DNA of 50,187 nt from Candidatus Bathyarchaeota archaeon B24. Its GTDB lineage: Archaea > Thermoproteota > CALKCG01 > B24. The DNA lies in the NCBI GenBank assembly GCA_001593865.1, contig LUCB01000005.1:79366-129552 (forward strand). Reading direction: 5' to 3'. Positions within the stretch are counted from its first letter, which is position 1, and each line of letters starts with the position of its first letter. The position numbers were made by a program, and so were the translations under genes. The notes below the pieces were generated by a model. The model saw only the letters and a list, made by a program, of their open reading frames with translations. It had not been told where the DNA came from and did no database searches. Below are positions 1-50,187 of this stretch, in pieces.

Positions 1-88
1 TCCGCGTCTTCCATAGCTCGCATTTTCTACAGTTCTCGACTTCAGATACCAACTTTTTATACCTCGCGACCTTATCCATGAGGCTCAT
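1..88 (-). CDS. Type-4 uracil-DNA glycosylase, N-terminal fragment
   Basis: Partial gene cut by the left edge; only the first 29 codons lie in the window, reading leftward from ATG at 88 (a second in-frame ATG is at 79). The visible end reads CRKCELWKTR, which is the first half of the 4Fe-4S cluster ligand set (C-x2-C) followed by the LWKTR segment typical of the N terminus of family 4/5 uracil-DNA glycosylases. These enzymes remove uracil from DNA in thermophiles and carry an iron-sulfur cluster. The catalytic domain is outside the window, so the call rests on this short segment. It is divergent from the next gene, with about 100 bases between them. Confidence 0.72.
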   Translation of the reverse strand, partial: MSLMDKVARYKKLVSEVENCRKCELWKTR

Positions 89-188
89 GTTTAGAATACA
101 CCTGCGGTTTCTGAAAAACCTTAATCATAATAATGTGAGATAATGTTTAATTCTGGTTTTTAGATTCACCTAAAATCGGTGTAGGCTC

Positions 189-743
189 GTGGTCGAGGTC
201 TTATGTCTCTACGGGAGCCCCAGGGTTGGTGGCAATACCGAGACTCTTGTACGCCATATAGCCCGTTTATTCGAAGACCGTGGGTTTGACGTAACGGTCA
301 TAAACCTATGTAGTTTAGACATCAAGTTCTGTAGGTCTTGTAGGCAATGCATTGAAACCGGTTATTGTTCTCTAGAAGATGATCTCTCAAGAACGGTTTT
401 TCCCAAGCTGTTATCCTCGAAAGCTCTAGTCTTAGCGTCTCCAGTATACTTTAACAACGTATCGTCTTGCGTCAAAGTGTTCATGGATCGAACTTGGAGC
501 TTGAGAGGTCGGCTTAAAAACGTCGTAGGCGGAGCAGTGGTCGTCGGTAGAGGTTATGGAGCCGAGCTCGCTATAGCAGCGATACATTCGTTCATGCTCA
601 AACACGATATGATCCTATGTTTCAGAGGGGTCACAGGGTTCGCATATGAAAGAGGCGAGATCTTACGAGACAAGGAGGCGTTTAAAAACGCTAATAAGCT
701 TGTGGATAGAATGAGCGAGGTCTTGATGAAACTCGATGGATGA
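189..743 (+). CDS. NADPH-dependent FMN reductase / iron-sulfur flavoprotein-like
   Basis: 184 residues with a flavodoxin-like fold. The N terminus has YGSPRVGGNTETL, the phosphate-binding loop of the FMN reductase family, after a first beta strand. Residues about 47-57 contain a compact cysteine cluster (CRSCRQC then C five residues on), as in archaeal iron-sulfur flavoproteins, where such cysteines bind a 4Fe-4S cluster. ASPVYFNNVSS is the second FMN-contact loop. It probably moves electrons from ferredoxin or NAD(P)H to an unknown acceptor. Start is GTG at 189 because it places the first beta strand at the N terminus; upstream AT-rich sequence could hold the promoter. The physiological partner cannot be read from context. 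Confidence 0.82.
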   Translation: MVEVLCLYGSPRVGGNTETLVRHIARLFEDRGFDVTVINLCSLDIKFCRSCRQCIETGYCSLEDDLSRTVFPKLLSSKALVLASPVYFNNVSSCVKVFMDRTWSLRGRLKNVVGGAVVVGRGYGAELAIAAIHSFMLKHDMILCFRGVTGFAYERGEILRDKEAFKNANKLVDRMSEVLMKLDG

Positions 744-768
744 GGAGTATAGGGGCAATCGTTTTATG

Positions 769-783
769 GCTCTTTTAAAGAGC
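769..783. promoter_or_regulatory. Perfect palindrome over the promoter of the PHP gene
   Basis: GCTCTTT-T-AAAGAGC is a perfect 7-base inverted repeat with one central base. It ends 18 bases before the TTG start at 802 and includes a TATA-like TTTTAAA core. Its position suggests an operator overlapping the core promoter, though the TATA core itself is AT-symmetrical and the match could be partly chance. Confidence 0.4.
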
Positions 784-801
784 TATTGTTAGGCGGTTTA
801 G

Positions 802-1623
802 TTGAAGCGGTTTAGGGCCAACTATCATGTCCACACTTTCATGAGCGACGGCTCCTCTGAGCCCGTAAAATACTTGGAAAAAGCCGTCGAGAGCGGTCTC
901 ACCGAGATAGGATTCACAGACCACTTGATAATCCTCGACGACGGTAGTGTGGGTCCAGGGTCTCTAGACCCTGAGAGGCTGGACGAGTATATCGATGCGA
1001 TGCGAAATGCTGCAAGCCTGTTCAAGCCTCTCTCGGTTAAATGCGGTTTAGAGGTCGACTACACACCAGGCGGTATCAGACGCGTCGAGGAGATACTCGC
1101 CTCCTACCGTCACAGCTTGGACTACACGCTTATAGGGGTTCACATAGTCGACGGCTTCGAGTTCGACATCCCCGAATCGATCCCGGTATGGAGAAGCCTA
1201 AGCCAAGAACAGGTCGACAAGGTCTACCGTAGATACTACCAACTCCTCTTAGACGGTGTTAGAACAGGGTTATTCGACGTAGTGGCGCACTTAGATATCG
1301 TAAAGAGATTCGGCTTTAAACCGTCGAGAAGCTTCCTCGACCTCATAGAACCCATACTACTTTCTGTTAAAACGTTGAGGATGGCCGTAGAGGTGAGTTC
1401 GGCGGGTCTAAGGCATCCTGTAAATGAACTATATCCATCGGAGGAGATAGTAGCGCTCATGTCCGAGTTACGGGTACCCGTGACTTCGTCGACGGATGCG
1501 CATAAACCAGAAGAAATCTCCACGGGGTTAGAAGCCGTAGTAGAGCTGATAAAATCTAAGAGACTTCCCTTTGCAGTACCCGGCGGAGGTCTCAAAGTAT
1601 TCGATTCTTTAAAGGTTCTGTAA
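802..1623 (+). CDS. PHP-domain phosphoesterase (histidinol phosphatase-like)
   Basis: 273 residues, a complete PHP-fold protein. The N-terminal metal motif YHVHTFMSDGS (H-x-H then D) starts at residue 8, further ligands lie in GFTDH (about 39-43), GLEVDY and GVHIVD, and the C-terminal STDAHKPEEI supplies the last histidine. The family uses two or three metal ions to hydrolyse phosphomonoesters, and histidinol-phosphate phosphatase (HisJ/HisK) is its best-known member. No other his gene is adjacent, so a different phosphate ester is equally possible. Start is TTG at 802, eight residues before the first motif. A palindrome sits in its promoter region. It converges on the sugar kinase gene, with 9 bases between stops. 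Confidence 0.82.
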   Translation: MKRFRANYHVHTFMSDGSSEPVKYLEKAVESGLTEIGFTDHLIILDDGSVGPGSLDPERLDEYIDAMRNAASLFKPLSVKCGLEVDYTPGGIRRVEEILASYRHSLDYTLIGVHIVDGFEFDIPESIPVWRSLSQEQVDKVYRRYYQLLLDGVRTGLFDVVAHLDIVKRFGFKPSRSFLDLIEPILLSVKTLRMAVEVSSAGLRHPVNELYPSEEIVALMSELRVPVTSSTDAHKPEEISTGLEAVVELIKSKRLPFAVPGGGLKVFDSLKVL

Positions 1624-1632
1624 GCGGCTTGC

Positions 1633-2619
1633 CTACCTGCTAAGTTCTTCAAGGCCTCTCCTAAGTTTCTCCACCTTACTTCGGATGTCTCTGAGGTTGA
1701 GCCTTCTGAAACAGATTACGGCTGAGCCTATGACGGGCTGGTAGCCTATGAGGGGTTTTTCGAACCTTGCTCTCTTAAGCTTACGTTCGAGACGGCTGTA
1801 GAAGCTATCTCGGAGGATCCGGGATTTAAAGACACTTCCGACGGCTCCGACGACTATAGGCTCCTCGACCATATCCAGCTTCGAGGCCACGGCGTAGCAG
1901 GCCGAGGCAAGCTCGGCTCCCCCTCTGTCTAAGATGTCTATAGCCACCTCATCACCGGCCTCTGCAACCTCGTCTACTAGGACGGCTAACTCGGCTATCC
2001 TAGTGGAGTCTCCTCCCATAACCCTGTAGACGATTTCCATAAGGTCTATGGGCTCCACCAACCTGAAGCGTTTCATAAACGCATCGAGTAGCTTAGTCTC
2101 CACCCCTCTGCCGTCGCATGCCTTAGCAGCCGCCTGAAGAGCCTCCCTGGCTATCCAGTATCCGCTTCCCTCGTCTCCGAAAACCCATCCCCACCCTCCA
2201 GCCCTAGCCCTCTCACCTCTACTGTTCATACCGAAGGCTATGCTACCTGTCCCGGCTATGACGGCAACTCCGGGGTCTCCGTAGGTTACGGCGTAATAGG
2301 CCGTGACCGCGTCGTGCTCGACCACTACGTCGGCCTTAGACGGTATCGGAAGATTCTTGACGATGACCCAGGCTCTCTCAAGGTCCTTCCTAGTATCTAT
2401 ATCGGCCAAGCCTATGGAGAATACCTCCACGGAGTCCACCGTGAGATCGACTTTAGACAACGCATCTATTATGGAGCTCCAAACGTTTCTCCTCACTAGG
2501 TCTGAAGCTAGCATCACCCCGCTCGGTCCTGCGGAGGCTGTGGATAGGAGTTCGCCGTCTTCGTCGAATACTATACACGTCGTCTTCGTCTTACCACCGT
2601 CTACAGCTACCAGGACCAT
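1633..2619 (-). CDS. N-acetylglucosamine kinase-type BadF/BadG/BcrA ATPase
   Basis: 328 residues of the ASKHA fold. The phosphate-1 loop VDGGKTKTTC is at residues 5-14, and AGTGSIAFG followed by GGWGWVFGDEGSGYW (about 140-155) is the signature of the BadF/BadG/BcrA group that includes archaeal and eukaryotic N-acetylglucosamine kinases. The C-terminal GAVGSVFKS loop binds adenosine. The likely reaction is ATP-dependent phosphorylation of an amino sugar such as GlcNAc in the cytoplasm. That would fit the glucosamine-6-phosphate deaminase at 15.0 kb, although a deacetylase (NagA) is not in the window. Starts with ATG and is divergent from the acetamidase gene. Confidence 0.8.
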   Translation of the reverse strand: MVLVAVDGGKTKTTCIVFDEDGELLSTASAGPSGVMLASDLVRRNVWSSIIDALSKVDLTVDSVEVFSIGLADIDTRKDLERAWVIVKNLPIPSKADVVVEHDAVTAYYAVTYGDPGVAVIAGTGSIAFGMNSRGERARAGGWGWVFGDEGSGYWIAREALQAAAKACDGRGVETKLLDAFMKRFRLVEPIDLMEIVYRVMGGDSTRIAELAVLVDEVAEAGDEVAIDILDRGGAELASACYAVASKLDMVEEPIVVGAVGSVFKSRILRDSFYSRLERKLKRARFEKPLIGYQPVIGSAVICFRRLNLRDIRSKVEKLRRGLEELSR

Positions 2620-2685
2620 CTTTCCACGTCAGAAATAGCTGTGGAAGTATGTTCTAAACGTTACCCACACCGGGGGATGAACAAC

Positions 2686-2728
2686 CATATATGAGATGCA
2701 TTCGACTTTACCAGTTCTATAGAGGGGA
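2686..2728 (+). promoter_or_regulatory. TATA box and ribosome binding site of the acetamidase gene
   Basis: CATATATGA at 2686-2694 is a good archaeal TATA box. A transcript starting about 26 bases later would include the purine-rich AGAGGGGA at 2721-2728, seven bases before the TTG at 2735. This spacing is the main reason to accept the TTG start. Confidence 0.55.
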
Positions 2729-2734
2729 TAAGAG

Positions 2735-3676
2735 TTGGTTAAGAGGGTATCCTATAAGGACATCGGTCTAAGATATGCTCTCAGCCCGCTCTATGAACCG
2801 GTCTTGAGGGTTAAACCAGGCGAACGTATAATAGTTGAGGTTCAAGACGCTGCTTCTGGTCAGATTAGACATAGGGGTGATGTGAGGGATAGAAGCAAGG
2901 CCCCCTATGGAAACCCGGTCGTAGGCCCGATATACGTAGAGGATTGCAGGGAAGGTGATAGTCTAGTCGTAAGGATCGAGGACATAAAGCCGAGCATAAA
3001 CATAGGCGTCACATACTTCTCCGGGTTTACCGGAAGCTACTTCATAGGAGACCATGCTATCGGGTTCACGGGGGTCGAGATACCCTCCGCGGCGAGGATA
3101 TGCCGTATAGAAGAAGGTCTCGTCTACTTCTCAGACAGGCTGGCTATTCCGTATAGACCGATGATAGGCACCATAGGTACAGCCCCCAAACCCGAGCTCT
3201 ATGGTATGTCTAGTAGCCTATCGGTGGGGCCTAACGGAGGTAACATGGATATACCCGACATAACCGTAGGCGCTGAAGTTTATCTTCCGGTTTTTCATGA
3301 AGGGGGTCTTCTATACATCGGAGACGCGCATGCGGTTCAAGGAGACGGTGAGATATCCGGTACGGCCGTCGAGATGCCTGCGGAAATAACTTTAACCGTC
3401 ACGGTATTGAAGGGTAAGTCTATCAGATGGCCTAGGGTTAAGTCGAATGATGAGATAATGTGCCTAGTGTCTACCTCACCTGGCAGAGGCCTCAGAGACG
3501 CTATAAAGACCGCTTTCACAGAGCTTATACGGTGGATGGAAGAAGATTACGGCATCGACAGGTGGGAGGCATTGATGCTCCTAGGGCAAGTGGGTAGGAT
3601 TAGGGTCGGAAACCTGTGGAGCGTAGCGGCGAAGGTAAATGTGAAATATCTTAAGCCCTATCAGAAGACGGGATGA
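2735..3676 (+). CDS. Acetamidase/formamidase family amidohydrolase
   Basis: 313 residues, the normal length for the FmdA/AmdA family, which hydrolyses short amides such as formamide or acetamide to ammonia and an acid. Family features visible are VEVQDAASGQI near residue 35, NPVVGPIYVEDCREGD (about 60-75), GPNGGNMD (about 163-170), and GGLLYIGDAHAVQGDGE (about 190-206), the last carrying the Asp/His residues that bind zinc in characterised members. Start is TTG with a purine-rich site seven bases upstream. It would release ammonia; the adjacent gene is a DUF2119-like protein, and whether they act together is unknown. Confidence 0.88.
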   Translation: MVKRVSYKDIGLRYALSPLYEPVLRVKPGERIIVEVQDAASGQIRHRGDVRDRSKAPYGNPVVGPIYVEDCREGDSLVVRIEDIKPSINIGVTYFSGFTGSYFIGDHAIGFTGVEIPSAARICRIEEGLVYFSDRLAIPYRPMIGTIGTAPKPELYGMSSSLSVGPNGGNMDIPDITVGAEVYLPVFHEGGLLYIGDAHAVQGDGEISGTAVEMPAEITLTVTVLKGKSIRWPRVKSNDEIMCLVSTSPGRGLRDAIKTAFTELIRWMEEDYGIDRWEALMLLGQVGRIRVGNLWSVAAKVNVKYLKPYQKTG

Positions 3677-3690
3677 ACGGACTTTACCCT

Positions 3691-3716
3691 CGTCTTAAGG
3701 GCTGATCTTAAAGACG
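3691..3716. repeat. Imperfect inverted repeat between acetamidase and DUF2119 genes
   Basis: CGTCTTAAG at 3691-3699 faces CTTAAAGACG at 3707-3716, giving an inverted repeat with one bulged base and a 7-base loop. It lies 15 bases after the acetamidase stop and 15 before the next start. It may be a termination or processing hairpin, or an operator for the downstream gene. Confidence 0.4.
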
Positions 3717-3731
3717 AACTAGGGTGAGACC

Positions 3732-4322
3732 TTGAAGGTTTACAAGAGCGAAGGAGATGGCGTTAGACCACTTAGACTGTTCGTAGGCGGTGTTCACGGT
3801 AGAGAATGTCGAACGACTAAGCCGATATTCGAGAAGCTGGTTAAGCTAAGGGGCCCTAGAAAAGGCTCCGCCGTGGTAGTGCCGTGCCTCTATATGGGGC
3901 GATACATCTCGACCTTAGACCCCGAATATCTGAATTCGAAGGCGGGTAGAAGACTTGCTCGGCTTGTGGGGCGTCTGAAACCAGACGTCTACGTAGAACT
4001 ACACTGCTACAAATCGTCTAGCTATCGAAACCTAGTTAGTCCCGATAGGTTCACGTTAAAAGGCGTACCTCCGCTCGTGGAGCTTGAAAAAGGCGTATTG
4101 ATAGGCTTAGTCTCGCCAGTGCTCATGGCTAAACTCAAGCTTAGAACCCCGATAATCGTGGAAACTCCTTGCGGAAGCCTTGACAACCTCGAAGTAGTCG
4201 TTAGGATTCTGAAAACATTCATCGATGCCCATTCGGTCCCAGAGTCCTTAAGCATATTGAGCGATAGGTATCCTGAGCAGATGAACCGGGTTTTAAAGCT
4301 CTACGGAAAATGGATGGTCTAA
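3732..4322 (+). CDS. DUF2119-like protein with aspartoacylase-type metal motif
   Basis: 196 residues. The segment FVGGVHGREC (about 17-26) contains H-G-x-E, the metal and substrate motif of the zinc carboxypeptidase/aspartoacylase fold, and VELHCYKS (about 82-89) could supply a second histidine. Later IVETPCG (about 139) resembles the catalytic region of the same fold. I recognise the overall pattern as the archaeal DUF2119 family, whose function is not established. Predicted to be a soluble cytoplasmic hydrolase. TTG start is followed directly by a beta strand. Same strand as, and 55 bases after, the acetamidase gene. Confidence 0.6.
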   Translation: MKVYKSEGDGVRPLRLFVGGVHGRECRTTKPIFEKLVKLRGPRKGSAVVVPCLYMGRYISTLDPEYLNSKAGRRLARLVGRLKPDVYVELHCYKSSSYRNLVSPDRFTLKGVPPLVELEKGVLIGLVSPVLMAKLKLRTPIIVETPCGSLDNLEVVVRILKTFIDAHSVPESLSILSDRYPEQMNRVLKLYGKWMV

Positions 4323-4338
4323 ACGGGCTTAACTGGTC

Positions 4339-5811
4339 TTACGCTTTTCTAGAGGCTCTAACCTTTTCAAGCTTGTTCTTTATTATCTGACGTGTTAGGT
4401 TCGGGTCTGCCTTGCCGCGGGTTATCCTCATGACTTGGCCTACTAGAAAGTGGACGGCCTTCTCGTTTACTAGAGCATCTTCGACGGCCTTCCGGTTCTC
4501 TCTGAACACCCTGTCGACTATCTTTTCAAGCTCCTCTCTGGAGCCTATCCTACGTAATCCCTTCTCCTCGACGATCGCCTCAGGGTCTCTACCGGTCTCC
4601 AGCATCTCTCTAAGGACCGCTTTGGCTAGATGCCCGGTTAACACCTTCTTATCCAGCAACCTAAGGAGCTTAGCTATGTACTCCGGCTTAACCTTAACCT
4701 CTCTAACCGATAGGTTTAAACTGTGTAGTTGAGCTAGGAAGTCCCCGACGAGTAAGTTGCTTAGCTCCTGAGCTTTCCCATAGTGTTTAAGACAGTCTTC
4801 GAAGAAGTCTGCCAAGGCCTTATCGTTCACGAGGACCTCCGCGTTCTGCTCGGATACCCCGTATTTTTCGACGAATATCCGTTTCCTCTCGTCGGGTAGG
4901 ATCGGTAGGCTACGTTTAACCTCGTCTATGAACTCGTCGGTTATCACGACCGGCGGTAGGTCGGGTTCTGGGAAATACCTGTAGTCCTCCTCGGTCTCCT
5001 TAACCCTAAGCGAGACGGTGACCCTCCTACGCTCGTCCCAGAACCTAGTCTCCCTAACGACCCTAATACCTCTCGATATCAGGCTACTCTGTCTGGTTAT
5101 CTCGAACCTTAAGGCCCGTTCGACATCTTTATACGACGAGATGTTCTTGATCTCCACCCGGACGCCTCCCTCGAGGGATATGTTGGCGTCGCACCTCATC
5201 GACCCCTCCAGCTCACCGTCGAAAACCCCTAGATGCTCCAGTATGGACCTGAGCTTCTGGAGAAACCGCCTAGCGTCCTCGGGGGACGTTATATCTGGTT
5301 CTGTAACGATCTCGATCAACGCTACTCCATGCCTGTTGTAGTCTACCAGGGTCGCGGTGGCCGTGTCTATAGTCCCCTCGTAGACGAGCCTTGCCGGGTC
5401 CTCCTCTAGCTGGAGGCGTCTGATTCTCACGACTTTACCGTTACCCAAATCCACGTAACCGCCCTTAGCTATAGGTGCCCCGCCTACACCGTCATACTGC
5501 GATATCTGAAAGTTCTTAGCCATATCTGGGTAGAAGTAGTTTTTACGCGTGAAATAGGTGAACCTAGAGATCTTCGAGTGAAGAGCAAGAGCAACCATGA
5601 CGGCGGCTCTGACAGCCTCCTTGTTCAAAACGGGTAGAGTTCCAGGCTCACCCATACAGACGGGGCATATGTTAGTGTTAGGAGGCTTCCCCCTGTAGTC
5701 CGTCGGGCATGAGCAGAAGAGCTTGGTCTTGAGGCTGGTGAGCTGGCAGTGGACTTCAAGCCCTATCTTAACGCCGTCGCCGACCATCAGACGATAAGAA
5801 GACCTAAACAA
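4339..5811 (-). CDS. gatB: Asp/Glu-tRNA amidotransferase subunit B
   Basis: 490 residues, standard GatB length. Residues about 15-30 read KIGLEVHCQL, then C33, C35, C49 and C52 form the zinc site (CSC...CPVC). MAKNFQISQYD and LEEDPARLVYE are further family blocks, and the C-terminal ~140 residues are the YqeY-like tRNA-binding tail. GatB phosphorylates the misacylated Asp-tRNA(Asn) and, using ammonia channelled from GatA, converts it to Asn-tRNA(Asn). Last gene of the aspS-gatC-gatA-gatB operon. The start may be TTG at 5811 or ATG eight codons later (MVGDGVK), which fits the family N terminus better. Confidence 0.96.
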   Translation of the reverse strand: MFRSSYRLMVGDGVKIGLEVHCQLTSLKTKLFCSCPTDYRGKPPNTNICPVCMGEPGTLPVLNKEAVRAAVMVALALHSKISRFTYFTRKNYFYPDMAKNFQISQYDGVGGAPIAKGGYVDLGNGKVVRIRRLQLEEDPARLVYEGTIDTATATLVDYNRHGVALIEIVTEPDITSPEDARRFLQKLRSILEHLGVFDGELEGSMRCDANISLEGGVRVEIKNISSYKDVERALRFEITRQSSLISRGIRVVRETRFWDERRRVTVSLRVKETEEDYRYFPEPDLPPVVITDEFIDEVKRSLPILPDERKRIFVEKYGVSEQNAEVLVNDKALADFFEDCLKHYGKAQELSNLLVGDFLAQLHSLNLSVREVKVKPEYIAKLLRLLDKKVLTGHLAKAVLREMLETGRDPEAIVEEKGLRRIGSREELEKIVDRVFRENRKAVEDALVNEKAVHFLVGQVMRITRGKADPNLTRQIIKNKLEKVRASRKA

Positions 5812-5829
5812 GCTAATAGGGTTAGCGGT

Positions 5830-7293
5830 CTAGGGTTTAAGCTGGAACATCCACTTACCCGTTCTTTCATAGGCGTATGCGACTTTGAAAACTAGGTCTT
5901 CCCTCAAGGGAGGAGCCATGACCTGTAACCCGACTGGTAACCCATCCGATAACCCGCATGGCACCGATATGGCTGGTATACCTACGAGGTTAGCCGGTAC
6001 AGTATTTATGTCACACATGTAGAGTTCAAGCGGGTCTTCGATTTTCTCACCTATCTTGAACGCGGTCATAGGCATCGACGGGCCTACAAGTACGTCGAAC
6101 TTCTTAAACGCTTTCTCGAACTCCATCCTTATCAAGGTTCTAACCTTCAACGCCTTCAGATAATACGCCTCATAGTACCCGGCCGATAGGGCGAAGGTCC
6201 CCAGGATTATCCTACGCTTAACCTCCTCGCCGAACCCCATCCTCCTAGTTTTAGCATATGCCCTATTCCAGTCGAGACCCTGGTCTGAGGACCTGAACCC
6301 GTATCTTAAACCGTCGTATCTGGCTAGGTTCGAGCTGGCCTCAGACATGGCTATTATATAGTAGGCGGCTAAAGCATAGTCTAGACTTTTAAGAGAAACC
6401 TCACCGACCCGGGCTCCCAAGTTCTCCAAGCTCTGAACGGCGTTCCAAACCCTCTCCCTTACACCCTCTTGAACACCTTCGCCCATAAACTCCTTTATGA
6501 CACCGATGCGCAGCTTCTCCAACTCAGGTGGGTCTGTGAGCTTAGTCTGATAATCCATAGGCTGAACTTTGAGCGAAGTGCTATCCCTAGGGTCATACCC
6601 TGCTATGACCGACAATAAAAGCGCACAGTCTCCGACGTTTCTAGCCATAGGCCCTATCTGCTCTAGGCTGTTAGCATAAGCCACAAGCCCGTACCGGCTT
6701 ACGAGACCATAAGTCGGTTTAAGACCGACTACTCCGCAGAAGGCCGCCGGGCACCTCACCGAGCCACCTGTATCAGAGCCTAACGCGAGCGTAGCCTCGC
6801 CCGATGCGACGGCGGCTCCGCTTCCCCCAGAGGAGCCTCCTGGTACTCTCTCTAGATCCCATGGGTTTCTAGTAGGGCCGTATGCGCTGAATTCTGTGCT
6901 CGAGCCCATCGCAAACTCGTCCATGTTTGTCTTGCCGATTATAACGGCGTCCTCTGCCATGAGTCTCTCGACGACCGTGGCGTTGTAGCTCGGCCTATAG
7001 CCCTTTAAAATCCTCGAGCCACACGTCGTCTCGACGCCTTTGACGCATATGTTATCCTTGACGGCTACGACGACTCCTGCGAGTTTGCCGACTTTAAGCC
7101 CTTTTTCAACACGTCGGTCGATGTTTTCAGCTTTTCTACGGGCCAGCTCCTCGGTAACGGTTATGAATGCGTTGAGCTTAGGCTCTACATGTTTCAGCCT
7201 CTCTAGGACGGCTTCTAGATAATCCAGCGCCGATAGCTCCCCGTTTCTGACGGCCGACGCGACCTTCTCCGCCGGATAGAGTAGCGGGTTCAA
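5830..7293 (-). CDS. gatA: Asp/Glu-tRNA amidotransferase subunit A (amidase)
   Basis: 487 residues. The amidase-signature triad is intact and falls at the usual numbers: K79 in VVAVKDN, the cis-Ser S154 in GGSSGGSG, and S178 in GSDTGGSVRCP. The enzyme hydrolyses glutamine and feeds ammonia to GatB. Family blocks such as GVVGLKPTYGLVSRYG and GPMARNVGDCALL are all present. TTG start two bases after the gatC stop, so translation is probably coupled. Archaea generally use GatDE for Gln-tRNA and GatCAB for Asn-tRNA, so this set is expected to serve asparagine. Confidence 0.97.
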   Translation of the reverse strand: MNPLLYPAEKVASAVRNGELSALDYLEAVLERLKHVEPKLNAFITVTEELARRKAENIDRRVEKGLKVGKLAGVVVAVKDNICVKGVETTCGSRILKGYRPSYNATVVERLMAEDAVIIGKTNMDEFAMGSSTEFSAYGPTRNPWDLERVPGGSSGGSGAAVASGEATLALGSDTGGSVRCPAAFCGVVGLKPTYGLVSRYGLVAYANSLEQIGPMARNVGDCALLLSVIAGYDPRDSTSLKVQPMDYQTKLTDPPELEKLRIGVIKEFMGEGVQEGVRERVWNAVQSLENLGARVGEVSLKSLDYALAAYYIIAMSEASSNLARYDGLRYGFRSSDQGLDWNRAYAKTRRMGFGEEVKRRIILGTFALSAGYYEAYYLKALKVRTLIRMEFEKAFKKFDVLVGPSMPMTAFKIGEKIEDPLELYMCDINTVPANLVGIPAISVPCGLSDGLPVGLQVMAPPLREDLVFKVAYAYERTGKWMFQLKP

Positions 7294-7295
7294 GG

Positions 7296-7589
7296 CTAAA
7301 CGATCCTCGGGGCCTTTATGAACCTACCCTTCATCTTCGGGGGGTTCTTGAGCACTATGTCTGAGGGGAACGGTCTAGGCTCGTCTTCCCGGAATACGTT
7401 GTAGTGTTCGACGACGTGGAAGGTCGGCGGTAGTTCTTCGACGTTCGCCTCATCAAGTTTGTCAAAGTACTCGAGTATACTCGAGAGCTGTTCCTTAAAC
7501 AGTCTCTTCTCCCTCTTCGTAAGCTGCACCCTAGCCAGCCACGCCAGATGCTCGATCTCCTTAAGGGTTATCCTACTCTTCCTAGGCAA
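7296..7589 (-). CDS. gatC: Asp/Glu-tRNA amidotransferase subunit C
   Basis: 97 residues, normal size for GatC, the small subunit that wraps around and stabilises the GatA-GatB interface. The N-terminal EIEHLAWLARVQLT block, the QLSSILEYFDKLDEANVEE helix region and the C-terminal FIKAPRIV are all characteristic. TTG start at 7589 follows a run of G residues that can act as ribosome binding site. It lies 10 bases after aspS and 2 before gatA, inside one operon. Confidence 0.93.
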   Translation of the reverse strand: MPRKSRITLKEIEHLAWLARVQLTKREKRLFKEQLSSILEYFDKLDEANVEELPPTFHVVEHYNVFREDEPRPFPSDIVLKNPPKMKGRFIKAPRIV

Positions 7590-7599
7590 CCCATCCCCC

Positions 7600-8922
7600 C
7601 TACGGAGTTAACCTAGTCTGGTCCCTCGGGAATAGTGTAACCTCTCTTATATTAGATATTCCCGTTATAGCCATCATGAAGCGCTCAAGCCCAAGTCCGA
7701 ACCCGGCGTGCGGCGGCATCCCATACTCATACACCCTAAGGTGGTATTCGAATAGCTTGGGGTTTAACCCCTGCCTCCTCAGACGTCTAGCCAACAAGTC
7801 TCTCGAAGAGACCCTGGAGCCCCCAGACGCCAGCTCTAGGGAGCCGTGCATCAGGTCGAAGCTTTCCGATAGCCTCGGGTTGTCTTCTCTAGGCTTGATG
7901 TAAAACGGTTTAGATACAGTAGGCCAGTCGGTTATGAAGTAGAAGCCTGGGTTAAGCTCTCCAAGCTTTCTAAGAGCTGGTGTGGAGAAGTCTTCTCCCC
8001 ATGAAACCTCGACGTCCAGCTTTTTAAGGGTCTTGTAGGCCTCGTTATACGTAAGCCTCTTTAAGGGTAGCCGCGGCTTCTCAAGTTCGATCTCTAGGGC
8101 CTTAAGCTCCTCTGAGCATTTATCCAACACGTCCGTGATGGCTCGATGGATCATTTCCTCTAGAAGCTTCATAACGTCCTCGTAGTCTGCGAAAGCCATC
8201 TCGACGTCTACGGACGTTATCTCGCTTAAGTGTCTGGGTGTTTTAAACTTCTCGGCTCTGAAGACCGGGCCTATCTCGAAAACCCTCTCGAAAGCTGAGG
8301 AAAGCTGTTCCTTATAGAGCTGGGGGCTTTGTGCTAGAAAGGCCTCCTTATCATAGTATAGAAGCGGGAACAACGCGGCTCCGCCCTCGGTGGCGGACCC
8401 TATGATCTTAGGCGTGTTAACTTCTATGAAGCCTTTCTCGACCAGGAAGCTCCTTATAGCTTGTAGAACCTGGTGTCTTATCTTGAACACCGCCTGAGCC
8501 GTCGGTCTACGTAGGTCCACAGCCCTTATCTCAAGCCTCTTATCCAGGCTTGGAAGGGTTTTGGCGAACATGTCGAACGGTGGAAGCCTCTTAGGCTCTG
8601 AGAACACGTATAGATCGTCTACCTCTACTTCAGCTCCTCTAGGGGCTTTCTCTATAGCCTTAACTACGCCTTTAACCCCGATGTAGCTGTGGGCTTTAAG
8701 CCCGGTTAGTCTCTCGAAAACCTGTGGCTCTGTTCTATCTTTATGGGCCGTGACTTGAAGGGTTCCATATCTGTCTTGGAGGATCACGAAGCACAATCCA
8801 CCCTGCTTTCTCACGCTTAGGACCATGCCGAGAACCGTGACCTTCTCGCCTTTGATAGACGGCTTTATATCCGCCGAGAAGTGGCTTCTCTTCCATCCTT
8901 CAGGTATAGGCAAGCCGACCAC
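7600..8922 (-). CDS. aspS: Aspartyl-tRNA synthetase, probably non-discriminating
   Basis: 440 residues, archaeal-type class IIb synthetase. The N-terminal OB-fold (about 20-105) reads the anticodon; the catalytic domain has motif 2 (FRAEKFKTPRH) and motif 3 (GFGLGLERFMM). By alignment from memory to Thermococcus AspRS, the residue matching its Lys85 is P94 here (KAPRG). Proline at this position is the mark of archaeal AspRS that also charges tRNA(Asn). The position matching Trp26 is a leucine (L35). First gene of an operon with gatC, gatA and gatB, which would correct Asp-tRNA(Asn) to Asn-tRNA(Asn). GTG start. Confidence 0.95.
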   Translation of the reverse strand: MVGLPIPEGWKRSHFSADIKPSIKGEKVTVLGMVLSVRKQGGLCFVILQDRYGTLQVTAHKDRTEPQVFERLTGLKAHSYIGVKGVVKAIEKAPRGAEVEVDDLYVFSEPKRLPPFDMFAKTLPSLDKRLEIRAVDLRRPTAQAVFKIRHQVLQAIRSFLVEKGFIEVNTPKIIGSATEGGAALFPLLYYDKEAFLAQSPQLYKEQLSSAFERVFEIGPVFRAEKFKTPRHLSEITSVDVEMAFADYEDVMKLLEEMIHRAITDVLDKCSEELKALEIELEKPRLPLKRLTYNEAYKTLKKLDVEVSWGEDFSTPALRKLGELNPGFYFITDWPTVSKPFYIKPREDNPRLSESFDLMHGSLELASGGSRVSSRDLLARRLRRQGLNPKLFEYHLRVYEYGMPPHAGFGLGLERFMMAITGISNIREVTLFPRDQTRLTP

Positions 8923-9020
8923 CGCTTTACCTCATATGCTACGTGTTTAGAATCTAGATGGGGTAACCTAATGTAAAGGTTTTCCTGGGGAAACAAAAAG
9001 AAGTGGGGTTTAGTAGGAAG

Positions 9021-9398
9021 CTACTCCTCCCTACCTATAACTCTAATCCTACCGAACCTACCTACGTTAAGCTGAAGTACTCCCCTGAATGAGTTTACGT
9101 AACCGTTTCTAATCTCGACAAGGTCCCCAGGCGAGACCTTACCTATATCCTCGTTCCACAGAGTCAGTTTAATAGAGCCGGAATCGTCTTCAAGAGTCGC
9201 CGTGGCAACCCTAGACTGCGTACCATATCTCGTCATAACCTCCCTAACCTCAGAGACGTCTAAAACCTTACCCTTGACGTTAACACCGCGCATTCCCCTT
9301 CTAAGCTCAGATATCTTCAAGCTAACCAACTCCGGTTGAACTAGCCTCCGCCTACTAATAAGTTTATCCATTTCAACAGCGTAAGATGCCGGTAACAC
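9021..9398 (-). CDS. Single OB-fold nucleic-acid-binding protein (RPA/SSB-like)
   Basis: 125 residues with one OB-fold running from about residue 27 to the end. Typical RPA-type strands are visible: VNVKGKVLDVSEVREV, ATATLEDDSGSIKLTLW, and GDLVEIRNGYVNSF. Small archaeal proteins of this form bind single-stranded DNA or act as RPA partners. No zinc finger and no acidic tail are present. The GTG start at 9398 is only 6 bases from the divergent start at 9405, so ATG at 9371 is a plausible alternative. Confidence 0.8.
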   Translation of the reverse strand: MLPASYAVEMDKLISRRRLVQPELVSLKISELRRGMRGVNVKGKVLDVSEVREVMTRYGTQSRVATATLEDDSGSIKLTLWNEDIGKVSPGDLVEIRNGYVNSFRGVLQLNVGRFGRIRVIGREE

Positions 9399-9404
9399 CT
9401 CCGC

Positions 9405-10484
9405 ATGGAATATACACCATTATGTCACAACGGTCTTATGGGGCCTAGTCAGAGTAACGTTTTTAAGAACGCCCTCCTCTCTAAACTCTCTAGGCCAGCC
9501 ATGAGGCTTTTAAAACTCAAACTCTACATGGTTGGAACGGTGGCTTTCCTCATAGCACTGACTACGTTGTTCTTCGCTGTAATACTCCAACTCGCAGGAG
9601 CGCCTCTGCTTTTCGTGATACCTATGGTCGTGACCTTCAACCTGATTCAATGGCTTATAGCTCCATATCTCATAGAGATGATATACGGTGTTCACGAGGC
9701 TCCTCCTCATAGATACCCTAGGCTTCATAGGATAGTCGAGAGGTTAAGTCTTAGGTCTGGGATACCCAAGCCTAAGGTTATGATAGCTCACATACCGATC
9801 CCCAATGCCTTCGCATATGGTTCGCCTATAAGCGGATCTAGGGTCGCGGTTACCGAGAAGCTTCTAGATGTCCTCGAAGAGGAGGAGGTTGAAGCAGTCT
9901 TAGGTCACGAGCTAGGGCATCTCAAACATAGAGACGTTCACATAATGATGTTCGCGTCTGTTCTACCGGCGATATTCTACTATCTGGCGTACTCGCTTAT
10001 GATGAGCGCCTACTATGGAGGTTACCGCGATAGGGAGGGAGGCAACGCCGGTTTAGCCCTGTTGATCGGTATGGCCTCGCTCGTCCTCTACTACGTGGTT
10101 TCGCTGGTCGTCCTCTATCTCAGCCGTCTGAGGGAGTACTACGCCGATATGCACAGCGTATCGGTGGTCGACGAAGGGGCTAGGAAGCTCTCAGAAGCCT
10201 TGGCGAAGATCGTAGCCTACACCGGGCGGTATGCGTCTAGACGAAGGATGGACCCCGGGGTCGGCGCCTTCAAGGCGTTGTTCATAGCCGACCCGGATAC
10301 GTCTAGAAACGACGCGGTACGGCTTGCGAGATACGGTATGACCAAGGATATGCAGCTCGTGATGTCCATAGCCTCTAGGAGGTTGACCTGGGCCGATAGG
10401 CTTCTCGAGGTCTTCTCGACGCACCCGAATATAGTGAAGAGGATCAGGGCTCTCCTAGAACTTCAGCGGCTACCGACACCTTAA
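9405..10484 (+). CDS. HtpX-like M48 membrane metalloprotease
   Basis: 359 residues as read from ATG 9405. HELGH (about 168-172) is the zinc motif, followed by KHRDV; the third ligand is probably the glutamate in SRLREYYAD. Two membrane helices lie before the catalytic domain (about 42-85) and two after it (about 180-240). The protein resembles HtpX, which degrades damaged membrane proteins on the cytoplasmic side. The likely true start is ATG at 9501 (MRLLKLKLYM) or 9438, because family members begin just before the first membrane helix and the upstream gene would otherwise be only 6 bases away. Confidence 0.85.
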   Translation: MEYTPLCHNGLMGPSQSNVFKNALLSKLSRPAMRLLKLKLYMVGTVAFLIALTTLFFAVILQLAGAPLLFVIPMVVTFNLIQWLIAPYLIEMIYGVHEAPPHRYPRLHRIVERLSLRSGIPKPKVMIAHIPIPNAFAYGSPISGSRVAVTEKLLDVLEEEEVEAVLGHELGHLKHRDVHIMMFASVLPAIFYYLAYSLMMSAYYGGYRDREGGNAGLALLIGMASLVLYYVVSLVVLYLSRLREYYADMHSVSVVDEGARKLSEALAKIVAYTGRYASRRRMDPGVGAFKALFIADPDTSRNDAVRLARYGMTKDMQLVMSIASRRLTWADRLLEVFSTHPNIVKRIRALLELQRLPTP

Positions 10485-10493
10485 CCACGATCT

Positions 10494-11042
10494 TTACTCC
10501 AAGTTTTTCTGCGCAGGCTTAGCCCTAGGCCTTAGATGCCTCCATATTTCCGCCCTAGTTAGGTCGAGAAGCGAGACCAAGGGGCTTCCTATGATCGGTA
10601 TGAGGCCTAACTGTAGAAGATAGTCTGGGCTGAGGGCGTTGACCAAGTCTCTCATGTAGAGGAACGTCATGGCTCCACCGTCTCCTTTGATGGGTAGTGA
10701 CCCGCCTGAAACCGTCAGTACGAGGGCCGTTAGGAGGAGCACCAGAGCCACGGTCATGTAGACAGATGCCAACCCGTATAGAACGTCGTAGAGAAGCGTC
10801 GTCAATCCCCTACCCCTCTTAACCCATGGGATCAGGAAGCCCCCTATACTGAATATGCCTCCCACCACGGCTCCGGCTAGGAGCAGTAGCACTATGTTCC
10901 CCGGCTGAAGTTCCACATGCGTCTGTATGCGGTGGATGGATACCATGAGAACCGCCCATACGGCTCCACCCACGACGTTGACGCTTAGGGTTCTTAGGAA
11001 TACATCTATACCGCTGTCCGTCGAGCCCTTGTCGCTACCCAT
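10494..11042 (-). CDS. Four-helix membrane protein of unknown function
   Basis: 182 residues that I do not recognise as a named family. There are hydrophobic segments at about residues 22-40, 48-70, 88-112 and 140-160, flanked by charged ends (N-terminal MGSDKGSTD, C-terminal RPRAKPAQKNLE). A glycine-rich stretch AGAVVGGIFSIGG in the second helix suggests tight helix packing. It converges with the HtpX-like gene, 9 bases between stops, and is divergent from eL38. Confidence 0.65.
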   Translation of the reverse strand: MGSDKGSTDSGIDVFLRTLSVNVVGGAVWAVLMVSIHRIQTHVELQPGNIVLLLLAGAVVGGIFSIGGFLIPWVKRGRGLTTLLYDVLYGLASVYMTVALVLLLTALVLTVSGGSLPIKGDGGAMTFLYMRDLVNALSPDYLLQLGLIPIIGSPLVSLLDLTRAEIWRHLRPRAKPAQKNLE

Positions 11043-11116
11043 ATCGGTCCCTATAGTTTTTAAGCTACGAAACCTTTAAGACCTTAACCCGTCGATTTAA
11101 GCCTTAAGGTGGTGTC

Positions 11117-11311
11117 ATGCCTGAGGAAGTGTTCGATGTCGAGAAGTTCGTGGAGCTTTCATCCCATGCGTCAGAGTGTAGGGTTAAGAGACTTGGAGAC
11201 TTAGTTAAGCTCAAGCTCAGAACCAAGCGTAGACTCTACACGATAAAGCTTCAAGCTAAAGATGCCGAGGAGGTCTTAAAGAGGATTAAATGCGAGGTTA
11301 GAGAGGTTTAA
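11117..11311 (+). CDS. rpl38e: Ribosomal protein eL38
   Basis: 64 residues. The pattern MPEEVFDVEKFVELSSHA, then CRVKRLGDLVKLKLRT and YTIKLQAKDAEEVLK, matches the small large-subunit protein eL38 across nearly its whole length. eL38 is absent from most Euryarchaeota and found in TACK archaea and eukaryotes, so it is a useful lineage marker. Starts with ATG after a purine-rich AAGGTGGTG stretch. Confidence 0.87.
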   Translation: MPEEVFDVEKFVELSSHASECRVKRLGDLVKLKLRTKRRLYTIKLQAKDAEEVLKRIKCEVREV

Positions 11312-11359
11312 CATTTCCCGTAAAACTATTTTAGACAGATTAGCTGGTGATGATTCTGT

Positions 11360-12610
11360 ATGACTGAGTTCGATTCTTCACGGGTTTTAAACCTTGCTAG
11401 GCGGCTGAGCTTTCCGAGGTTTGCCGGGTCCGAGGGGGAGGCTAGAGCCAGAGAACTCATAGTCGAGGAGCTTAGGTCAAGCGGATATGAGCCGGCTTTA
11501 GAGGAGTTTGAGACCCTAACCTTCAAGATAGATAGGGCTGAGCTTAGGGTTCTTAAACCCTGGACCGCGGACGTCGAGTGCGCCGGTGTCGGGTTCTCAG
11601 GGTCGACTCCTGAGAGCGGGGTAGAATCCGAGGTTAGATACGTGGAAACCGGAGAGAGGCTTCTTCTCCCAGAGGAGGGATACATACTTCTCCTCTCTAG
11701 GATGCCTAAGCTTGAGGGTTACAAGAGGATTATGAAGAGTAAACCAGCCGGTTTACTTGTGGCAGAGGGTTCTCCGCATAGGGATCTCTCCCACGTAGCG
11801 CTTATGCCTGGATGGAGGAAACACGGCTCAGCCCCGATGCTTCGGATACGGTTTAGGGATGCGCATAGGATCCTTGAAGCCGGTGGGGTGAGGGCTAGGT
11901 TAACTCTGATTCAGAACGAGTGGAAGGCTAAATGCTATAACGTGGTGGTTGAGAGGAGGGGTTGGAAGTATCCAGACGAGGTTGTGGTCGTCTGCGCACA
12001 TTACGACACCGTATACGGGGTTCCAGGGGTTATAGACAACGCTTGTGGAACGGCTTTAGCCCTCGAGCTTGCGAGGCTCTTCTCAGGCAGACGGGTTAAA
12101 AGGACGGTCAGGTTCATTCTGTTTTCGGCCGAGGAGCTTGGGCTGAGAGGCTCCCAGGCCTACGTAGAGAAGCATAAGGACCAGCTCGAAAACGTTAAGA
12201 TGGTTATAAACCTAGACGTTCACGGCGGGGCTCTAGGCTCGAACGACGCCATAGTGACAGGGCCGGCTCAGGTTAAACCCTACCTCGAGGTTTTGAGCAG
12301 AGAGCTCGGGGTAAACCTCTCCGTTAGGGAGGATGTCATGGGCTCGGATGGAACCCCCTTCGCCAAGGTAGGGGTTCCGGTCGTAAACTTCTCTAGGTCT
12401 AGCGGGGCTTCGGCTGGGACGCATAGCGTGGGGGACGACGGCAGGTTCGTAGGTGTCTGGGCCTTTGAAAGCATGAAACCGCTGTTGCTGAAGTTTCTAA
12501 ACCTCCTAACGGAATCTGAGGAGTTCCCGTTCCCAAGGGAGGTTCCGGAGGGATTAAAGAAGAAGATTACAGAGTTCTTCAAGATGCTCGGCTTGGAAGA
12601 TGAGGAATAA
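11360..12610 (+). CDS. M28 family zinc aminopeptidase
   Basis: 416 residues. The peptidase domain has all di-zinc ligands: H214 in CAHYD, D in GVIDNACGT, the EE pair in FSAEELG, D in INLDVHG, and a C-terminal H in GTHSVGD. The N-terminal ~100 residues plus an inserted PA-like region (about 75-170) precede the catalytic core. No signal peptide or membrane helix is visible, so it is probably cytoplasmic and removes N-terminal amino acids from peptides. ATG at 11360 lies 48 bases after eL38 on the same strand. Confidence 0.88.
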   Translation: MTEFDSSRVLNLARRLSFPRFAGSEGEARARELIVEELRSSGYEPALEEFETLTFKIDRAELRVLKPWTADVECAGVGFSGSTPESGVESEVRYVETGERLLLPEEGYILLLSRMPKLEGYKRIMKSKPAGLLVAEGSPHRDLSHVALMPGWRKHGSAPMLRIRFRDAHRILEAGGVRARLTLIQNEWKAKCYNVVVERRGWKYPDEVVVVCAHYDTVYGVPGVIDNACGTALALELARLFSGRRVKRTVRFILFSAEELGLRGSQAYVEKHKDQLENVKMVINLDVHGGALGSNDAIVTGPAQVKPYLEVLSRELGVNLSVREDVMGSDGTPFAKVGVPVVNFSRSSGASAGTHSVGDDGRFVGVWAFESMKPLLLKFLNLLTESEEFPFPREVPEGLKKKITEFFKMLGLEDEE

Positions 12611-12742
12611 ACCGAGTGGTTCCCCGGCGTGGGTTTCAAGACGGCTCTTTATGGCTCCCTTTTTCCAATATGGAACGTTCAACTTATCGAGTCTGAAGAA
12701 TTTCTTACAATATGCGTCTGTCATCCTTTTGGCTAGATATCG

Positions 12743-13390
12743 TTGGAGTTTAAGGAGAAAATTCCACGTCTTCTCGAGAGGAATAGGGAGTTCAGGTACG
12801 GGGTGGCTGGGCTGATAGGGCTAGACGAGATACTTAATCGTTTAGACAAGCACGATGAGAAGTTCAACGCGATCCCGTCTAGGCTTGAGAAGCATGATAG
12901 GAAGTTCAACGAGGTTCTTAAGCGTCTGGATGGACATGAGGAAGTGTTGGAGAGGCATGGGGAGGAGCTAGCTAGGCTTAGGAGAGACATGAACGAGGGC
13001 TTCAGCCTCCTCAGGAGGCATATAGATGCTTTAGGCGCAAGATGGGGTTTTATGGCGGAGGAGGTTTTCAAAAAGGTGTGAAGGGTTTAGTCGAAGAGTA
13101 CTTTTGGGGGAGTTGAGAGATGGACTTGTCAAGACTCTGAGGGGCTTGCGCTCGGCCACCCGGGTGTTGTCGAGACCGACTTGGTGGTCCGAGATGAGGA
13201 GCATATACTCGTCGAAGTTAAGTCTAGCGTTTCCAGGGGAGATGTTTACGAGTTCTGGAGGATAGGCCGCCTCTACGAGAGGGTTGAAGGGGTTAAGCCT
13301 AGGCTGGCTATAGTATCCCCATATGTAGACGGCGAAGCTAAGAAGGCGGCCGATAGATTGGGTATAGAGGCTTACACAGACATCGTATGA
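12743..13390 (+). pseudogene. DUF3782-type coiled-coil PD-(D/E)XK nuclease, frameshifted twice
   Basis: An open frame from TTG 12743 encodes a coiled coil (repeated DKHDEKF / EKHDRKF / DGHEEVL heptads) and ends in EEVFKKV at 13081. A second frame contains the nuclease core: E-T-D-L-V-V-R, then LVEVKSSVSRGDVYEF, a PD-(D/E)XK motif. Reading between them, one missing base near 13071-13076 (AAAAAGG) and one extra base near 13101-13110 (CTTTTGGGGG) would restore GVKGLVEEYFGGVERW and then DSEGLALGHPGVVETD, exactly the family linker. So this is one gene with compensating indels, either truly decayed or a sequencing error in homopolymers. DUF3782-type proteins are common in thermophilic archaea; function unknown. 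Confidence 0.75.
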
Positions 13391-13403
13391 CCCGTTGTGA
13401 GAG

Positions 13404-13440
13404 GTAAAGGTTTATGTGTCTGAACCTGTTACTGTAGGGG
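13404..13440 (+). promoter_or_regulatory. Promoter region of eL15
   Basis: GTAAAGGTTTATGTG (13404-13418) contains a weak TATA-like TTTATG, and AGGGG at 13436-13440 sits six bases before ATG 13447. Together they favour ATG 13447 over the TTG at 13441. Confidence 0.4.
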
Positions 13441-13446
13441 TTGGGT

Positions 13447-13881
13447 ATGACTACGTCGATGTATCACGAGCTCTCCAAGGCCTGGAGGCGGCCTCACGAG
13501 TCTTATATAGCTGAGCTTATGCGGAAGAGGCTTATAGCCTGGAGGAGGCAACCTGCAGTCGTTCGGGTAGATAAGCCTACTAAGCTTCACACGGCTAGGA
13601 AGCTGGGCTATAAGGCTAAGCCTGGGATTGTCGTGGTGAGGGTGAGGGTTAGGAAGGGTTCTGGTGAGAAGCCTAGGCCTAGGTCTGGGCGTAGGCCTAA
13701 GGCGCTCGGTGTTAAGAAGCTGAAGAGGGAGATAAGTAAGCAGGAAATCGCGGAGAACAGGGCTGTGAAGAAGTATCCCAACCTAAAGCTTCTCGGCAGC
13801 TACTACGTCTGGGAGGACGGGGTCTATGAATGGTACGAATGCATATTCCAAGACCCCCAGATAGTCTCTAAAAACCATTAA
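13447..13881 (+). CDS. rpl15e: Ribosomal protein eL15 (short form)
   Basis: 144 residues from ATG 13447. WRRQPAVVRVDKPT, ARKLGYKAKPGIVVVRVRVRKG, GRRPKALGVKK and YPNLKLLGSYYVWEDG are all hallmark eL15 blocks. The protein stops shortly after WYECIFQDP, where many archaeal eL15 proteins (about 190 residues) continue with another 40-50 basic residues. No continuation is found in the other frames downstream, so this is a real short form and not a frameshift. Essential component of the large subunit near the tRNA exit region. Confidence 0.92.
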   Translation: MTTSMYHELSKAWRRPHESYIAELMRKRLIAWRRQPAVVRVDKPTKLHTARKLGYKAKPGIVVVRVRVRKGSGEKPRPRSGRRPKALGVKKLKREISKQEIAENRAVKKYPNLKLLGSYYVWEDGVYEWYECIFQDPQIVSKNH

Positions 13882-14013
13882 GGCCTCCTTTTCTCGACAT
13901 ATTCTCGAAAGAAAATTACCTGTGTTAATGTTTCTATGCGTGTTTAGAGGTCTGTCGGCGCCCTCTCCCCTCTAGGTTTTTCCATGATAAATTACCCGAG
14001 GTAATATCGGCGA

Positions 14014-14889
14014 CTACCAGGGTTTCAGGAGAACTATTCCCAATACGGTTAAGCCTATTCCCACCCACGTTTTTAGGTTGGTTTTCTCCTTCAGGAACAG
14101 CGTAGCCGCTACGGCGGATATCATCGGGTATATGGATGATAAAGCGGTTGCTCTCGCGGCGCCTATGAGCTTTATACTCTCGAGATACACGGACGTGCCT
14201 AGGCTCAGCCCGGTCACCCCGGCGGCGGCTCCCCAGAATAGCGCCTTACCGCTTCTAAGCCCCTTCCTGAAGCTCCTCTTAAGCAGCGGCGGGAGGGCTA
14301 AAACCAGGGCTAGGATGGAAAGCCTATACGTGTTCGCCACCAGGGGGTCGACGTCTCTGACGCATAGGGCTATCAGGGTTATACCTATGGACCATATGAC
14401 CGCTGAGGCTATAGCGAGTACGACGCCTTTACGGAGGCTTGGGTTGTCTTTCCCCTCGTTTTCACCGCTGCTCGCTATGCTTATCAAAGATACCCCGAGG
14501 ACCACCGAGACCGTTCCGAGAAAGCTTAGCACGGTTAAGCTCTCCCCTAGGAGAAGAATCGATATGAAGGTCGTGAACAGGGGGTAGGTCGAGGATATGG
14601 CTGTGCTCTTCGAGACCCCTATCATATCCATGCTCTTGAAAAACGCTAGGTCGCCTAAGCCCATGCCTATAACCGCCGCCGCGGTTAGAAGCGCTAAACT
14701 GTATAGGTCTACATCTACCAGCTGCCACCCCCTCGTCACAGGGAGGATCAGCCATAAAGCCATAGACCCGAAGACGCTTCTGACGAAGTTTAGGGCGACG
14801 ATGCTGCTCTTCTCTAACGCTTTCTTACCGAAAACCGGTGTCAGAGCCCATAGAACTGCGGTGAGCAACGCTAGCAGTTCTCCGAGCAT
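14014..14889 (-). CDS. EamA/DMT-family membrane transporter
   Basis: 291 residues with ten predicted membrane helices arranged as two repeated EamA halves (about 1-140 and 150-290). Each half begins with the family pattern, ALLTAVLWALTPVFGK in the first and AIASAVIWSIGITLIA in the second, and has PLFTTFISILLLGESL or PMISAVAATLFLKEK near its end. These proteins export or import small metabolites such as amino acids or sugar phosphates; the substrate cannot be predicted. Converges with eL15; divergent from nagB. Confidence 0.88.
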   Translation of the reverse strand: MLGELLALLTAVLWALTPVFGKKALEKSSIVALNFVRSVFGSMALWLILPVTRGWQLVDVDLYSLALLTAAAVIGMGLGDLAFFKSMDMIGVSKSTAISSTYPLFTTFISILLLGESLTVLSFLGTVSVVLGVSLISIASSGENEGKDNPSLRKGVVLAIASAVIWSIGITLIALCVRDVDPLVANTYRLSILALVLALPPLLKRSFRKGLRSGKALFWGAAAGVTGLSLGTSVYLESIKLIGAARATALSSIYPMISAVAATLFLKEKTNLKTWVGIGLTVLGIVLLKPW

Positions 14890-14983
14890 AGCTTAGAAGG
14901 ATCGAATGCTCAACGCATTTAAACGTTGCTCGTGGAAAATCTTCGGCTTCCGAAGCTACGTTCACGAACCCTTCTGGTCAAAG

Positions 14984-15018
14984 CTTATATGGGGCGGCCT
15001 CTTGCTCTTAAAGAGGGG
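14984..15018 (+). promoter_or_regulatory. TATA box and ribosome binding site of nagB
   Basis: CTTATATG at 14984-14991 is a TATA box; transcription should begin near 15012. AGAGGGG at 15012-15018 then lies six bases before ATG 15025. This excludes starts further upstream, which would fall before the promoter. Confidence 0.6.
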
Positions 15019-15024
15019 ATGTTT

Positions 15025-15753
15025 ATGGTGAAGGTTCTGATCGTTAAAAACTATGAAGAACTCAGTCTGGAGACAGCTCTCAGGATAGCCGAAGCTGTGA
15101 GGTCTAAGCCTGACATAGTGTTGGGGTTGGCGACCGGAGGTACTCCGCTTGGATGCTACAGGGAGCTCATCAGGATGCATAGGGAGGAGGGGTTAAGCTT
15201 CTCCAAGGTTACGACGTTCAACCTCGACGAGTATGTGGGCTTGCCTCCCAGCCATCCTCAGAGCTACCACTACTACATGTTCCATAACCTCTTCGACCAC
15301 GTAGACGTGAGGAGGGAGAACGTTCACATACCCGACGGTATGGCCGAAGACCTGGACGAGGAATGCCGTAGATATGAGGAGGCTATAAAGGAGGCTGGGG
15401 GTATAGACCTTCAGCTTCTCGGTATAGGTAGGAACGGCCACATAGGTTTCAACGAGCCCGGCTCCCCCTTCGACTCTAGGACAAGGGTGGTTAAGCTCAG
15501 CGAGCAGACGAGGAAGGACAACGCCAGGTTCTTCAACTCGATAGACGAGGTGCCGACCCACGCGATAACGATGGGTATAGGCACGATAATGGAGGCTAGA
15601 CGCATAATCCTCATAGCCAGCGGAGAGGCTAAAGCTGAAGCCATAGCCAAGGCGGTTAAAGGACCCAAGACAGTCGACGTGCCAGCCTCGGCTCTCCAAG
15701 ACCACCCAGACTGCCTATTCATAATAGATAAGGAGGCCGCTTCGCTTCTCTAG
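15025..15753 (+). CDS. nagB: Glucosamine-6-phosphate deaminase
   Basis: 242 residues from ATG 15025 (ATG 15019 is the other candidate). LGLATGGTPLGCY binds the phosphate, FNLDEYVGL carries the catalytic Asp, and LLGIGRNGHIGFNEPG contains the catalytic Asn-His region; MGIGTIMEAR follows. The reaction converts glucosamine-6-phosphate to fructose-6-phosphate and ammonia. Length and motifs match the bacterial NagB type rather than the SIS-type archaeal deaminase. An amino-sugar kinase is encoded at 1.6-2.6 kb. A T-run lies just downstream. Confidence 0.94.
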   Translation: MVKVLIVKNYEELSLETALRIAEAVRSKPDIVLGLATGGTPLGCYRELIRMHREEGLSFSKVTTFNLDEYVGLPPSHPQSYHYYMFHNLFDHVDVRRENVHIPDGMAEDLDEECRRYEEAIKEAGGIDLQLLGIGRNGHIGFNEPGSPFDSRTRVVKLSEQTRKDNARFFNSIDEVPTHAITMGIGTIMEARRIILIASGEAKAEAIAKAVKGPKTVDVPASALQDHPDCLFIIDKEAASLL

Positions 15754-15758
15754 CCGGA

Positions 15759-15765
15759 TTTTTTT
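15759..15765 (+). terminator. T-run terminator after nagB
   Basis: Seven consecutive T residues start five bases after the nagB stop codon, preceded by CCGG. Archaeal RNA polymerase terminates on such T-runs without needing a hairpin. Confidence 0.5.
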
Positions 15766-15779
15766 ATATCTCCGTCTTC

Positions 15780-15812
15780 GTTTTAACCGGTATCTATAAA
15801 AACCGTTAAAAC
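15780..15812. promoter_or_regulatory. Inverted repeat flanking the TATA box of the zinc dehydrogenase gene
   Basis: GTTTTAACCGGT (15780-15791) faces ACCGTTAAAAC (15802-15812). The arms are reverse complements apart from one extra C. Between them lies TCTATAAAA, a TATA box about 55 bases before the TTG start at 15850, with GGGGTG as ribosome binding site near 15838-15843. A dimeric repressor bound here would block TBP, so the gene is probably regulated by its substrate. Confidence 0.55.
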
Positions 15813-15849
15813 CTATTCGAGGATTAATCTTCCCTTTGGGGTGTAAACT

Positions 15850-16920
15850 TTGCTAGCTGCAGTTCTTAAACGACCGTTCACCCTCGAGCTTGAGGATGTT
15901 CCTAAGCCCACGCCCAGGGGAGACGAGGTTCTGATAAAAGTGGGCGCATGTGGGATATGCGGAAGCGATGTTCGATATTTTCAAGGTAAAAACCCCTGGG
16001 CTCTACATACGCTGGGCGTGGAGAAGCCGAACCCGCCGGATATGATCCTAGGCCATGAAGTCTCAGGAACCATAGTGGAGGCCGGCGACGCGAAGTTCGA
16101 AGATAGAATAGGTGAAAAGGTCGGTGTTATAGCATACAAGGCCTGTGGAAGGTGTAAGTTCTGTAGCGAAGGTAGGCATAACCTATGTGCAAACGTCCTG
16201 CATATCGGTCACGACGAGGCTTGGGGCTTCAAACCCTCCCCCGGCGGTATGGCCGAGTACTGCGCGGTGTGGGAGGATAAAGCCGTCAGGCTAGACTGGC
16301 CTGTAAGCTTCGAAGAGGCTTCTCAGCTAGACGGTTTAGCCGTATCTGTCCACGCGGCTTATAGGGCTCAGGTGAAGCCCGGCGATAGGGTCGCCGTGAT
16401 AGGGTCAGGCCCGATAGGACTTATGATCCTACAGACGGTCAAGGCTTTCGGGGCCTCAGAGGTCTTCGCCATAGACATCTGGGATAAGCCCCTAGACATA
16501 GCTCAGAAGCTCGGCGCCGACCACACGGTAGACTCCTCGAAGGAAGACCCCGTAAACTACATACTATCTAAGACCCGGGGTTGGGGGGTCGAAGCCGTCG
16601 TGAACACGGTGGGCTCGCCTGAAACGGTCGTAGACGGTTTGAAGATGCTGGCTAGAGGAGGGTGCCAGGTTCTACTCGCTGTGACGAGCGACACGGTTCA
16701 GCTGAACCTTAGGCTTCTAGCAGGTGAGAGGGTTCTAACGGTCTCGTCGAACAACCTCTACCCAGAATACTACACCGCGGTAAGCCTCCTGAAGACGGGT
16801 AGGGTCGAGATAAAACCATTCATAACCCACGTCCTACCGCTCGAAGAAGTTAAAGAAGCCTTCCGCATAGCGTTGAACAAAGAGGAATACGGCGCCCTTA
16901 AAGTCGTGATCAAACCTTAA
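15850..16920 (+). CDS. Zinc-dependent sugar/alcohol dehydrogenase (MDR family)
   Basis: 356 residues of the medium-chain dehydrogenase family. The catalytic zinc ligands are in GACGICGSD and ILGHEVSG; the structural zinc site is CGRCKFCSEGRHNLC (about 97-111). The NAD(P)-binding Rossmann loop is VIGSGPIGLM (about 184-193), followed by the acidic D in FAIDIW, which favours NAD. Sorbitol, glucose, threonine and related dehydrogenases share these features and the substrate is not decided by sequence alone. TTG start with GGGGTG upstream. A palindromic operator candidate surrounds its TATA box. Confidence 0.88.
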   Translation: MLAAVLKRPFTLELEDVPKPTPRGDEVLIKVGACGICGSDVRYFQGKNPWALHTLGVEKPNPPDMILGHEVSGTIVEAGDAKFEDRIGEKVGVIAYKACGRCKFCSEGRHNLCANVLHIGHDEAWGFKPSPGGMAEYCAVWEDKAVRLDWPVSFEEASQLDGLAVSVHAAYRAQVKPGDRVAVIGSGPIGLMILQTVKAFGASEVFAIDIWDKPLDIAQKLGADHTVDSSKEDPVNYILSKTRGWGVEAVVNTVGSPETVVDGLKMLARGGCQVLLAVTSDTVQLNLRLLAGERVLTVSSNNLYPEYYTAVSLLKTGRVEIKPFITHVLPLEEVKEAFRIALNKEEYGALKVVIKP

Positions 16921-16981
16921 ATGGCTTGATCTATATTCATCCCACCTTATCAGATAGAAAAACTACTCTATTTAGCATATT

Positions 16982-17779
16982 TCATATCGATTTAGTAATT
17001 ACTTTTATTCCTTCTCTTTCGAGTCTATCCACTATTTTAGATATTCCTCTAACTTTTCCAATATCTAAAATGAAGGTCACCAGATGGTCATAGTACTGAG
17101 AATAATCATCTATCTGACCTATAAGTCTCTGTAAATGAGTTCGAGAACTCGGTATTTTAACTTCTATACACATATCGCCTATAACAATATCTGCACGTAG
17201 TTTTTCGCCCATCCGGCCCTTTAGTGACACTTCTTTCCTCACTTTTAAGCCAGGAAATTTAGCACGAAGATAAATGCATATCTGGTTTACAAGCTCCCTC
17301 TCGTCTCTTATATGCTCAGGCTTAAATTCTTCAAGAGCTTGTAAAATTTCACTATAGTAAGACGATGTCTTTACAGTGGATTTCTCTTCAATAAGTTTAG
17401 TTCTAAATTTATCTAGTTCATCAAGTAAGTCTTGGTGCTTAATCTTATATGCTCTTGCAAATTTGATTATAGTTTTCAGAGATAATTTATCAGCCAGCCT
17501 CTCTACTTTTTCCTCCTTGGTTTTAGCTCTATAGATTTCACCTGTTAAGAAGTCCTTCCATTTCCATGAAATTCCCTTTCTACGCGCGATCTCGTTCAAC
17601 TGCTTAACTGAAAACCTATTGAGCATAGCTCTTCTAATTTCTCGTTCTTTTCTCCAATACTTAAAACTTGTAACAATGGAAACACCAGCAACCTTAGTGG
17701 CTAGAATCGAATATTTTGAAAACTTCTTAACGGCTTTGAGAAATCTACTCATCATCATTAAATTCTTAGGACATTTCAT
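16982..17779 (-). CDS. PD-(D/E)XK nuclease-like protein in an AT-rich island
   Basis: 265 residues. The C-terminal third has the restriction-nuclease pattern: E at ELVNQICIYLRAKFP, then LRADIVIGDMCIEVK (D followed by E-x-K), then a QIDDYSQYYDHLV helix. The middle has two similar short helical units (FSVKQLNEIARRKGIS and LSLKTIIKFARAYKIKH) that resemble DNA-binding SAP-like repeats. The N terminus has a weak hydrophobic stretch. Base composition is clearly more AT-rich and uses AAA and AGA more than neighbours, so recent acquisition is likely. Function not recognised; a solitary defence or mobile-element nuclease is possible. ATG at 17779; downstream ATG codons at residues 8-10 are alternatives. 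Confidence 0.65.
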   Translation of the reverse strand: MKCPKNLMMMSRFLKAVKKFSKYSILATKVAGVSIVTSFKYWRKEREIRRAMLNRFSVKQLNEIARRKGISWKWKDFLTGEIYRAKTKEEKVERLADKLSLKTIIKFARAYKIKHQDLLDELDKFRTKLIEEKSTVKTSSYYSEILQALEEFKPEHIRDERELVNQICIYLRAKFPGLKVRKEVSLKGRMGEKLRADIVIGDMCIEVKIPSSRTHLQRLIGQIDDYSQYYDHLVTFILDIGKVRGISKIVDRLEREGIKVITKSI

Positions 17780-17872
17780 TTAAAAATTTCCACAGAATCT
17801 AACCCACTTTATCTGAAAGGGTTCCCAATGGTCAAATTTATGTGATGCTTCCAGAGGGATGTCTTATAAACC

Positions 17873-17894
17873 TTTAATAAATAAGTTTATTAAA
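17873..17894. promoter_or_regulatory. Perfect 9-base palindrome in the promoter of the RHH/coiled-coil gene
   Basis: TTTAATAAA (17873-17881) and TTTATTAAA (17886-17894) are exact reverse complements separated by TAAG. The block ends 23 bases before ATG 17918 and occupies the TATA-box position, so a protein bound here would prevent TBP access. The downstream gene encodes a ribbon-helix-helix-like segment, which suggests autoregulation. Confidence 0.6.
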
Positions 17895-17917
17895 TACTTG
17901 TATTTCTGTATTCTTGT

Positions 17918-18706
17918 ATGAATGAATTAGATGATTTTAGGAAGAGGGTGGAAGACTTCAAGAGGCGTTTAAAGGAGGACTTCGAGCGTTCCCTTAAACG
18001 CTACGAGGACGCTTTGGACGAGCTTGAGAAGAGGGTTGAGGCGCTTCCTGAAGATAAGCTTAGAGACGTTTATCCCACGGTCCGAGAGCTTAGGAGAGGG
18101 TTGATGTCTGAGCTTTATGGACTGCACCGTGAGTTTAGGCGTATGGTTTACGATTTGAGGAGAAAACTTAGGAGGCTTGCTCTCAGGCTTCCAGAGGACT
18201 ATGGGGAGATGGTCGATGAGGTTAAGAGGGCTCTCGTAGATGCTAGAGACGAGCTGGAGGGCTATAGGGATTCAGCCTTAGCTCTGGCTAAAAAGCTTAG
18301 AAACCTTGAGCTTCGCGTTAGAGAGAGGCTCGGTAGGTCGGCTGGTTTACCTGTTGAAGTGGAGCCGCTGGAAAAAGGCTTCGATAGACTTATCGTAGGC
18401 ATCGAGGAGGTGCTAGGGGAGATACTCTCCTCCGCCGGGAGGATCCTTTCTAAGACGTCTGAGGTTATATCATCCGTTAGGATCCCCGAGTCCGACGCTA
18501 GGGTCATAAGGCTTCTGGTCGACGCGGGGATATTCAGGAGTAGAAACGACGCGTTAGCGTTCTTCGTGCATAAGGGCATAGAGGCCAGCCGGGATTGGCT
18601 TGAAAGGGTTCAGGATAGGCTTGAGAAGATCAGGGAGCTTCAGGAGGAGATGCGTAGGGAGCTTGAAAAGATATTCCGTAGCGAGGAAGAATTCCCCAAG
18701 GACTAA
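17918..18706 (+). CDS. Coiled-coil protein with ribbon-helix-helix-like domain
   Basis: 262 residues, very rich in Glu, Arg and Leu. Residues about 1-150 form long coiled coils (heptads such as FRKRVEDFKRRLKEDFERSL). Residues about 190-225, reading ARVIRLLVDAGIFRSRNDAL, match the helix-turn-helix part of CopG/Arc-type ribbon-helix-helix proteins (hydrophobic helix, G-[IFL]-x-S-R, second helix), and the tail is again a coiled coil. A similar archaeal family of unknown role is known to me only by this pattern. It could be a DNA-binding structural or regulatory protein. Starts at ATG 17918, preceded by a palindrome. Confidence 0.6.
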   Translation: MNELDDFRKRVEDFKRRLKEDFERSLKRYEDALDELEKRVEALPEDKLRDVYPTVRELRRGLMSELYGLHREFRRMVYDLRRKLRRLALRLPEDYGEMVDEVKRALVDARDELEGYRDSALALAKKLRNLELRVRERLGRSAGLPVEVEPLEKGFDRLIVGIEEVLGEILSSAGRILSKTSEVISSVRIPESDARVIRLLVDAGIFRSRNDALAFFVHKGIEASRDWLERVQDRLEKIRELQEEMRRELEKIFRSEEEFPKD

Positions 18707-18760
18707 CGTGCTTAAAGGTTTTTGGCGAAGCCTTTATCCCTTAGAAGAAGGTTTTAAATC

Positions 18761-19864
18761 GTGTTGGGGAGAATGGGCTGGTTTCTGATAAGACCCGATG
18801 CCTTAACCGTTTTGAGGAACGAGATGGTCGTAAAGGCGTTGAACAGGTACTTCAAGGTAGTCAAGAACAAGCTTCCGGCCAAGTTTATGATCGCTAAGAG
18901 GCTGGAGGCTGATTTTCACGAAGACGATCCATTAGATAGGCTCTGGGCTCTACACGACAAGCTGACCCAGGAGTACTATAGGCTTGAGTCCAAGATAGAC
19001 TGCGGCGAGCTTTCGCTAGACGACCTAGGAGAGCCTAGGAGAAGCTATCTAGACCTGAAGGTCGAGATCGCTAAGAGGCTTCTCAGGGCTTGCTGCTTCT
19101 GCGAGAGGAGGTGCGGCGTTAACAGGGCCGAGGGGGAGCTTGGATACTGTAGATGCGGGGAGATGTTTCTACTATCCTCGGCCTTCCACCATATAGGTGA
19201 GGAGCCTGAGCTCGTGCCTAGCGGAACCGTATTCTCGATAGGATGCAACCTCACCTGTCTACACTGCCAGAACTGGACGATATCCCAGCACATGGAGCCC
19301 GGCGAGCCTTTAACCCCTAGGGAGCTGGCGGCTGTCGTAACCAAGCTTAGACGGGAGGGCTGTAGAAACTGTAACATGGTCGGAGGTTCTCCTACACCGT
19401 GGCTACACGCATGGCTTGAAGCGTTCAAATACGTCGAGGTTAACGTGCCTACCGTATGGAACAGCAACAGCTACTACAGCGTCGAGGCAGCTAAGCTTCT
19501 CAGGGGATTCATAGACGTTTACCTCCTAGACTTCAAATACGGTAGCGACGAATGCGCAGTCAGGATATCCAACGCCCCCAACTACGTCGAGGTTTGCCGG
19601 AGAAATCACCTGATAGCTTTGGAGAGCGGAGAGCTAATAATACGGATACTCCTCCTACCTGAGCACATCGAGTGCTGCGGCAAGCCCATACTGAAGTGGA
19701 TCAGGGAGAACCTCGGAGACTGGGTCAGGGTTAACATAATGGACCAGTATAGGCCACATTGGAGGGCCCACGAGGTTCCCGAACTACGTAGAAGGCTTAG
19801 GCACGAGGAGTACGTGGAAGCTGTGAAATACGCGAAGTCGATAGGGCTTCTAAACCTAGCGTAG
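18761..19864 (+). CDS. Radical SAM protein, PflA-related (COG1313-like)
   Basis: 367 residues. C162-x3-C166-x2-C169 in CNLTCLHCQNW is the 4Fe-4S radical SAM motif; the preceding FSIG and the later MVGGSPTPW are typical of the PflX/AmmeMemoRadiSam-like group. An N-terminal segment with CCFCERRCGVNRAEGELGYC (about 108-127) is the cysteine-rich lead seen in this family. The ~100 residues before that are a helical extension. These enzymes generate a 5'-deoxyadenosyl radical, but the substrate of this group is not settled. GTG at 18761 or ATG at 18773 are possible starts; TTTTAAAT upstream is a TATA-like box. Confidence 0.85.
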   Translation: MLGRMGWFLIRPDALTVLRNEMVVKALNRYFKVVKNKLPAKFMIAKRLEADFHEDDPLDRLWALHDKLTQEYYRLESKIDCGELSLDDLGEPRRSYLDLKVEIAKRLLRACCFCERRCGVNRAEGELGYCRCGEMFLLSSAFHHIGEEPELVPSGTVFSIGCNLTCLHCQNWTISQHMEPGEPLTPRELAAVVTKLRREGCRNCNMVGGSPTPWLHAWLEAFKYVEVNVPTVWNSNSYYSVEAAKLLRGFIDVYLLDFKYGSDECAVRISNAPNYVEVCRRNHLIALESGELIIRILLLPEHIECCGKPILKWIRENLGDWVRVNIMDQYRPHWRAHEVPELRRRLRHEEYVEAVKYAKSIGLLNLA

Positions 19865-19917
19865 CCTTATCTCAAGGAGTTTGACTTGTCTTCTAGAGCC
19901 TCCTTGGGTAGAGGATG

Positions 19918-20631
19918 TTATGGATGTTTCATCTTCTCCATGTATGTCCTCCTCTTAGCCTCGTAGTCCTTTCTCGTATAGACAGGCTTAGCCGGTGAAC
20001 CTCTGACGACGGTATCCGGTTTGACGTCTCTGGTCACTATCGACCCTGCCGCTACCATAGCCCTCTTACCTATCGTAACCCCCGCCATTATGATCGACCC
20101 TGCCCCTACAACGGCCTCCTCCTCTATACGGGCACCGACGAGTAGACCGCTGGGAGGATACTTGTCGTTCAAAACCGTCACCATCGGCCCAAGGAAAACC
20201 CTATCACCCACCACGGTTCTCGGCGGTAGATAGCAGCCGGTTTGGATCCTAACCTCCGACCCTATCGAGACATACCCGTCTACAACCGTGTGAGAACCTA
20301 TGAGGGTCTTATCACCCACCTCCACGTTCTCCCTTATCATGACGAAGTGGCCGGTTTCGACCTCGTCACCAAGCCTTGACCGCTCATAGACCACCGTGTA
20401 AGGTCTCAGGATGCAACGCTCGCCCACGACGCATCCTCGACTTTCTGAATCGTAGTTTTCTAGGCTTGAAGCCTCCTCCACGAGCTTTTTCAAAACCGCT
20501 CTAACCGGGTAGCCTAGCACCACTCCATAGCCTAGAACCGTCCCCTCCCCGACGACGGTAGGCCCCAGTATGGTAACCAACCCCTCGGCTAAGACCCTGC
20601 CTAGCTTAGCCCTCTTGGATATGAAACCCAT
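19918..20631 (-). CDS. Left-handed beta-helix (hexapeptide) acyltransferase
   Basis: 237 residues dominated by hexapeptide repeats of the [LIV]-G-x4 kind: VVGEGTVLGYGV, VVGERCILRPYTVV, EVGDKTLIGSHTVV, VVGAGSIIMAGVTIG. The end KPDTVVRGSPAKPVYTRK is the usual closing strand of sugar O- or N-acetyltransferases (WbbJ/PglD-like). The insert between repeats (about 45-65) lies where the acceptor usually binds. A role in acetylating a nucleotide sugar or surface glycan is likely but the acceptor is unknown. Lies 34 bases downstream of the luciferase-like gene on the same strand. Confidence 0.82.
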   Translation of the reverse strand: MGFISKRAKLGRVLAEGLVTILGPTVVGEGTVLGYGVVLGYPVRAVLKKLVEEASSLENYDSESRGCVVGERCILRPYTVVYERSRLGDEVETGHFVMIRENVEVGDKTLIGSHTVVDGYVSIGSEVRIQTGCYLPPRTVVGDRVFLGPMVTVLNDKYPPSGLLVGARIEEEAVVGAGSIIMAGVTIGKRAMVAAGSIVTRDVKPDTVVRGSPAKPVYTRKDYEAKRRTYMEKMKHP

Positions 20632-20665
20632 ACCGATACGATCTCTGCGGATAGGTCCTTTATCT

Positions 20666-21658
20666 TTAACCTTCTAGGTCTTTGAAGTATGGGATCACCT
20701 TCTCGCCTAACAGCCTTATGACCTCTAAGCCCTCTTTAAGGTCCATCCCTGGATAATGTACCCTGAAGATCATATCCGTCACCCCGAGGCGTTTAGCCGC
20801 ATCCTCGACCTGGGATATACATTCGTCGGGGTCTCCGACTATGAAACGGTCCCTAGCCACGTCTTCGAAACTCCTTAAGTCTTTAACCAGCGAATGCCCC
20901 CAGGAGACGTAGTCTCGGAAATACATAGCCCCTATGTATTTCTCAGCTTTCTCACGCGCCTCCACAGGGTCCTCGGCCACGTATGCCTCCCTGACGAGCG
21001 GGATCCTCTCAGGTTTCTTACCGAGCTTCTTCATGTAATCCATGTAGACCCGGTAGCTGTTGAGGACATCGCCCAGCGAACCCACAGGACCTATAAACCA
21101 TGCATCCCCCAGCTCAGCCGCCCGCCTTAAGGCTCTCCTGCTCCATCCCCCTACCCATATAGGGGGATGAGGCTTTCTGACAGGCTTCGGATACAGCGAG
21201 AAGCCTCTAACCTTGAAGAACCTTCCCTCGAAGTCCACGGTTGGCTCTGTCCAAAGTTTCTTTATGAGGACCAGCGACTCGGTCATCCGGTCTCCTCTAC
21301 CCTTCATAGGAACCTGGAAGACTTCGTACTCCTCCCTTCTATAGCCTAGGCCGACACCTAGGATAAGTCTTCCACCGGATATCACGTCGACCACGGCGGC
21401 GTCTTCGGCTACGTGAACCGGGTGGTACAGCGGAAGTATGAGGATGCACGTCCCCAGCTCTATACGCTTAGTCGCAGACGCTAGCCCAGCTAGAGCCACT
21501 AGCGGAGACGGATAATACATGTCTTCCCGCCCATGGTGTTCGAGCATCCAAGCCGAGTCGAAGCCTAGTTTCTCGGCAAGCTGAACCTCCTCGACCGTCC
21601 AGCTCCAATACCAGCCCCACTGGATAGGCGCCATGCCGAACCTCATGGAACGGCTCAT
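20666..21658 (-). CDS. Luciferase-like (LLM class) flavin/F420-dependent oxidoreductase
   Basis: 330 residues, a TIM-barrel of the bacterial luciferase superfamily. GFDSAWMLEHH (about 31-41) and TKRIELGTCILILPLYHP (about 63-80) are characteristic, as is RLILGVGLGYRREEYEVF (about 95-112). Archaeal members often use coenzyme F420 instead of FMN. WVGGWSRRALRRAAELGDAWF is the later substrate and cofactor loop. Substrate unknown; it is followed in the same direction by a hexapeptide acyltransferase. ATG 21658, with a second ATG four codons on. Confidence 0.87.
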   Translation of the reverse strand: MSRSMRFGMAPIQWGWYWSWTVEEVQLAEKLGFDSAWMLEHHGREDMYYPSPLVALAGLASATKRIELGTCILILPLYHPVHVAEDAAVVDVISGGRLILGVGLGYRREEYEVFQVPMKGRGDRMTESLVLIKKLWTEPTVDFEGRFFKVRGFSLYPKPVRKPHPPIWVGGWSRRALRRAAELGDAWFIGPVGSLGDVLNSYRVYMDYMKKLGKKPERIPLVREAYVAEDPVEAREKAEKYIGAMYFRDYVSWGHSLVKDLRSFEDVARDRFIVGDPDECISQVEDAAKRLGVTDMIFRVHYPGMDLKEGLEVIRLLGEKVIPYFKDLEG

Positions 21659-21716
21659 GTTATCTCATAATCTTACCGGGAAGTCTTTTAAGCTTTGGGA
21701 GCGGAAGGGTTTATTT

Positions 21717-22445
21717 ATGGAGCGACCCAAGACCCAGCTGGGCTACGGCTCCACGTATAAGGAGGTTGAGGAGAGCGGAGTCGAGGGGGCTCTGCTTCCC
21801 ATAGGCTCTCTGGAGCAGCATGGACCCCACCTTCCGTTATGCACGGACACGGTCATAGCCTTCGAGGTCGCCAAGGCGGTCGCGTCTAGGCTCAACCTGT
21901 TTCTCCTACCTCCGATACCGATAAGCTGCTCGGCGGAGCATAGAGGGGTCAAGGGAACCGTATACCTCAGACCGGAGACTCTCACCTCCGTGCTGAGAGA
22001 TATAGTCGAATCCCTCTCCCGAAGCGGCTTCAAGTACCTAGTAGTACTCAGCGGCCATGGTGGAAACTGGATACTGAAACCGGCCGTGAGATATCTGAAC
22101 CTAGACTACCCGGGGTTTAAAGTGGTGCTGGTCGGTGAGTCCGCCTATGGAAACCGTCTTAAGGGGATATTCGAGGAGGTAAACGACCTGCATGCAGGCG
22201 AGCATGAGACATCCTTGATGCTCTACCTAAGGCCCGACATGGTCCGGGGCAAGCCGGAGGGATGCCGACCAGACGCGGGTAGGGAGATGCTGGACTACCT
22301 ACCCATATGGAAGATAACCTCCACGGGGGTCTGGGGTACTCCGTCTAATGCCAGCGTAGAAAAAGGTAGGTTGGCTTTCGAAAAAACAGTCGAGGCGATA
22401 GTCGAATACCTCAGGAAGCTGCTGGCTAGGTTGAACCTACTATAG
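21717..22445 (+). CDS. Creatininase-family amidohydrolase
   Basis: 242 residues from ATG 21717, which is preceded by the TATA-like TTTTAAG near 21687. Metal-binding motifs of the creatinine amidohydrolase/MftE group are present: GSLEQHGPHLPLCTDT (E-x-H and D), VVLSGHGGNW, and DLHAGEHETS with the C-terminal glutamate. The family hydrolyses cyclic amides (creatinine, FAPy pyrimidines in archaea via ArfB, mycofactocin precursor). In archaea the closest known role is 2-amino-5-formylamino-6-ribosylaminopyrimidinone hydrolysis (ArfB) for F420 and riboflavin, but this copy may differ. Its stop overlaps the convergent DapA-family gene by 6 bases. Confidence 0.85.
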   Translation: MERPKTQLGYGSTYKEVEESGVEGALLPIGSLEQHGPHLPLCTDTVIAFEVAKAVASRLNLFLLPPIPISCSAEHRGVKGTVYLRPETLTSVLRDIVESLSRSGFKYLVVLSGHGGNWILKPAVRYLNLDYPGFKVVLVGESAYGNRLKGIFEEVNDLHAGEHETSLMLYLRPDMVRGKPEGCRPDAGREMLDYLPIWKITSTGVWGTPSNASVEKGRLAFEKTVEAIVEYLRKLLARLNLL

Positions 22446-23369
22446 CAGGCCAGCCTTCTCGAGCGCCTTCCTGACGAGCTTACGCTCGGCCTCCGAGATC
22501 GGCGTCAGGGGAGGTCTGACGTAAGCCTTTTTAAGCACCCCAAGCATCACCAACGCCTCTTTAAGCCTAGCCCTGTAGTTTCTAACGGGCGGAGCGAATA
22601 TGGCGTCTGCCAGGGGCTGAACGACCTCGGCTATCTTGAACGCCTCCTCGTAGTCTCCGCGTTTAGCCCTCTCGATCATCTCGACCTGGAGGTCCGTAGC
22701 TATGGTCCCGAAGCCCAGCAGAGCCCCGTCGGCGCCTAGGATAAACGATTCGAGTATAAAGTTGTCGTTCCCAGTGAGGACGTAAACCCTCCTCCCGATG
22801 GACCTGACGATCTTAACGGTCTCTAGAAACTTCCTGGCGTCGAAGCTAGCCTCCTTGATCGCGGCCACCCCTTCGATTTCGAAGAGCTTCCTTAACGCAG
22901 ACGCAGAGTACTCCACACCACCTAACGCCCTCTGAAGCTGGAAGACTATCAAAGGTATCTCGACGGCGTCTGAAACGGCTTTATGGTATCCGTAGGGTAT
23001 CTCAGGGTCTAGAGGCTCCCCCGCGTAAGCCGGTATCGGAAACATCAGCAACGCGTCAGCCCCCGCCTCTTCGAGCCTCTTAGCCATCCTAACCGCGGCG
23101 TCTGTAAACCTGGTCGAGAGACCTGCGACTATGGGTATACGGCCCTTAAGCTCCTCCCTGTAGACCTCGACGACCCTAACCTGCTCCTCAGGATAGAGAT
23201 GCGGCCCCTCACCCGTGTCGACGTTGACCGCTACACCGCTTATCCCGAAGCCCGATATCCAGTCTATATACCTCCTAAGCTCGTCCTCGTCGATCCGGTA
23301 GTTCTCATCCATGGGGAGAACCGTGGCGGGTATAAGTCCCTCAAACATCTCAGGCTTCAAAACCATCAC
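22440..23369 (-). CDS. DapA/NanA-family aldolase
   Basis: 309 residues. The Schiff-base lysine is in VAAIKEAS (about 170-177), and GVAVNVDTGEGPHL and VPIVAGLS-type blocks are replaced by RIPIVAGLSTRFTDAA. The YNxP tyrosine that donates a proton in true dihydrodipicolinate synthase is absent; the equivalent strand reads LIVFQLQRALGG. So it is probably not lysine biosynthesis but a sugar-acid aldolase/dehydratase related to 2-keto-3-deoxy sugar enzymes. Starts ATG 23369 (MMVLKPEMFEG). It lies 42 bases downstream of eL13 on the same strand. Confidence 0.82.
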   Translation of the reverse strand: MMVLKPEMFEGLIPATVLPMDENYRIDEDELRRYIDWISGFGISGVAVNVDTGEGPHLYPEEQVRVVEVYREELKGRIPIVAGLSTRFTDAAVRMAKRLEEAGADALLMFPIPAYAGEPLDPEIPYGYHKAVSDAVEIPLIVFQLQRALGGVEYSASALRKLFEIEGVAAIKEASFDARKFLETVKIVRSIGRRVYVLTGNDNFILESFILGADGALLGFGTIATDLQVEMIERAKRGDYEEAFKIAEVVQPLADAIFAPPVRNYRARLKEALVMLGVLKKAYVRPPLTPISEAERKLVRKALEKAGLL

Positions 23370-23411
23370 CGTCGAACAGAACTTAAACGGTTAGAGGTTC
23401 TTAGCCTTAAT

Positions 23412-23645
23412 CTAGCCCTTTGTCTTTTTAAGCTCTTCTACGAACTTCTTAAGGGCCTCCACGTTCTCCTCCCTGACGCTGCGTCTCCTGGTATCCACGT
23501 ATAGGCCGAGCATCCGGGCTCTACCGACGCTTAAACCAGCCTTCTTAAGCTCGCCTATGCTGAACCCCCTGCCGACCCTGAAACCGTAGCCGAACCTAGG
23601 GATCTTAACTATGGGCTCAGGCACATTTCTCTTAACGCCCTTCAT
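23412..23645 (-). CDS. rpl13e: Ribosomal protein eL13
   Basis: 77 residues, the short archaeal form. [33 protein letters not shown] is the eL13 core, followed by [17 protein letters not shown]. The N terminus [10 protein letters not shown] matches too. eL13 is present in TACK archaea and absent from most Euryarchaeota. ATG 23645 has a GGAGG-type site upstream (GAGGAACC region complement). Probably co-transcribed with the DapA-family gene. Confidence 0.9.
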
Positions 23646-23781
23646 GGAGGAACCCCCTTCTCAACCCTTCTAGAGGGTAGACATCTAACATATGGTTTAA
23701 AAACGTTCGTTTCCCCTTGGGGGATATGCGTCGGTTAGAGTTATATGTCTCGACGTGTTTTACAGGAGGACGGCGGTCTCC

Positions 23782-24642
23782 ATGTTTCTCTCCGTAAGAG
23801 ATGTCATACTACGTTATGCCGGATACGAGTCGCTGTCAGAGGGTTTGAGAGACCTCAGGATAGACAGCTTCGAGCTCTACATGGGTAGAGACTTGAAGAC
23901 TCAGCCCATAAACGGTGAACGGTTCAACCTAGCGTCTAGGGACGAAGCGGCCAGGCTTAAACGTTTTTTAGACGCCCATGGGTTTAAGGTATGCGCCCTG
24001 CTTCTCGCGAACGATTTTTCAAACCCAGACTTGGGTCGTGAGGTTGCATACGTCAATAAGGGGCTGGAGGCGGCATACCGTCTAGAGGCCTGTGTAGTTA
24101 GGATAAACGCGTTGATGAGGGAGATACAGGGTTACGGGTTGGAGGACTATGTGGCTAGGACGGCCGAGGCTGTAAGGCCGTGCATGCGATTATGTAAGGA
24201 AACCGGGGTCTCTTTAGCCGTGGAGAACCACGGGGTCGTAGCGAACAGGGTCGAGTTTCTGAAGGCTCTTTTCGACCGTTTTCCGGACGGCCACCTGGGG
24301 TTAACGCTCGACACTGGCAACTTCTACTGGTTCGGCTATCCGATAAATCAGCTTTACGAGATATACGAGACGTTAGCGCCTTACGTTAAACACACCCACG
24401 TGAAGAACGCCGCGGCTAAACCCGGTAAAAAGGATGTCATGCGAAAGCCCAGAGAGGTCGAGATGACGCCGCTTTACGAGGGCGACATAGCCCTAGACAG
24501 GGTTATCGATATACTGAGGAAAACAGGTTACGGCTACGACTTGACCATAGAAGACGAGTCCCTACATAGGTTCAAGCCCGAAGAGAGGATCACTGTTCTC
24601 AGGAAAGACGCCGAGTACCTCAAAGGTCTTCTGTCCTCCTAG
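23782..24642 (+). CDS. Sugar phosphate isomerase/epimerase (TIM barrel)
   Basis: 286 residues from ATG 23782. The xylose-isomerase-like barrel shows RIDSFELYMGRD (about 23-34), LAVENHG (about 153) with the metal-binding Glu, LGLTLDTGNFYW with Asp, and KHTHVKNAA, which has the His ligand, then DLTIEDES with the final Glu. These enzymes isomerise keto sugars or act on inositol derivatives. The start at 23782 is chosen because the TATA-like TTATATG at 23741-23747 would place the transcript start near 23768, after the GTG at 23755. Confidence 0.85.
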   Translation: MFLSVRDVILRYAGYESLSEGLRDLRIDSFELYMGRDLKTQPINGERFNLASRDEAARLKRFLDAHGFKVCALLLANDFSNPDLGREVAYVNKGLEAAYRLEACVVRINALMREIQGYGLEDYVARTAEAVRPCMRLCKETGVSLAVENHGVVANRVEFLKALFDRFPDGHLGLTLDTGNFYWFGYPINQLYEIYETLAPYVKHTHVKNAAAKPGKKDVMRKPREVEMTPLYEGDIALDRVIDILRKTGYGYDLTIEDESLHRFKPEERITVLRKDAEYLKGLLSS

Positions 24643-24677
24643 AGGAACGCTGAGAGTTAGGGAATAGGAACAAGCGT

Positions 24678-25841
24678 TTATATGTAGTTTAGCCCGTAGG
24701 TCGGTGTCGGCATCGGGAATACCGTTTTGAAGGGTTCGGGGATGCTGTCGGGGTCGAAGTCTGGTGTATCAGGGTTTTCCACCGTCTCAGGTCTTCCGAA
24801 TACGAGTAGTGTAAACTCCCTTGGGTCTCTGAGCTCTAAACGGCTGTCTGAAAGCTGGATTCTAATACCGTCCGGTTTAGATTCCACTATGAATTCTACG
24901 TCTCCTATTCTTTCTTCGACGTATAGACGTATCTTCTCGGCGAACTTCATGGGGTTTAGTATAGCTAGGCTCGCAGGGGCGCTGGAGGTCTGGGGTTTTA
25001 GACCCACGTCTTCTAGGAGGCTAAGCATCTCCCAATCTCCGTATGGGATGTTAAGTTCAAACGTCTCTATACCGGGCGTCTTAGATAGGTCGCTTATTAT
25101 GCGGAGAACGGCTCTTCTAGAGCCTGCGTACTCGACTAGGCTCCACGTTCCGTCAAACTCTAGGGCCGATATGTAGGCTATAGGTCTTCTCCTTTTATAC
25201 GCTATGAGATGTCTCACCTTTGCCACTCCTTCGCGTATTCTTCTACCTGCTAGGAGCTTAAACTCGTCTAGGCTTCTCTTGAACCGAACAGGTTCCCTCT
25301 GGTATAGGGTCACAAGGTCCATGACTCTATCTTCTGTGTAAGGCTTAACCTCTACGTCTTCGAATATGGTTATTGCACTCGGCCGGGTCCTAAACCTGTA
25401 TACCTTCCCCGCCTCTACGCATCCTGCTCTGCTGTAAAGCGTCCTCTTACCTGAGACCATCACAAAGTCTACTCCGTCCTCACGCATCTTCCTGAACGCG
25501 TCTCTAACCAAAGCGGAGGCGTATCCCCTATTCCTGTAGTCCGGGTGGGTGCATACGGCGCCTACGAGGCCGGCTTTAACCCAGCAACCGTATAGGTTAA
25601 GCCACCCCTCCCAGAAACCCACGTGAGACACGACCTTACCGTCTGAAACTATGACCCTGAGGTTTTCGATGTTAGACTCGTTGAGAAAGTGTGGAAACGC
25701 CTCGTCCATACGTGCCCCTACTCTCTCGAAACCGAATATCCAGCTCGTAAGCTTAACGATCTGCGGGAGCTCCTCGACTTTAGCGGCCCTAGGTCCCTCG
25801 ATCACATACGACACCTCTTCATAAGCGATTTTACAAGGCAT
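24678..25841 (-). CDS. GNAT acetyltransferase with C-terminal sterol-carrier-like domain (Eis-like)
   Basis: 387 residues. The GNAT core has VGAVCTHPDYRNRGYASAL (about 91-109), the acetyl-CoA loop R-x2-G-x-[GA], followed by VSGKRTLYSRAGCVEAG. A second, degenerate GNAT half (about 160-290) and a C-terminal domain (about 290-385) resembling SCP2 give the layout of Eis-like acetyltransferases. Acceptor unknown. ATG at 25841 is divergent from the surface protein gene, only 50 bases from its start. Confidence 0.78.
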   Translation of the reverse strand: MPCKIAYEEVSYVIEGPRAAKVEELPQIVKLTSWIFGFERVGARMDEAFPHFLNESNIENLRVIVSDGKVVSHVGFWEGWLNLYGCWVKAGLVGAVCTHPDYRNRGYASALVRDAFRKMREDGVDFVMVSGKRTLYSRAGCVEAGKVYRFRTRPSAITIFEDVEVKPYTEDRVMDLVTLYQREPVRFKRSLDEFKLLAGRRIREGVAKVRHLIAYKRRRPIAYISALEFDGTWSLVEYAGSRRAVLRIISDLSKTPGIETFELNIPYGDWEMLSLLEDVGLKPQTSSAPASLAILNPMKFAEKIRLYVEERIGDVEFIVESKPDGIRIQLSDSRLELRDPREFTLLVFGRPETVENPDTPDFDPDSIPEPFKTVFPMPTPTYGLNYI

Positions 25842-25858
25842 TTACTTTTGAATGTCAC

Positions 25859-25871
25859 AAAAATATAATAA
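25859..25871 (+). promoter_or_regulatory. TATA box of the surface protein gene
   Basis: AAAAATATAATAA is a strong TATA box. The centre near 25866 predicts a transcript start at about 25893, one base before ATG 25894, so the mRNA is probably leaderless. The earlier ATG at 25852 lies before the TATA box and cannot be transcribed from it. Confidence 0.6.
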
Positions 25872-25893
25872 CCTTGTCTTTCTCAAGATAGAA

Positions 25894-28866
25894 ATGGTGT
25901 CTGAAACGGGTCTGGTATCAAATCTTGAGAAAGCGGTTCTACTGGCTGTCGCCGTGATCCTAGCCCTACCTGTTGCCGTATATGCGCAGACGCCACAGCC
26001 GATAAGCGGTGCGTCGGTCGTCGCGTTTGGTGACGCAGGGTACGGGGTAGCTGAGACAGACGCCGAAGGATTCTTCGAGATAACGGAGGGGTTGGGTGAA
26101 GGCGTCTACGACGTGAGGATAAGCGCCAAGGGCTATGTTTCCAAAGTGATCCAAGACGTCGAGGTCGTAGCCGGGGAGGAGGTGGACATAGGCGACGTAT
26201 TCCTCAAACCATCTGCGGTGATAAAGGGTGTGGTGGAGACGCCTGACGGCGAGCCGGCTGCTAACGTCCCCGTGGCCCTAAAAGACAGTAGCGGTAAAGT
26301 GCTTCAGCTAACCACCACGTCGAGCGACGGCTCCTTTGTCTTCGACACTGACGTGAGGAACGGGACCTACACGGTGGAGGCTTACGCGTTCATGTTCGAG
26401 GGGATGGAGTATCAAACGGTGACGATGGGCTTCACCCAGGTGGAGATCCCCGTTCCCAAGCCAGGCGCCTCCTACCTACAAGGTTACACCTCTGGGAGGG
26501 TCGAGAACGTCGAGGCGGTTCAAGGCGAGACGGTCGAGGGCATAGTGATACGTCTCGGCGTATCCGGTATAATATCCGGTAGGGTTACAGACGACCAGGG
26601 TAACCCCGTAGCCGATGTGCTAGTGGTAGCCTTCTCACCCAGCGGTGGTATATCCAAGGGGTTCTACGCCGTGACAGACGAGGACGGGCGGTATAGGATA
26701 GCCAACAACCTCGACACGGGCGACTACAACGTGACCCTGCTGTTCCCGAAGGGTTATGTATGGAACTTCATGAACGCTAAGAAGGTTCACGTCGTAGCAG
26801 GTGAGGAGACGGCTAACGTAGACTTCCAGCTTGAAAGGTCCGGCATAATATCGGGTGTGGTCGTATACAGCGACGATACGCCGGCCGCGAACGCATCCGT
26901 CGTAGCGTTCTCGCAGGACGGCAAGTACTTCGGCTTTACCACCTCCGACATAGATGGGTCCTTCAGGATAGACTCAGGTCTCGGAACGGCTACCTATCAG
27001 GTTATGGCGTTCGTAGGGACGACCGCTTTCTCCCAGCCCGTGATGGTTCAGGTAACCGCTGGCGAAGAGACCAAGGACGTTAAGCTCGTCGTGACCGGGA
27101 CGGCTACGGGAATGGCCGCCATAGAGGGCACAGTTACAGATATCGACGGTAACCCGCTCGTAGACGTCGAGGTGTCGGCTCTAGATGCGGTGACGTACAC
27201 AGACGAAGATGGAAGCTATAGACTCATCATAGCTCTTCCGCAAGGCGTTACCTCCACCACTGTGACTGTCTCCGCCTCTAAGAGAGGCTATGAGACGGCC
27301 GTCAAGGAAGGGGTCACGGTGACGGTCGGAGAGACGACTAAGCCGGTGGACTTCACGTTGGAGAAGCTTAAGGTCGGGGTTATAAAGGGCCGTGTCCTCG
27401 CGAGGGCTCCTCCGCCGTCGGCTAAGAAGACGGCTTCTCTCTCGATATCGTTATCCTCGGAAATCGTTAGCATAGGGGAGTCCGTGACGATATCTGGAGC
27501 CATAACGCCGAGCCTCACTGGAGAGGTCTCGATACTGGTGGCTTCAGACACGGTTTTCGAGGAGGTCGCTAAGGTAACTCTCGAAGACGGAAGCTTCAGC
27601 TACAGCTTCACGCCGACCGCTAAGGGGGTCTACAGGATAAAGGTTTCATGGCCTGGGAACGACGAGTACAACCCGGCTGAATCCGAGATTCTAACCCTGA
27701 CGGTGGTCAAGAAGACGGCCGAGCTCTCGATATCACTGTCCTCCTCGACCATAACGATAGGCGACTCCGTCACAATCGAAGGCACGATAACACCCTCTGT
27801 GACGGGTAAAGTATTCATCCTTCTGACCCCGGACGGTAAGTTTAAGAAAATAGCCGAGGTCGACTTGGAGAACGGTAGCTTCAGCTTCACCCTGAAGCCT
27901 GAGGCCCTCGGCACCTATAGGATTAAGGTCGTGTGGCCTGGGAACCCCGAGTATAAGCCTGCGGAATCCTCTGTGTTAACCCTGACCGTGAAGAAGGTAT
28001 CCCCGACGGTCGAGATATCGGTCTCCAAGACCACGGCTAACGTGGGCGAAACCGTCACCATATCAGGCTCGATATCTCCGTTTAAAGCCGAGACGGATGT
28101 CGTGATAACGGTCACAAGCCCGTCGGGTGTCAGCGAGTACACGGTCACCTCGTCGGACGGGAGCTTCGAGTATAGCATAGAACTCGACGCTCAGGGAACT
28201 TGGAGCGTCAAGGCCGAGGTTCCTGAAGGACCGGTCTATGAGCCGGCTGAGTCCAACGAGGTTCAGATAACGGTTCAGGAGAAGAAGTGTATAATAGCTA
28301 CCGTGACCTTCGGCTCCGAGGTCGCTCCTGAGGTTAACTTCCTGAGGTCCTTCAGAGACGGGTTGATCCTCACGACGTACGCCGGTAGACAGTTCTACGT
28401 AGCCTTCGACGCCTTCTACTACTCGTGGAGCACACCCGTGGCGAAGTTCATAGAATCCAACCCCGTGCTGAAACCTGTCGTCAAAGCCATACTGTACCCG
28501 TTGCTCGGGATACTGAAGCTCACGGCCTTAACCACTACACCTCTGTTCGGGGCTAACCCTGAGGTAGCAGCCGTGCTAGCGGGCTTCATAGCATCCTCGC
28601 TCATAGGCGTCGTCTACGTCTCACCGGTTCTCATAGCCACCTCGCTTCTGGCTAAGAGACGCGGTAAAACCCTTAAGCCGTCTAGGGAGTTCGTAAAGGC
28701 CTTATGGACCTTAGTAGCCGCATCCCTAGTGTTCATAGGTCTAGGGTTGGCTCTGGAAAACGGTCTACTGCTGACGGCCGCAACCTCGGCCTACGTGTTA
28801 TCCACCATAGCCTCGTCGTCGACCTCCATACTACACCTAGCGACCACGAAAGCTAAAGAAAACTAG
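25894..28866 (+). CDS. Secreted multi-domain surface protein with C-terminal CFI-box-like region
   Basis: 990 residues from ATG 25894. A signal-like hydrophobic helix (AVLLAVAVILALPVAVYA) ends near residue 32. Then come five carboxypeptidase-regulatory-like beta-sandwich units (about 35-510) each with G-x-V-x-D...PL-V-V and D-x-D-G-x-[FY] motifs, and three Ig-like repeats of about 95 residues (27424-28285) sharing SLSS, VTISG and W-PGN-EY. The C-terminal ~190 residues start with KCIIATVTFGSEVAPEVNFL, a close variant of the CFI-box region in archaeal secreted proteins, and include two or three membrane helices that anchor it. It likely forms part of the cell surface or binds polymers. A six-T run follows. 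Confidence 0.82.
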   Translation: MVSETGLVSNLEKAVLLAVAVILALPVAVYAQTPQPISGASVVAFGDAGYGVAETDAEGFFEITEGLGEGVYDVRISAKGYVSKVIQDVEVVAGEEVDIGDVFLKPSAVIKGVVETPDGEPAANVPVALKDSSGKVLQLTTTSSDGSFVFDTDVRNGTYTVEAYAFMFEGMEYQTVTMGFTQVEIPVPKPGASYLQGYTSGRVENVEAVQGETVEGIVIRLGVSGIISGRVTDDQGNPVADVLVVAFSPSGGISKGFYAVTDEDGRYRIANNLDTGDYNVTLLFPKGYVWNFMNAKKVHVVAGEETANVDFQLERSGIISGVVVYSDDTPAANASVVAFSQDGKYFGFTTSDIDGSFRIDSGLGTATYQVMAFVGTTAFSQPVMVQVTAGEETKDVKLVVTGTATGMAAIEGTVTDIDGNPLVDVEVSALDAVTYTDEDGSYRLIIALPQGVTSTTVTVSASKRGYETAVKEGVTVTVGETTKPVDFTLEKLKVGVIKGRVLARAPPPSAKKTASLSISLSSEIVSIGESVTISGAITPSLTGEVSILVASDTVFEEVAKVTLEDGSFSYSFTPTAKGVYRIKVSWPGNDEYNPAESEILTLTVVKKTAELSISLSSSTITIGDSVTIEGTITPSVTGKVFILLTPDGKFKKIAEVDLENGSFSFTLKPEALGTYRIKVVWPGNPEYKPAESSVLTLTVKKVSPTVEISVSKTTANVGETVTISGSISPFKAETDVVITVTSPSGVSEYTVTSSDGSFEYSIELDAQGTWSVKAEVPEGPVYEPAESNEVQITVQEKKCIIATVTFGSEVAPEVNFLRSFRDGLILTTYAGRQFYVAFDAFYYSWSTPVAKFIESNPVLKPVVKAILYPLLGILKLTALTTTPLFGANPEVAAVLAGFIASSLIGVVYVSPVLIATSLLAKRRGKTLKPSREFVKALWTLVAASLVFIGLGLALENGLLLTAATSAYVLSTIASSSTSILHLATTKAKEN
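27424..28285 (+). repeat. Three tandem Ig-like protein repeats
   Basis: Repeat 1 starts at 27424 (KK-TASLSI), repeat 2 at 27709 (KK-TAELSI) and repeat 3 at 27991 (KK-VSPTVEI). Repeats 1 and 2 are closest, sharing GSFS, YRIKV, WPGN and PAES; repeat 3 has diverged. They are duplications at the DNA level inside the surface protein gene. Confidence 0.8.
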
Positions 28867-28881
28867 CTTCCCCATCCTCCA

Positions 28882-28887
28882 TTTTTT
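28882..28887 (+). terminator. T-run terminator after the surface protein
   Basis: Six T residues 16 bases after the stop of the surface protein. Enough for archaeal termination; the next gene has its own TATA-like sequence (AGGTTTAAAGG near 28925). Confidence 0.45.
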
Positions 28888-28955
28888 CCTCGACTTGAAC
28901 AGAGAGACGCCAGATTACACGTTAAGGTTTAAAGGTAGAGGCTTGAAGTATCGGG

Positions 28956-29726
28956 TTGGATAGGATGGACCTGGCTAAGCTTGTCCACGGGTTGCCGAAG
29001 ACCAAGTTAAGTTTCTGGGAGGACTCGTACAGGAGGACGTTCGAGGCTTCTGTTCTCAGAAGCCATAGGGACGGGGGTAGGCTCTACTTGGTCTTAGATG
29101 AGACCCTGTTCCACCCTAAGATGGGTGGACAGCCCGCCGATACAGGCGTCATACGGTCTGAGGGGTTTAGGCTTAGGGTTAGGAAGGTCATGTATGTCTC
29201 AGGCGTGGTCGTCCACTTCGGACGCATCGAGCAGGGGGCTGAGCCGTCTCCGGGTGAACGCGTCTCAGGCTCCATCGACTGGGATATGCGATACAAGGTT
29301 ATGCGTAGACACACGGCGGGGCATCTACTCGACTACTGCCTATCGGAGACCATTGGTAGACCCGTCTACACGGTCGAAAGCTGGCTCGGTGACCCCTGCT
29401 ACACGGCGTATAAGGGGGCTGCACCGAACGAGACGGTTCTATCGAAGGTTCAGGAGACCGCCGACAGGCTGATACGGGAGGGTAGAAGGGTCTGGATAGA
29501 GTCTCTCCGTTGGAGCGAGCTCGTATCGAGGTATCCGGAGGCCCCTAACCTTTTTAGGCTTCCGAAGGGTCTACCGTCCTACAGGGTCGTGGTGATAGAT
29601 GGCTGTAACGCCGTACCCTGCAGCGGAACCCATGTAAAAGACCTCTCTGAGATAGGTCGTCTAAACCTGGGAGCCGTGGAAGAGTCGAAGGGGTTTTTCA
29701 AGCTCTACTATGACGTCTATCCATAG
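28956..29726 (+). CDS. AlaX-type alanyl-tRNA editing protein
   Basis: 256 residues. It has the zinc-binding site of AlaRS editing domains: HTAGH (H119 and H123) and CSGTH (C222 and H226). LDETLFHPKMGGQPADTGVI (about 47-66) is the N-terminal glycine-rich domain. The protein removes serine (or glycine) wrongly attached to tRNA(Ala). The length matches AlaX-M. Start is TTG 28956 or ATG 28965; the ATG fits the upstream TATA-like TTTAAAG better. Confidence 0.9.
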   Translation: MDRMDLAKLVHGLPKTKLSFWEDSYRRTFEASVLRSHRDGGRLYLVLDETLFHPKMGGQPADTGVIRSEGFRLRVRKVMYVSGVVVHFGRIEQGAEPSPGERVSGSIDWDMRYKVMRRHTAGHLLDYCLSETIGRPVYTVESWLGDPCYTAYKGAAPNETVLSKVQETADRLIREGRRVWIESLRWSELVSRYPEAPNLFRLPKGLPSYRVVVIDGCNAVPCSGTHVKDLSEIGRLNLGAVEESKGFFKLYYDVYP

Positions 29727-29779
29727 GCTTCCTCCGGGAAAACCCTTAAAGAAAACCACGTCGCATATAGTATCGGAGA

Positions 29780-30274
29780 TTGTCGTCTAGAAGGATGAAC
29801 CTGCTCTATAGGCTTGCCGAGGCTTTGGCTGGGGGAGAGGGTCTTAAGATAATCGAATGCTTGGTTAGAAACGGTGATATGCGGGATGACGAGCTCGCCT
29901 TAGAGCTCGGTTTGAAGCCTAACGTGGTTAGGAAGATACTCTACCGGTTCGCCGAAAACTCCATAGTGACCGTTCAGAGGTTCAGGGACGAGAAGACCGG
30001 GTGGTTCTATTTCAAGTGGAGGGTTCAACTCGACCAGGTCGAGCTGTACCTTGAAAACCAGAGGCAGCGGATACTGAATAGGCTTATGGAGAGGCTTCGA
30101 TACGAGGAGACGCATGAGTTCTACTCTTGTCCTAAGGGCTGTGAGAGGGTGCCGTTCGAGAGAGCGGTCGAACAGAGCTTCATGTGCAGTAGATGCGGCG
30201 CACCGCTTCAGTACGAGGATAACGCATACGTCATAGAGGCCTTGAAGAGCAAGATAAAGGAGCTCGGAGGCTGA
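29780..30274 (+). CDS. tfe: Transcription factor E, alpha subunit
   Basis: 164 residues. An N-terminal winged helix (about 20-80) contains IIECLVRNGDMRDDELALEL and a second helix KPNVVRKILYRF, followed by a coiled linker and a C-terminal zinc ribbon (FYSCPKGCERVPFERA then CSRCG). TFE stabilises the open complex with archaeal RNA polymerase. The start is TTG 29780 or ATG 29795. Immediately followed on the same strand by DUF2110, a pairing I recall from other archaea. Confidence 0.94.
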   Translation: MSSRRMNLLYRLAEALAGGEGLKIIECLVRNGDMRDDELALELGLKPNVVRKILYRFAENSIVTVQRFRDEKTGWFYFKWRVQLDQVELYLENQRQRILNRLMERLRYEETHEFYSCPKGCERVPFERAVEQSFMCSRCGAPLQYEDNAYVIEALKSKIKELGG

Positions 30275-30307
30275 AGCCTTAATCGATCCTCTCGACCTGC
30301 TATCCGG

Positions 30308-31126
30308 TTGAATGCGTGTAAAATGCTGGTCGTAAGATTGAATCAAAGGATATACGGGCCCTACGGGTTAGACGGGTTGAGGGTTCTTAGAAACATGGTA
30401 AAAAACATGCTAAACGGGATCGAGGTCGAGGTCTCAGAGGTCGCCGTGGGGTCTAGGGGGTGGGCCGAGGCTTTCCTCGAAGGAGCAGACACCGACGTGG
30501 CCGTGAGGATCCTGGAGGAATGCATAGGGGTTCTCCCGAGGAAGCCGGACGAGTTTTCGAAGGGAGCCTTACTGAAGGGTAGGGTTTTGACGTTGAAGGA
30601 TGACGGGCTCTACGTGGATGTGGGACTGGAAAACCTGGTCGTCAAGGTTCCGGCTCAGACTCTTAGAGGGCAACTTTTAGACGTGCGCTCTATGGGCTTG
30701 GAGGAGGCTAGACGGGCTTACATGCTCTACGGCGAATTCCCCGTCGAGTTGTACGTCGAGAGGCTTTGTAGGAAGACGGTCGAAGCGCGTCTATCGTGGA
30801 GGTGGCTCCGCTGGGTCGAGGGTATGGCTTTCTCAGGCTTAAGCCAGGTGTACATAACCGGCTTAACCCTACGGAGGGTTAAGAGGGCTCTAGGAAAAAC
30901 CAGGTATAGGCTGGCTGTGCTTGAATATAGGGCGCTCGGGGTCTTAGAGATCCTTATGGCTTTAGACCCATTAGTAGACATCGAGAGGTTCTCTCTATGG
31001 TTGAGGAAGACGTTAAACCCCTTGGGCTTAGGGTTTTCCGAGCCGTTTGAGAGCTCTGGGGAGCTCGCTTATGCTGTTCAAGACGAGGTCGGGCTGACCG
31101 TATCTCCACCTTTCCAGATCCGCTAA
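30308..31126 (+). CDS. DUF2110 family protein
   Basis: 272 residues (267 from ATG 30323). GALLKGRVLTLKDDGLYVDVGL (about 95-116) looks like an OB/S1-type strand set, and the C-terminal helical part has WRWLRWVEGMAFSGLSQVYI. I recognise the family as DUF2110, found in archaea next to TFE, with no known function; S1-like RNA binding and a link to transcription or ribosome biogenesis are guesses. The last 99 bases overlap the convergent HAD gene. Confidence 0.72.
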   Translation: MNACKMLVVRLNQRIYGPYGLDGLRVLRNMVKNMLNGIEVEVSEVAVGSRGWAEAFLEGADTDVAVRILEECIGVLPRKPDEFSKGALLKGRVLTLKDDGLYVDVGLENLVVKVPAQTLRGQLLDVRSMGLEEARRAYMLYGEFPVELYVERLCRKTVEARLSWRWLRWVEGMAFSGLSQVYITGLTLRRVKRALGKTRYRLAVLEYRALGVLEILMALDPLVDIERFSLWLRKTLNPLGLGFSEPFESSGELAYAVQDEVGLTVSPPFQIR

Positions 31127-31828
31127 GCTCGAAGCACCAGTTAACACCAGGACCGTGAAGGCGCCTATTCTCTTACCGGCTCTCACGTCTGTGCTCAACC
31201 TATCCCCGACCACTACGGTCTCGGAGCCGTCTACGCCTAGCCTCTTGAGGGCTATATCCATGATCCTACGAGACGGCTTACCTATGACCAGAGCCCTCTT
31301 ACCGGTTGCCTTAGATATAGCGGCCACTATCGAACCCGCCCCCGGTAGTAGATGATCTTCGACCGGTAGGGTCGGGTCTGTATTCGTAGCCACGAACCTA
31401 GCCCCCCTGAATATCGCAAGGCAAGCCCTCTTAAGCTTCTCGTAGCTGAACTCGAAATCCAAGCATGCCACGACAAACTCCGGGTCTCCGCCCCTCCTCC
31501 AGTCCAATACCTCATGCCCCATCCTAGAGAGCTCCCTCTCGAGGGCTTCCCCGCCGACGGGTAGAACCCGAACCCTGCCGTATCTATCGGCCAGGTATAT
31601 CGATGTGGCGTAACCTGACGTCAAGACCTCGTTCTCGAGGCATCGTATACCCATGGCGTTGAGCTTAGCGACGTAGTCTTCGACGGTCTTGGTGGCGTTG
31701 TTGGTCAAGAAAAGCAGCTTCAACCCCATATCTCTAAGCGTATCGAGAGCCTCAGCCGCGCCTCCTATGGGTTTTCTCCCCCTGTAGACGCAGCCGTCTA
31801 GGTCTAGGATCACGGCTTTAAAACCCAT
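31028..31828 (-). CDS. HAD-superfamily phosphatase, NagD-like
   Basis: 266 residues. Motif I is VILDLDGCVYRG (residues 5-16; nucleophile Asp), motif II FLTNNATKT, motif III K in VIGKPSRRI and motif IV VVGDRLSTDV. The cap between motif II and III is the C2 type used by NagD and PNPase phosphatases. These remove phosphate from small metabolites such as sugar or nucleoside phosphates. Its C terminus is antisense to the end of DUF2110 over 99 bases, and both C termini look genuine. Confidence 0.9.
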   Translation of the reverse strand: MGFKAVILDLDGCVYRGRKPIGGAAEALDTLRDMGLKLLFLTNNATKTVEDYVAKLNAMGIRCLENEVLTSGYATSIYLADRYGRVRVLPVGGEALERELSRMGHEVLDWRRGGDPEFVVACLDFEFSYEKLKRACLAIFRGARFVATNTDPTLPVEDHLLPGAGSIVAAISKATGKRALVIGKPSRRIMDIALKRLGVDGSETVVVGDRLSTDVRAGKRIGAFTVLVLTGASSLADLERWRYGQPDLVLNSISELPRALKRLGKP

Positions 31829-31948
31829 CTAAGACCCCCGGTCGGTTCGAGAACTGTTAAGAAGCCGTATCGTAGACACTTAAACCCTTCTGTCGCCGAT
31901 AAGCATCTTTAGACCCTGTCCCCCTGGGAAAACGGTTATCTTTAACAA

Positions 31949-33421
31949 GTGGTTTCTGATAATTCTTGTAATAGGTTGGCTGAGTGGAAGGCATTCGAGA
32001 ACAGGATGGGTTTCACCGTATACACTAGCGTTAACGAAGCGCATATACCGAGGATCCTCGACTTCATCTACGACACCTACATCCTCCCCCTAGGGTATAG
32101 GATATTACGGGTCGAGAGGTTCAGGGACTTCCTAGGCGAAGCCTTGAGGTTTACGATAGCCCTCGACAGGGGCTATGTGCACGTGGAGATCAGGGCCTCC
32201 AAGATTCTCGAGTTTACGATCGTCTGGGAGGGTCCCGTCGACAAGTATACGATAGAGCAGATCCGGGAGGACCTGATCATAGCGGTTAGGATGTTCGAGG
32301 ACACCATCAGGAAGTCGTCCGTCTTTTTCACCTTCGTCGAGAACAGCAGCCCTGTTCCTGAGAAGTTGATGGCTAAACGCCGCATAGTCGAGCGTATCTT
32401 CACAGACAGCATGATCACGTTCTTCGTAGCTTTCCTAATAGTCAACATGGTTATCTTCATGATAAACCCGGTGCTAGCTCCCATAGCCATAGTGGTGTTG
32501 CAATTCTGCATCCTGCTTTTCTCACACAAGATAATAATGAGCCTAGGCGACTGGAAGATAACCGCTAGAAATCAGCATGTGACGATACTCCAATACTACA
32601 TGTCGCCAGACGAGTATAGGATGCTTCTCGATATGATCAAGGTCAAGGGTAGAAACTGGCTGTACCAGGTTAAACGTGAAATATACGAGAAGACCATAGT
32701 CCTAGGTGGGAGGATAGACCCAAACGTTGTCGGAGAGGTCCTATCCAGACACGGGATACCGTTCAGACCTGAAAACCTTAAGGTTAAGACGTTTAACGTT
32801 TACAGGCTTGTCAAGGAGGCTGTCGAGGAATACGGGCTTCCGATGCCCAACATAGTTCTTTCAAACATAATCATACCGAACGCCTCGGCCTCCGGTATAG
32901 GACCTAGGTTTGGGACGGTCATGGTGACCGCGGGGCTTCTAGCCAGCCTAGAGGAGGGCGAGGTCTACGCGGTTTTGAACCACGAGCTGAGCCATCTCAA
33001 GGGTAGAGACCCTGTTTTCTTATTCACCATATCTACGTTAGAGTATCTGTTCAGGCTTTACGTCTTACTCCCCATGATGCCGTTCATCCTGTTCCTACCT
33101 TACGTATACTTCTTCTTCGTCATGGGGCTGATATACTTCATAGGGAAGTTCTTCGAGGCCAAATCCGACTTGGAGGCCGCTATAAAGACCAGGCAACCTC
33201 AGCTCTTAGCGGAAGCCTTGAGGAAGATAGGTTACTACAGGCTTAGGTTGGAAAGGTCTCCCGGCTATAGGCTTCAATCTTGGATAGGATGGGACCCCCA
33301 CCCGCCGCTATCGTTCAGGATAAAGCGGCTGGAGAACCTTAAAGACCTCGATAGGATCAAACACCCATTTCTAAGGTCTATAGTCGATGTCTTGAAGGGG
33401 TTCTTCGAAGCCATAATGTAA
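31949..33421 (+). CDS. M48 family membrane metalloprotease
   Basis: 490 residues. HELSH at 345-349 is the zinc motif, followed by LKGRDPVF; a downstream E in FFEAKSDLEA is the third ligand. An N-terminal soluble domain (about 1-145) has no clear family, two membrane helices lie at about 155-195, and two more flank the catalytic site (about 363-410). It is longer than, and only distantly similar to, the HtpX-like protein at 9.4 kb. Quality control of membrane proteins is the usual role. GTG start. Confidence 0.86.
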   Translation: MVSDNSCNRLAEWKAFENRMGFTVYTSVNEAHIPRILDFIYDTYILPLGYRILRVERFRDFLGEALRFTIALDRGYVHVEIRASKILEFTIVWEGPVDKYTIEQIREDLIIAVRMFEDTIRKSSVFFTFVENSSPVPEKLMAKRRIVERIFTDSMITFFVAFLIVNMVIFMINPVLAPIAIVVLQFCILLFSHKIIMSLGDWKITARNQHVTILQYYMSPDEYRMLLDMIKVKGRNWLYQVKREIYEKTIVLGGRIDPNVVGEVLSRHGIPFRPENLKVKTFNVYRLVKEAVEEYGLPMPNIVLSNIIIPNASASGIGPRFGTVMVTAGLLASLEEGEVYAVLNHELSHLKGRDPVFLFTISTLEYLFRLYVLLPMMPFILFLPYVYFFFVMGLIYFIGKFFEAKSDLEAAIKTRQPQLLAEALRKIGYYRLRLERSPGYRLQSWIGWDPHPPLSFRIKRLENLKDLDRIKHPFLRSIVDVLKGFFEAIM

Positions 33422-33505
33422 CCCGCCATGGCGCATTTAACCGAAAGCTGAATCCTTAAATACTTCGATACGTGGGTTTAAAGATGTACTCAAAGGGTGA
33501 TACAT

Positions 33506-35956
33506 GTGTCTAAAGATAAGGCTACGGCTTTGATACTCTGGTTTGAGGAGCTCAGGAAAGACGATGTGCCGCTGGTCGGCGGTAAATGCGCGAACCTCGG
33601 TGAGATGATAAACGCCGGGATACCGGTTCCACCTGGGTTTGCCGTTTCGGCGTATGCGTATAAGCGTTTTCTAGAGTTGACCGGTATAGCGGAGAAGGTC
33701 TACACGATCATACGGGAGACCGTTAAGGACGTGAACGACCCTCAGCAGTACCAGGAGGCCTCTAAGAAGATTAGGCAGCTTATCGAGTCTACCCCGATAC
33801 CCGAGGAGATCGAGAAAGCTATCAGGGAGGCCTATAGGAAGCTCAACGCTAAGCTAGGGATGGCTGAGGCGTTTGTAGCCGTCAGGTCTTCCGCCACAGC
33901 CGAGGACCTACCGGGTTCCTCTTTCGCCGGTCAGCAGGAGACGTTCCTAAACGTCAGGGGTGAGGACGACCTTATCCACTACGTGCGTAGATGCTGGTCT
34001 AGCCTATTCACGCCTAGGGCGATATTCTACAGGACGCAGAGAGGGTTCCCGCATGAGAAGGTTCTGATAAGCGTAGCCGTCCAGAAGATGGTTAACAGTA
34101 AAGCCGCAGGGGTCATGTTCACGCTCCACCCCGTTACCGGCGATAGGTCGAAGATAGTTATCGAGGCTAGCTGGGGCCTAGGCGAAGCCGTCGTCTCCGG
34201 GTCTGTGACGCCTGACAGGTTTGTCGTCGACAAGGATACGCTGGAGGTTTTAAGCAAGGAGATCGCCGATAAGACGGTCGAATACGTCAGAGACCCCGAG
34301 ACCGGTAAGACCATACACGCCGAGGTTCCTCCTGAACGTCGTAAGATACCCTGCTTGACAGACGAGGAGATCAAGAGGCTTGCCGAGCTTGCTAAGCGTA
34401 TAGAGCAGCACTACGGCACGCCGCAGGACATAGAGTTCGCCATAGACAAGGACCTACCGTTCCCCGAGAACGTGTTCATAGTCCAGTCTAGACCAGAGAC
34501 CGTTTGGAGCGTCAAAGCCGAGGAGAAGCCCGTAGAGAAGGCTCCGGCTCCGACCGAGGAGTTTGTACCGGTCATCAAGGGTCTCCCCGCTAGTCCGGGC
34601 ATATACGCCGGTAGGGTTAAGGTCGTCTTAAACCATGAAGAGGCTGCTAAGCTGATGGAGGAAGGCGACATACTCGTCACGAAGATGACGAACCCAGACT
34701 GGGTCCCATACATGAGGATGGCTGGAGCCATAGTCACCGACGACGGAGGTATGACGTGTCACGCCGCGATAGTCTCCAGAGAACTCGGTATACCATGTAT
34801 AGTCGGGACCCGGGAGGCTACTAAGGTTCTCAAAACCGGGACCTACTATACGGTAGACGCCACCTCAGGGGTGGTCTACGAGGGCATCGTAGAGTCGCTG
34901 GTTAAGCCTAAGCGTGAAGCCGTGGCGGCTGCTCCAGGCGCCGTAGCCGCCTTGCCGCAGTGGGCTGTCTATCCGCCCGTGACGGCTACGAAGATCTACG
35001 TGAACCTCTCTATACCCGACGTGGCGGAGAAGGTTTTCAACGAAAGCCACCCCGACGGTGTAGGCCTGTTGAGGGCGGAGCACCTGATGCTCAGCGTCGG
35101 TAAACACCCGAGGCTCCTGATCGAGGAAGGTGGGGCCGAGAAGATGGTTAACGCCTTCGCCGAGGGCATCAGAAAGGTCGCGCAGGTGTTCTTCCCGAGG
35201 CCGGTCGTCTATAGGTTCTTGGACTTCAAGCCTGACGAGTTCCTCTCGCTGCCTGGTGGAGAGAAGTACGAGGAGGAGGCCGGGCACGTCGGGCCTAACC
35301 CGCTGATAGGCTACAGAGGCGCCTTCAGGTATATCAAAGAGCCTGATATATTCAGGCTTGAGTGCCGCGCTATACGGAAGGTTAGGGAAGAGTATGGCTT
35401 GAAGAACGTCTGGGTCATGGTTCCGTTCGTCAGGAGGGTCGAGGAGTTCAAGCACTGCTTGAAGATAATGGAGGAGGAGGGTCTGAGGAAGGGTCCTGAC
35501 TTCAAGGTCTGGATAATGGTCGAGGTTCCGAGTACGGTGCTCCTCATAGATAAGTTCATCGAAGCAGGTATCGACGGTGTGAGCTTCGGCACGAACGACT
35601 TGACGATGCTCATACTCGGGATAGACCGCGACGACGCCTCGGTTCAAGAGATATACGACGAGAGAAACCTCGCCGTGCTCAGGGCGTTAAGCCACGTCAT
35701 AAGGATATGCCGTGAGCACGGTGTTACGACGAGCATATGCGGCCAGGCACCTTCGAACTACCCGGAGATCGTGGAGTTCCTCGTCAAGGAGGGTGTGACA
35801 AGCCTCTCGGTGAACCCTGACAAGGTCATGGAGACCAGGATGCTCGTAGCGTCTATAGAGCGGAAGGTTCTCTTAGAGAGACTGGCTAGGGTCGAGGAGC
35901 AGGGTAAGGCTCAGAAGCGTTTCTTCCAACCCAGGTGGGCTGAGGAGCTAGGCTAG
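33506..35956 (+). CDS. ppsA: Phosphoenolpyruvate synthase
   Basis: 816 residues from GTG 33506, which has GGGTGA five bases upstream; a GTG nine bases earlier is also in frame. ATP-grasp half: VGGKCANLGEM, SSATAEDLPGSSFAGQQET. The swivelling domain carries the phospho-histidine in GGMTCHAAIVSREL (about 415-428). The PEP/pyruvate barrel ends with SICGQAPSNYPE, whose Cys is the proton donor. Catalyses pyruvate + ATP + water to PEP + AMP + Pi, the entry to gluconeogenesis, and in archaea may also run in the glycolytic direction. Confidence 0.96.
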   Translation: MSKDKATALILWFEELRKDDVPLVGGKCANLGEMINAGIPVPPGFAVSAYAYKRFLELTGIAEKVYTIIRETVKDVNDPQQYQEASKKIRQLIESTPIPEEIEKAIREAYRKLNAKLGMAEAFVAVRSSATAEDLPGSSFAGQQETFLNVRGEDDLIHYVRRCWSSLFTPRAIFYRTQRGFPHEKVLISVAVQKMVNSKAAGVMFTLHPVTGDRSKIVIEASWGLGEAVVSGSVTPDRFVVDKDTLEVLSKEIADKTVEYVRDPETGKTIHAEVPPERRKIPCLTDEEIKRLAELAKRIEQHYGTPQDIEFAIDKDLPFPENVFIVQSRPETVWSVKAEEKPVEKAPAPTEEFVPVIKGLPASPGIYAGRVKVVLNHEEAAKLMEEGDILVTKMTNPDWVPYMRMAGAIVTDDGGMTCHAAIVSRELGIPCIVGTREATKVLKTGTYYTVDATSGVVYEGIVESLVKPKREAVAAAPGAVAALPQWAVYPPVTATKIYVNLSIPDVAEKVFNESHPDGVGLLRAEHLMLSVGKHPRLLIEEGGAEKMVNAFAEGIRKVAQVFFPRPVVYRFLDFKPDEFLSLPGGEKYEEEAGHVGPNPLIGYRGAFRYIKEPDIFRLECRAIRKVREEYGLKNVWVMVPFVRRVEEFKHCLKIMEEEGLRKGPDFKVWIMVEVPSTVLLIDKFIEAGIDGVSFGTNDLTMLILGIDRDDASVQEIYDERNLAVLRALSHVIRICREHGVTTSICGQAPSNYPEIVEFLVKEGVTSLSVNPDKVMETRMLVASIERKVLLERLARVEEQGKAQKRFFQPRWAEELG

Positions 35957-36033
35957 ACGACGGATATCGAAGCCTCTTTCTTCATACTTTCTTTTATGGT
36001 CGTTTAGCGTCTTACATTTGTCTGTCCTCAAGT

Positions 36034-36042
36034 TTTTTATAA
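36034..36042 (+). promoter_or_regulatory. TATA box of hjc
   Basis: TTTTTATAA, with its centre 34 bases before TTG 36072. It predicts transcription from about 36064, so the longer reading frame beginning at 36018 cannot be translated from this promoter. Confidence 0.6.
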
Positions 36043-36071
36043 CCCTGAATTGTTTCATTATCCAGTCTAGC

Positions 36072-36488
36072 TTGGGCCATAGGGGTTTCAGGGAAGAGAG
36101 GGAGCTCGTCAACAGGCTTGAGAGGCTAGGGTTCGCCGTGTTGAGGGCTCCTGCGTCGGGGGCCGGGACGAAGCTGGATAGGCCTGACCTCGTAGCCGGT
36201 AGGAGGGGCTTCTGCATAGCGGTCGAGGTTAAGACGACGAGGCGGAGGATTCTATACGTCAGAGCCGAGAGCCTAGAGCAGCTCATAAGGTTCGCCGAAA
36301 GGTTCGGTGCGGAACCATACCTAGCCGTTAAGTTTAAACGGTCTGGATACGGCTGGCTCCTGCTTAAGCCCGACCATATGGAGAAGACCGGTAGGGGCTA
36401 TAGGATAACTCTCGAAGAGGCCTCTAGAAAGGGTATGCCTCTCGAAGCCCTCACATCGACTAGGCTTGACGACTACGGAGGAGGCTGA
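36072..36488 (+). CDS. hjc: Holliday junction resolvase Hjc
   Basis: 138 residues from TTG 36072. The family opening HRGFREERELVNRLERLGF is followed by RAPASGAGTK, RPDLVAGRRG (catalytic Asp) and CIAVEVKTT (E-x-K), which together form the PD-(D/E)XK active site; FAERFGAEPYLAVKF completes the fold. It cleaves four-way DNA junctions late in recombinational repair. The usual archaeal length is 120-140 residues. Its end overlaps or nearly touches the UPF0146 gene. Confidence 0.93.
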   Translation: MGHRGFREERELVNRLERLGFAVLRAPASGAGTKLDRPDLVAGRRGFCIAVEVKTTRRRILYVRAESLEQLIRFAERFGAEPYLAVKFKRSGYGWLLLKPDHMEKTGRGYRITLEEASRKGMPLEALTSTRLDDYGGG

Positions 36489-36495
36489 CCTCCCA

Positions 36496-36930
36496 ATGCC
36501 CCTGTTAGACGCAGATGACCTTGCGGATTTCATCGCTTCGAGATATCGCTACGCCTCTAAGATAGTAGAGGTGGGCGTAGGCTTCCAGTTCGACACGGCG
36601 CTGGCCTTGAAAAGAAAGCGACCCGAGCTTAGGCTTGTAGTGGTCGACAAAAATCCCGAATCCGTAGAGGAGGCTAGACGCCTAGGCTTAGAGGCTTACG
36701 TGGACGACGTTTGGAACCCGGACATGAATATATACCGAGGCTCATCGCTGATATACTCGGTCAGACCTCCACCCGAGCTCTTGGAACCTATCCACAGAAT
36801 AGCCAAAGCCGTAGGATGTAGCCTCCTGATACGTCCACTTTCGGGAGAATACCTTAGCCTTCCAGATGAGACTAAGTGGCTCCGTATAACCCATGGTAGA
36901 GCCAGGCTCCTCCTATATCCCCAGCGTTAG
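36496..36930 (+). CDS. UPF0146 family protein
   Basis: 144 residues from ATG 36496 (a TTG at 36466 would overlap hjc by 23 bases). VEVGVGFQFDTALAL, VVDKNPESVEEARR and SVRPPPELLEPIHRIA are the conserved blocks of this small archaeal family with a Rossmann-like, SAM-methyltransferase-like fold. Function unknown. GGAGGAGG about 13 bases upstream could be the ribosome binding site. Directly downstream of hjc. Confidence 0.8.
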   Translation: MPLLDADDLADFIASRYRYASKIVEVGVGFQFDTALALKRKRPELRLVVVDKNPESVEEARRLGLEAYVDDVWNPDMNIYRGSSLIYSVRPPPELLEPIHRIAKAVGCSLLIRPLSGEYLSLPDETKWLRITHGRARLLLYPQR

Positions 36931-36961
36931 TCGATGTGTTCGAGACGGCGAGGGGTCAAAT

Positions 36962-36970
36962 CTTTTATAG
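36962..36970 (+). promoter_or_regulatory. TATA box of TIM-barrel isomerase gene
   Basis: CTTTTATAG at 36962-36970 lies about 38 bases before ATG 37004, and GTTTAGGTG before the start provides a short purine-rich site. Confidence 0.5.
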
Positions 36971-37003
36971 AGTTATGGGTTTTCAGTAGGTTTAGGTGTC
37001 TTT

Positions 37004-37900
37004 ATGGTTAGGATAAACTGTTGTTGGCTTTATGCTATAAGCAAGTATGGCTATCCGCCGCCTCTTGATAAGATGTTCACGGCTCTCGAAGAGATGGCTG
37101 ACATGGGTTTCGAATACGTCGAGATCGAGGCCGTCGGCGAGGAAAACCTCAGAGAGATCCTCGCGAACAGGCAGAGGCTCAAGGAACATGTCGACTCGCT
37201 TAACCTCAAGGTCATGAACGTATGCCCCATATTCACCGACCTAGTATCACCCGATAAATCGGCTAGGCGGAAAGCCCTCGAGCTCTTCAGGGAGACGTGT
37301 GAGCTGGCCACGTACTTCGACGCCGTTATGGTTCAAACGGATACGTTCTTTCCACCGCTCAAATTCGTAGGAGAAGTCCCCTACAAGGAGGCCATAAGCT
37401 TCGGTAAACCCTACAGGGTCGAGGTCGACCCGGAGTTCAGCTGGGAACGGTTCTGGAGGCTCCTCGTAGACAGCATGAGGAAATGCAACTGGATAGCTGA
37501 GGATTATGGTTTAAGGTTCTGCCTGGAGCCTAGGGTCGGCGAGTCTGTCTCCAACACAGACGCGATGCTCAGGCTTGCGGAGGCTATAGACAGCGAAAAC
37601 TTCGGCGTCGTGCTGGATACGGGGCATCTCCACGCCCAGAAAGAGATACTTCCCCTGTCGGTCGAGAAGCTTGGGAAGCTCATAATATACGTGCATGCTT
37701 CGGACAACGACGGTAGAGATAACTACCACCTGGGCATAGGGAAAGGGACCGTGGACTGGATAGGAGTGCTTAAAGCCTTGAAGAAGCACGGCTTCGACGG
37801 CTTCATAGGGATCGACGTGGGAAACGTACCCGATATCGAACGCGAATACGTCGAAAGCAAGGCCAAGCTCGAACAGCTCATAAAAGAAGTCGGGCTTTAA
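37004..37900 (+). CDS. Sugar phosphate isomerase/epimerase (TIM barrel)
   Basis: 298 residues with the xylose-isomerase-like barrel: FEYVEIEAVGEE (about 36-47), RFCLEPRVGES (metal Glu), FGVVLDTGHLHAQK (Asp and His), YVHASDNDGRD (His) and FIGIDVGNV. The last metal ligand, often Glu, is an Asp here. It is not closely similar to the first such protein at 23.8 kb. A role in sugar or polyol breakdown is likely. ATG start with a TATA box upstream. Confidence 0.85.
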   Translation: MVRINCCWLYAISKYGYPPPLDKMFTALEEMADMGFEYVEIEAVGEENLREILANRQRLKEHVDSLNLKVMNVCPIFTDLVSPDKSARRKALELFRETCELATYFDAVMVQTDTFFPPLKFVGEVPYKEAISFGKPYRVEVDPEFSWERFWRLLVDSMRKCNWIAEDYGLRFCLEPRVGESVSNTDAMLRLAEAIDSENFGVVLDTGHLHAQKEILPLSVEKLGKLIIYVHASDNDGRDNYHLGIGKGTVDWIGVLKALKKHGFDGFIGIDVGNVPDIEREYVESKAKLEQLIKEVGL

Positions 37901-37992
37901 CAATGCAGCTATTTTTATTATAAGGCAAATATACAGGTTGGATGCGACCCTATGTTTTCAGGTCTCTGTGAAATAGACGAAAAATTAATTCT

Positions 37993-38370
37993 TTAAAACG
38001 ACAGGCCCACCGGGAGTCTTTTACCGTCTTTGGAGTAGGCGGCTAGGTTTTCCAACCCCCTATAGGGGTATGCTATTATCATCACGATCCTCCCGTATGC
38101 GTTGTTGAGGTCTTCCGCCGACGGGTTCAGGCTTCCGGATGGATGACTGTGTACGGTTCCGACTATCGAGAAGTCTATCGGTAGGTAGAAGAGCGGAATA
38201 GCCGAAAAACCTCTCCCCCTAGTCGCGAAGGGGGGTATGAGGAGATCCTCGACCTTTATCACACCCCTCTCGACTCTACCCCTTAACAGTAGAACACCCT
38301 CTCTAGGGTGTAGGGTTAGGGCATAGGTTATTATGCTATCTAAGACTTCTCTTGAGACCTCCACCCTCAA
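37993..38370 (-). CDS. JAMM/MPN metalloprotease domain protein
   Basis: 125 residues, a stand-alone MPN domain. EGVLLLRG holds the glutamate, and HSHPSGSLNPSAED (H-x-H-x7-S-x2-D) is the full JAMM zinc motif. Archaeal members of this size remove ubiquitin-like SAMP modifiers or process peptides; a substrate is not evident here. TTG start at 38370, five bases after the aminotransferase stop, so the two are translated together. Confidence 0.85.
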   Translation of the reverse strand: MRVEVSREVLDSIITYALTLHPREGVLLLRGRVERGVIKVEDLLIPPFATRGRGFSAIPLFYLPIDFSIVGTVHSHPSGSLNPSAEDLNNAYGRIVMIIAYPYRGLENLAAYSKDGKRLPVGLSF

Positions 38371-38374
38371 CCTT

Positions 38375-39547
38375 TTAACCAGCCTCTTGAAGCTTTTCGA
38401 TAGCTACCTTGATCCTCTCTAGCCCCGCCTTTATCAAGTCTATCGACGTCGCATATGAGAACCTCAGATACCCCTCACCACCAGGTCCGAAGGCTGACCC
38501 GTGTAGGGTAGCGACCTTAGCCTCCCTTAGAAGGTATTCCACAAGCTCCCTCTCATCCATCCCCACGCCTTTTATGTTCGGGAACACGTAGAAGGCACCT
38601 AGAGGCTTCTTACATTTGAACCCTCTGATCCTATTCAGCCCGTCGACTATGACATCTCTTCTACGCCTATACTCGTCGACCATCTTCTTAACGAAGTCCT
38701 GAGGTCCCCTAAGAGCCGCCACCGTAGCCTTCTGGACGAAGGCCGGTAGACACGAGACCAAGTTGTTCTGAAGCACCACCATACGCTCTATGAACCTTCT
38801 ATCGGCCGCTATATACCCTATCCTCCAGCCGGTCATAGCGTAGGTTTTCGATAAGCTGTTAAGCAGGAGAACCCTGTCCCTGACTTCGGGTATCGAAACC
38901 ACAGACTCGTGCTCGAACCCGTCGTAGATTATCTTATGGTATACGTCGTCCGTGATCAACACGAGGTTATGTCTCAAAGCTATCTCCGCTAACCCTTCGA
39001 CATCACTCCTGGTGAGGACCGAGCCGCATGGGTTGTGGGGGCTGTTGATCACCACAGCCTTCGTCTTATCGGTGACCTTCGCCTCCACGTCTTCAGGGAT
39101 CATCCTGAAGTCGTTCTCCTCCTTAAGCCTCACGAAGACAGGTTTGGCGTTCAGAAACCTTATGACAGACTCGTAGGCTGGGAAGGCTGGGTCCGGTATT
39201 ATGACCTCATCACCCTCCTCGACCACGGTCGTCAAGGCATAGAATATGGCGGCTTTACCCCCAGGTGTGGCGATTATCTCGTCTGGGCTATATTCTACCT
39301 TAAACTCCTCCTCGAGGTATTCGGATATGGCCTCTCTAAGCTCCAGTATACCAGGCGACGGTGTGTAGTGGGTGTAGCCTTCCTTCAAAGCCTTTGCGGC
39401 AGCCTCCTTTATGTGCTCCGGTGTATCAAAGTCTGGCTCCCCGATCTCGAAATGTATGACGTCGTAGCCTTCCCTCTCGAGCATCTTAGCCTTCTGGAGG
39501 ATCACAAACGCAAATTCACCCTTCAACCTAAACATCCTGCTAGCCAT
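38375..39547 (-). CDS. Class I PLP-dependent aminotransferase
   Basis: 390 residues from ATG 39547, chosen because GGAGGA lies 6-7 bases upstream; an ATG 33 bases further up lacks such a site. VIHFEIGEPDFDTPEHI is the N-terminal block, VINSPHNPCG contacts the cofactor, LLNSLSKTYAMTGWRIGYI contains the PLP lysine, and LRFSYATS near the C terminus has the arginine that binds the substrate carboxylate. It resembles archaeal aspartate or branched aromatic aminotransferases. Start of a two-gene operon with the JAMM protein. Confidence 0.92.
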   Translation of the reverse strand: MASRMFRLKGEFAFVILQKAKMLEREGYDVIHFEIGEPDFDTPEHIKEAAAKALKEGYTHYTPSPGILELREAISEYLEEEFKVEYSPDEIIATPGGKAAIFYALTTVVEEGDEVIIPDPAFPAYESVIRFLNAKPVFVRLKEENDFRMIPEDVEAKVTDKTKAVVINSPHNPCGSVLTRSDVEGLAEIALRHNLVLITDDVYHKIIYDGFEHESVVSIPEVRDRVLLLNSLSKTYAMTGWRIGYIAADRRFIERMVVLQNNLVSCLPAFVQKATVAALRGPQDFVKKMVDEYRRRRDVIVDGLNRIRGFKCKKPLGAFYVFPNIKGVGMDERELVEYLLREAKVATLHGSAFGPGGEGYLRFSYATSIDLIKAGLERIKVAIEKLQEAG

Positions 39548-39693
39548 AAACTCCTCCATGCAGAAACACCCAAACCTCATTTAAGGAGTCTGAAGACACT
39601 TATAAGATTTAAGGCCGAGATCGTTCGAAACCCTACCGCCTATAGGAAAAGTTAAATTTGGTCTTTGCCTTCTTCCTCTGGAGGTGCATCTTA

Positions 39694-40050
39694 ATGGCTA
39701 CGGAGATGACGCTTAAGGAGCTTAAGAAGAAGGAGGAAGAGTATTCTGAAGAGCTTAAGAAGCTTGAGGATAGAAGGGTTCAGCTGGAGAAGCGTATCTC
39801 GGAGCTTAAGAAGAAGCTGGACGAGCTTAGAGGTCGGTTTCGGAAAGCCCGAGATATGTATGAGGCCTACCGGATCGAGAAGGAGATGTATGACCTATCC
39901 AGACGCATCTCCCCCCTGGAGAACGAGATGTCTGAGCTCGATAGGAGGATAAAGGGTCTCAAGACATCGCTCGAGAAGGTTAGGAAGGACATTAAGTTTC
40001 TCGAGTTCCAGAGGAGAAGCGTCTGGGTTAGGGAGGAGGGTGGCTCCTAG
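39694..40050 (+). CDS. Short coiled-coil protein
   Basis: 118 residues from ATG 39694, which follows GGAGGTG by eight bases. Nearly all of it is heptad-repeat coiled coil (LKELKKKEEEYSEELKKLED, then RVQLEKRISELKKKLDELRG) ending in EFQRRSVWVREEGGS. No enzymatic motif seen. It overlaps the CofE-like gene by 11 bases, suggesting that the proteins are made together and may interact. Confidence 0.68.
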   Translation: MATEMTLKELKKKEEEYSEELKKLEDRRVQLEKRISELKKKLDELRGRFRKARDMYEAYRIEKEMYDLSRRISPLENEMSELDRRIKGLKTSLEKVRKDIKFLEFQRRSVWVREEGGS

Positions 40051-40888
40051 ACGTAGATACCGGGCTAGGAGGCTGAGGTCACCCTACTGGAGACCAGGCT
40101 TCGACTACGTAGACTTCATCGTCTCGAAGGTCAAGAAGGTGGTCGAAAACGGAGATGTATTAGTGATATCTGAAAAGGCCATATCGACGGCCTCCGGAAA
40201 CATAATCGACGAGTCTTTTTTCAAACCAAGCCTAACAGCGAGGTTTCTAGCCAGGTTTTGGATGAGGGTCGTATGGGGGTACCTTCTAGCACCCTTGTGT
40301 AGGCTCAAACCTGAGACCGTAGCTAGGCTCAGGGATTACCCCGTAGAGGAGGGGGCTAGACATAAGGAGGCGGCTCTAAGAGTCTCAGGCCTTCTACAGG
40401 CTTTAAGGGCGTTTTCAGAAGGCGGTTTAGACGTGGTGAACCTTCCATACTCCTACGCCGCCCTCCCGCTTAGGGATGCGTCTAAGATAGCCGATCACAT
40501 AAGACGTAGAATACTGAAGGAGACCGGTAGAAGCGTCGCGGTGGTCATATCTGACAGCGATAAAACATTCTCGATAGGGCCTATACACCTGTGTTCAAGG
40601 CCTAACCCCATGAAGGGTCTCGTGGGACTGGGTCTGCTGGCCTATATAATAGGTGCGTCGCTTAGGTTCAAAGCCAGAGCTACCCCCGTGGCGGCGTCTG
40701 GGTGGACGGGTTCTATGGACGAGCTTCTAGACATCTGCGAGGTCGCCGACAGGGTTAGAGGCTACGGAGCGGGTAGAAACATCTGGGAGGCTGCGAGAAG
40801 ATTTGGCGTCGGGTTAACCTCCATAAGCTGGGAGCTGCTCGGTAGGATACCTCACTACCCGGTCGTTTTAGTGCGTAGAGTCCGTTAG
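40040..40888 (+). CDS. CofE-like (F420-0:gamma-glutamyl ligase superfamily) protein
   Basis: 282 residues from GTG 40040, whose ribosome binding site GGAGG is immediately upstream. VENGDVLVISEKAISTASGNI (about 36-56) and VAVVISDSDKTFSIGPI (about 169-185) match the nucleotide and metal-binding blocks of the CofE family that adds glutamate to coenzyme F420-0. The middle region (about 60-150), which should contact F420, is not typical, so the substrate may differ. F420-like enzymes are possible elsewhere in the window (luciferase-like protein at 20.7 kb). Partner: coiled-coil protein just upstream. Confidence 0.62.
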   Translation: MAPRRRYRARRLRSPYWRPGFDYVDFIVSKVKKVVENGDVLVISEKAISTASGNIIDESFFKPSLTARFLARFWMRVVWGYLLAPLCRLKPETVARLRDYPVEEGARHKEAALRVSGLLQALRAFSEGGLDVVNLPYSYAALPLRDASKIADHIRRRILKETGRSVAVVISDSDKTFSIGPIHLCSRPNPMKGLVGLGLLAYIIGASLRFKARATPVAASGWTGSMDELLDICEVADRVRGYGAGRNIWEAARRFGVGLTSISWELLGRIPHYPVVLVRRVR

Positions 40889-40945
40889 CTCAAAAGCAAC
40901 ATATTTTTAAACCATGTTGTCTTCTGAATTATCGGCTTGTAAACC

Positions 40946-42163
40946 ATGCCGGTCAGGATAGGGATAATCGGGAAGACGAACACCGGTAAGACTACGTTCT
41001 TCAACGCTGCAACCCTGTTGAGTGCGCGTATAGGAAAGTTCCCGTTCACAACCAAGACTCCTCAACGCGGCATCGGGTATGCTAAGACCCTATGCGTATG
41101 CAGAGAGCTCGGGGTTAAGGACAACCCGCAGAACTCCGTCTGCATAGAGGGTTGGAGGTTTATACCGGTCGAGCTCGTAGACTTGCCGGGTCTTATAGAG
41201 GGGGCTTGGAAAGGCAGGGGTCTCGGGAACGAGTTCCTATCCGTGGCGGCGCAGGCGGATGCACTCATCCATATGGTAGATGCATCGGGAAGCATAGACT
41301 CTGAGGGCCGTATAGCCGAGCCCGGCACAGGAGACCCGGTTCGGGACTTCTACGACATCGAGAGGGAGATAGTTCTCTGGATGGCTAAGATAATCGAGGG
41401 TAAGAGGAAGTATATCGAGAAGACCATAGAGAGCCGTAGGGATACGCTTAAGGGGGCCCTAGCATCCGTCCTGACGGGGCTTAGGATAGATGAGAGCCAC
41501 GTAGCTCAGGCCTTGGAGGTTTCAGGCATGGCTTCGAAGGCGTTTCACGACTGGTCTAGGGAAGACCTCTTAACGTTCTCGACCGCTCTCAGGAAGATAG
41601 CTAAGCCGACCATAGTCGTAGCCAACAAGATGGATATACCGTTGGCCGAGGATAACTACAAGAGGCTTGTGAACGAGCTTTCACCCATACCCGTCGTACC
41701 CGCCTCGGCCGAGGCTGAGCTTATCCTGAGGAGGGCTGAGAGGAGGGGTTTGATAAGGTACATACCCGGCGAGGAAATATTCGAGGTTAAAGACCCTTCG
41801 AAGCTTAACGAGAAGCAAAAGTGGGCTTTAAACTACATCCAGGAGAGGGTTTTAAATAAATGGTGGAGGACCGGGGTTCAGTTCGCCGTGAACGTCGTCG
41901 TGTTCAAGCTCCTCAGGATGAACGCCGTATACCCGGTCGAGGATGAGAAGAGGCTCACAGACCACCATGGGAACGTGCTTCCCGACGTATACCTTATGCC
42001 TCCGGACGCGACGGTCCTAGACCTGGCAGCCGAGATACACACGGAGCTTGCTAAGACGATGATATATGCCATCGACGCGCGTACAGGCTTGAGGCTACCT
42101 AAAGATTATAAACTCAGGGATAGGGATATCATAAAAATCGTGGCTGCGGCACGTAGAGGATAG
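40946..42163 (+). CDS. OBG/YchF-type GTPase with TGS domain
   Basis: 405 residues. G1 is GKTNTGKTT (9-17), G3 VDLPGLIEG, G4 ANKMD, and G5 SAEAE. A helical insert follows G3, and the C-terminal TGS domain (about 330-400) includes PPDATVLDLAAEIHTELAKT. This is the archaeal/eukaryotic DRG-YchF-like branch of TRAFAC GTPases that act on ribosomes. ATG 40946 has an AT-rich TATA-like ACATATTTTTAAAC about 40 bases upstream. Confidence 0.92.
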   Translation: MPVRIGIIGKTNTGKTTFFNAATLLSARIGKFPFTTKTPQRGIGYAKTLCVCRELGVKDNPQNSVCIEGWRFIPVELVDLPGLIEGAWKGRGLGNEFLSVAAQADALIHMVDASGSIDSEGRIAEPGTGDPVRDFYDIEREIVLWMAKIIEGKRKYIEKTIESRRDTLKGALASVLTGLRIDESHVAQALEVSGMASKAFHDWSREDLLTFSTALRKIAKPTIVVANKMDIPLAEDNYKRLVNELSPIPVVPASAEAELILRRAERRGLIRYIPGEEIFEVKDPSKLNEKQKWALNYIQERVLNKWWRTGVQFAVNVVVFKLLRMNAVYPVEDEKRLTDHHGNVLPDVYLMPPDATVLDLAAEIHTELAKTMIYAIDARTGLRLPKDYKLRDRDIIKIVAAARRG

Positions 42164-42243
42164 CACTATCTGTGTAAAAATTTACCCTAAATATTTCGTT
42201 TAGAAACTTCTCAAAGGTTTAATTAGCTTTATTTAGGTTTAAC

Positions 42244-43020
42244 GTGTATTTTTGGGATGTGGTTTTTACAGAAAATAGGGTGAGGACCGGTATATTAGGT
42301 CTCGATGAGCTCATAGAGGGGGGTTTACCCAGAGGGTTCTGCTACACGGTTATGGGTGGCCCCGGCTCGGGGAAAACTCTCTTCGGGGTTCAATTCCTCT
42401 ACAGCGGAGCTACCCTTTATGGTGAAAACGGTATATATGTCACCTTAGAGGAGCCTCCATACTCGATAGCGAACAACGTCCGCAGGTTTGGCTGGGATCT
42501 CTACAAGCTCGAGGCGGCGAGGAAGCTCGTATTCGTAGACGCTTCTCCTATAAGGGGGCTGGGTAGAGCCGCTCCGTTGTATACGCTTAGGGCTCCCATA
42601 GGCTCCAACGAGTTCAGCATAGACGACATCATAGGTCTCATCGGCGAGGCTAAGCGGAGTATAGACGCCAAACGCTGCGTCATAGACTCTCTAACAGCCT
42701 TAACGGTTCAGTACGATAGCCCGTTCGAGGTCCGGTACAACGTGCTAAGGCTCGTCAAGGCTTTGACAGAGACTGGTCTCACGACCCTGCTGCTTTCAGA
42801 ACTCAGCGAGGAGAGGATTGATGCCCAACGGTTCGGGTTCGAGGCTTTCATAGCTCAAGGCGTGATCGTGCTACATATGATTCGTATAGGCGACTCGATA
42901 AGCCGTGCCTTAGAGGTGCGTAAGATGAGGGGTGTTAAACACCTTCAGAGACTGTGCCCCATGAGGATCACGGATAAGGGTATAGAGGTTTTCCCCGAGG
43001 AGAAGGTCTTCGGTCTTTAA
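42244..43020 (+). CDS. KaiC-like RecA-superfamily ATPase
   Basis: 258 residues with one KaiC/RecA domain. TGILGLDELIEGGLPRG precedes the Walker A GGPGSGKT (38-45); Walker B is RCVIDSLTAL; and YVTLEEPPYSIANN is the KaiC catalytic-Glu region. Single-domain archaeal KaiC proteins are thought to act as signal-linked ATPases or in motility, DNA repair or chemotaxis regulation. GTG start at 42244 after an AT-rich promoter region. The radical SAM gene follows 12 bases after its stop, with GGAGGTG in between, so they form an operon. Confidence 0.88.
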   Translation: MYFWDVVFTENRVRTGILGLDELIEGGLPRGFCYTVMGGPGSGKTLFGVQFLYSGATLYGENGIYVTLEEPPYSIANNVRRFGWDLYKLEAARKLVFVDASPIRGLGRAAPLYTLRAPIGSNEFSIDDIIGLIGEAKRSIDAKRCVIDSLTALTVQYDSPFEVRYNVLRLVKALTETGLTTLLLSELSEERIDAQRFGFEAFIAQGVIVLHMIRIGDSISRALEVRKMRGVKHLQRLCPMRITDKGIEVFPEEKVFGL

Positions 43021-43032
43021 GGAGGTGAAACG

Positions 43033-43962
43033 GTGAAGCCTCAGAGTTTCGTGAAATCTCTTGAAAACTTCTACGTGGTTAAGCCTCTAAACCCGTTCAA
43101 GTCGCGGGTCAAGTACATGACCAGCTTTAAGCTTGCTATAAACCCTTATAGAGGATGCCCGTATAAATGCATATACTGCTACATATACGGCTATACCCGG
43201 ATGTCCGACATCAGATACCCCGCCTCTAGGAAGCTTTTTAAAAGAAGACTTAGACGAGATATCCGGGAGTACGCTAGGCTCGGCCTCCCGAAATACCCTG
43301 TCTATCTATCCCCGAGTTGCGAACCCCTCCACCCCTTCTTGGAAAATAGGTATGGGAACACCCTCTACGCGTTGAGGACCTTGAAAGAAGAGGGTTTCCC
43401 CGTGATCATTTCGACCAAGAACCCGTCTAGGCTTCTTAGAGAGGAGTACCTCGAGGCTTTAGATAGGAAATCGACTACCATACATATCTCGGTTCCATTC
43501 CTTGACAACCGTTTTGAACCCAACGCCTCGTTACCTATAGGCAGGATCTGGGCAGCCTCCAAGCTGGTGAAGGAGGGGCTAACCGTCTACATAAGGGTTG
43601 AACCGATAATACCGTCCTACGGTGCCATAGCAGGGCAGTCGAAGATGGAGCTTAAGACTATAGTTAAAGAAGCTAGGAAGGCGGGTGTGTACGATATAAT
43701 CTCCAAGTGCCTTCTGCTCTCGATAGGGGTTAGCAAGGTCTACCCCAGCTTCTACAAGGAGCTTAAGCCGTATTATCTCAGGCATGGCTACAGCGACGGA
43801 ACGTACTATATGCTAGACTATAACACAAGGATCAGGCTTCTCATGCCGCTTTATAAGGCTTGTAGGAGAAACAACGTCCGGCTCTGGACGCAGATAAACG
43901 ACCTACCGTTCTCCGAGACTCCATCCTGCAACGAGCTAGAAAGCCTCACGTATTTCAGATAA
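43033..43962 (+). CDS. Radical SAM protein, spore photoproduct lyase-like
   Basis: 309 residues. NPYRGCPYKCIYCY carries the C42-x3-C46-x2-C49 cluster motif of the Rv2578c/SplB-like radical SAM group. YLSPSCEPLHP, PVIISTKNPSRLL and the C-terminal RIRLLMPLYKACRRNNVRLW are other family blocks. Members include spore photoproduct lyase, but most are of unknown function. GTG start with GGAGGTG eight bases ahead. Second gene of the operon with the KaiC-like ATPase and next to RNase P RNA. Confidence 0.85.
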   Translation: MKPQSFVKSLENFYVVKPLNPFKSRVKYMTSFKLAINPYRGCPYKCIYCYIYGYTRMSDIRYPASRKLFKRRLRRDIREYARLGLPKYPVYLSPSCEPLHPFLENRYGNTLYALRTLKEEGFPVIISTKNPSRLLREEYLEALDRKSTTIHISVPFLDNRFEPNASLPIGRIWAASKLVKEGLTVYIRVEPIIPSYGAIAGQSKMELKTIVKEARKAGVYDIISKCLLLSIGVSKVYPSFYKELKPYYLRHGYSDGTYYMLDYNTRIRLLMPLYKACRRNNVRLWTQINDLPFSETPSCNELESLTYFR

Positions 43963-44004
43963 CCGACCTAACGCCACCAGCAGAGGAGAAAGATGTTTCC
44001 TTCT

Positions 44005-44330
44005 GGGGTGGGTATGCCGGCCGTAACCCTCCTTCTGTTTTAGGTGGGATCCGACTGACGCGGCATACCGGAGCCTCGGGTGGAGGCTCATAGGCCCCAT
44101 TCGCCTTGACGCCCGCAGGTCGGCAGTTTCACCCTCACACCCCGGCATCGTCAGCGGTTGAACCGCATATCATCCACACCCGCCGGGGGGAGGTGTCTTT
44201 TCTGCGCCGGAGCCGAGGCTCTCGCCCCCCACGTCGCCGTGGTGCGGCTCCACCTGCGTGGAGGAGTTTCCTCCAGACACCTGGATTAAACCCAGGTGCC
44301 CGGAAACCCACCCACCGGCTTACCCACCCC
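44005..44330 (-). ncRNA. rnpB: RNase P RNA
   Basis: About 326 nucleotides read leftward. The ends form the P1 helix: GGGGTGGGTAAGCCGG at 44330-44315 pairs with CCGGCATACCCACCCC at 44020-44005 except for one A-A mismatch. Inside are the universally conserved segments: GGAGGAAACTCC (CR-I), GTGAAACTGCCGACC then GTCAAGGCGAATGGGG (CR-II/III region) and ACAGAAGGAGGGTTA (CR-V). The RNA is the catalytic part of the ribonucleoprotein that matures the 5' ends of tRNAs. Not an SRP RNA: the SRP tetraloop and Alu motifs are missing. No protein gene lies here. Confidence 0.92.
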
Positions 44331-44352
44331 GTTATCGATAGGGATTGCTGGG

Positions 44353-44361
44353 TTATATAAA
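44353..44361 (-). promoter_or_regulatory. TATA box of RNase P RNA
   Basis: TTTATATAA on the minus strand, centred 26-27 bases upstream of the predicted 5' end at 44330. This is the ideal archaeal spacing and independently supports the 5' end derived from the P1 helix. Confidence 0.75.
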
Positions 44362-44394
44362 GGTAAAGAAAAATAGGTTTGGAAGAATGTGTGG

Positions 44395-44946
44395 CTACTT
44401 CTTGAGTAGTTTGATGAACTCTCTCATGAAAGCCGGGAGGTCTGGCCATGCCCTGCTTGTCACGAGGTTTCCGTCTACGACTACCTCCTGGTCGAGGTAC
44501 ACCCCGCCCGCGGATTCTATGTCCGCCTTGAGAACTCCATAGGCTGTGAGCCTTCTACCCTTGACAAGCCCATACGCGGTCAAGACTAGGGGGCCGTGGC
44601 ATATGGCGGCGACGGGTTTACCTTTTTCGAAGAAATGCCTTACTATGGGCTCAAGCTCGGTATGTGTCCTTATGTACTCAGGCGCCCTCCCACCTGGGAT
44701 GATCAAGCCGTCGTAATCCCCAGGTTTAACCTCTTTAAAACTCAGGTCGACCCAGATAAACCTATAGCCCGGCTTCTCGGTGTATGTTTCTATCCCGGGT
44801 TCAAAATCATGGACGACGGTGAGCAGAGGCTTCTTACTCGGAGCCGCCACGTGAACCTCGAACCCCTCCTCCTTCAGCCTCCAGTAGGGATAGAATATCT
44901 CCTGAGCCTCTACAGCGTCGCCTGCCGCTATCAGAACTTTAACCAA
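44395..44946 (-). CDS. DJ-1/PfpI family protein
   Basis: 183 residues. GLIIPGGRAPEYIR and VAAICHGPLVLT carry the nucleophile-elbow Cys and neighbouring His of the PfpI/YhbO type, and DQEVVVDGNLVTSRAWPDLP is the C-terminal family block. Members act as proteases or as deglycases/glyoxalases protecting against reactive aldehydes. ATG near 44946. Stop lies about 60 bases before RNase P RNA on the same strand. A T-rich region follows. Confidence 0.9.
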   Translation of the reverse strand: MVKVLIAAGDAVEAQEIFYPYWRLKEEGFEVHVAAPSKKPLLTVVHDFEPGIETYTEKPGYRFIWVDLSFKEVKPGDYDGLIIPGGRAPEYIRTHTELEPIVRHFFEKGKPVAAICHGPLVLTAYGLVKGRRLTAYGVLKADIESAGGVYLDQEVVVDGNLVTSRAWPDLPAFMREFIKLLKK

Positions 44947-44998
44947 TAAACATCACCGCGAATAAATATCGTACATTTTTTGTTAAATCTTTTACCGT

Positions 44999-46375
44999 TT
45001 AGGGTAAGACCTTACCTGGATTTAGTATACCGTTTGGGTCGAACAGCCGTTTGATCCCCCTCATGAGCGTTACGTGGGTCTGGCTCATATACTTCGCGGC
45101 GCTACCTATCCTAACGGCTCCTACACCGTGCTCACCTGTTATCGTCCCACCCAGTTTGACGGCCACATCGTATATCTCCTGTCTGACCCTATCATAGTCC
45201 TCCATGCTCCACCCCTCCTCCTTCATTATGTGGACGTGTATGTTTCCGTCACCAGCGTGGCCGTAGGCCGGTAGATAGGTTCCGTAACGCTCGGCTATAT
45301 GCTCTACCTCGTCCATGAAAGCCCCTATGGAGGCCGGTGGAACCGTTGCGTCTAGAATATCCACCATATCCGGCTTAAGCGCCGTATAGATCTCGCTACG
45401 GATTTTAAGGATCCTATCCTGCTCCTCCCTGCTTTCGGCCAGCAACGGTTCGAGAGAGCCTAACTTCTCGCAGAGAGACAGAATCCTCTCGCACTGGGCG
45501 TAAAGCGCCTCTTCAGACGGTTCAGCTAAGACAAGTATGAGAAAGCTTTCTCCGACTTTACACGGCCACTCTAGACCCAGGTGTTGCGCAGACCTCTCTA
45601 TAGGAGCCTTCTCGACATATTCCAAGGCAAGCGGTAGTATGCCTGCTTGGAGGATCCTCGGGACAGCCTTAACGGCGGTGCTCCGTTTCTCGAACGGTAT
45701 TATCAAGGTCGCCGTAGCCGGGAGCCTCGGGTAAAGCCTTATCCAAGCCTTCGTTATGACGGCTAGCGTACCCTCGCTCCCGATTATGAGCTGCATCAGG
45801 TCGTAGCCTAGGTTATCCTTCATAAGCTTACCTCCGAGCCTCAGCACCTCACCAGTAGCCAAGACCACCTCTAAACCCCTCACATAGTTCCTGATAACCC
45901 CTGTCTTAACCGCCCTGGCTCCACCTGCGTTACACGCTATGAGACCACCTATCTGAGCTCCCTCATCACCCGGATGGGGTGGGAAGAAGAGCCCAGCCTT
46001 CTCTGAGGCCTTTATCAGGTCTCCTAGGGTTGCACCGGCCTCAGCTTCGGCCATGATGTTCTCCCGGTCGACCGTTATCTTGTTCATCCTCTCCAAGGAT
46101 AAGACGATGCCGTCGAGGGTGGGTATGCATCCTCCTACGAGACCGGTCCCTCCTCCTCTGGGAAACACGGGTATCCTATGTTCGTTCGCATACCTTAAGA
46201 CCTCTGAGACCTCCTCCACCGAGCCAGGTTTGACGACGACCACGTCTCTAGATGGGATAGGTCTTATAGGCGGAGGAGTCTCATCTAGGAGGTATCCGGC
46301 TGTGACATCTCTACCGTAGATAACCCAGTCACGCCCGACTATCTTCCTAAGCTCTTCAACAGTTTCTTCATCCAT
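44999..46375 (-). CDS. FAD-linked 2-hydroxyacid dehydrogenase (GlcD/D-lactate type)
   Basis: 458 residues. PRGGGTGLVGGCIPTLDGI (about 73-91) is the PCMH FAD-binding loop; GLIACNAGGARAVKTGVIRN and GSEGTLAVITKAWIRL follow; the C-terminal half has GHAGDGNIHVHI (metal-binding His) and GTITGEHGVGAVR. Members oxidise lactate, glycolate or D-2-hydroxyglutarate. Its ATG overlaps the etfA stop by 8 bases, so the electron acceptor is probably EtfAB. The same arrangement occurs in the lactate dehydrogenase/Etf complex that couples lactate oxidation to NAD and ferredoxin. Confidence 0.9.
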   Translation of the reverse strand: MDEETVEELRKIVGRDWVIYGRDVTAGYLLDETPPPIRPIPSRDVVVVKPGSVEEVSEVLRYANEHRIPVFPRGGGTGLVGGCIPTLDGIVLSLERMNKITVDRENIMAEAEAGATLGDLIKASEKAGLFFPPHPGDEGAQIGGLIACNAGGARAVKTGVIRNYVRGLEVVLATGEVLRLGGKLMKDNLGYDLMQLIIGSEGTLAVITKAWIRLYPRLPATATLIIPFEKRSTAVKAVPRILQAGILPLALEYVEKAPIERSAQHLGLEWPCKVGESFLILVLAEPSEEALYAQCERILSLCEKLGSLEPLLAESREEQDRILKIRSEIYTALKPDMVDILDATVPPASIGAFMDEVEHIAERYGTYLPAYGHAGDGNIHVHIMKEEGWSMEDYDRVRQEIYDVAVKLGGTITGEHGVGAVRIGSAAKYMSQTHVTLMRGIKRLFDPNGILNPGKVLP

Positions 46376-47372
46376 CTACCGATCCTCCCTTAATTCTCTT
46401 CAAGGCTTCGATAAGTTTTGGCACGACCTCGTATAAATCTCCTACCACCCCGTAGTCTGCGACCCTAAATATGGGGGCTGAGGGGTCTATGTTTATCGCC
46501 ACTATCACGTCGGACCCCCTCATACCCGCCAAGTGCTGAGGCGAGCCTGAAATGCCGCAAGCCACATAGAGCCTAGGCTTAACCGTGTTACCGCTGAAAC
46601 CCACTTGGTAATCTTTAGATATCCACCCCTCGTCTACCAGGGGTCTGCTAACCCCTAGGACACCGCCCAGCAACGACGCGAGCTCCTCGAGTAGCTTCAA
46701 GTCCTCCTTACGCTTTAGCCCTCTACCTCCGGCGACGATCACATCTGCGTCGGCTAGATTCACCCTCCTAGCAGAGACCTTACCTAGAAACCTTAAACCG
46801 GTCTCCAAAGCTTCGCCGGGCCGTTTTTCCACGACCACCCCCCTCCTCGAGGTGTCTCTTTTAGGGGCTTTCATAACCCTGTATCTCACGGTGGCCATGA
46901 TAGGTCTACTTCTAGTCTTGATGTGCGCTAGTATGTTGCCTGTGAAGGCCGGCCTTATCTGGATGAGTTCTCCATCCTTGTCGACTTGAAGGTCTATACA
47001 GTCCGCCGTAAGCCCCGTGTTTAAAGCCGCCGCCACCCTGGGGGCTAGGCTTCTGCCGAGCGGAGTAGCGCCGACTAGAAAAACAAGCGGCTCAGTCTCC
47101 CTAACCAGCTTCACGAGCACATGCTTGTATCTGACGACGTCGAACACCTCGAGCGTCGGATGGTCGTATAGGAACACCCTATCGGCTCCGTAGTATACGA
47201 GCTCCTCAGCCTGCCTCTTAACACGGTGCCCTAGGAGCACGCTCCAAAGCTCCACCCCCAGCCTATCGGCTATCTCCCTACCCTTACCTAGGAGCTCGAA
47301 CGAAACTGGATGGATAACTCCGTTCTCATGCTCGGCGTATACGAGTACTCCTCCCTTAGCCGACGTGCTCAA
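46368..47372 (-). CDS. etfA: Electron transfer flavoprotein subunit alpha
   Basis: 334 residues. The C-terminal FAD-binding half is clear: VAGGRGLKRKEDL, GVSRPLVDEGW, ACGISGSPQHLAGM and INIDPSAPIFRVADYGVVGD. TTG start overlapping the etfB stop by 4 bases (TTGA). No N-terminal ferredoxin domain, unlike some bifurcating homologs. Binds FAD and passes electrons from the partner dehydrogenase to the next carrier. Confidence 0.92.
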   Translation of the reverse strand: MSTSAKGGVLVYAEHENGVIHPVSFELLGKGREIADRLGVELWSVLLGHRVKRQAEELVYYGADRVFLYDHPTLEVFDVVRYKHVLVKLVRETEPLVFLVGATPLGRSLAPRVAAALNTGLTADCIDLQVDKDGELIQIRPAFTGNILAHIKTRSRPIMATVRYRVMKAPKRDTSRRGVVVEKRPGEALETGLRFLGKVSARRVNLADADVIVAGGRGLKRKEDLKLLEELASLLGGVLGVSRPLVDEGWISKDYQVGFSGNTVKPRLYVACGISGSPQHLAGMRGSDVIVAINIDPSAPIFRVADYGVVGDLYEVVPKLIEALKRIKGGSVDG

Positions 47373-48157
47373 GGTATAAACCCCTCCTTGCGTAAAGCCT
47401 CTATAAGCCTCTCGACGGCGTCTTCACCCCTGAATATGATACCTCTCCTACCCTCCTCCGAAGGTATCGTTATCCTGGTGACCAATGTCATCGAGCCCTG
47501 AAGCCCAAACCTGCAGGTCTCACCGTAGCCCGCTAAGCTGTCGGCGTCCCAAACCTCCACCTTAGCCCTCCTGGCTTTGAGCACGTCGCGAAGGGTTGGG
47601 ATCCTAGGTGTGTTTATATCCTTAGTCACCGTTATCAACGCCGGTAGCGTAACCTCGAACAGGTATTTGTCACCCATATCCGAGACCACGAGGATCCTAT
47701 CCTCCGAGACCTCCCTAACCTCGCATACATACGCCACGTGGGGGATCCCGAGGTGCTCGGCAACCTCTGGACCCACCTGACCCGTATCACCGTCTACGGT
47801 TTTCTCACCGCACACTATGAGGTCGAACGAGCCTAGCTTCCTTATGGCGGTCGCCAGGGTGTAGGAGGTGGCTAACGTATCGGCTCCGGCGAACCGTTTA
47901 TCGGTTAAGAGTATAGCCCTATCGGCTCCCCTGGCTAGGGCGTCTCTCAGGCTCGACTCCGCCTGAGGAGGTCCCATGCTTATGACGGTTACTCTACCGC
48001 CTAGCTTCTCCTTAAGCCGGACGGCCGTTTCCAATGCGTTCAGGTCGAACGGGTTTGTCTCGGCGGGCGCTGAACTCCGGTCGACCCTACCCGTCTCTAC
48101 GTCAAACCTCACCTTCTCGATGTCGGGAACCTGTTTGATGAGCACGACTATGTGCAG
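47369..48157 (-). CDS. etfB: Electron transfer flavoprotein subunit beta
   Basis: 262 residues if translation begins at CTG 48157. The frame then starts L-HIVVLIKQVPD, the normal first strand of EtfB; using the GTG at 48145 would leave only MLIKQVPD. GGAGGG at 48170-48165 lies seven bases before the CTG but 19 before the GTG. Family blocks are ETNPFDLNALETAVRLKE, VCGEKTVDGDTGQVGPEVAEHL and ITVTKDINTPRIPT. It binds AMP or FAD at the subunit interface. First gene of etfB-etfA-glcD. Confidence 0.9.
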   Translation of the reverse strand: MHIVVLIKQVPDIEKVRFDVETGRVDRSSAPAETNPFDLNALETAVRLKEKLGGRVTVISMGPPQAESSLRDALARGADRAILLTDKRFAGADTLATSYTLATAIRKLGSFDLIVCGEKTVDGDTGQVGPEVAEHLGIPHVAYVCEVREVSEDRILVVSDMGDKYLFEVTLPALITVTKDINTPRIPTLRDVLKARRAKVEVWDADSLAGYGETCRFGLQGSMTLVTRITIPSEEGRRGIIFRGEDAVERLIEALRKEGFIP

Positions 48158-48274
48158 AGCTCAACCCTCCCAGTAGCATAAGGTTAAACCTTGGAGGGTT
48201 CAAAAATCTATCTCCTACGTGAAACTTAACCTTTTATGTGTAAGCGACTGTTACCTAAGGCTGGGTAGATTCAG

Positions 48275-49606
48275 TTGTCAGGTTTATGGACTCCAGGCTT
48301 GGACGAGTTCAGAAGCTTGCTTAAACTCGAGCTTACTCAGATGTATGAGGAGGGTTTCGATGTCGAAGAATTCTTGAAAGATCCAAGGCTTATCGACGAG
48401 ATGGGGTTGAACGAGCTTGACGAGCTTTACCGTAAGCTCAAACACGTTCCTACTAGGAGAGGCTATCCCTATACCGAGCCTACAGACCTAGACGGTATAA
48501 GAGGTTTGAGAATTAGAGGACCTAGGAGGCTCGAGCTGGGCTATTCCAGAGAGATGCTTAAAGACCGTGTAGCCGGGGCTTGGCTCGGTAGATGTATCGG
48601 ATGCCTCATTGGTAAACCCGTCGAAGGCTTTGACAGAGGCTTGATAGAGAGATACCTTAAGGCCGCCGGCGAGTATCCGCCAAGAGGCTATTTGCCGGCT
48701 TTGGATAAGGTGGTCGAAGGGCTACCGAGCGACTTCTCGGAGAGCAGGAGGGGGATGCTGAGGGGGAGTATAGACTGTATGCCTAGGGACGACGATATAG
48801 ACTACACGATCCTTAACCTGCATGTGTTGGAGACCTACGGCTTCGATTTCACGACGGAGGATGTCGGGCTTGAATGGCTCAGCCATCTACCGTATAAAGC
48901 CACCTACACGGCTGAGAGAGCGGCGTATAGAAACTTGGTCTTAGGTCTAAAGCCTCCTGAAACAGCCGTCTACATGAACCCTTACAGGGAGTGGATAGGC
49001 GCCCAGATCAGGGCGGACCTTTGGGGCTACGTCGCACCTGGTCTTGTCGAGTACGCGGCCAGTATGGCTTATAGAGACGCTGCGTTAAGCCATGTGAAAA
49101 ACGGTGTGTACGGAGAAATGTTTATAGCAGCTACTGTTTCAGCAGCCTTCGCGGTAGATGATGTCGAGGAGGCTCTGAAAATAGGTTTAACGGAGATCCC
49201 GAGCTCCTCGAGGCTCGCCGAGGTCGTGGAGAACACTATGAAATGGTCTAAAGCCGACGGATACTGGGGTGAGACGTGGGAAAGGGTTATGGAAGTCTAC
49301 GGCAGGTACCATAGGGTTCACGTGTTAAACAACGCTGCCATGGTCGTCCTATCGCTTATGCATGGGGGAGGGGACTTCGTGAAATCGGTCGGCATATCCG
49401 TCATGTGCGGCCTAGACACCGACTGCAACTGCGCGACGGTCGGATCGATACTAGGGGCTTTAAAGGGGTTGAAGAGCATACCCGATAGGCTTGTTAAGCC
49501 TCTGAACGATAGGGTTCGAAGCATGGTCGCTGGCTTCGACGGTTCAAGCATAACCGAGTTAGCCCGCAGGACCTTAAAATTGGCCATTAAAAAGTTGAGT
49601 ACATAA
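48275..49606 (+). CDS. ADP-ribosylglycohydrolase (DraG)-like protein
   Basis: 443 residues. The first ~85 are a helical extension (LDEFRSLLKLELTQMYEEGF). The core begins with RVAGAWLGRCIGCLIGKPVEG; metal-binding acids lie in CMPRDDDIDY and C-terminal GLDTDCNCATVGSILGAL. In ADP-ribosylarginine hydrolases the C-terminal motif is D-T-D-T, while DTDCN as here is seen in the branch often placed in carbohydrate clusters, so another glycosidic substrate is possible. No DraT partner is nearby. TTG start. Confidence 0.84.
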   Translation: MSGLWTPGLDEFRSLLKLELTQMYEEGFDVEEFLKDPRLIDEMGLNELDELYRKLKHVPTRRGYPYTEPTDLDGIRGLRIRGPRRLELGYSREMLKDRVAGAWLGRCIGCLIGKPVEGFDRGLIERYLKAAGEYPPRGYLPALDKVVEGLPSDFSESRRGMLRGSIDCMPRDDDIDYTILNLHVLETYGFDFTTEDVGLEWLSHLPYKATYTAERAAYRNLVLGLKPPETAVYMNPYREWIGAQIRADLWGYVAPGLVEYAASMAYRDAALSHVKNGVYGEMFIAATVSAAFAVDDVEEALKIGLTEIPSSSRLAEVVENTMKWSKADGYWGETWERVMEVYGRYHRVHVLNNAAMVVLSLMHGGGDFVKSVGISVMCGLDTDCNCATVGSILGALKGLKSIPDRLVKPLNDRVRSMVAGFDGSSITELARRTLKLAIKKLST

Positions 49607-49622
49607 AAGATTCCTTGAAAGT

Positions 49623-49886
49623 CTAAATGAGCTCTAAGGTCTTCTGGATGGCTGAAAACCACCTGAGATAGGAGTTTAAAGCCGCCCTGAAAGCGGTTAA
49701 ATCTTTGGCTTTAAACGTTAAAACCAGCTTATCTCCAACCCCATCTATGGTCACCGTTACCCTCTTAGACGGTAGGCTCAGCGTTTCAGGTTTCAAAGCC
49801 TTAAGAATAGGCTCCAATAGACCAGGTTTAACCTCTAGCTTGACCGAGCATTCGACCCTAAGAGACCGCTTACTGGGCTCTATCAA
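49623..49886 (-). CDS. pcc1: KEOPS complex subunit Pcc1
   Basis: 87 residues. The pattern LRVECSVKLEVKPGLLEPIL, then RVTVTIDGVGDKLVLTFKA and LTAFRAALNSYLRWFSAIQ is the Pcc1 fold (two helices packed on a sheet; the LNSYLRW helix forms the dimer). Pcc1 dimerises the KEOPS complex that makes the t6A modification of tRNA. It starts four bases inside the eL43 stop, a pairing known from several archaea. Confidence 0.85.
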   Translation of the reverse strand: MIEPSKRSLRVECSVKLEVKPGLLEPILKALKPETLSLPSKRVTVTIDGVGDKLVLTFKAKDLTAFRAALNSYLRWFSAIQKTLELI

Positions 49887-50140
49887 CCTCTGATCCTCGC
49901 AGCCACCCTACCCATCTCGGTGGTAGGCTGGTAGGCTCCTCCGGCGAACTTATAGCCGCACTTGAAGCACTTCCACACTCCTACGCTCACTCGCTTAACC
50001 CTACGCATGCCGCACTTAGGGCAGACGTAGACGCTTTTAGCAGCCCGCATAACCCGAGCATACCGTTTCCTAAGAGGAGCCCCGTATTTCGCCTTAAGAC
50101 TACCTACCCCCGCGTTCTTAGGACCCGGCATCCAGGCCAC
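49883..50140 (-). CDS. rpl37ae: Ribosomal protein eL43 (L37Ae)
   Basis: 85 residues. A zinc ribbon is formed by CPKCGMRRVKRV...CFKCG (C-x2-C-x14-C-x2-C), preceded by the KAKYGAPLRKRYARVMRA basic block and ending in GGAYQPTTEMGRVAARIRG. GTG start at 50140 has GGAGG just upstream (four-base spacing); ATG 50131 is the alternative. Overlaps the pcc1 start by four bases. Confidence 0.95.
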   Translation of the reverse strand: MAWMPGPKNAGVGSLKAKYGAPLRKRYARVMRAAKSVYVCPKCGMRRVKRVSVGVWKCFKCGYKFAGGAYQPTTEMGRVAARIRG

Positions 50141-50186
50141 TCTCCCTCCTGACGATTTCTATGAGCTTGGGAGCGGTTTTACACGC
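50118..50186 (-). CDS. C-terminal fragment of an upstream gene (possibly exosome subunit Rrp42)
   Basis: Only 22 codons plus stop are inside the window: ACKTAPKLIEIVRRESGLDA then GS. It reads into the eL43 start by 23 bases. In many archaea the gene order is rrp41-rrp42-rpl37ae, so this may be the Rrp42 tail, but the fragment is too short to identify by sequence. Confidence 0.35.
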   Translation of the reverse strand, partial: ACKTAPKLIEIVRRESGLDAGS

Positions 50187-50187
50187 T

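What the first reader, a model, noticed from the sequence alone, without database searches (positions are those of the whole stretch)
17873..18706. Perfect 9-base palindrome in the promoter of a ribbon-helix-helix/coiled-coil gene
TTTAATAAA-TAAG-TTTATTAAA covers the TATA position of a gene whose product has a helix-turn-helix segment (VIRLLVDAGIFRSRNDAL) like CopG-type proteins. This is the layout of autoregulation by a DNA-binding protein. The long coiled coils at both ends are unusual for a simple CopG repressor, so it may bridge or compact DNA.
Basis: partly seen in the sequence, partly recalled or inferred. Interest (0 to 1): 0.55.

Follow-up and report, generated by a model that had tools for sequence, protein, structure and literature searches.

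The report
Archaeal gene with self-regulating switch
An uncharacterised archaeal DNA-binding protein gene very likely switches itself off, but through a row of short repeated sites beside its start rather than through the palindrome first noticed, which arose by chance where foreign DNA inserted next to the promoter.

Summary
The palindrome TTTAATAAA-TAAG-TTTATTAAA (17873-17894) exists but is not an operator. Inverted repeats of this size are at chance level in the window. In the same-genus genome G001 the right arm (the TATA box) is conserved and the left arm is missing; here the left arm lies in inserted 34%-GC DNA absent at this locus from G001 and G002.

The general idea survives. The protein belongs to an unnamed archaeal family: an N-terminal helical bundle plus a C-terminal ribbon-helix-helix (RHH) domain. 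Its promoters share another element: TGTAW half-sites between TATA box and start, in the window three boxes exactly 8 bp apart (17898-17919). Two or more half-sites occur in 33 of 41 family clusters versus 3 of 75 control genes, and in 21 of 26 hold-out clusters. Same-strand pairs 8 bp apart occur in 12 of 41 and 11 of 26 clusters; shuffles average about 0.3. Most likely mechanism: negative autoregulation by adjacent RHH dimers covering the transcription start, as MetJ does on its 8-bp boxes. DNA binding is untested.

The parts
17873..17894 (.). Reported palindrome TTTAATAAA-TAAG-TTTATTAAA; the left arm lies in inserted DNA, the right arm is the TATA box
   Evidence: the left arm is absent from the same-genus locus L003
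17886..17895 (+). Likely TATA box TTTATTAAAT, conserved in G001; fits a leaderless or short-leader transcript
   Evidence: alignment with G001; identification as TATA box is from position and sequence (recalled archaeal consensus)
17898..17919 (+). Candidate autoregulatory operator: boxes TTGTAT (17898), CTGTAT (17906), TTGTAT (17914), exactly 8 bp apart, running into the ATG
   Evidence: three boxes also in G001 and four in G002
17918..18706 (+). Gene of the family: 262-aa protein with N-terminal helical bundle and C-terminal RHH domain
17924..18460 (+). Residues 3-181: predicted four-helix bundle (helices 3-42, 45-90, 96-138, 151-181)
   Evidence: block pLDDT 79-95 over residues 1-80, 56-91 for most of the rest; searches show only generic helical-bundle matches
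18467..18583 (+). RHH domain, residues 184-222: ribbon ISSVRIP, helix 191-202, turn GIFRSRN, helix 209-219
18590..18688 (+). C-terminal long helix, residues 225-257, conserved in family
16921..17882 (.). DNA not present in G001 or G002 between the dehydrogenase gene and this gene; AT-rich (34% GC versus 52% for the window)
16982..17779 (-). Gene in the insert, weakly similar to DpnII/MboI-type restriction endonucleases; found in 3 of 61 genomes searched, own included

Best explanation
The gene encodes a one-component DNA-binding regulator that represses itself. Its C-terminal RHH domain dimerises and reads short TGTAW half-sites (TTGTAT in the window). These half-sites are arrayed in 8-bp steps just downstream of the TATA box and across the start of the gene. 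Several dimers bind side by side along the array and block assembly or escape of RNA polymerase, so the protein limits its own level. The N-terminal helical bundle and the C-terminal helix probably link dimers or respond to a partner or signal. The reported palindrome is an accident: inserted AT-rich DNA happened to end in a sequence complementary to the existing TATA box. Shown here by computation: conservation, phasing and position of the array, absence of the palindrome in relatives, and RHH homology. Inferred: that this protein binds this array, that binding represses, and the role of the helical bundle.
For: An unbiased 5-mer census of the 70 bp upstream puts TGTAA/TTACA first: 35 of 41 family clusters against 12 of 75 neighbouring genes and a shuffle mean of 15.5. 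TGTAW/WTACA sites average 2.71 per family promoter, 0.37 per control and 0.96 per shuffle; two or more occur in 33 of 41 against 3 of 75; AT-matched controls 3 of 31. Same-strand spacing peaks sharply at 8 bp (19 pairs, 0.3 expected) and 16 bp (9 pairs, 0.3 expected); tail-to-tail peaks at 5 (9 pairs) and 13 (5 pairs). The 8-bp pair occurs in 12 of 41 clusters, 0 of 75 controls, at most 3 in 1000 shuffles. Hold-out of 26 clusters from genomes not used before: two or more sites in 21, 8-bp pairs in 11 (shuffle mean 0.26, maximum 2). 83 of 111 family sites lie within 30 bp of the start, against 9 of 28 control sites. Use of both orientations points to duplex DNA, not RNA. The perfect three-box array occurs only at this gene in G000, G001 and G002. 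Precedents: each MetJ dimer binds one 8-bp box and repression needs two or more adjacent boxes (PMC3228920, passages); archaeal viral RHH proteins occlude their own promoters (PMC5569661, passages).
Against: No binding data. The window protein itself scores below the Pfam RHH_1 cut-off (12.7 of 20.5 bits). The model's ribbon region has pLDDT near 45 and was predicted as a monomer, so the ribbon was not seen. The profile of the domain found no RHH protein among the solved-structure sequences. Half-site spacing varies between subgroups (head-to-head 6, 7, 10, 11, 12), and 1 of 41 training and 3 of 26 hold-out clusters show no site at the start chosen. TGTAW was settled on after reading the first set, so only the hold-out is an independent test of it.
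Confidence: 0.77

Rival explanations
1. The 9-bp palindrome is the operator of the RHH protein, as first proposed.
For: It is perfect, overlaps the TATA box and is unique in the window as a sequence.
Against: Left arm absent from G001 although the protein is 96% identical; neither arm in the G002 promoter; best of the other upstream regions has 4 mismatches. Inverted repeats of this size are at chance level in the window. The left arm lies in the AT-rich insert.
Confidence: 0.03
2. The conserved TGTAW array is real but is bound by another factor, or is a core-promoter or initiator feature, and the RHH protein acts elsewhere.
For: No binding test; the array lies where initiator and melting elements lie.
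Against: Control genes from the same genomes, AT-matched ones included, lack it (3 of 31 have two or more sites). It follows this gene family across many archaeal families. Two other small-regulator loci in the same genome carry a different motif (L002; L169). 8-bp phasing is what an RHH array predicts.
Confidence: 0.13
3. The protein is mainly a chromosome-organising protein that bridges DNA through its helical bundle, with autoregulation as a side effect.
For: Large N-terminal bundle, long C-terminal helix; CdbA of Myxococcus is an RHH protein acting as a nucleoid-associated protein (PMC7156744, abstract and passages). Bundle matches include the MukF and STAT helical regions, though such Z-scores are common for bundles.
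Against: The exact three-box array occurs only at its own gene in three genomes. The family is patchy: 54 of 398 genomes of the phylum. The bundle sequence is poorly conserved.
Confidence: 0.07

Closest known systems
MetJ (8-bp met boxes)
   Same: RHH-type reading by dimers of adjacent 8-bp boxes, two or more needed for repression (PMC3228920, passages)
   Different: No MetJ family match among the 11 families found for 20 domain segments. Box sequence differs; here the RHH is C-terminal to a ~180-aa helical bundle; the array sits at the protein's own gene
ParB of pSM19035 (omega), 7-bp heptad arrays
   Same: Short asymmetric boxes in direct and inverted orientation, bound as contiguous arrays (PMC9499535, passages)
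   Different: 7-bp rather than 8-bp step; part of a ParABS plasmid partition system; the present gene lies beside metabolic genes in the window
AbmR (Rv1265) of Mycobacterium tuberculosis
   Same: C-terminal positions 106-162 of the NCBIfam AbmR model match residues 187-243 (E 2e-8); C-terminal DNA-binding region behind an unrelated N-terminal part
   Different: Score 34 against a cut-off of 160 bits: not an AbmR. N-terminal parts differ; no ATP-binding evidence. AbmR's operator was not examined
Archaeal viral RHH repressors (SvtR, F55)
   Same: Autoregulation by promoter occlusion; F55 uses tandem repeats (PMC5569661, passages)
   Different: Small viral proteins, different motifs; the present family is chromosomal and several times longer
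CdrS/CdrL
   Same: Chromosomal archaeal RHH regulators with few targets; CdrL binds one promoter region (PMC7439475, passages)
   Different: CdrL and CdrS control the cdrS-ftsZ2 operon; CdrS model match only at E 0.17 to L005 and 0.021 to L010, far under its cut-off

Membership tests
Ribbon-helix-helix superfamily (Pfam RHH_1) | Sequence match of ribbon plus two helices to the RHH_1 model over its cut-off | tested here: inconclusive
   Window segment 12.7 bits against 20.5, so not met by the window protein itself; 5 of 10 relatives' segments reach the cut-off of 20.5 (L034, L035, L036, L038, L039); 16 of 20 match at E<=0.1
Ribbon-helix-helix superfamily (Pfam RHH_1) | Secondary-structure order: extended ribbon, helix, turn, helix | tested here: inconclusive
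   182-190 not helical, helix 191-202, helix 209-219, as the order requires; the ribbon strand itself was not seen and confidence there is low
Ribbon-helix-helix superfamily (Pfam RHH_1) | Dimer with intermolecular two-stranded sheet in the major groove | not testable with these tools
   Only monomer prediction available
RHH autorepressors with arrayed operators (MetJ/omega-like way of working) | Phased array of short boxes at the protein's own promoter | tested here: met
RHH autorepressors with arrayed operators (MetJ/omega-like way of working) | Protein binds the boxes and represses | not testable with these tools
   Needs gel shift or reporter
AbmR (NF058631) | Whole-protein score over the curated cut-off | tested here: not met
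   34 of 160 bits
CopG-type plasmid repressor | Small single-domain protein (about 45-70 aa, recalled) | tested here: not met
   262 aa with the RHH domain at 184-222

The most novel reading that the evidence does not exclude
A large, unnamed archaeal regulator family (helical bundle plus C-terminal RHH) whose dimers assemble on 8-bp-phased TGTAW arrays that can be extended box by box. The N-terminal bundle couples arrays, or a signal, to the DNA. The same C-terminal reading head occurs with other N-terminal parts in Chloroflexi and, more weakly, in mycobacterial AbmR, making one ancient modular system of self-limiting regulators.
Probability: 0.3. Interest if true: 0.55.

Novelty: new member of a known kind. 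Interest (0 to 1): 0.36.

Why it matters
The operator array gives an uncharacterised regulator family of Bathyarchaeota, Brockarchaeota, Thermofilum and other Thermoproteota a specific, testable DNA target. It also shows how an attractive palindrome can be made by chance at an insertion junction, and how comparing promoters of relatives finds the element that is really conserved.

Tried and rejected
Palindrome as operator: rejected. Palindrome as shared divergent promoter with the endonuclease-like gene: considered only; that gene's start (17779) is 94 bp from the palindrome, too far for a usual TATA spacing (recalled). RNA-level element: thought unlikely because half-sites occur in both orientations; no RNA search was run. 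Regulon: 7 of the 9 TGTATNNNTGTAT matches in G000 lie outside this promoter; in all seven an ORF of at least 70 aa covers the site, though in L170 that ORF may be spurious and the site may be intergenic, 228 bp upstream of the next ORF; no second perfect three-box array was found. The matches to GTATYRATACAA in five other genomes were listed but those off the family promoter were not read.

Structure searches: Foldseek gave no match at E<=0.001. VIA-align matches (STAT, MukF, Z about 12-13) cover residues 1-186 only and are within the range noted as common for helical bundles. No RHH fold was listed; the RHH part was barely tested there. Sequence search of solved structures with the RHH profile gave no RHH protein. 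Pfam hits of the whole protein to COG6_N, CorA and the like are taken as helical noise; they are below cut-off. The first genome-contig scan with the single protein found nothing. Class search around G152 gave no new genomes with matches. AbmR model in the 14 control genomes: no match. AbmR primary papers are not held, so AbmR's binding site could not be compared. A paper search for MetJ boxes needing 3 of 4 terms returned nothing.

Rows dropped before counts: of 65 loci with an ORF, 5 duplicates (L001, L003, L004, L010, L013), 3 short RHH paralogues (L002, L012, L014) and 2 cut by contig ends (L032, L052) were left out, giving 55, clustered to 41. Starts are the first in-frame ATG (first GTG/TTG when there is no ATG within 60 codons), set by hand for L030, L040, L041 and L042. 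Hold-out: of 45 genomes with a match, 13 had been used before and G552 was left out (weak, many stops), giving 31 ORFs and 26 clusters not within 70% of the training set; starts there were not corrected by hand.

Full report
Observation. The palindrome is present exactly as described and the ORF 17918-18706 is intact. As a class of feature it is unremarkable: the window has four perfect inverted repeats with arms of at least 9 and loops of at most 10, and ten dinucleotide shuffles gave 0 to 4, mean 2.

Origin of the palindrome. The window lies in G000:C28. Its family relative G002 carries this gene on a contig of 138,844 bases; the same length and the same upstream sequence are found in a named Bathyarchaeota record, so the host is an archaeon related to Bathyarchaeota. 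In G001 (same genus) and G002 (same family) the order is dehydrogenase gene, this gene, radical-SAM gene, with the first two about 40-45 bp apart. In the window the first two are separated by DNA of 34% GC (window 52%) with a gene weakly like DpnII/MboI endonucleases (E 4.9e-5, below cut-off). That gene is found in 3 of 61 genomes, the window's own included, and not in G001 or G002. Aligned with G001, the homology upstream of this gene runs from 17883 to 17917 with one mismatch and stops at 17883. The right arm and TATA box are therefore ancestral, and the left arm belongs to the insert. Of 55 family upstream regions (150 bp), none outside the window's own has fewer than 4 mismatches to the palindrome.

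What is conserved instead. Reading the upstream regions of homologs showed GTA-containing repeats between TATA box and start. A 5-mer census with no motif given ranked TGTAA/TTACA first: 35 of 41 clusters, 12 of 75 control genes, shuffle mean 15.5, Fisher p 1.6e-13. TGTAW/WTACA sites: mean 2.71 per family promoter, 0.37 per control, 0.96 per shuffle. Two or more: 33 of 41, 3 of 75, and 3 of 31 AT-rich controls. Same-strand distances: 19 pairs at 8 bp and 9 at 16 bp, each 0.3 expected; tail-to-tail: 9 at 5 bp and 5 at 13 bp. An 8-bp same-strand pair is in 12 of 41 clusters, 0 of 75 controls, at most 3 in 1000 shuffles. The window has three boxes at 17898, 17906 and 17914, G001 three and G002 four.

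Hold-out. Because TGTAW was settled on after seeing the first set, a new class was searched (45 of 229 genomes match). Thirty-one unused members gave 26 clusters outside 70% identity to the first set. Two or more sites occur in 21 of 26 (8.7 in shuffles); 8-bp pairs in 11 of 26 (mean 0.26, maximum 2 in 500 shuffles). Three of 26 had no site (L147, L156, L159); the first ATG there may be internal, which was not corrected.

Specificity. The exact three-box array occurs only at this gene in G000, G001 and G002. The seven other places in G000 with two boxes are all covered by ORFs of at least 70 aa, one of them possibly a spurious ORF in intergenic DNA (L170). Inverted forms (GTATYRATACAA) lie at the family promoter in all five other genomes searched: it is the only place in G020 and G176, while G034 has one, G041 two and G027 three other places, which were not read. 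Two other small-regulator loci of this genome have different, TATAC-rich promoters (L002, L169).

Protein. The family is in 54 of 398 genomes of the phylum at E<=1e-8; named members are Bathyarchaeota, Brockarchaeota, Thermofilum and others, with distant Chloroflexi proteins that carry the domain, one of them behind two repeats that look like Clp N-terminal domains (by eye; not searched). The conserved part is residues 184-257. Pfam RHH_1 matches 16 of 20 segments at E<=0.1 and reaches its cut-off in 5 of 10 tested singly; the window segment itself is below it. AlphaFold2 with 14 sequences gives mean pLDDT 75.9: helices 3-42, 45-90, 96-138 and 151-181 as a bundle, a non-helical stretch 182-190, then helices 191-202, 209-219 and 225-257; confidence around the ribbon is low. 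That the first four helices pack as a bundle is read from the bundle matches (STAT and MukF, Z about 12-13), which are within the range noted as common.

Mechanism. Shown by computation: an 8-bp-phased array of one half-site, at this gene family's promoters, downstream of the TATA box, in both orientations, private to the gene as a perfect array in the nearest genomes. Inferred: RHH dimers of this protein occupy adjacent boxes and block transcription from their own promoter. This matches MetJ, where each dimer binds one 8-bp box and two or more adjacent boxes are needed (PMC3228920, passages); the pSM19035 ParB heptads (PMC9499535, passages); and archaeal viral RHH repressors acting by promoter occlusion (PMC5569661, passages). 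The role of the helical bundle is unknown; linking dimers or sensing a partner is a guess.

Novelty. No Pfam or NCBIfam model names the family over its cut-off. Three literature searches listed no paper that, by title and abstract start, describes it. RHH autorepressors with arrayed operators are a known kind; this is a new family of them with an unusual architecture.

Noticed in passing
window 16982-17779 (-): Patchy gene weakly similar to DpnII/MboI-type restriction endonucleases inside a 34%-GC insert, with a 7-bp direct repeat AAACCTT at 16912 and 17868 near its ends; a relative with 39% identity is in G024.
   Followed up: partly
window 20918-20942 and 21144-21169: Two perfect hairpins (arms 11 and 10) inside the luciferase-like monooxygenase gene 20666-21658 (-).
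   Followed up: no
window 30862-30883: A further perfect inverted repeat, arms 9, loop 4.
   Followed up: no
L002 1489-2243; L169 1119-1854: Two loci of the same genome with a small ORF followed by a PIN-domain-like ORF (VapBC-like by eye; the first ORF of L002 matches RHH models), each with a TATAC-rich repeat at its promoter.
   Followed up: partly
L084 2386-3384; L086 2521-3258: Chloroflexi proteins with the same C-terminal domain, in L084 behind two repeats that look like Clp N-terminal domains; their upstream regions also hold TTACA or TGTAA half-sites (two cases, no statistics).
   Followed up: partly
L010 1336-1980 (-): Relative in the same order whose RHH domain is followed by a zinc-ribbon-like CxxC...CxxC tail.
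   Followed up: no
L060, L061, L066, L069, L070 upstream regions: A subgroup uses TTTAC/GTAAA half-sites with about an 18-bp repeat instead of the 8-bp step.
   Followed up: no
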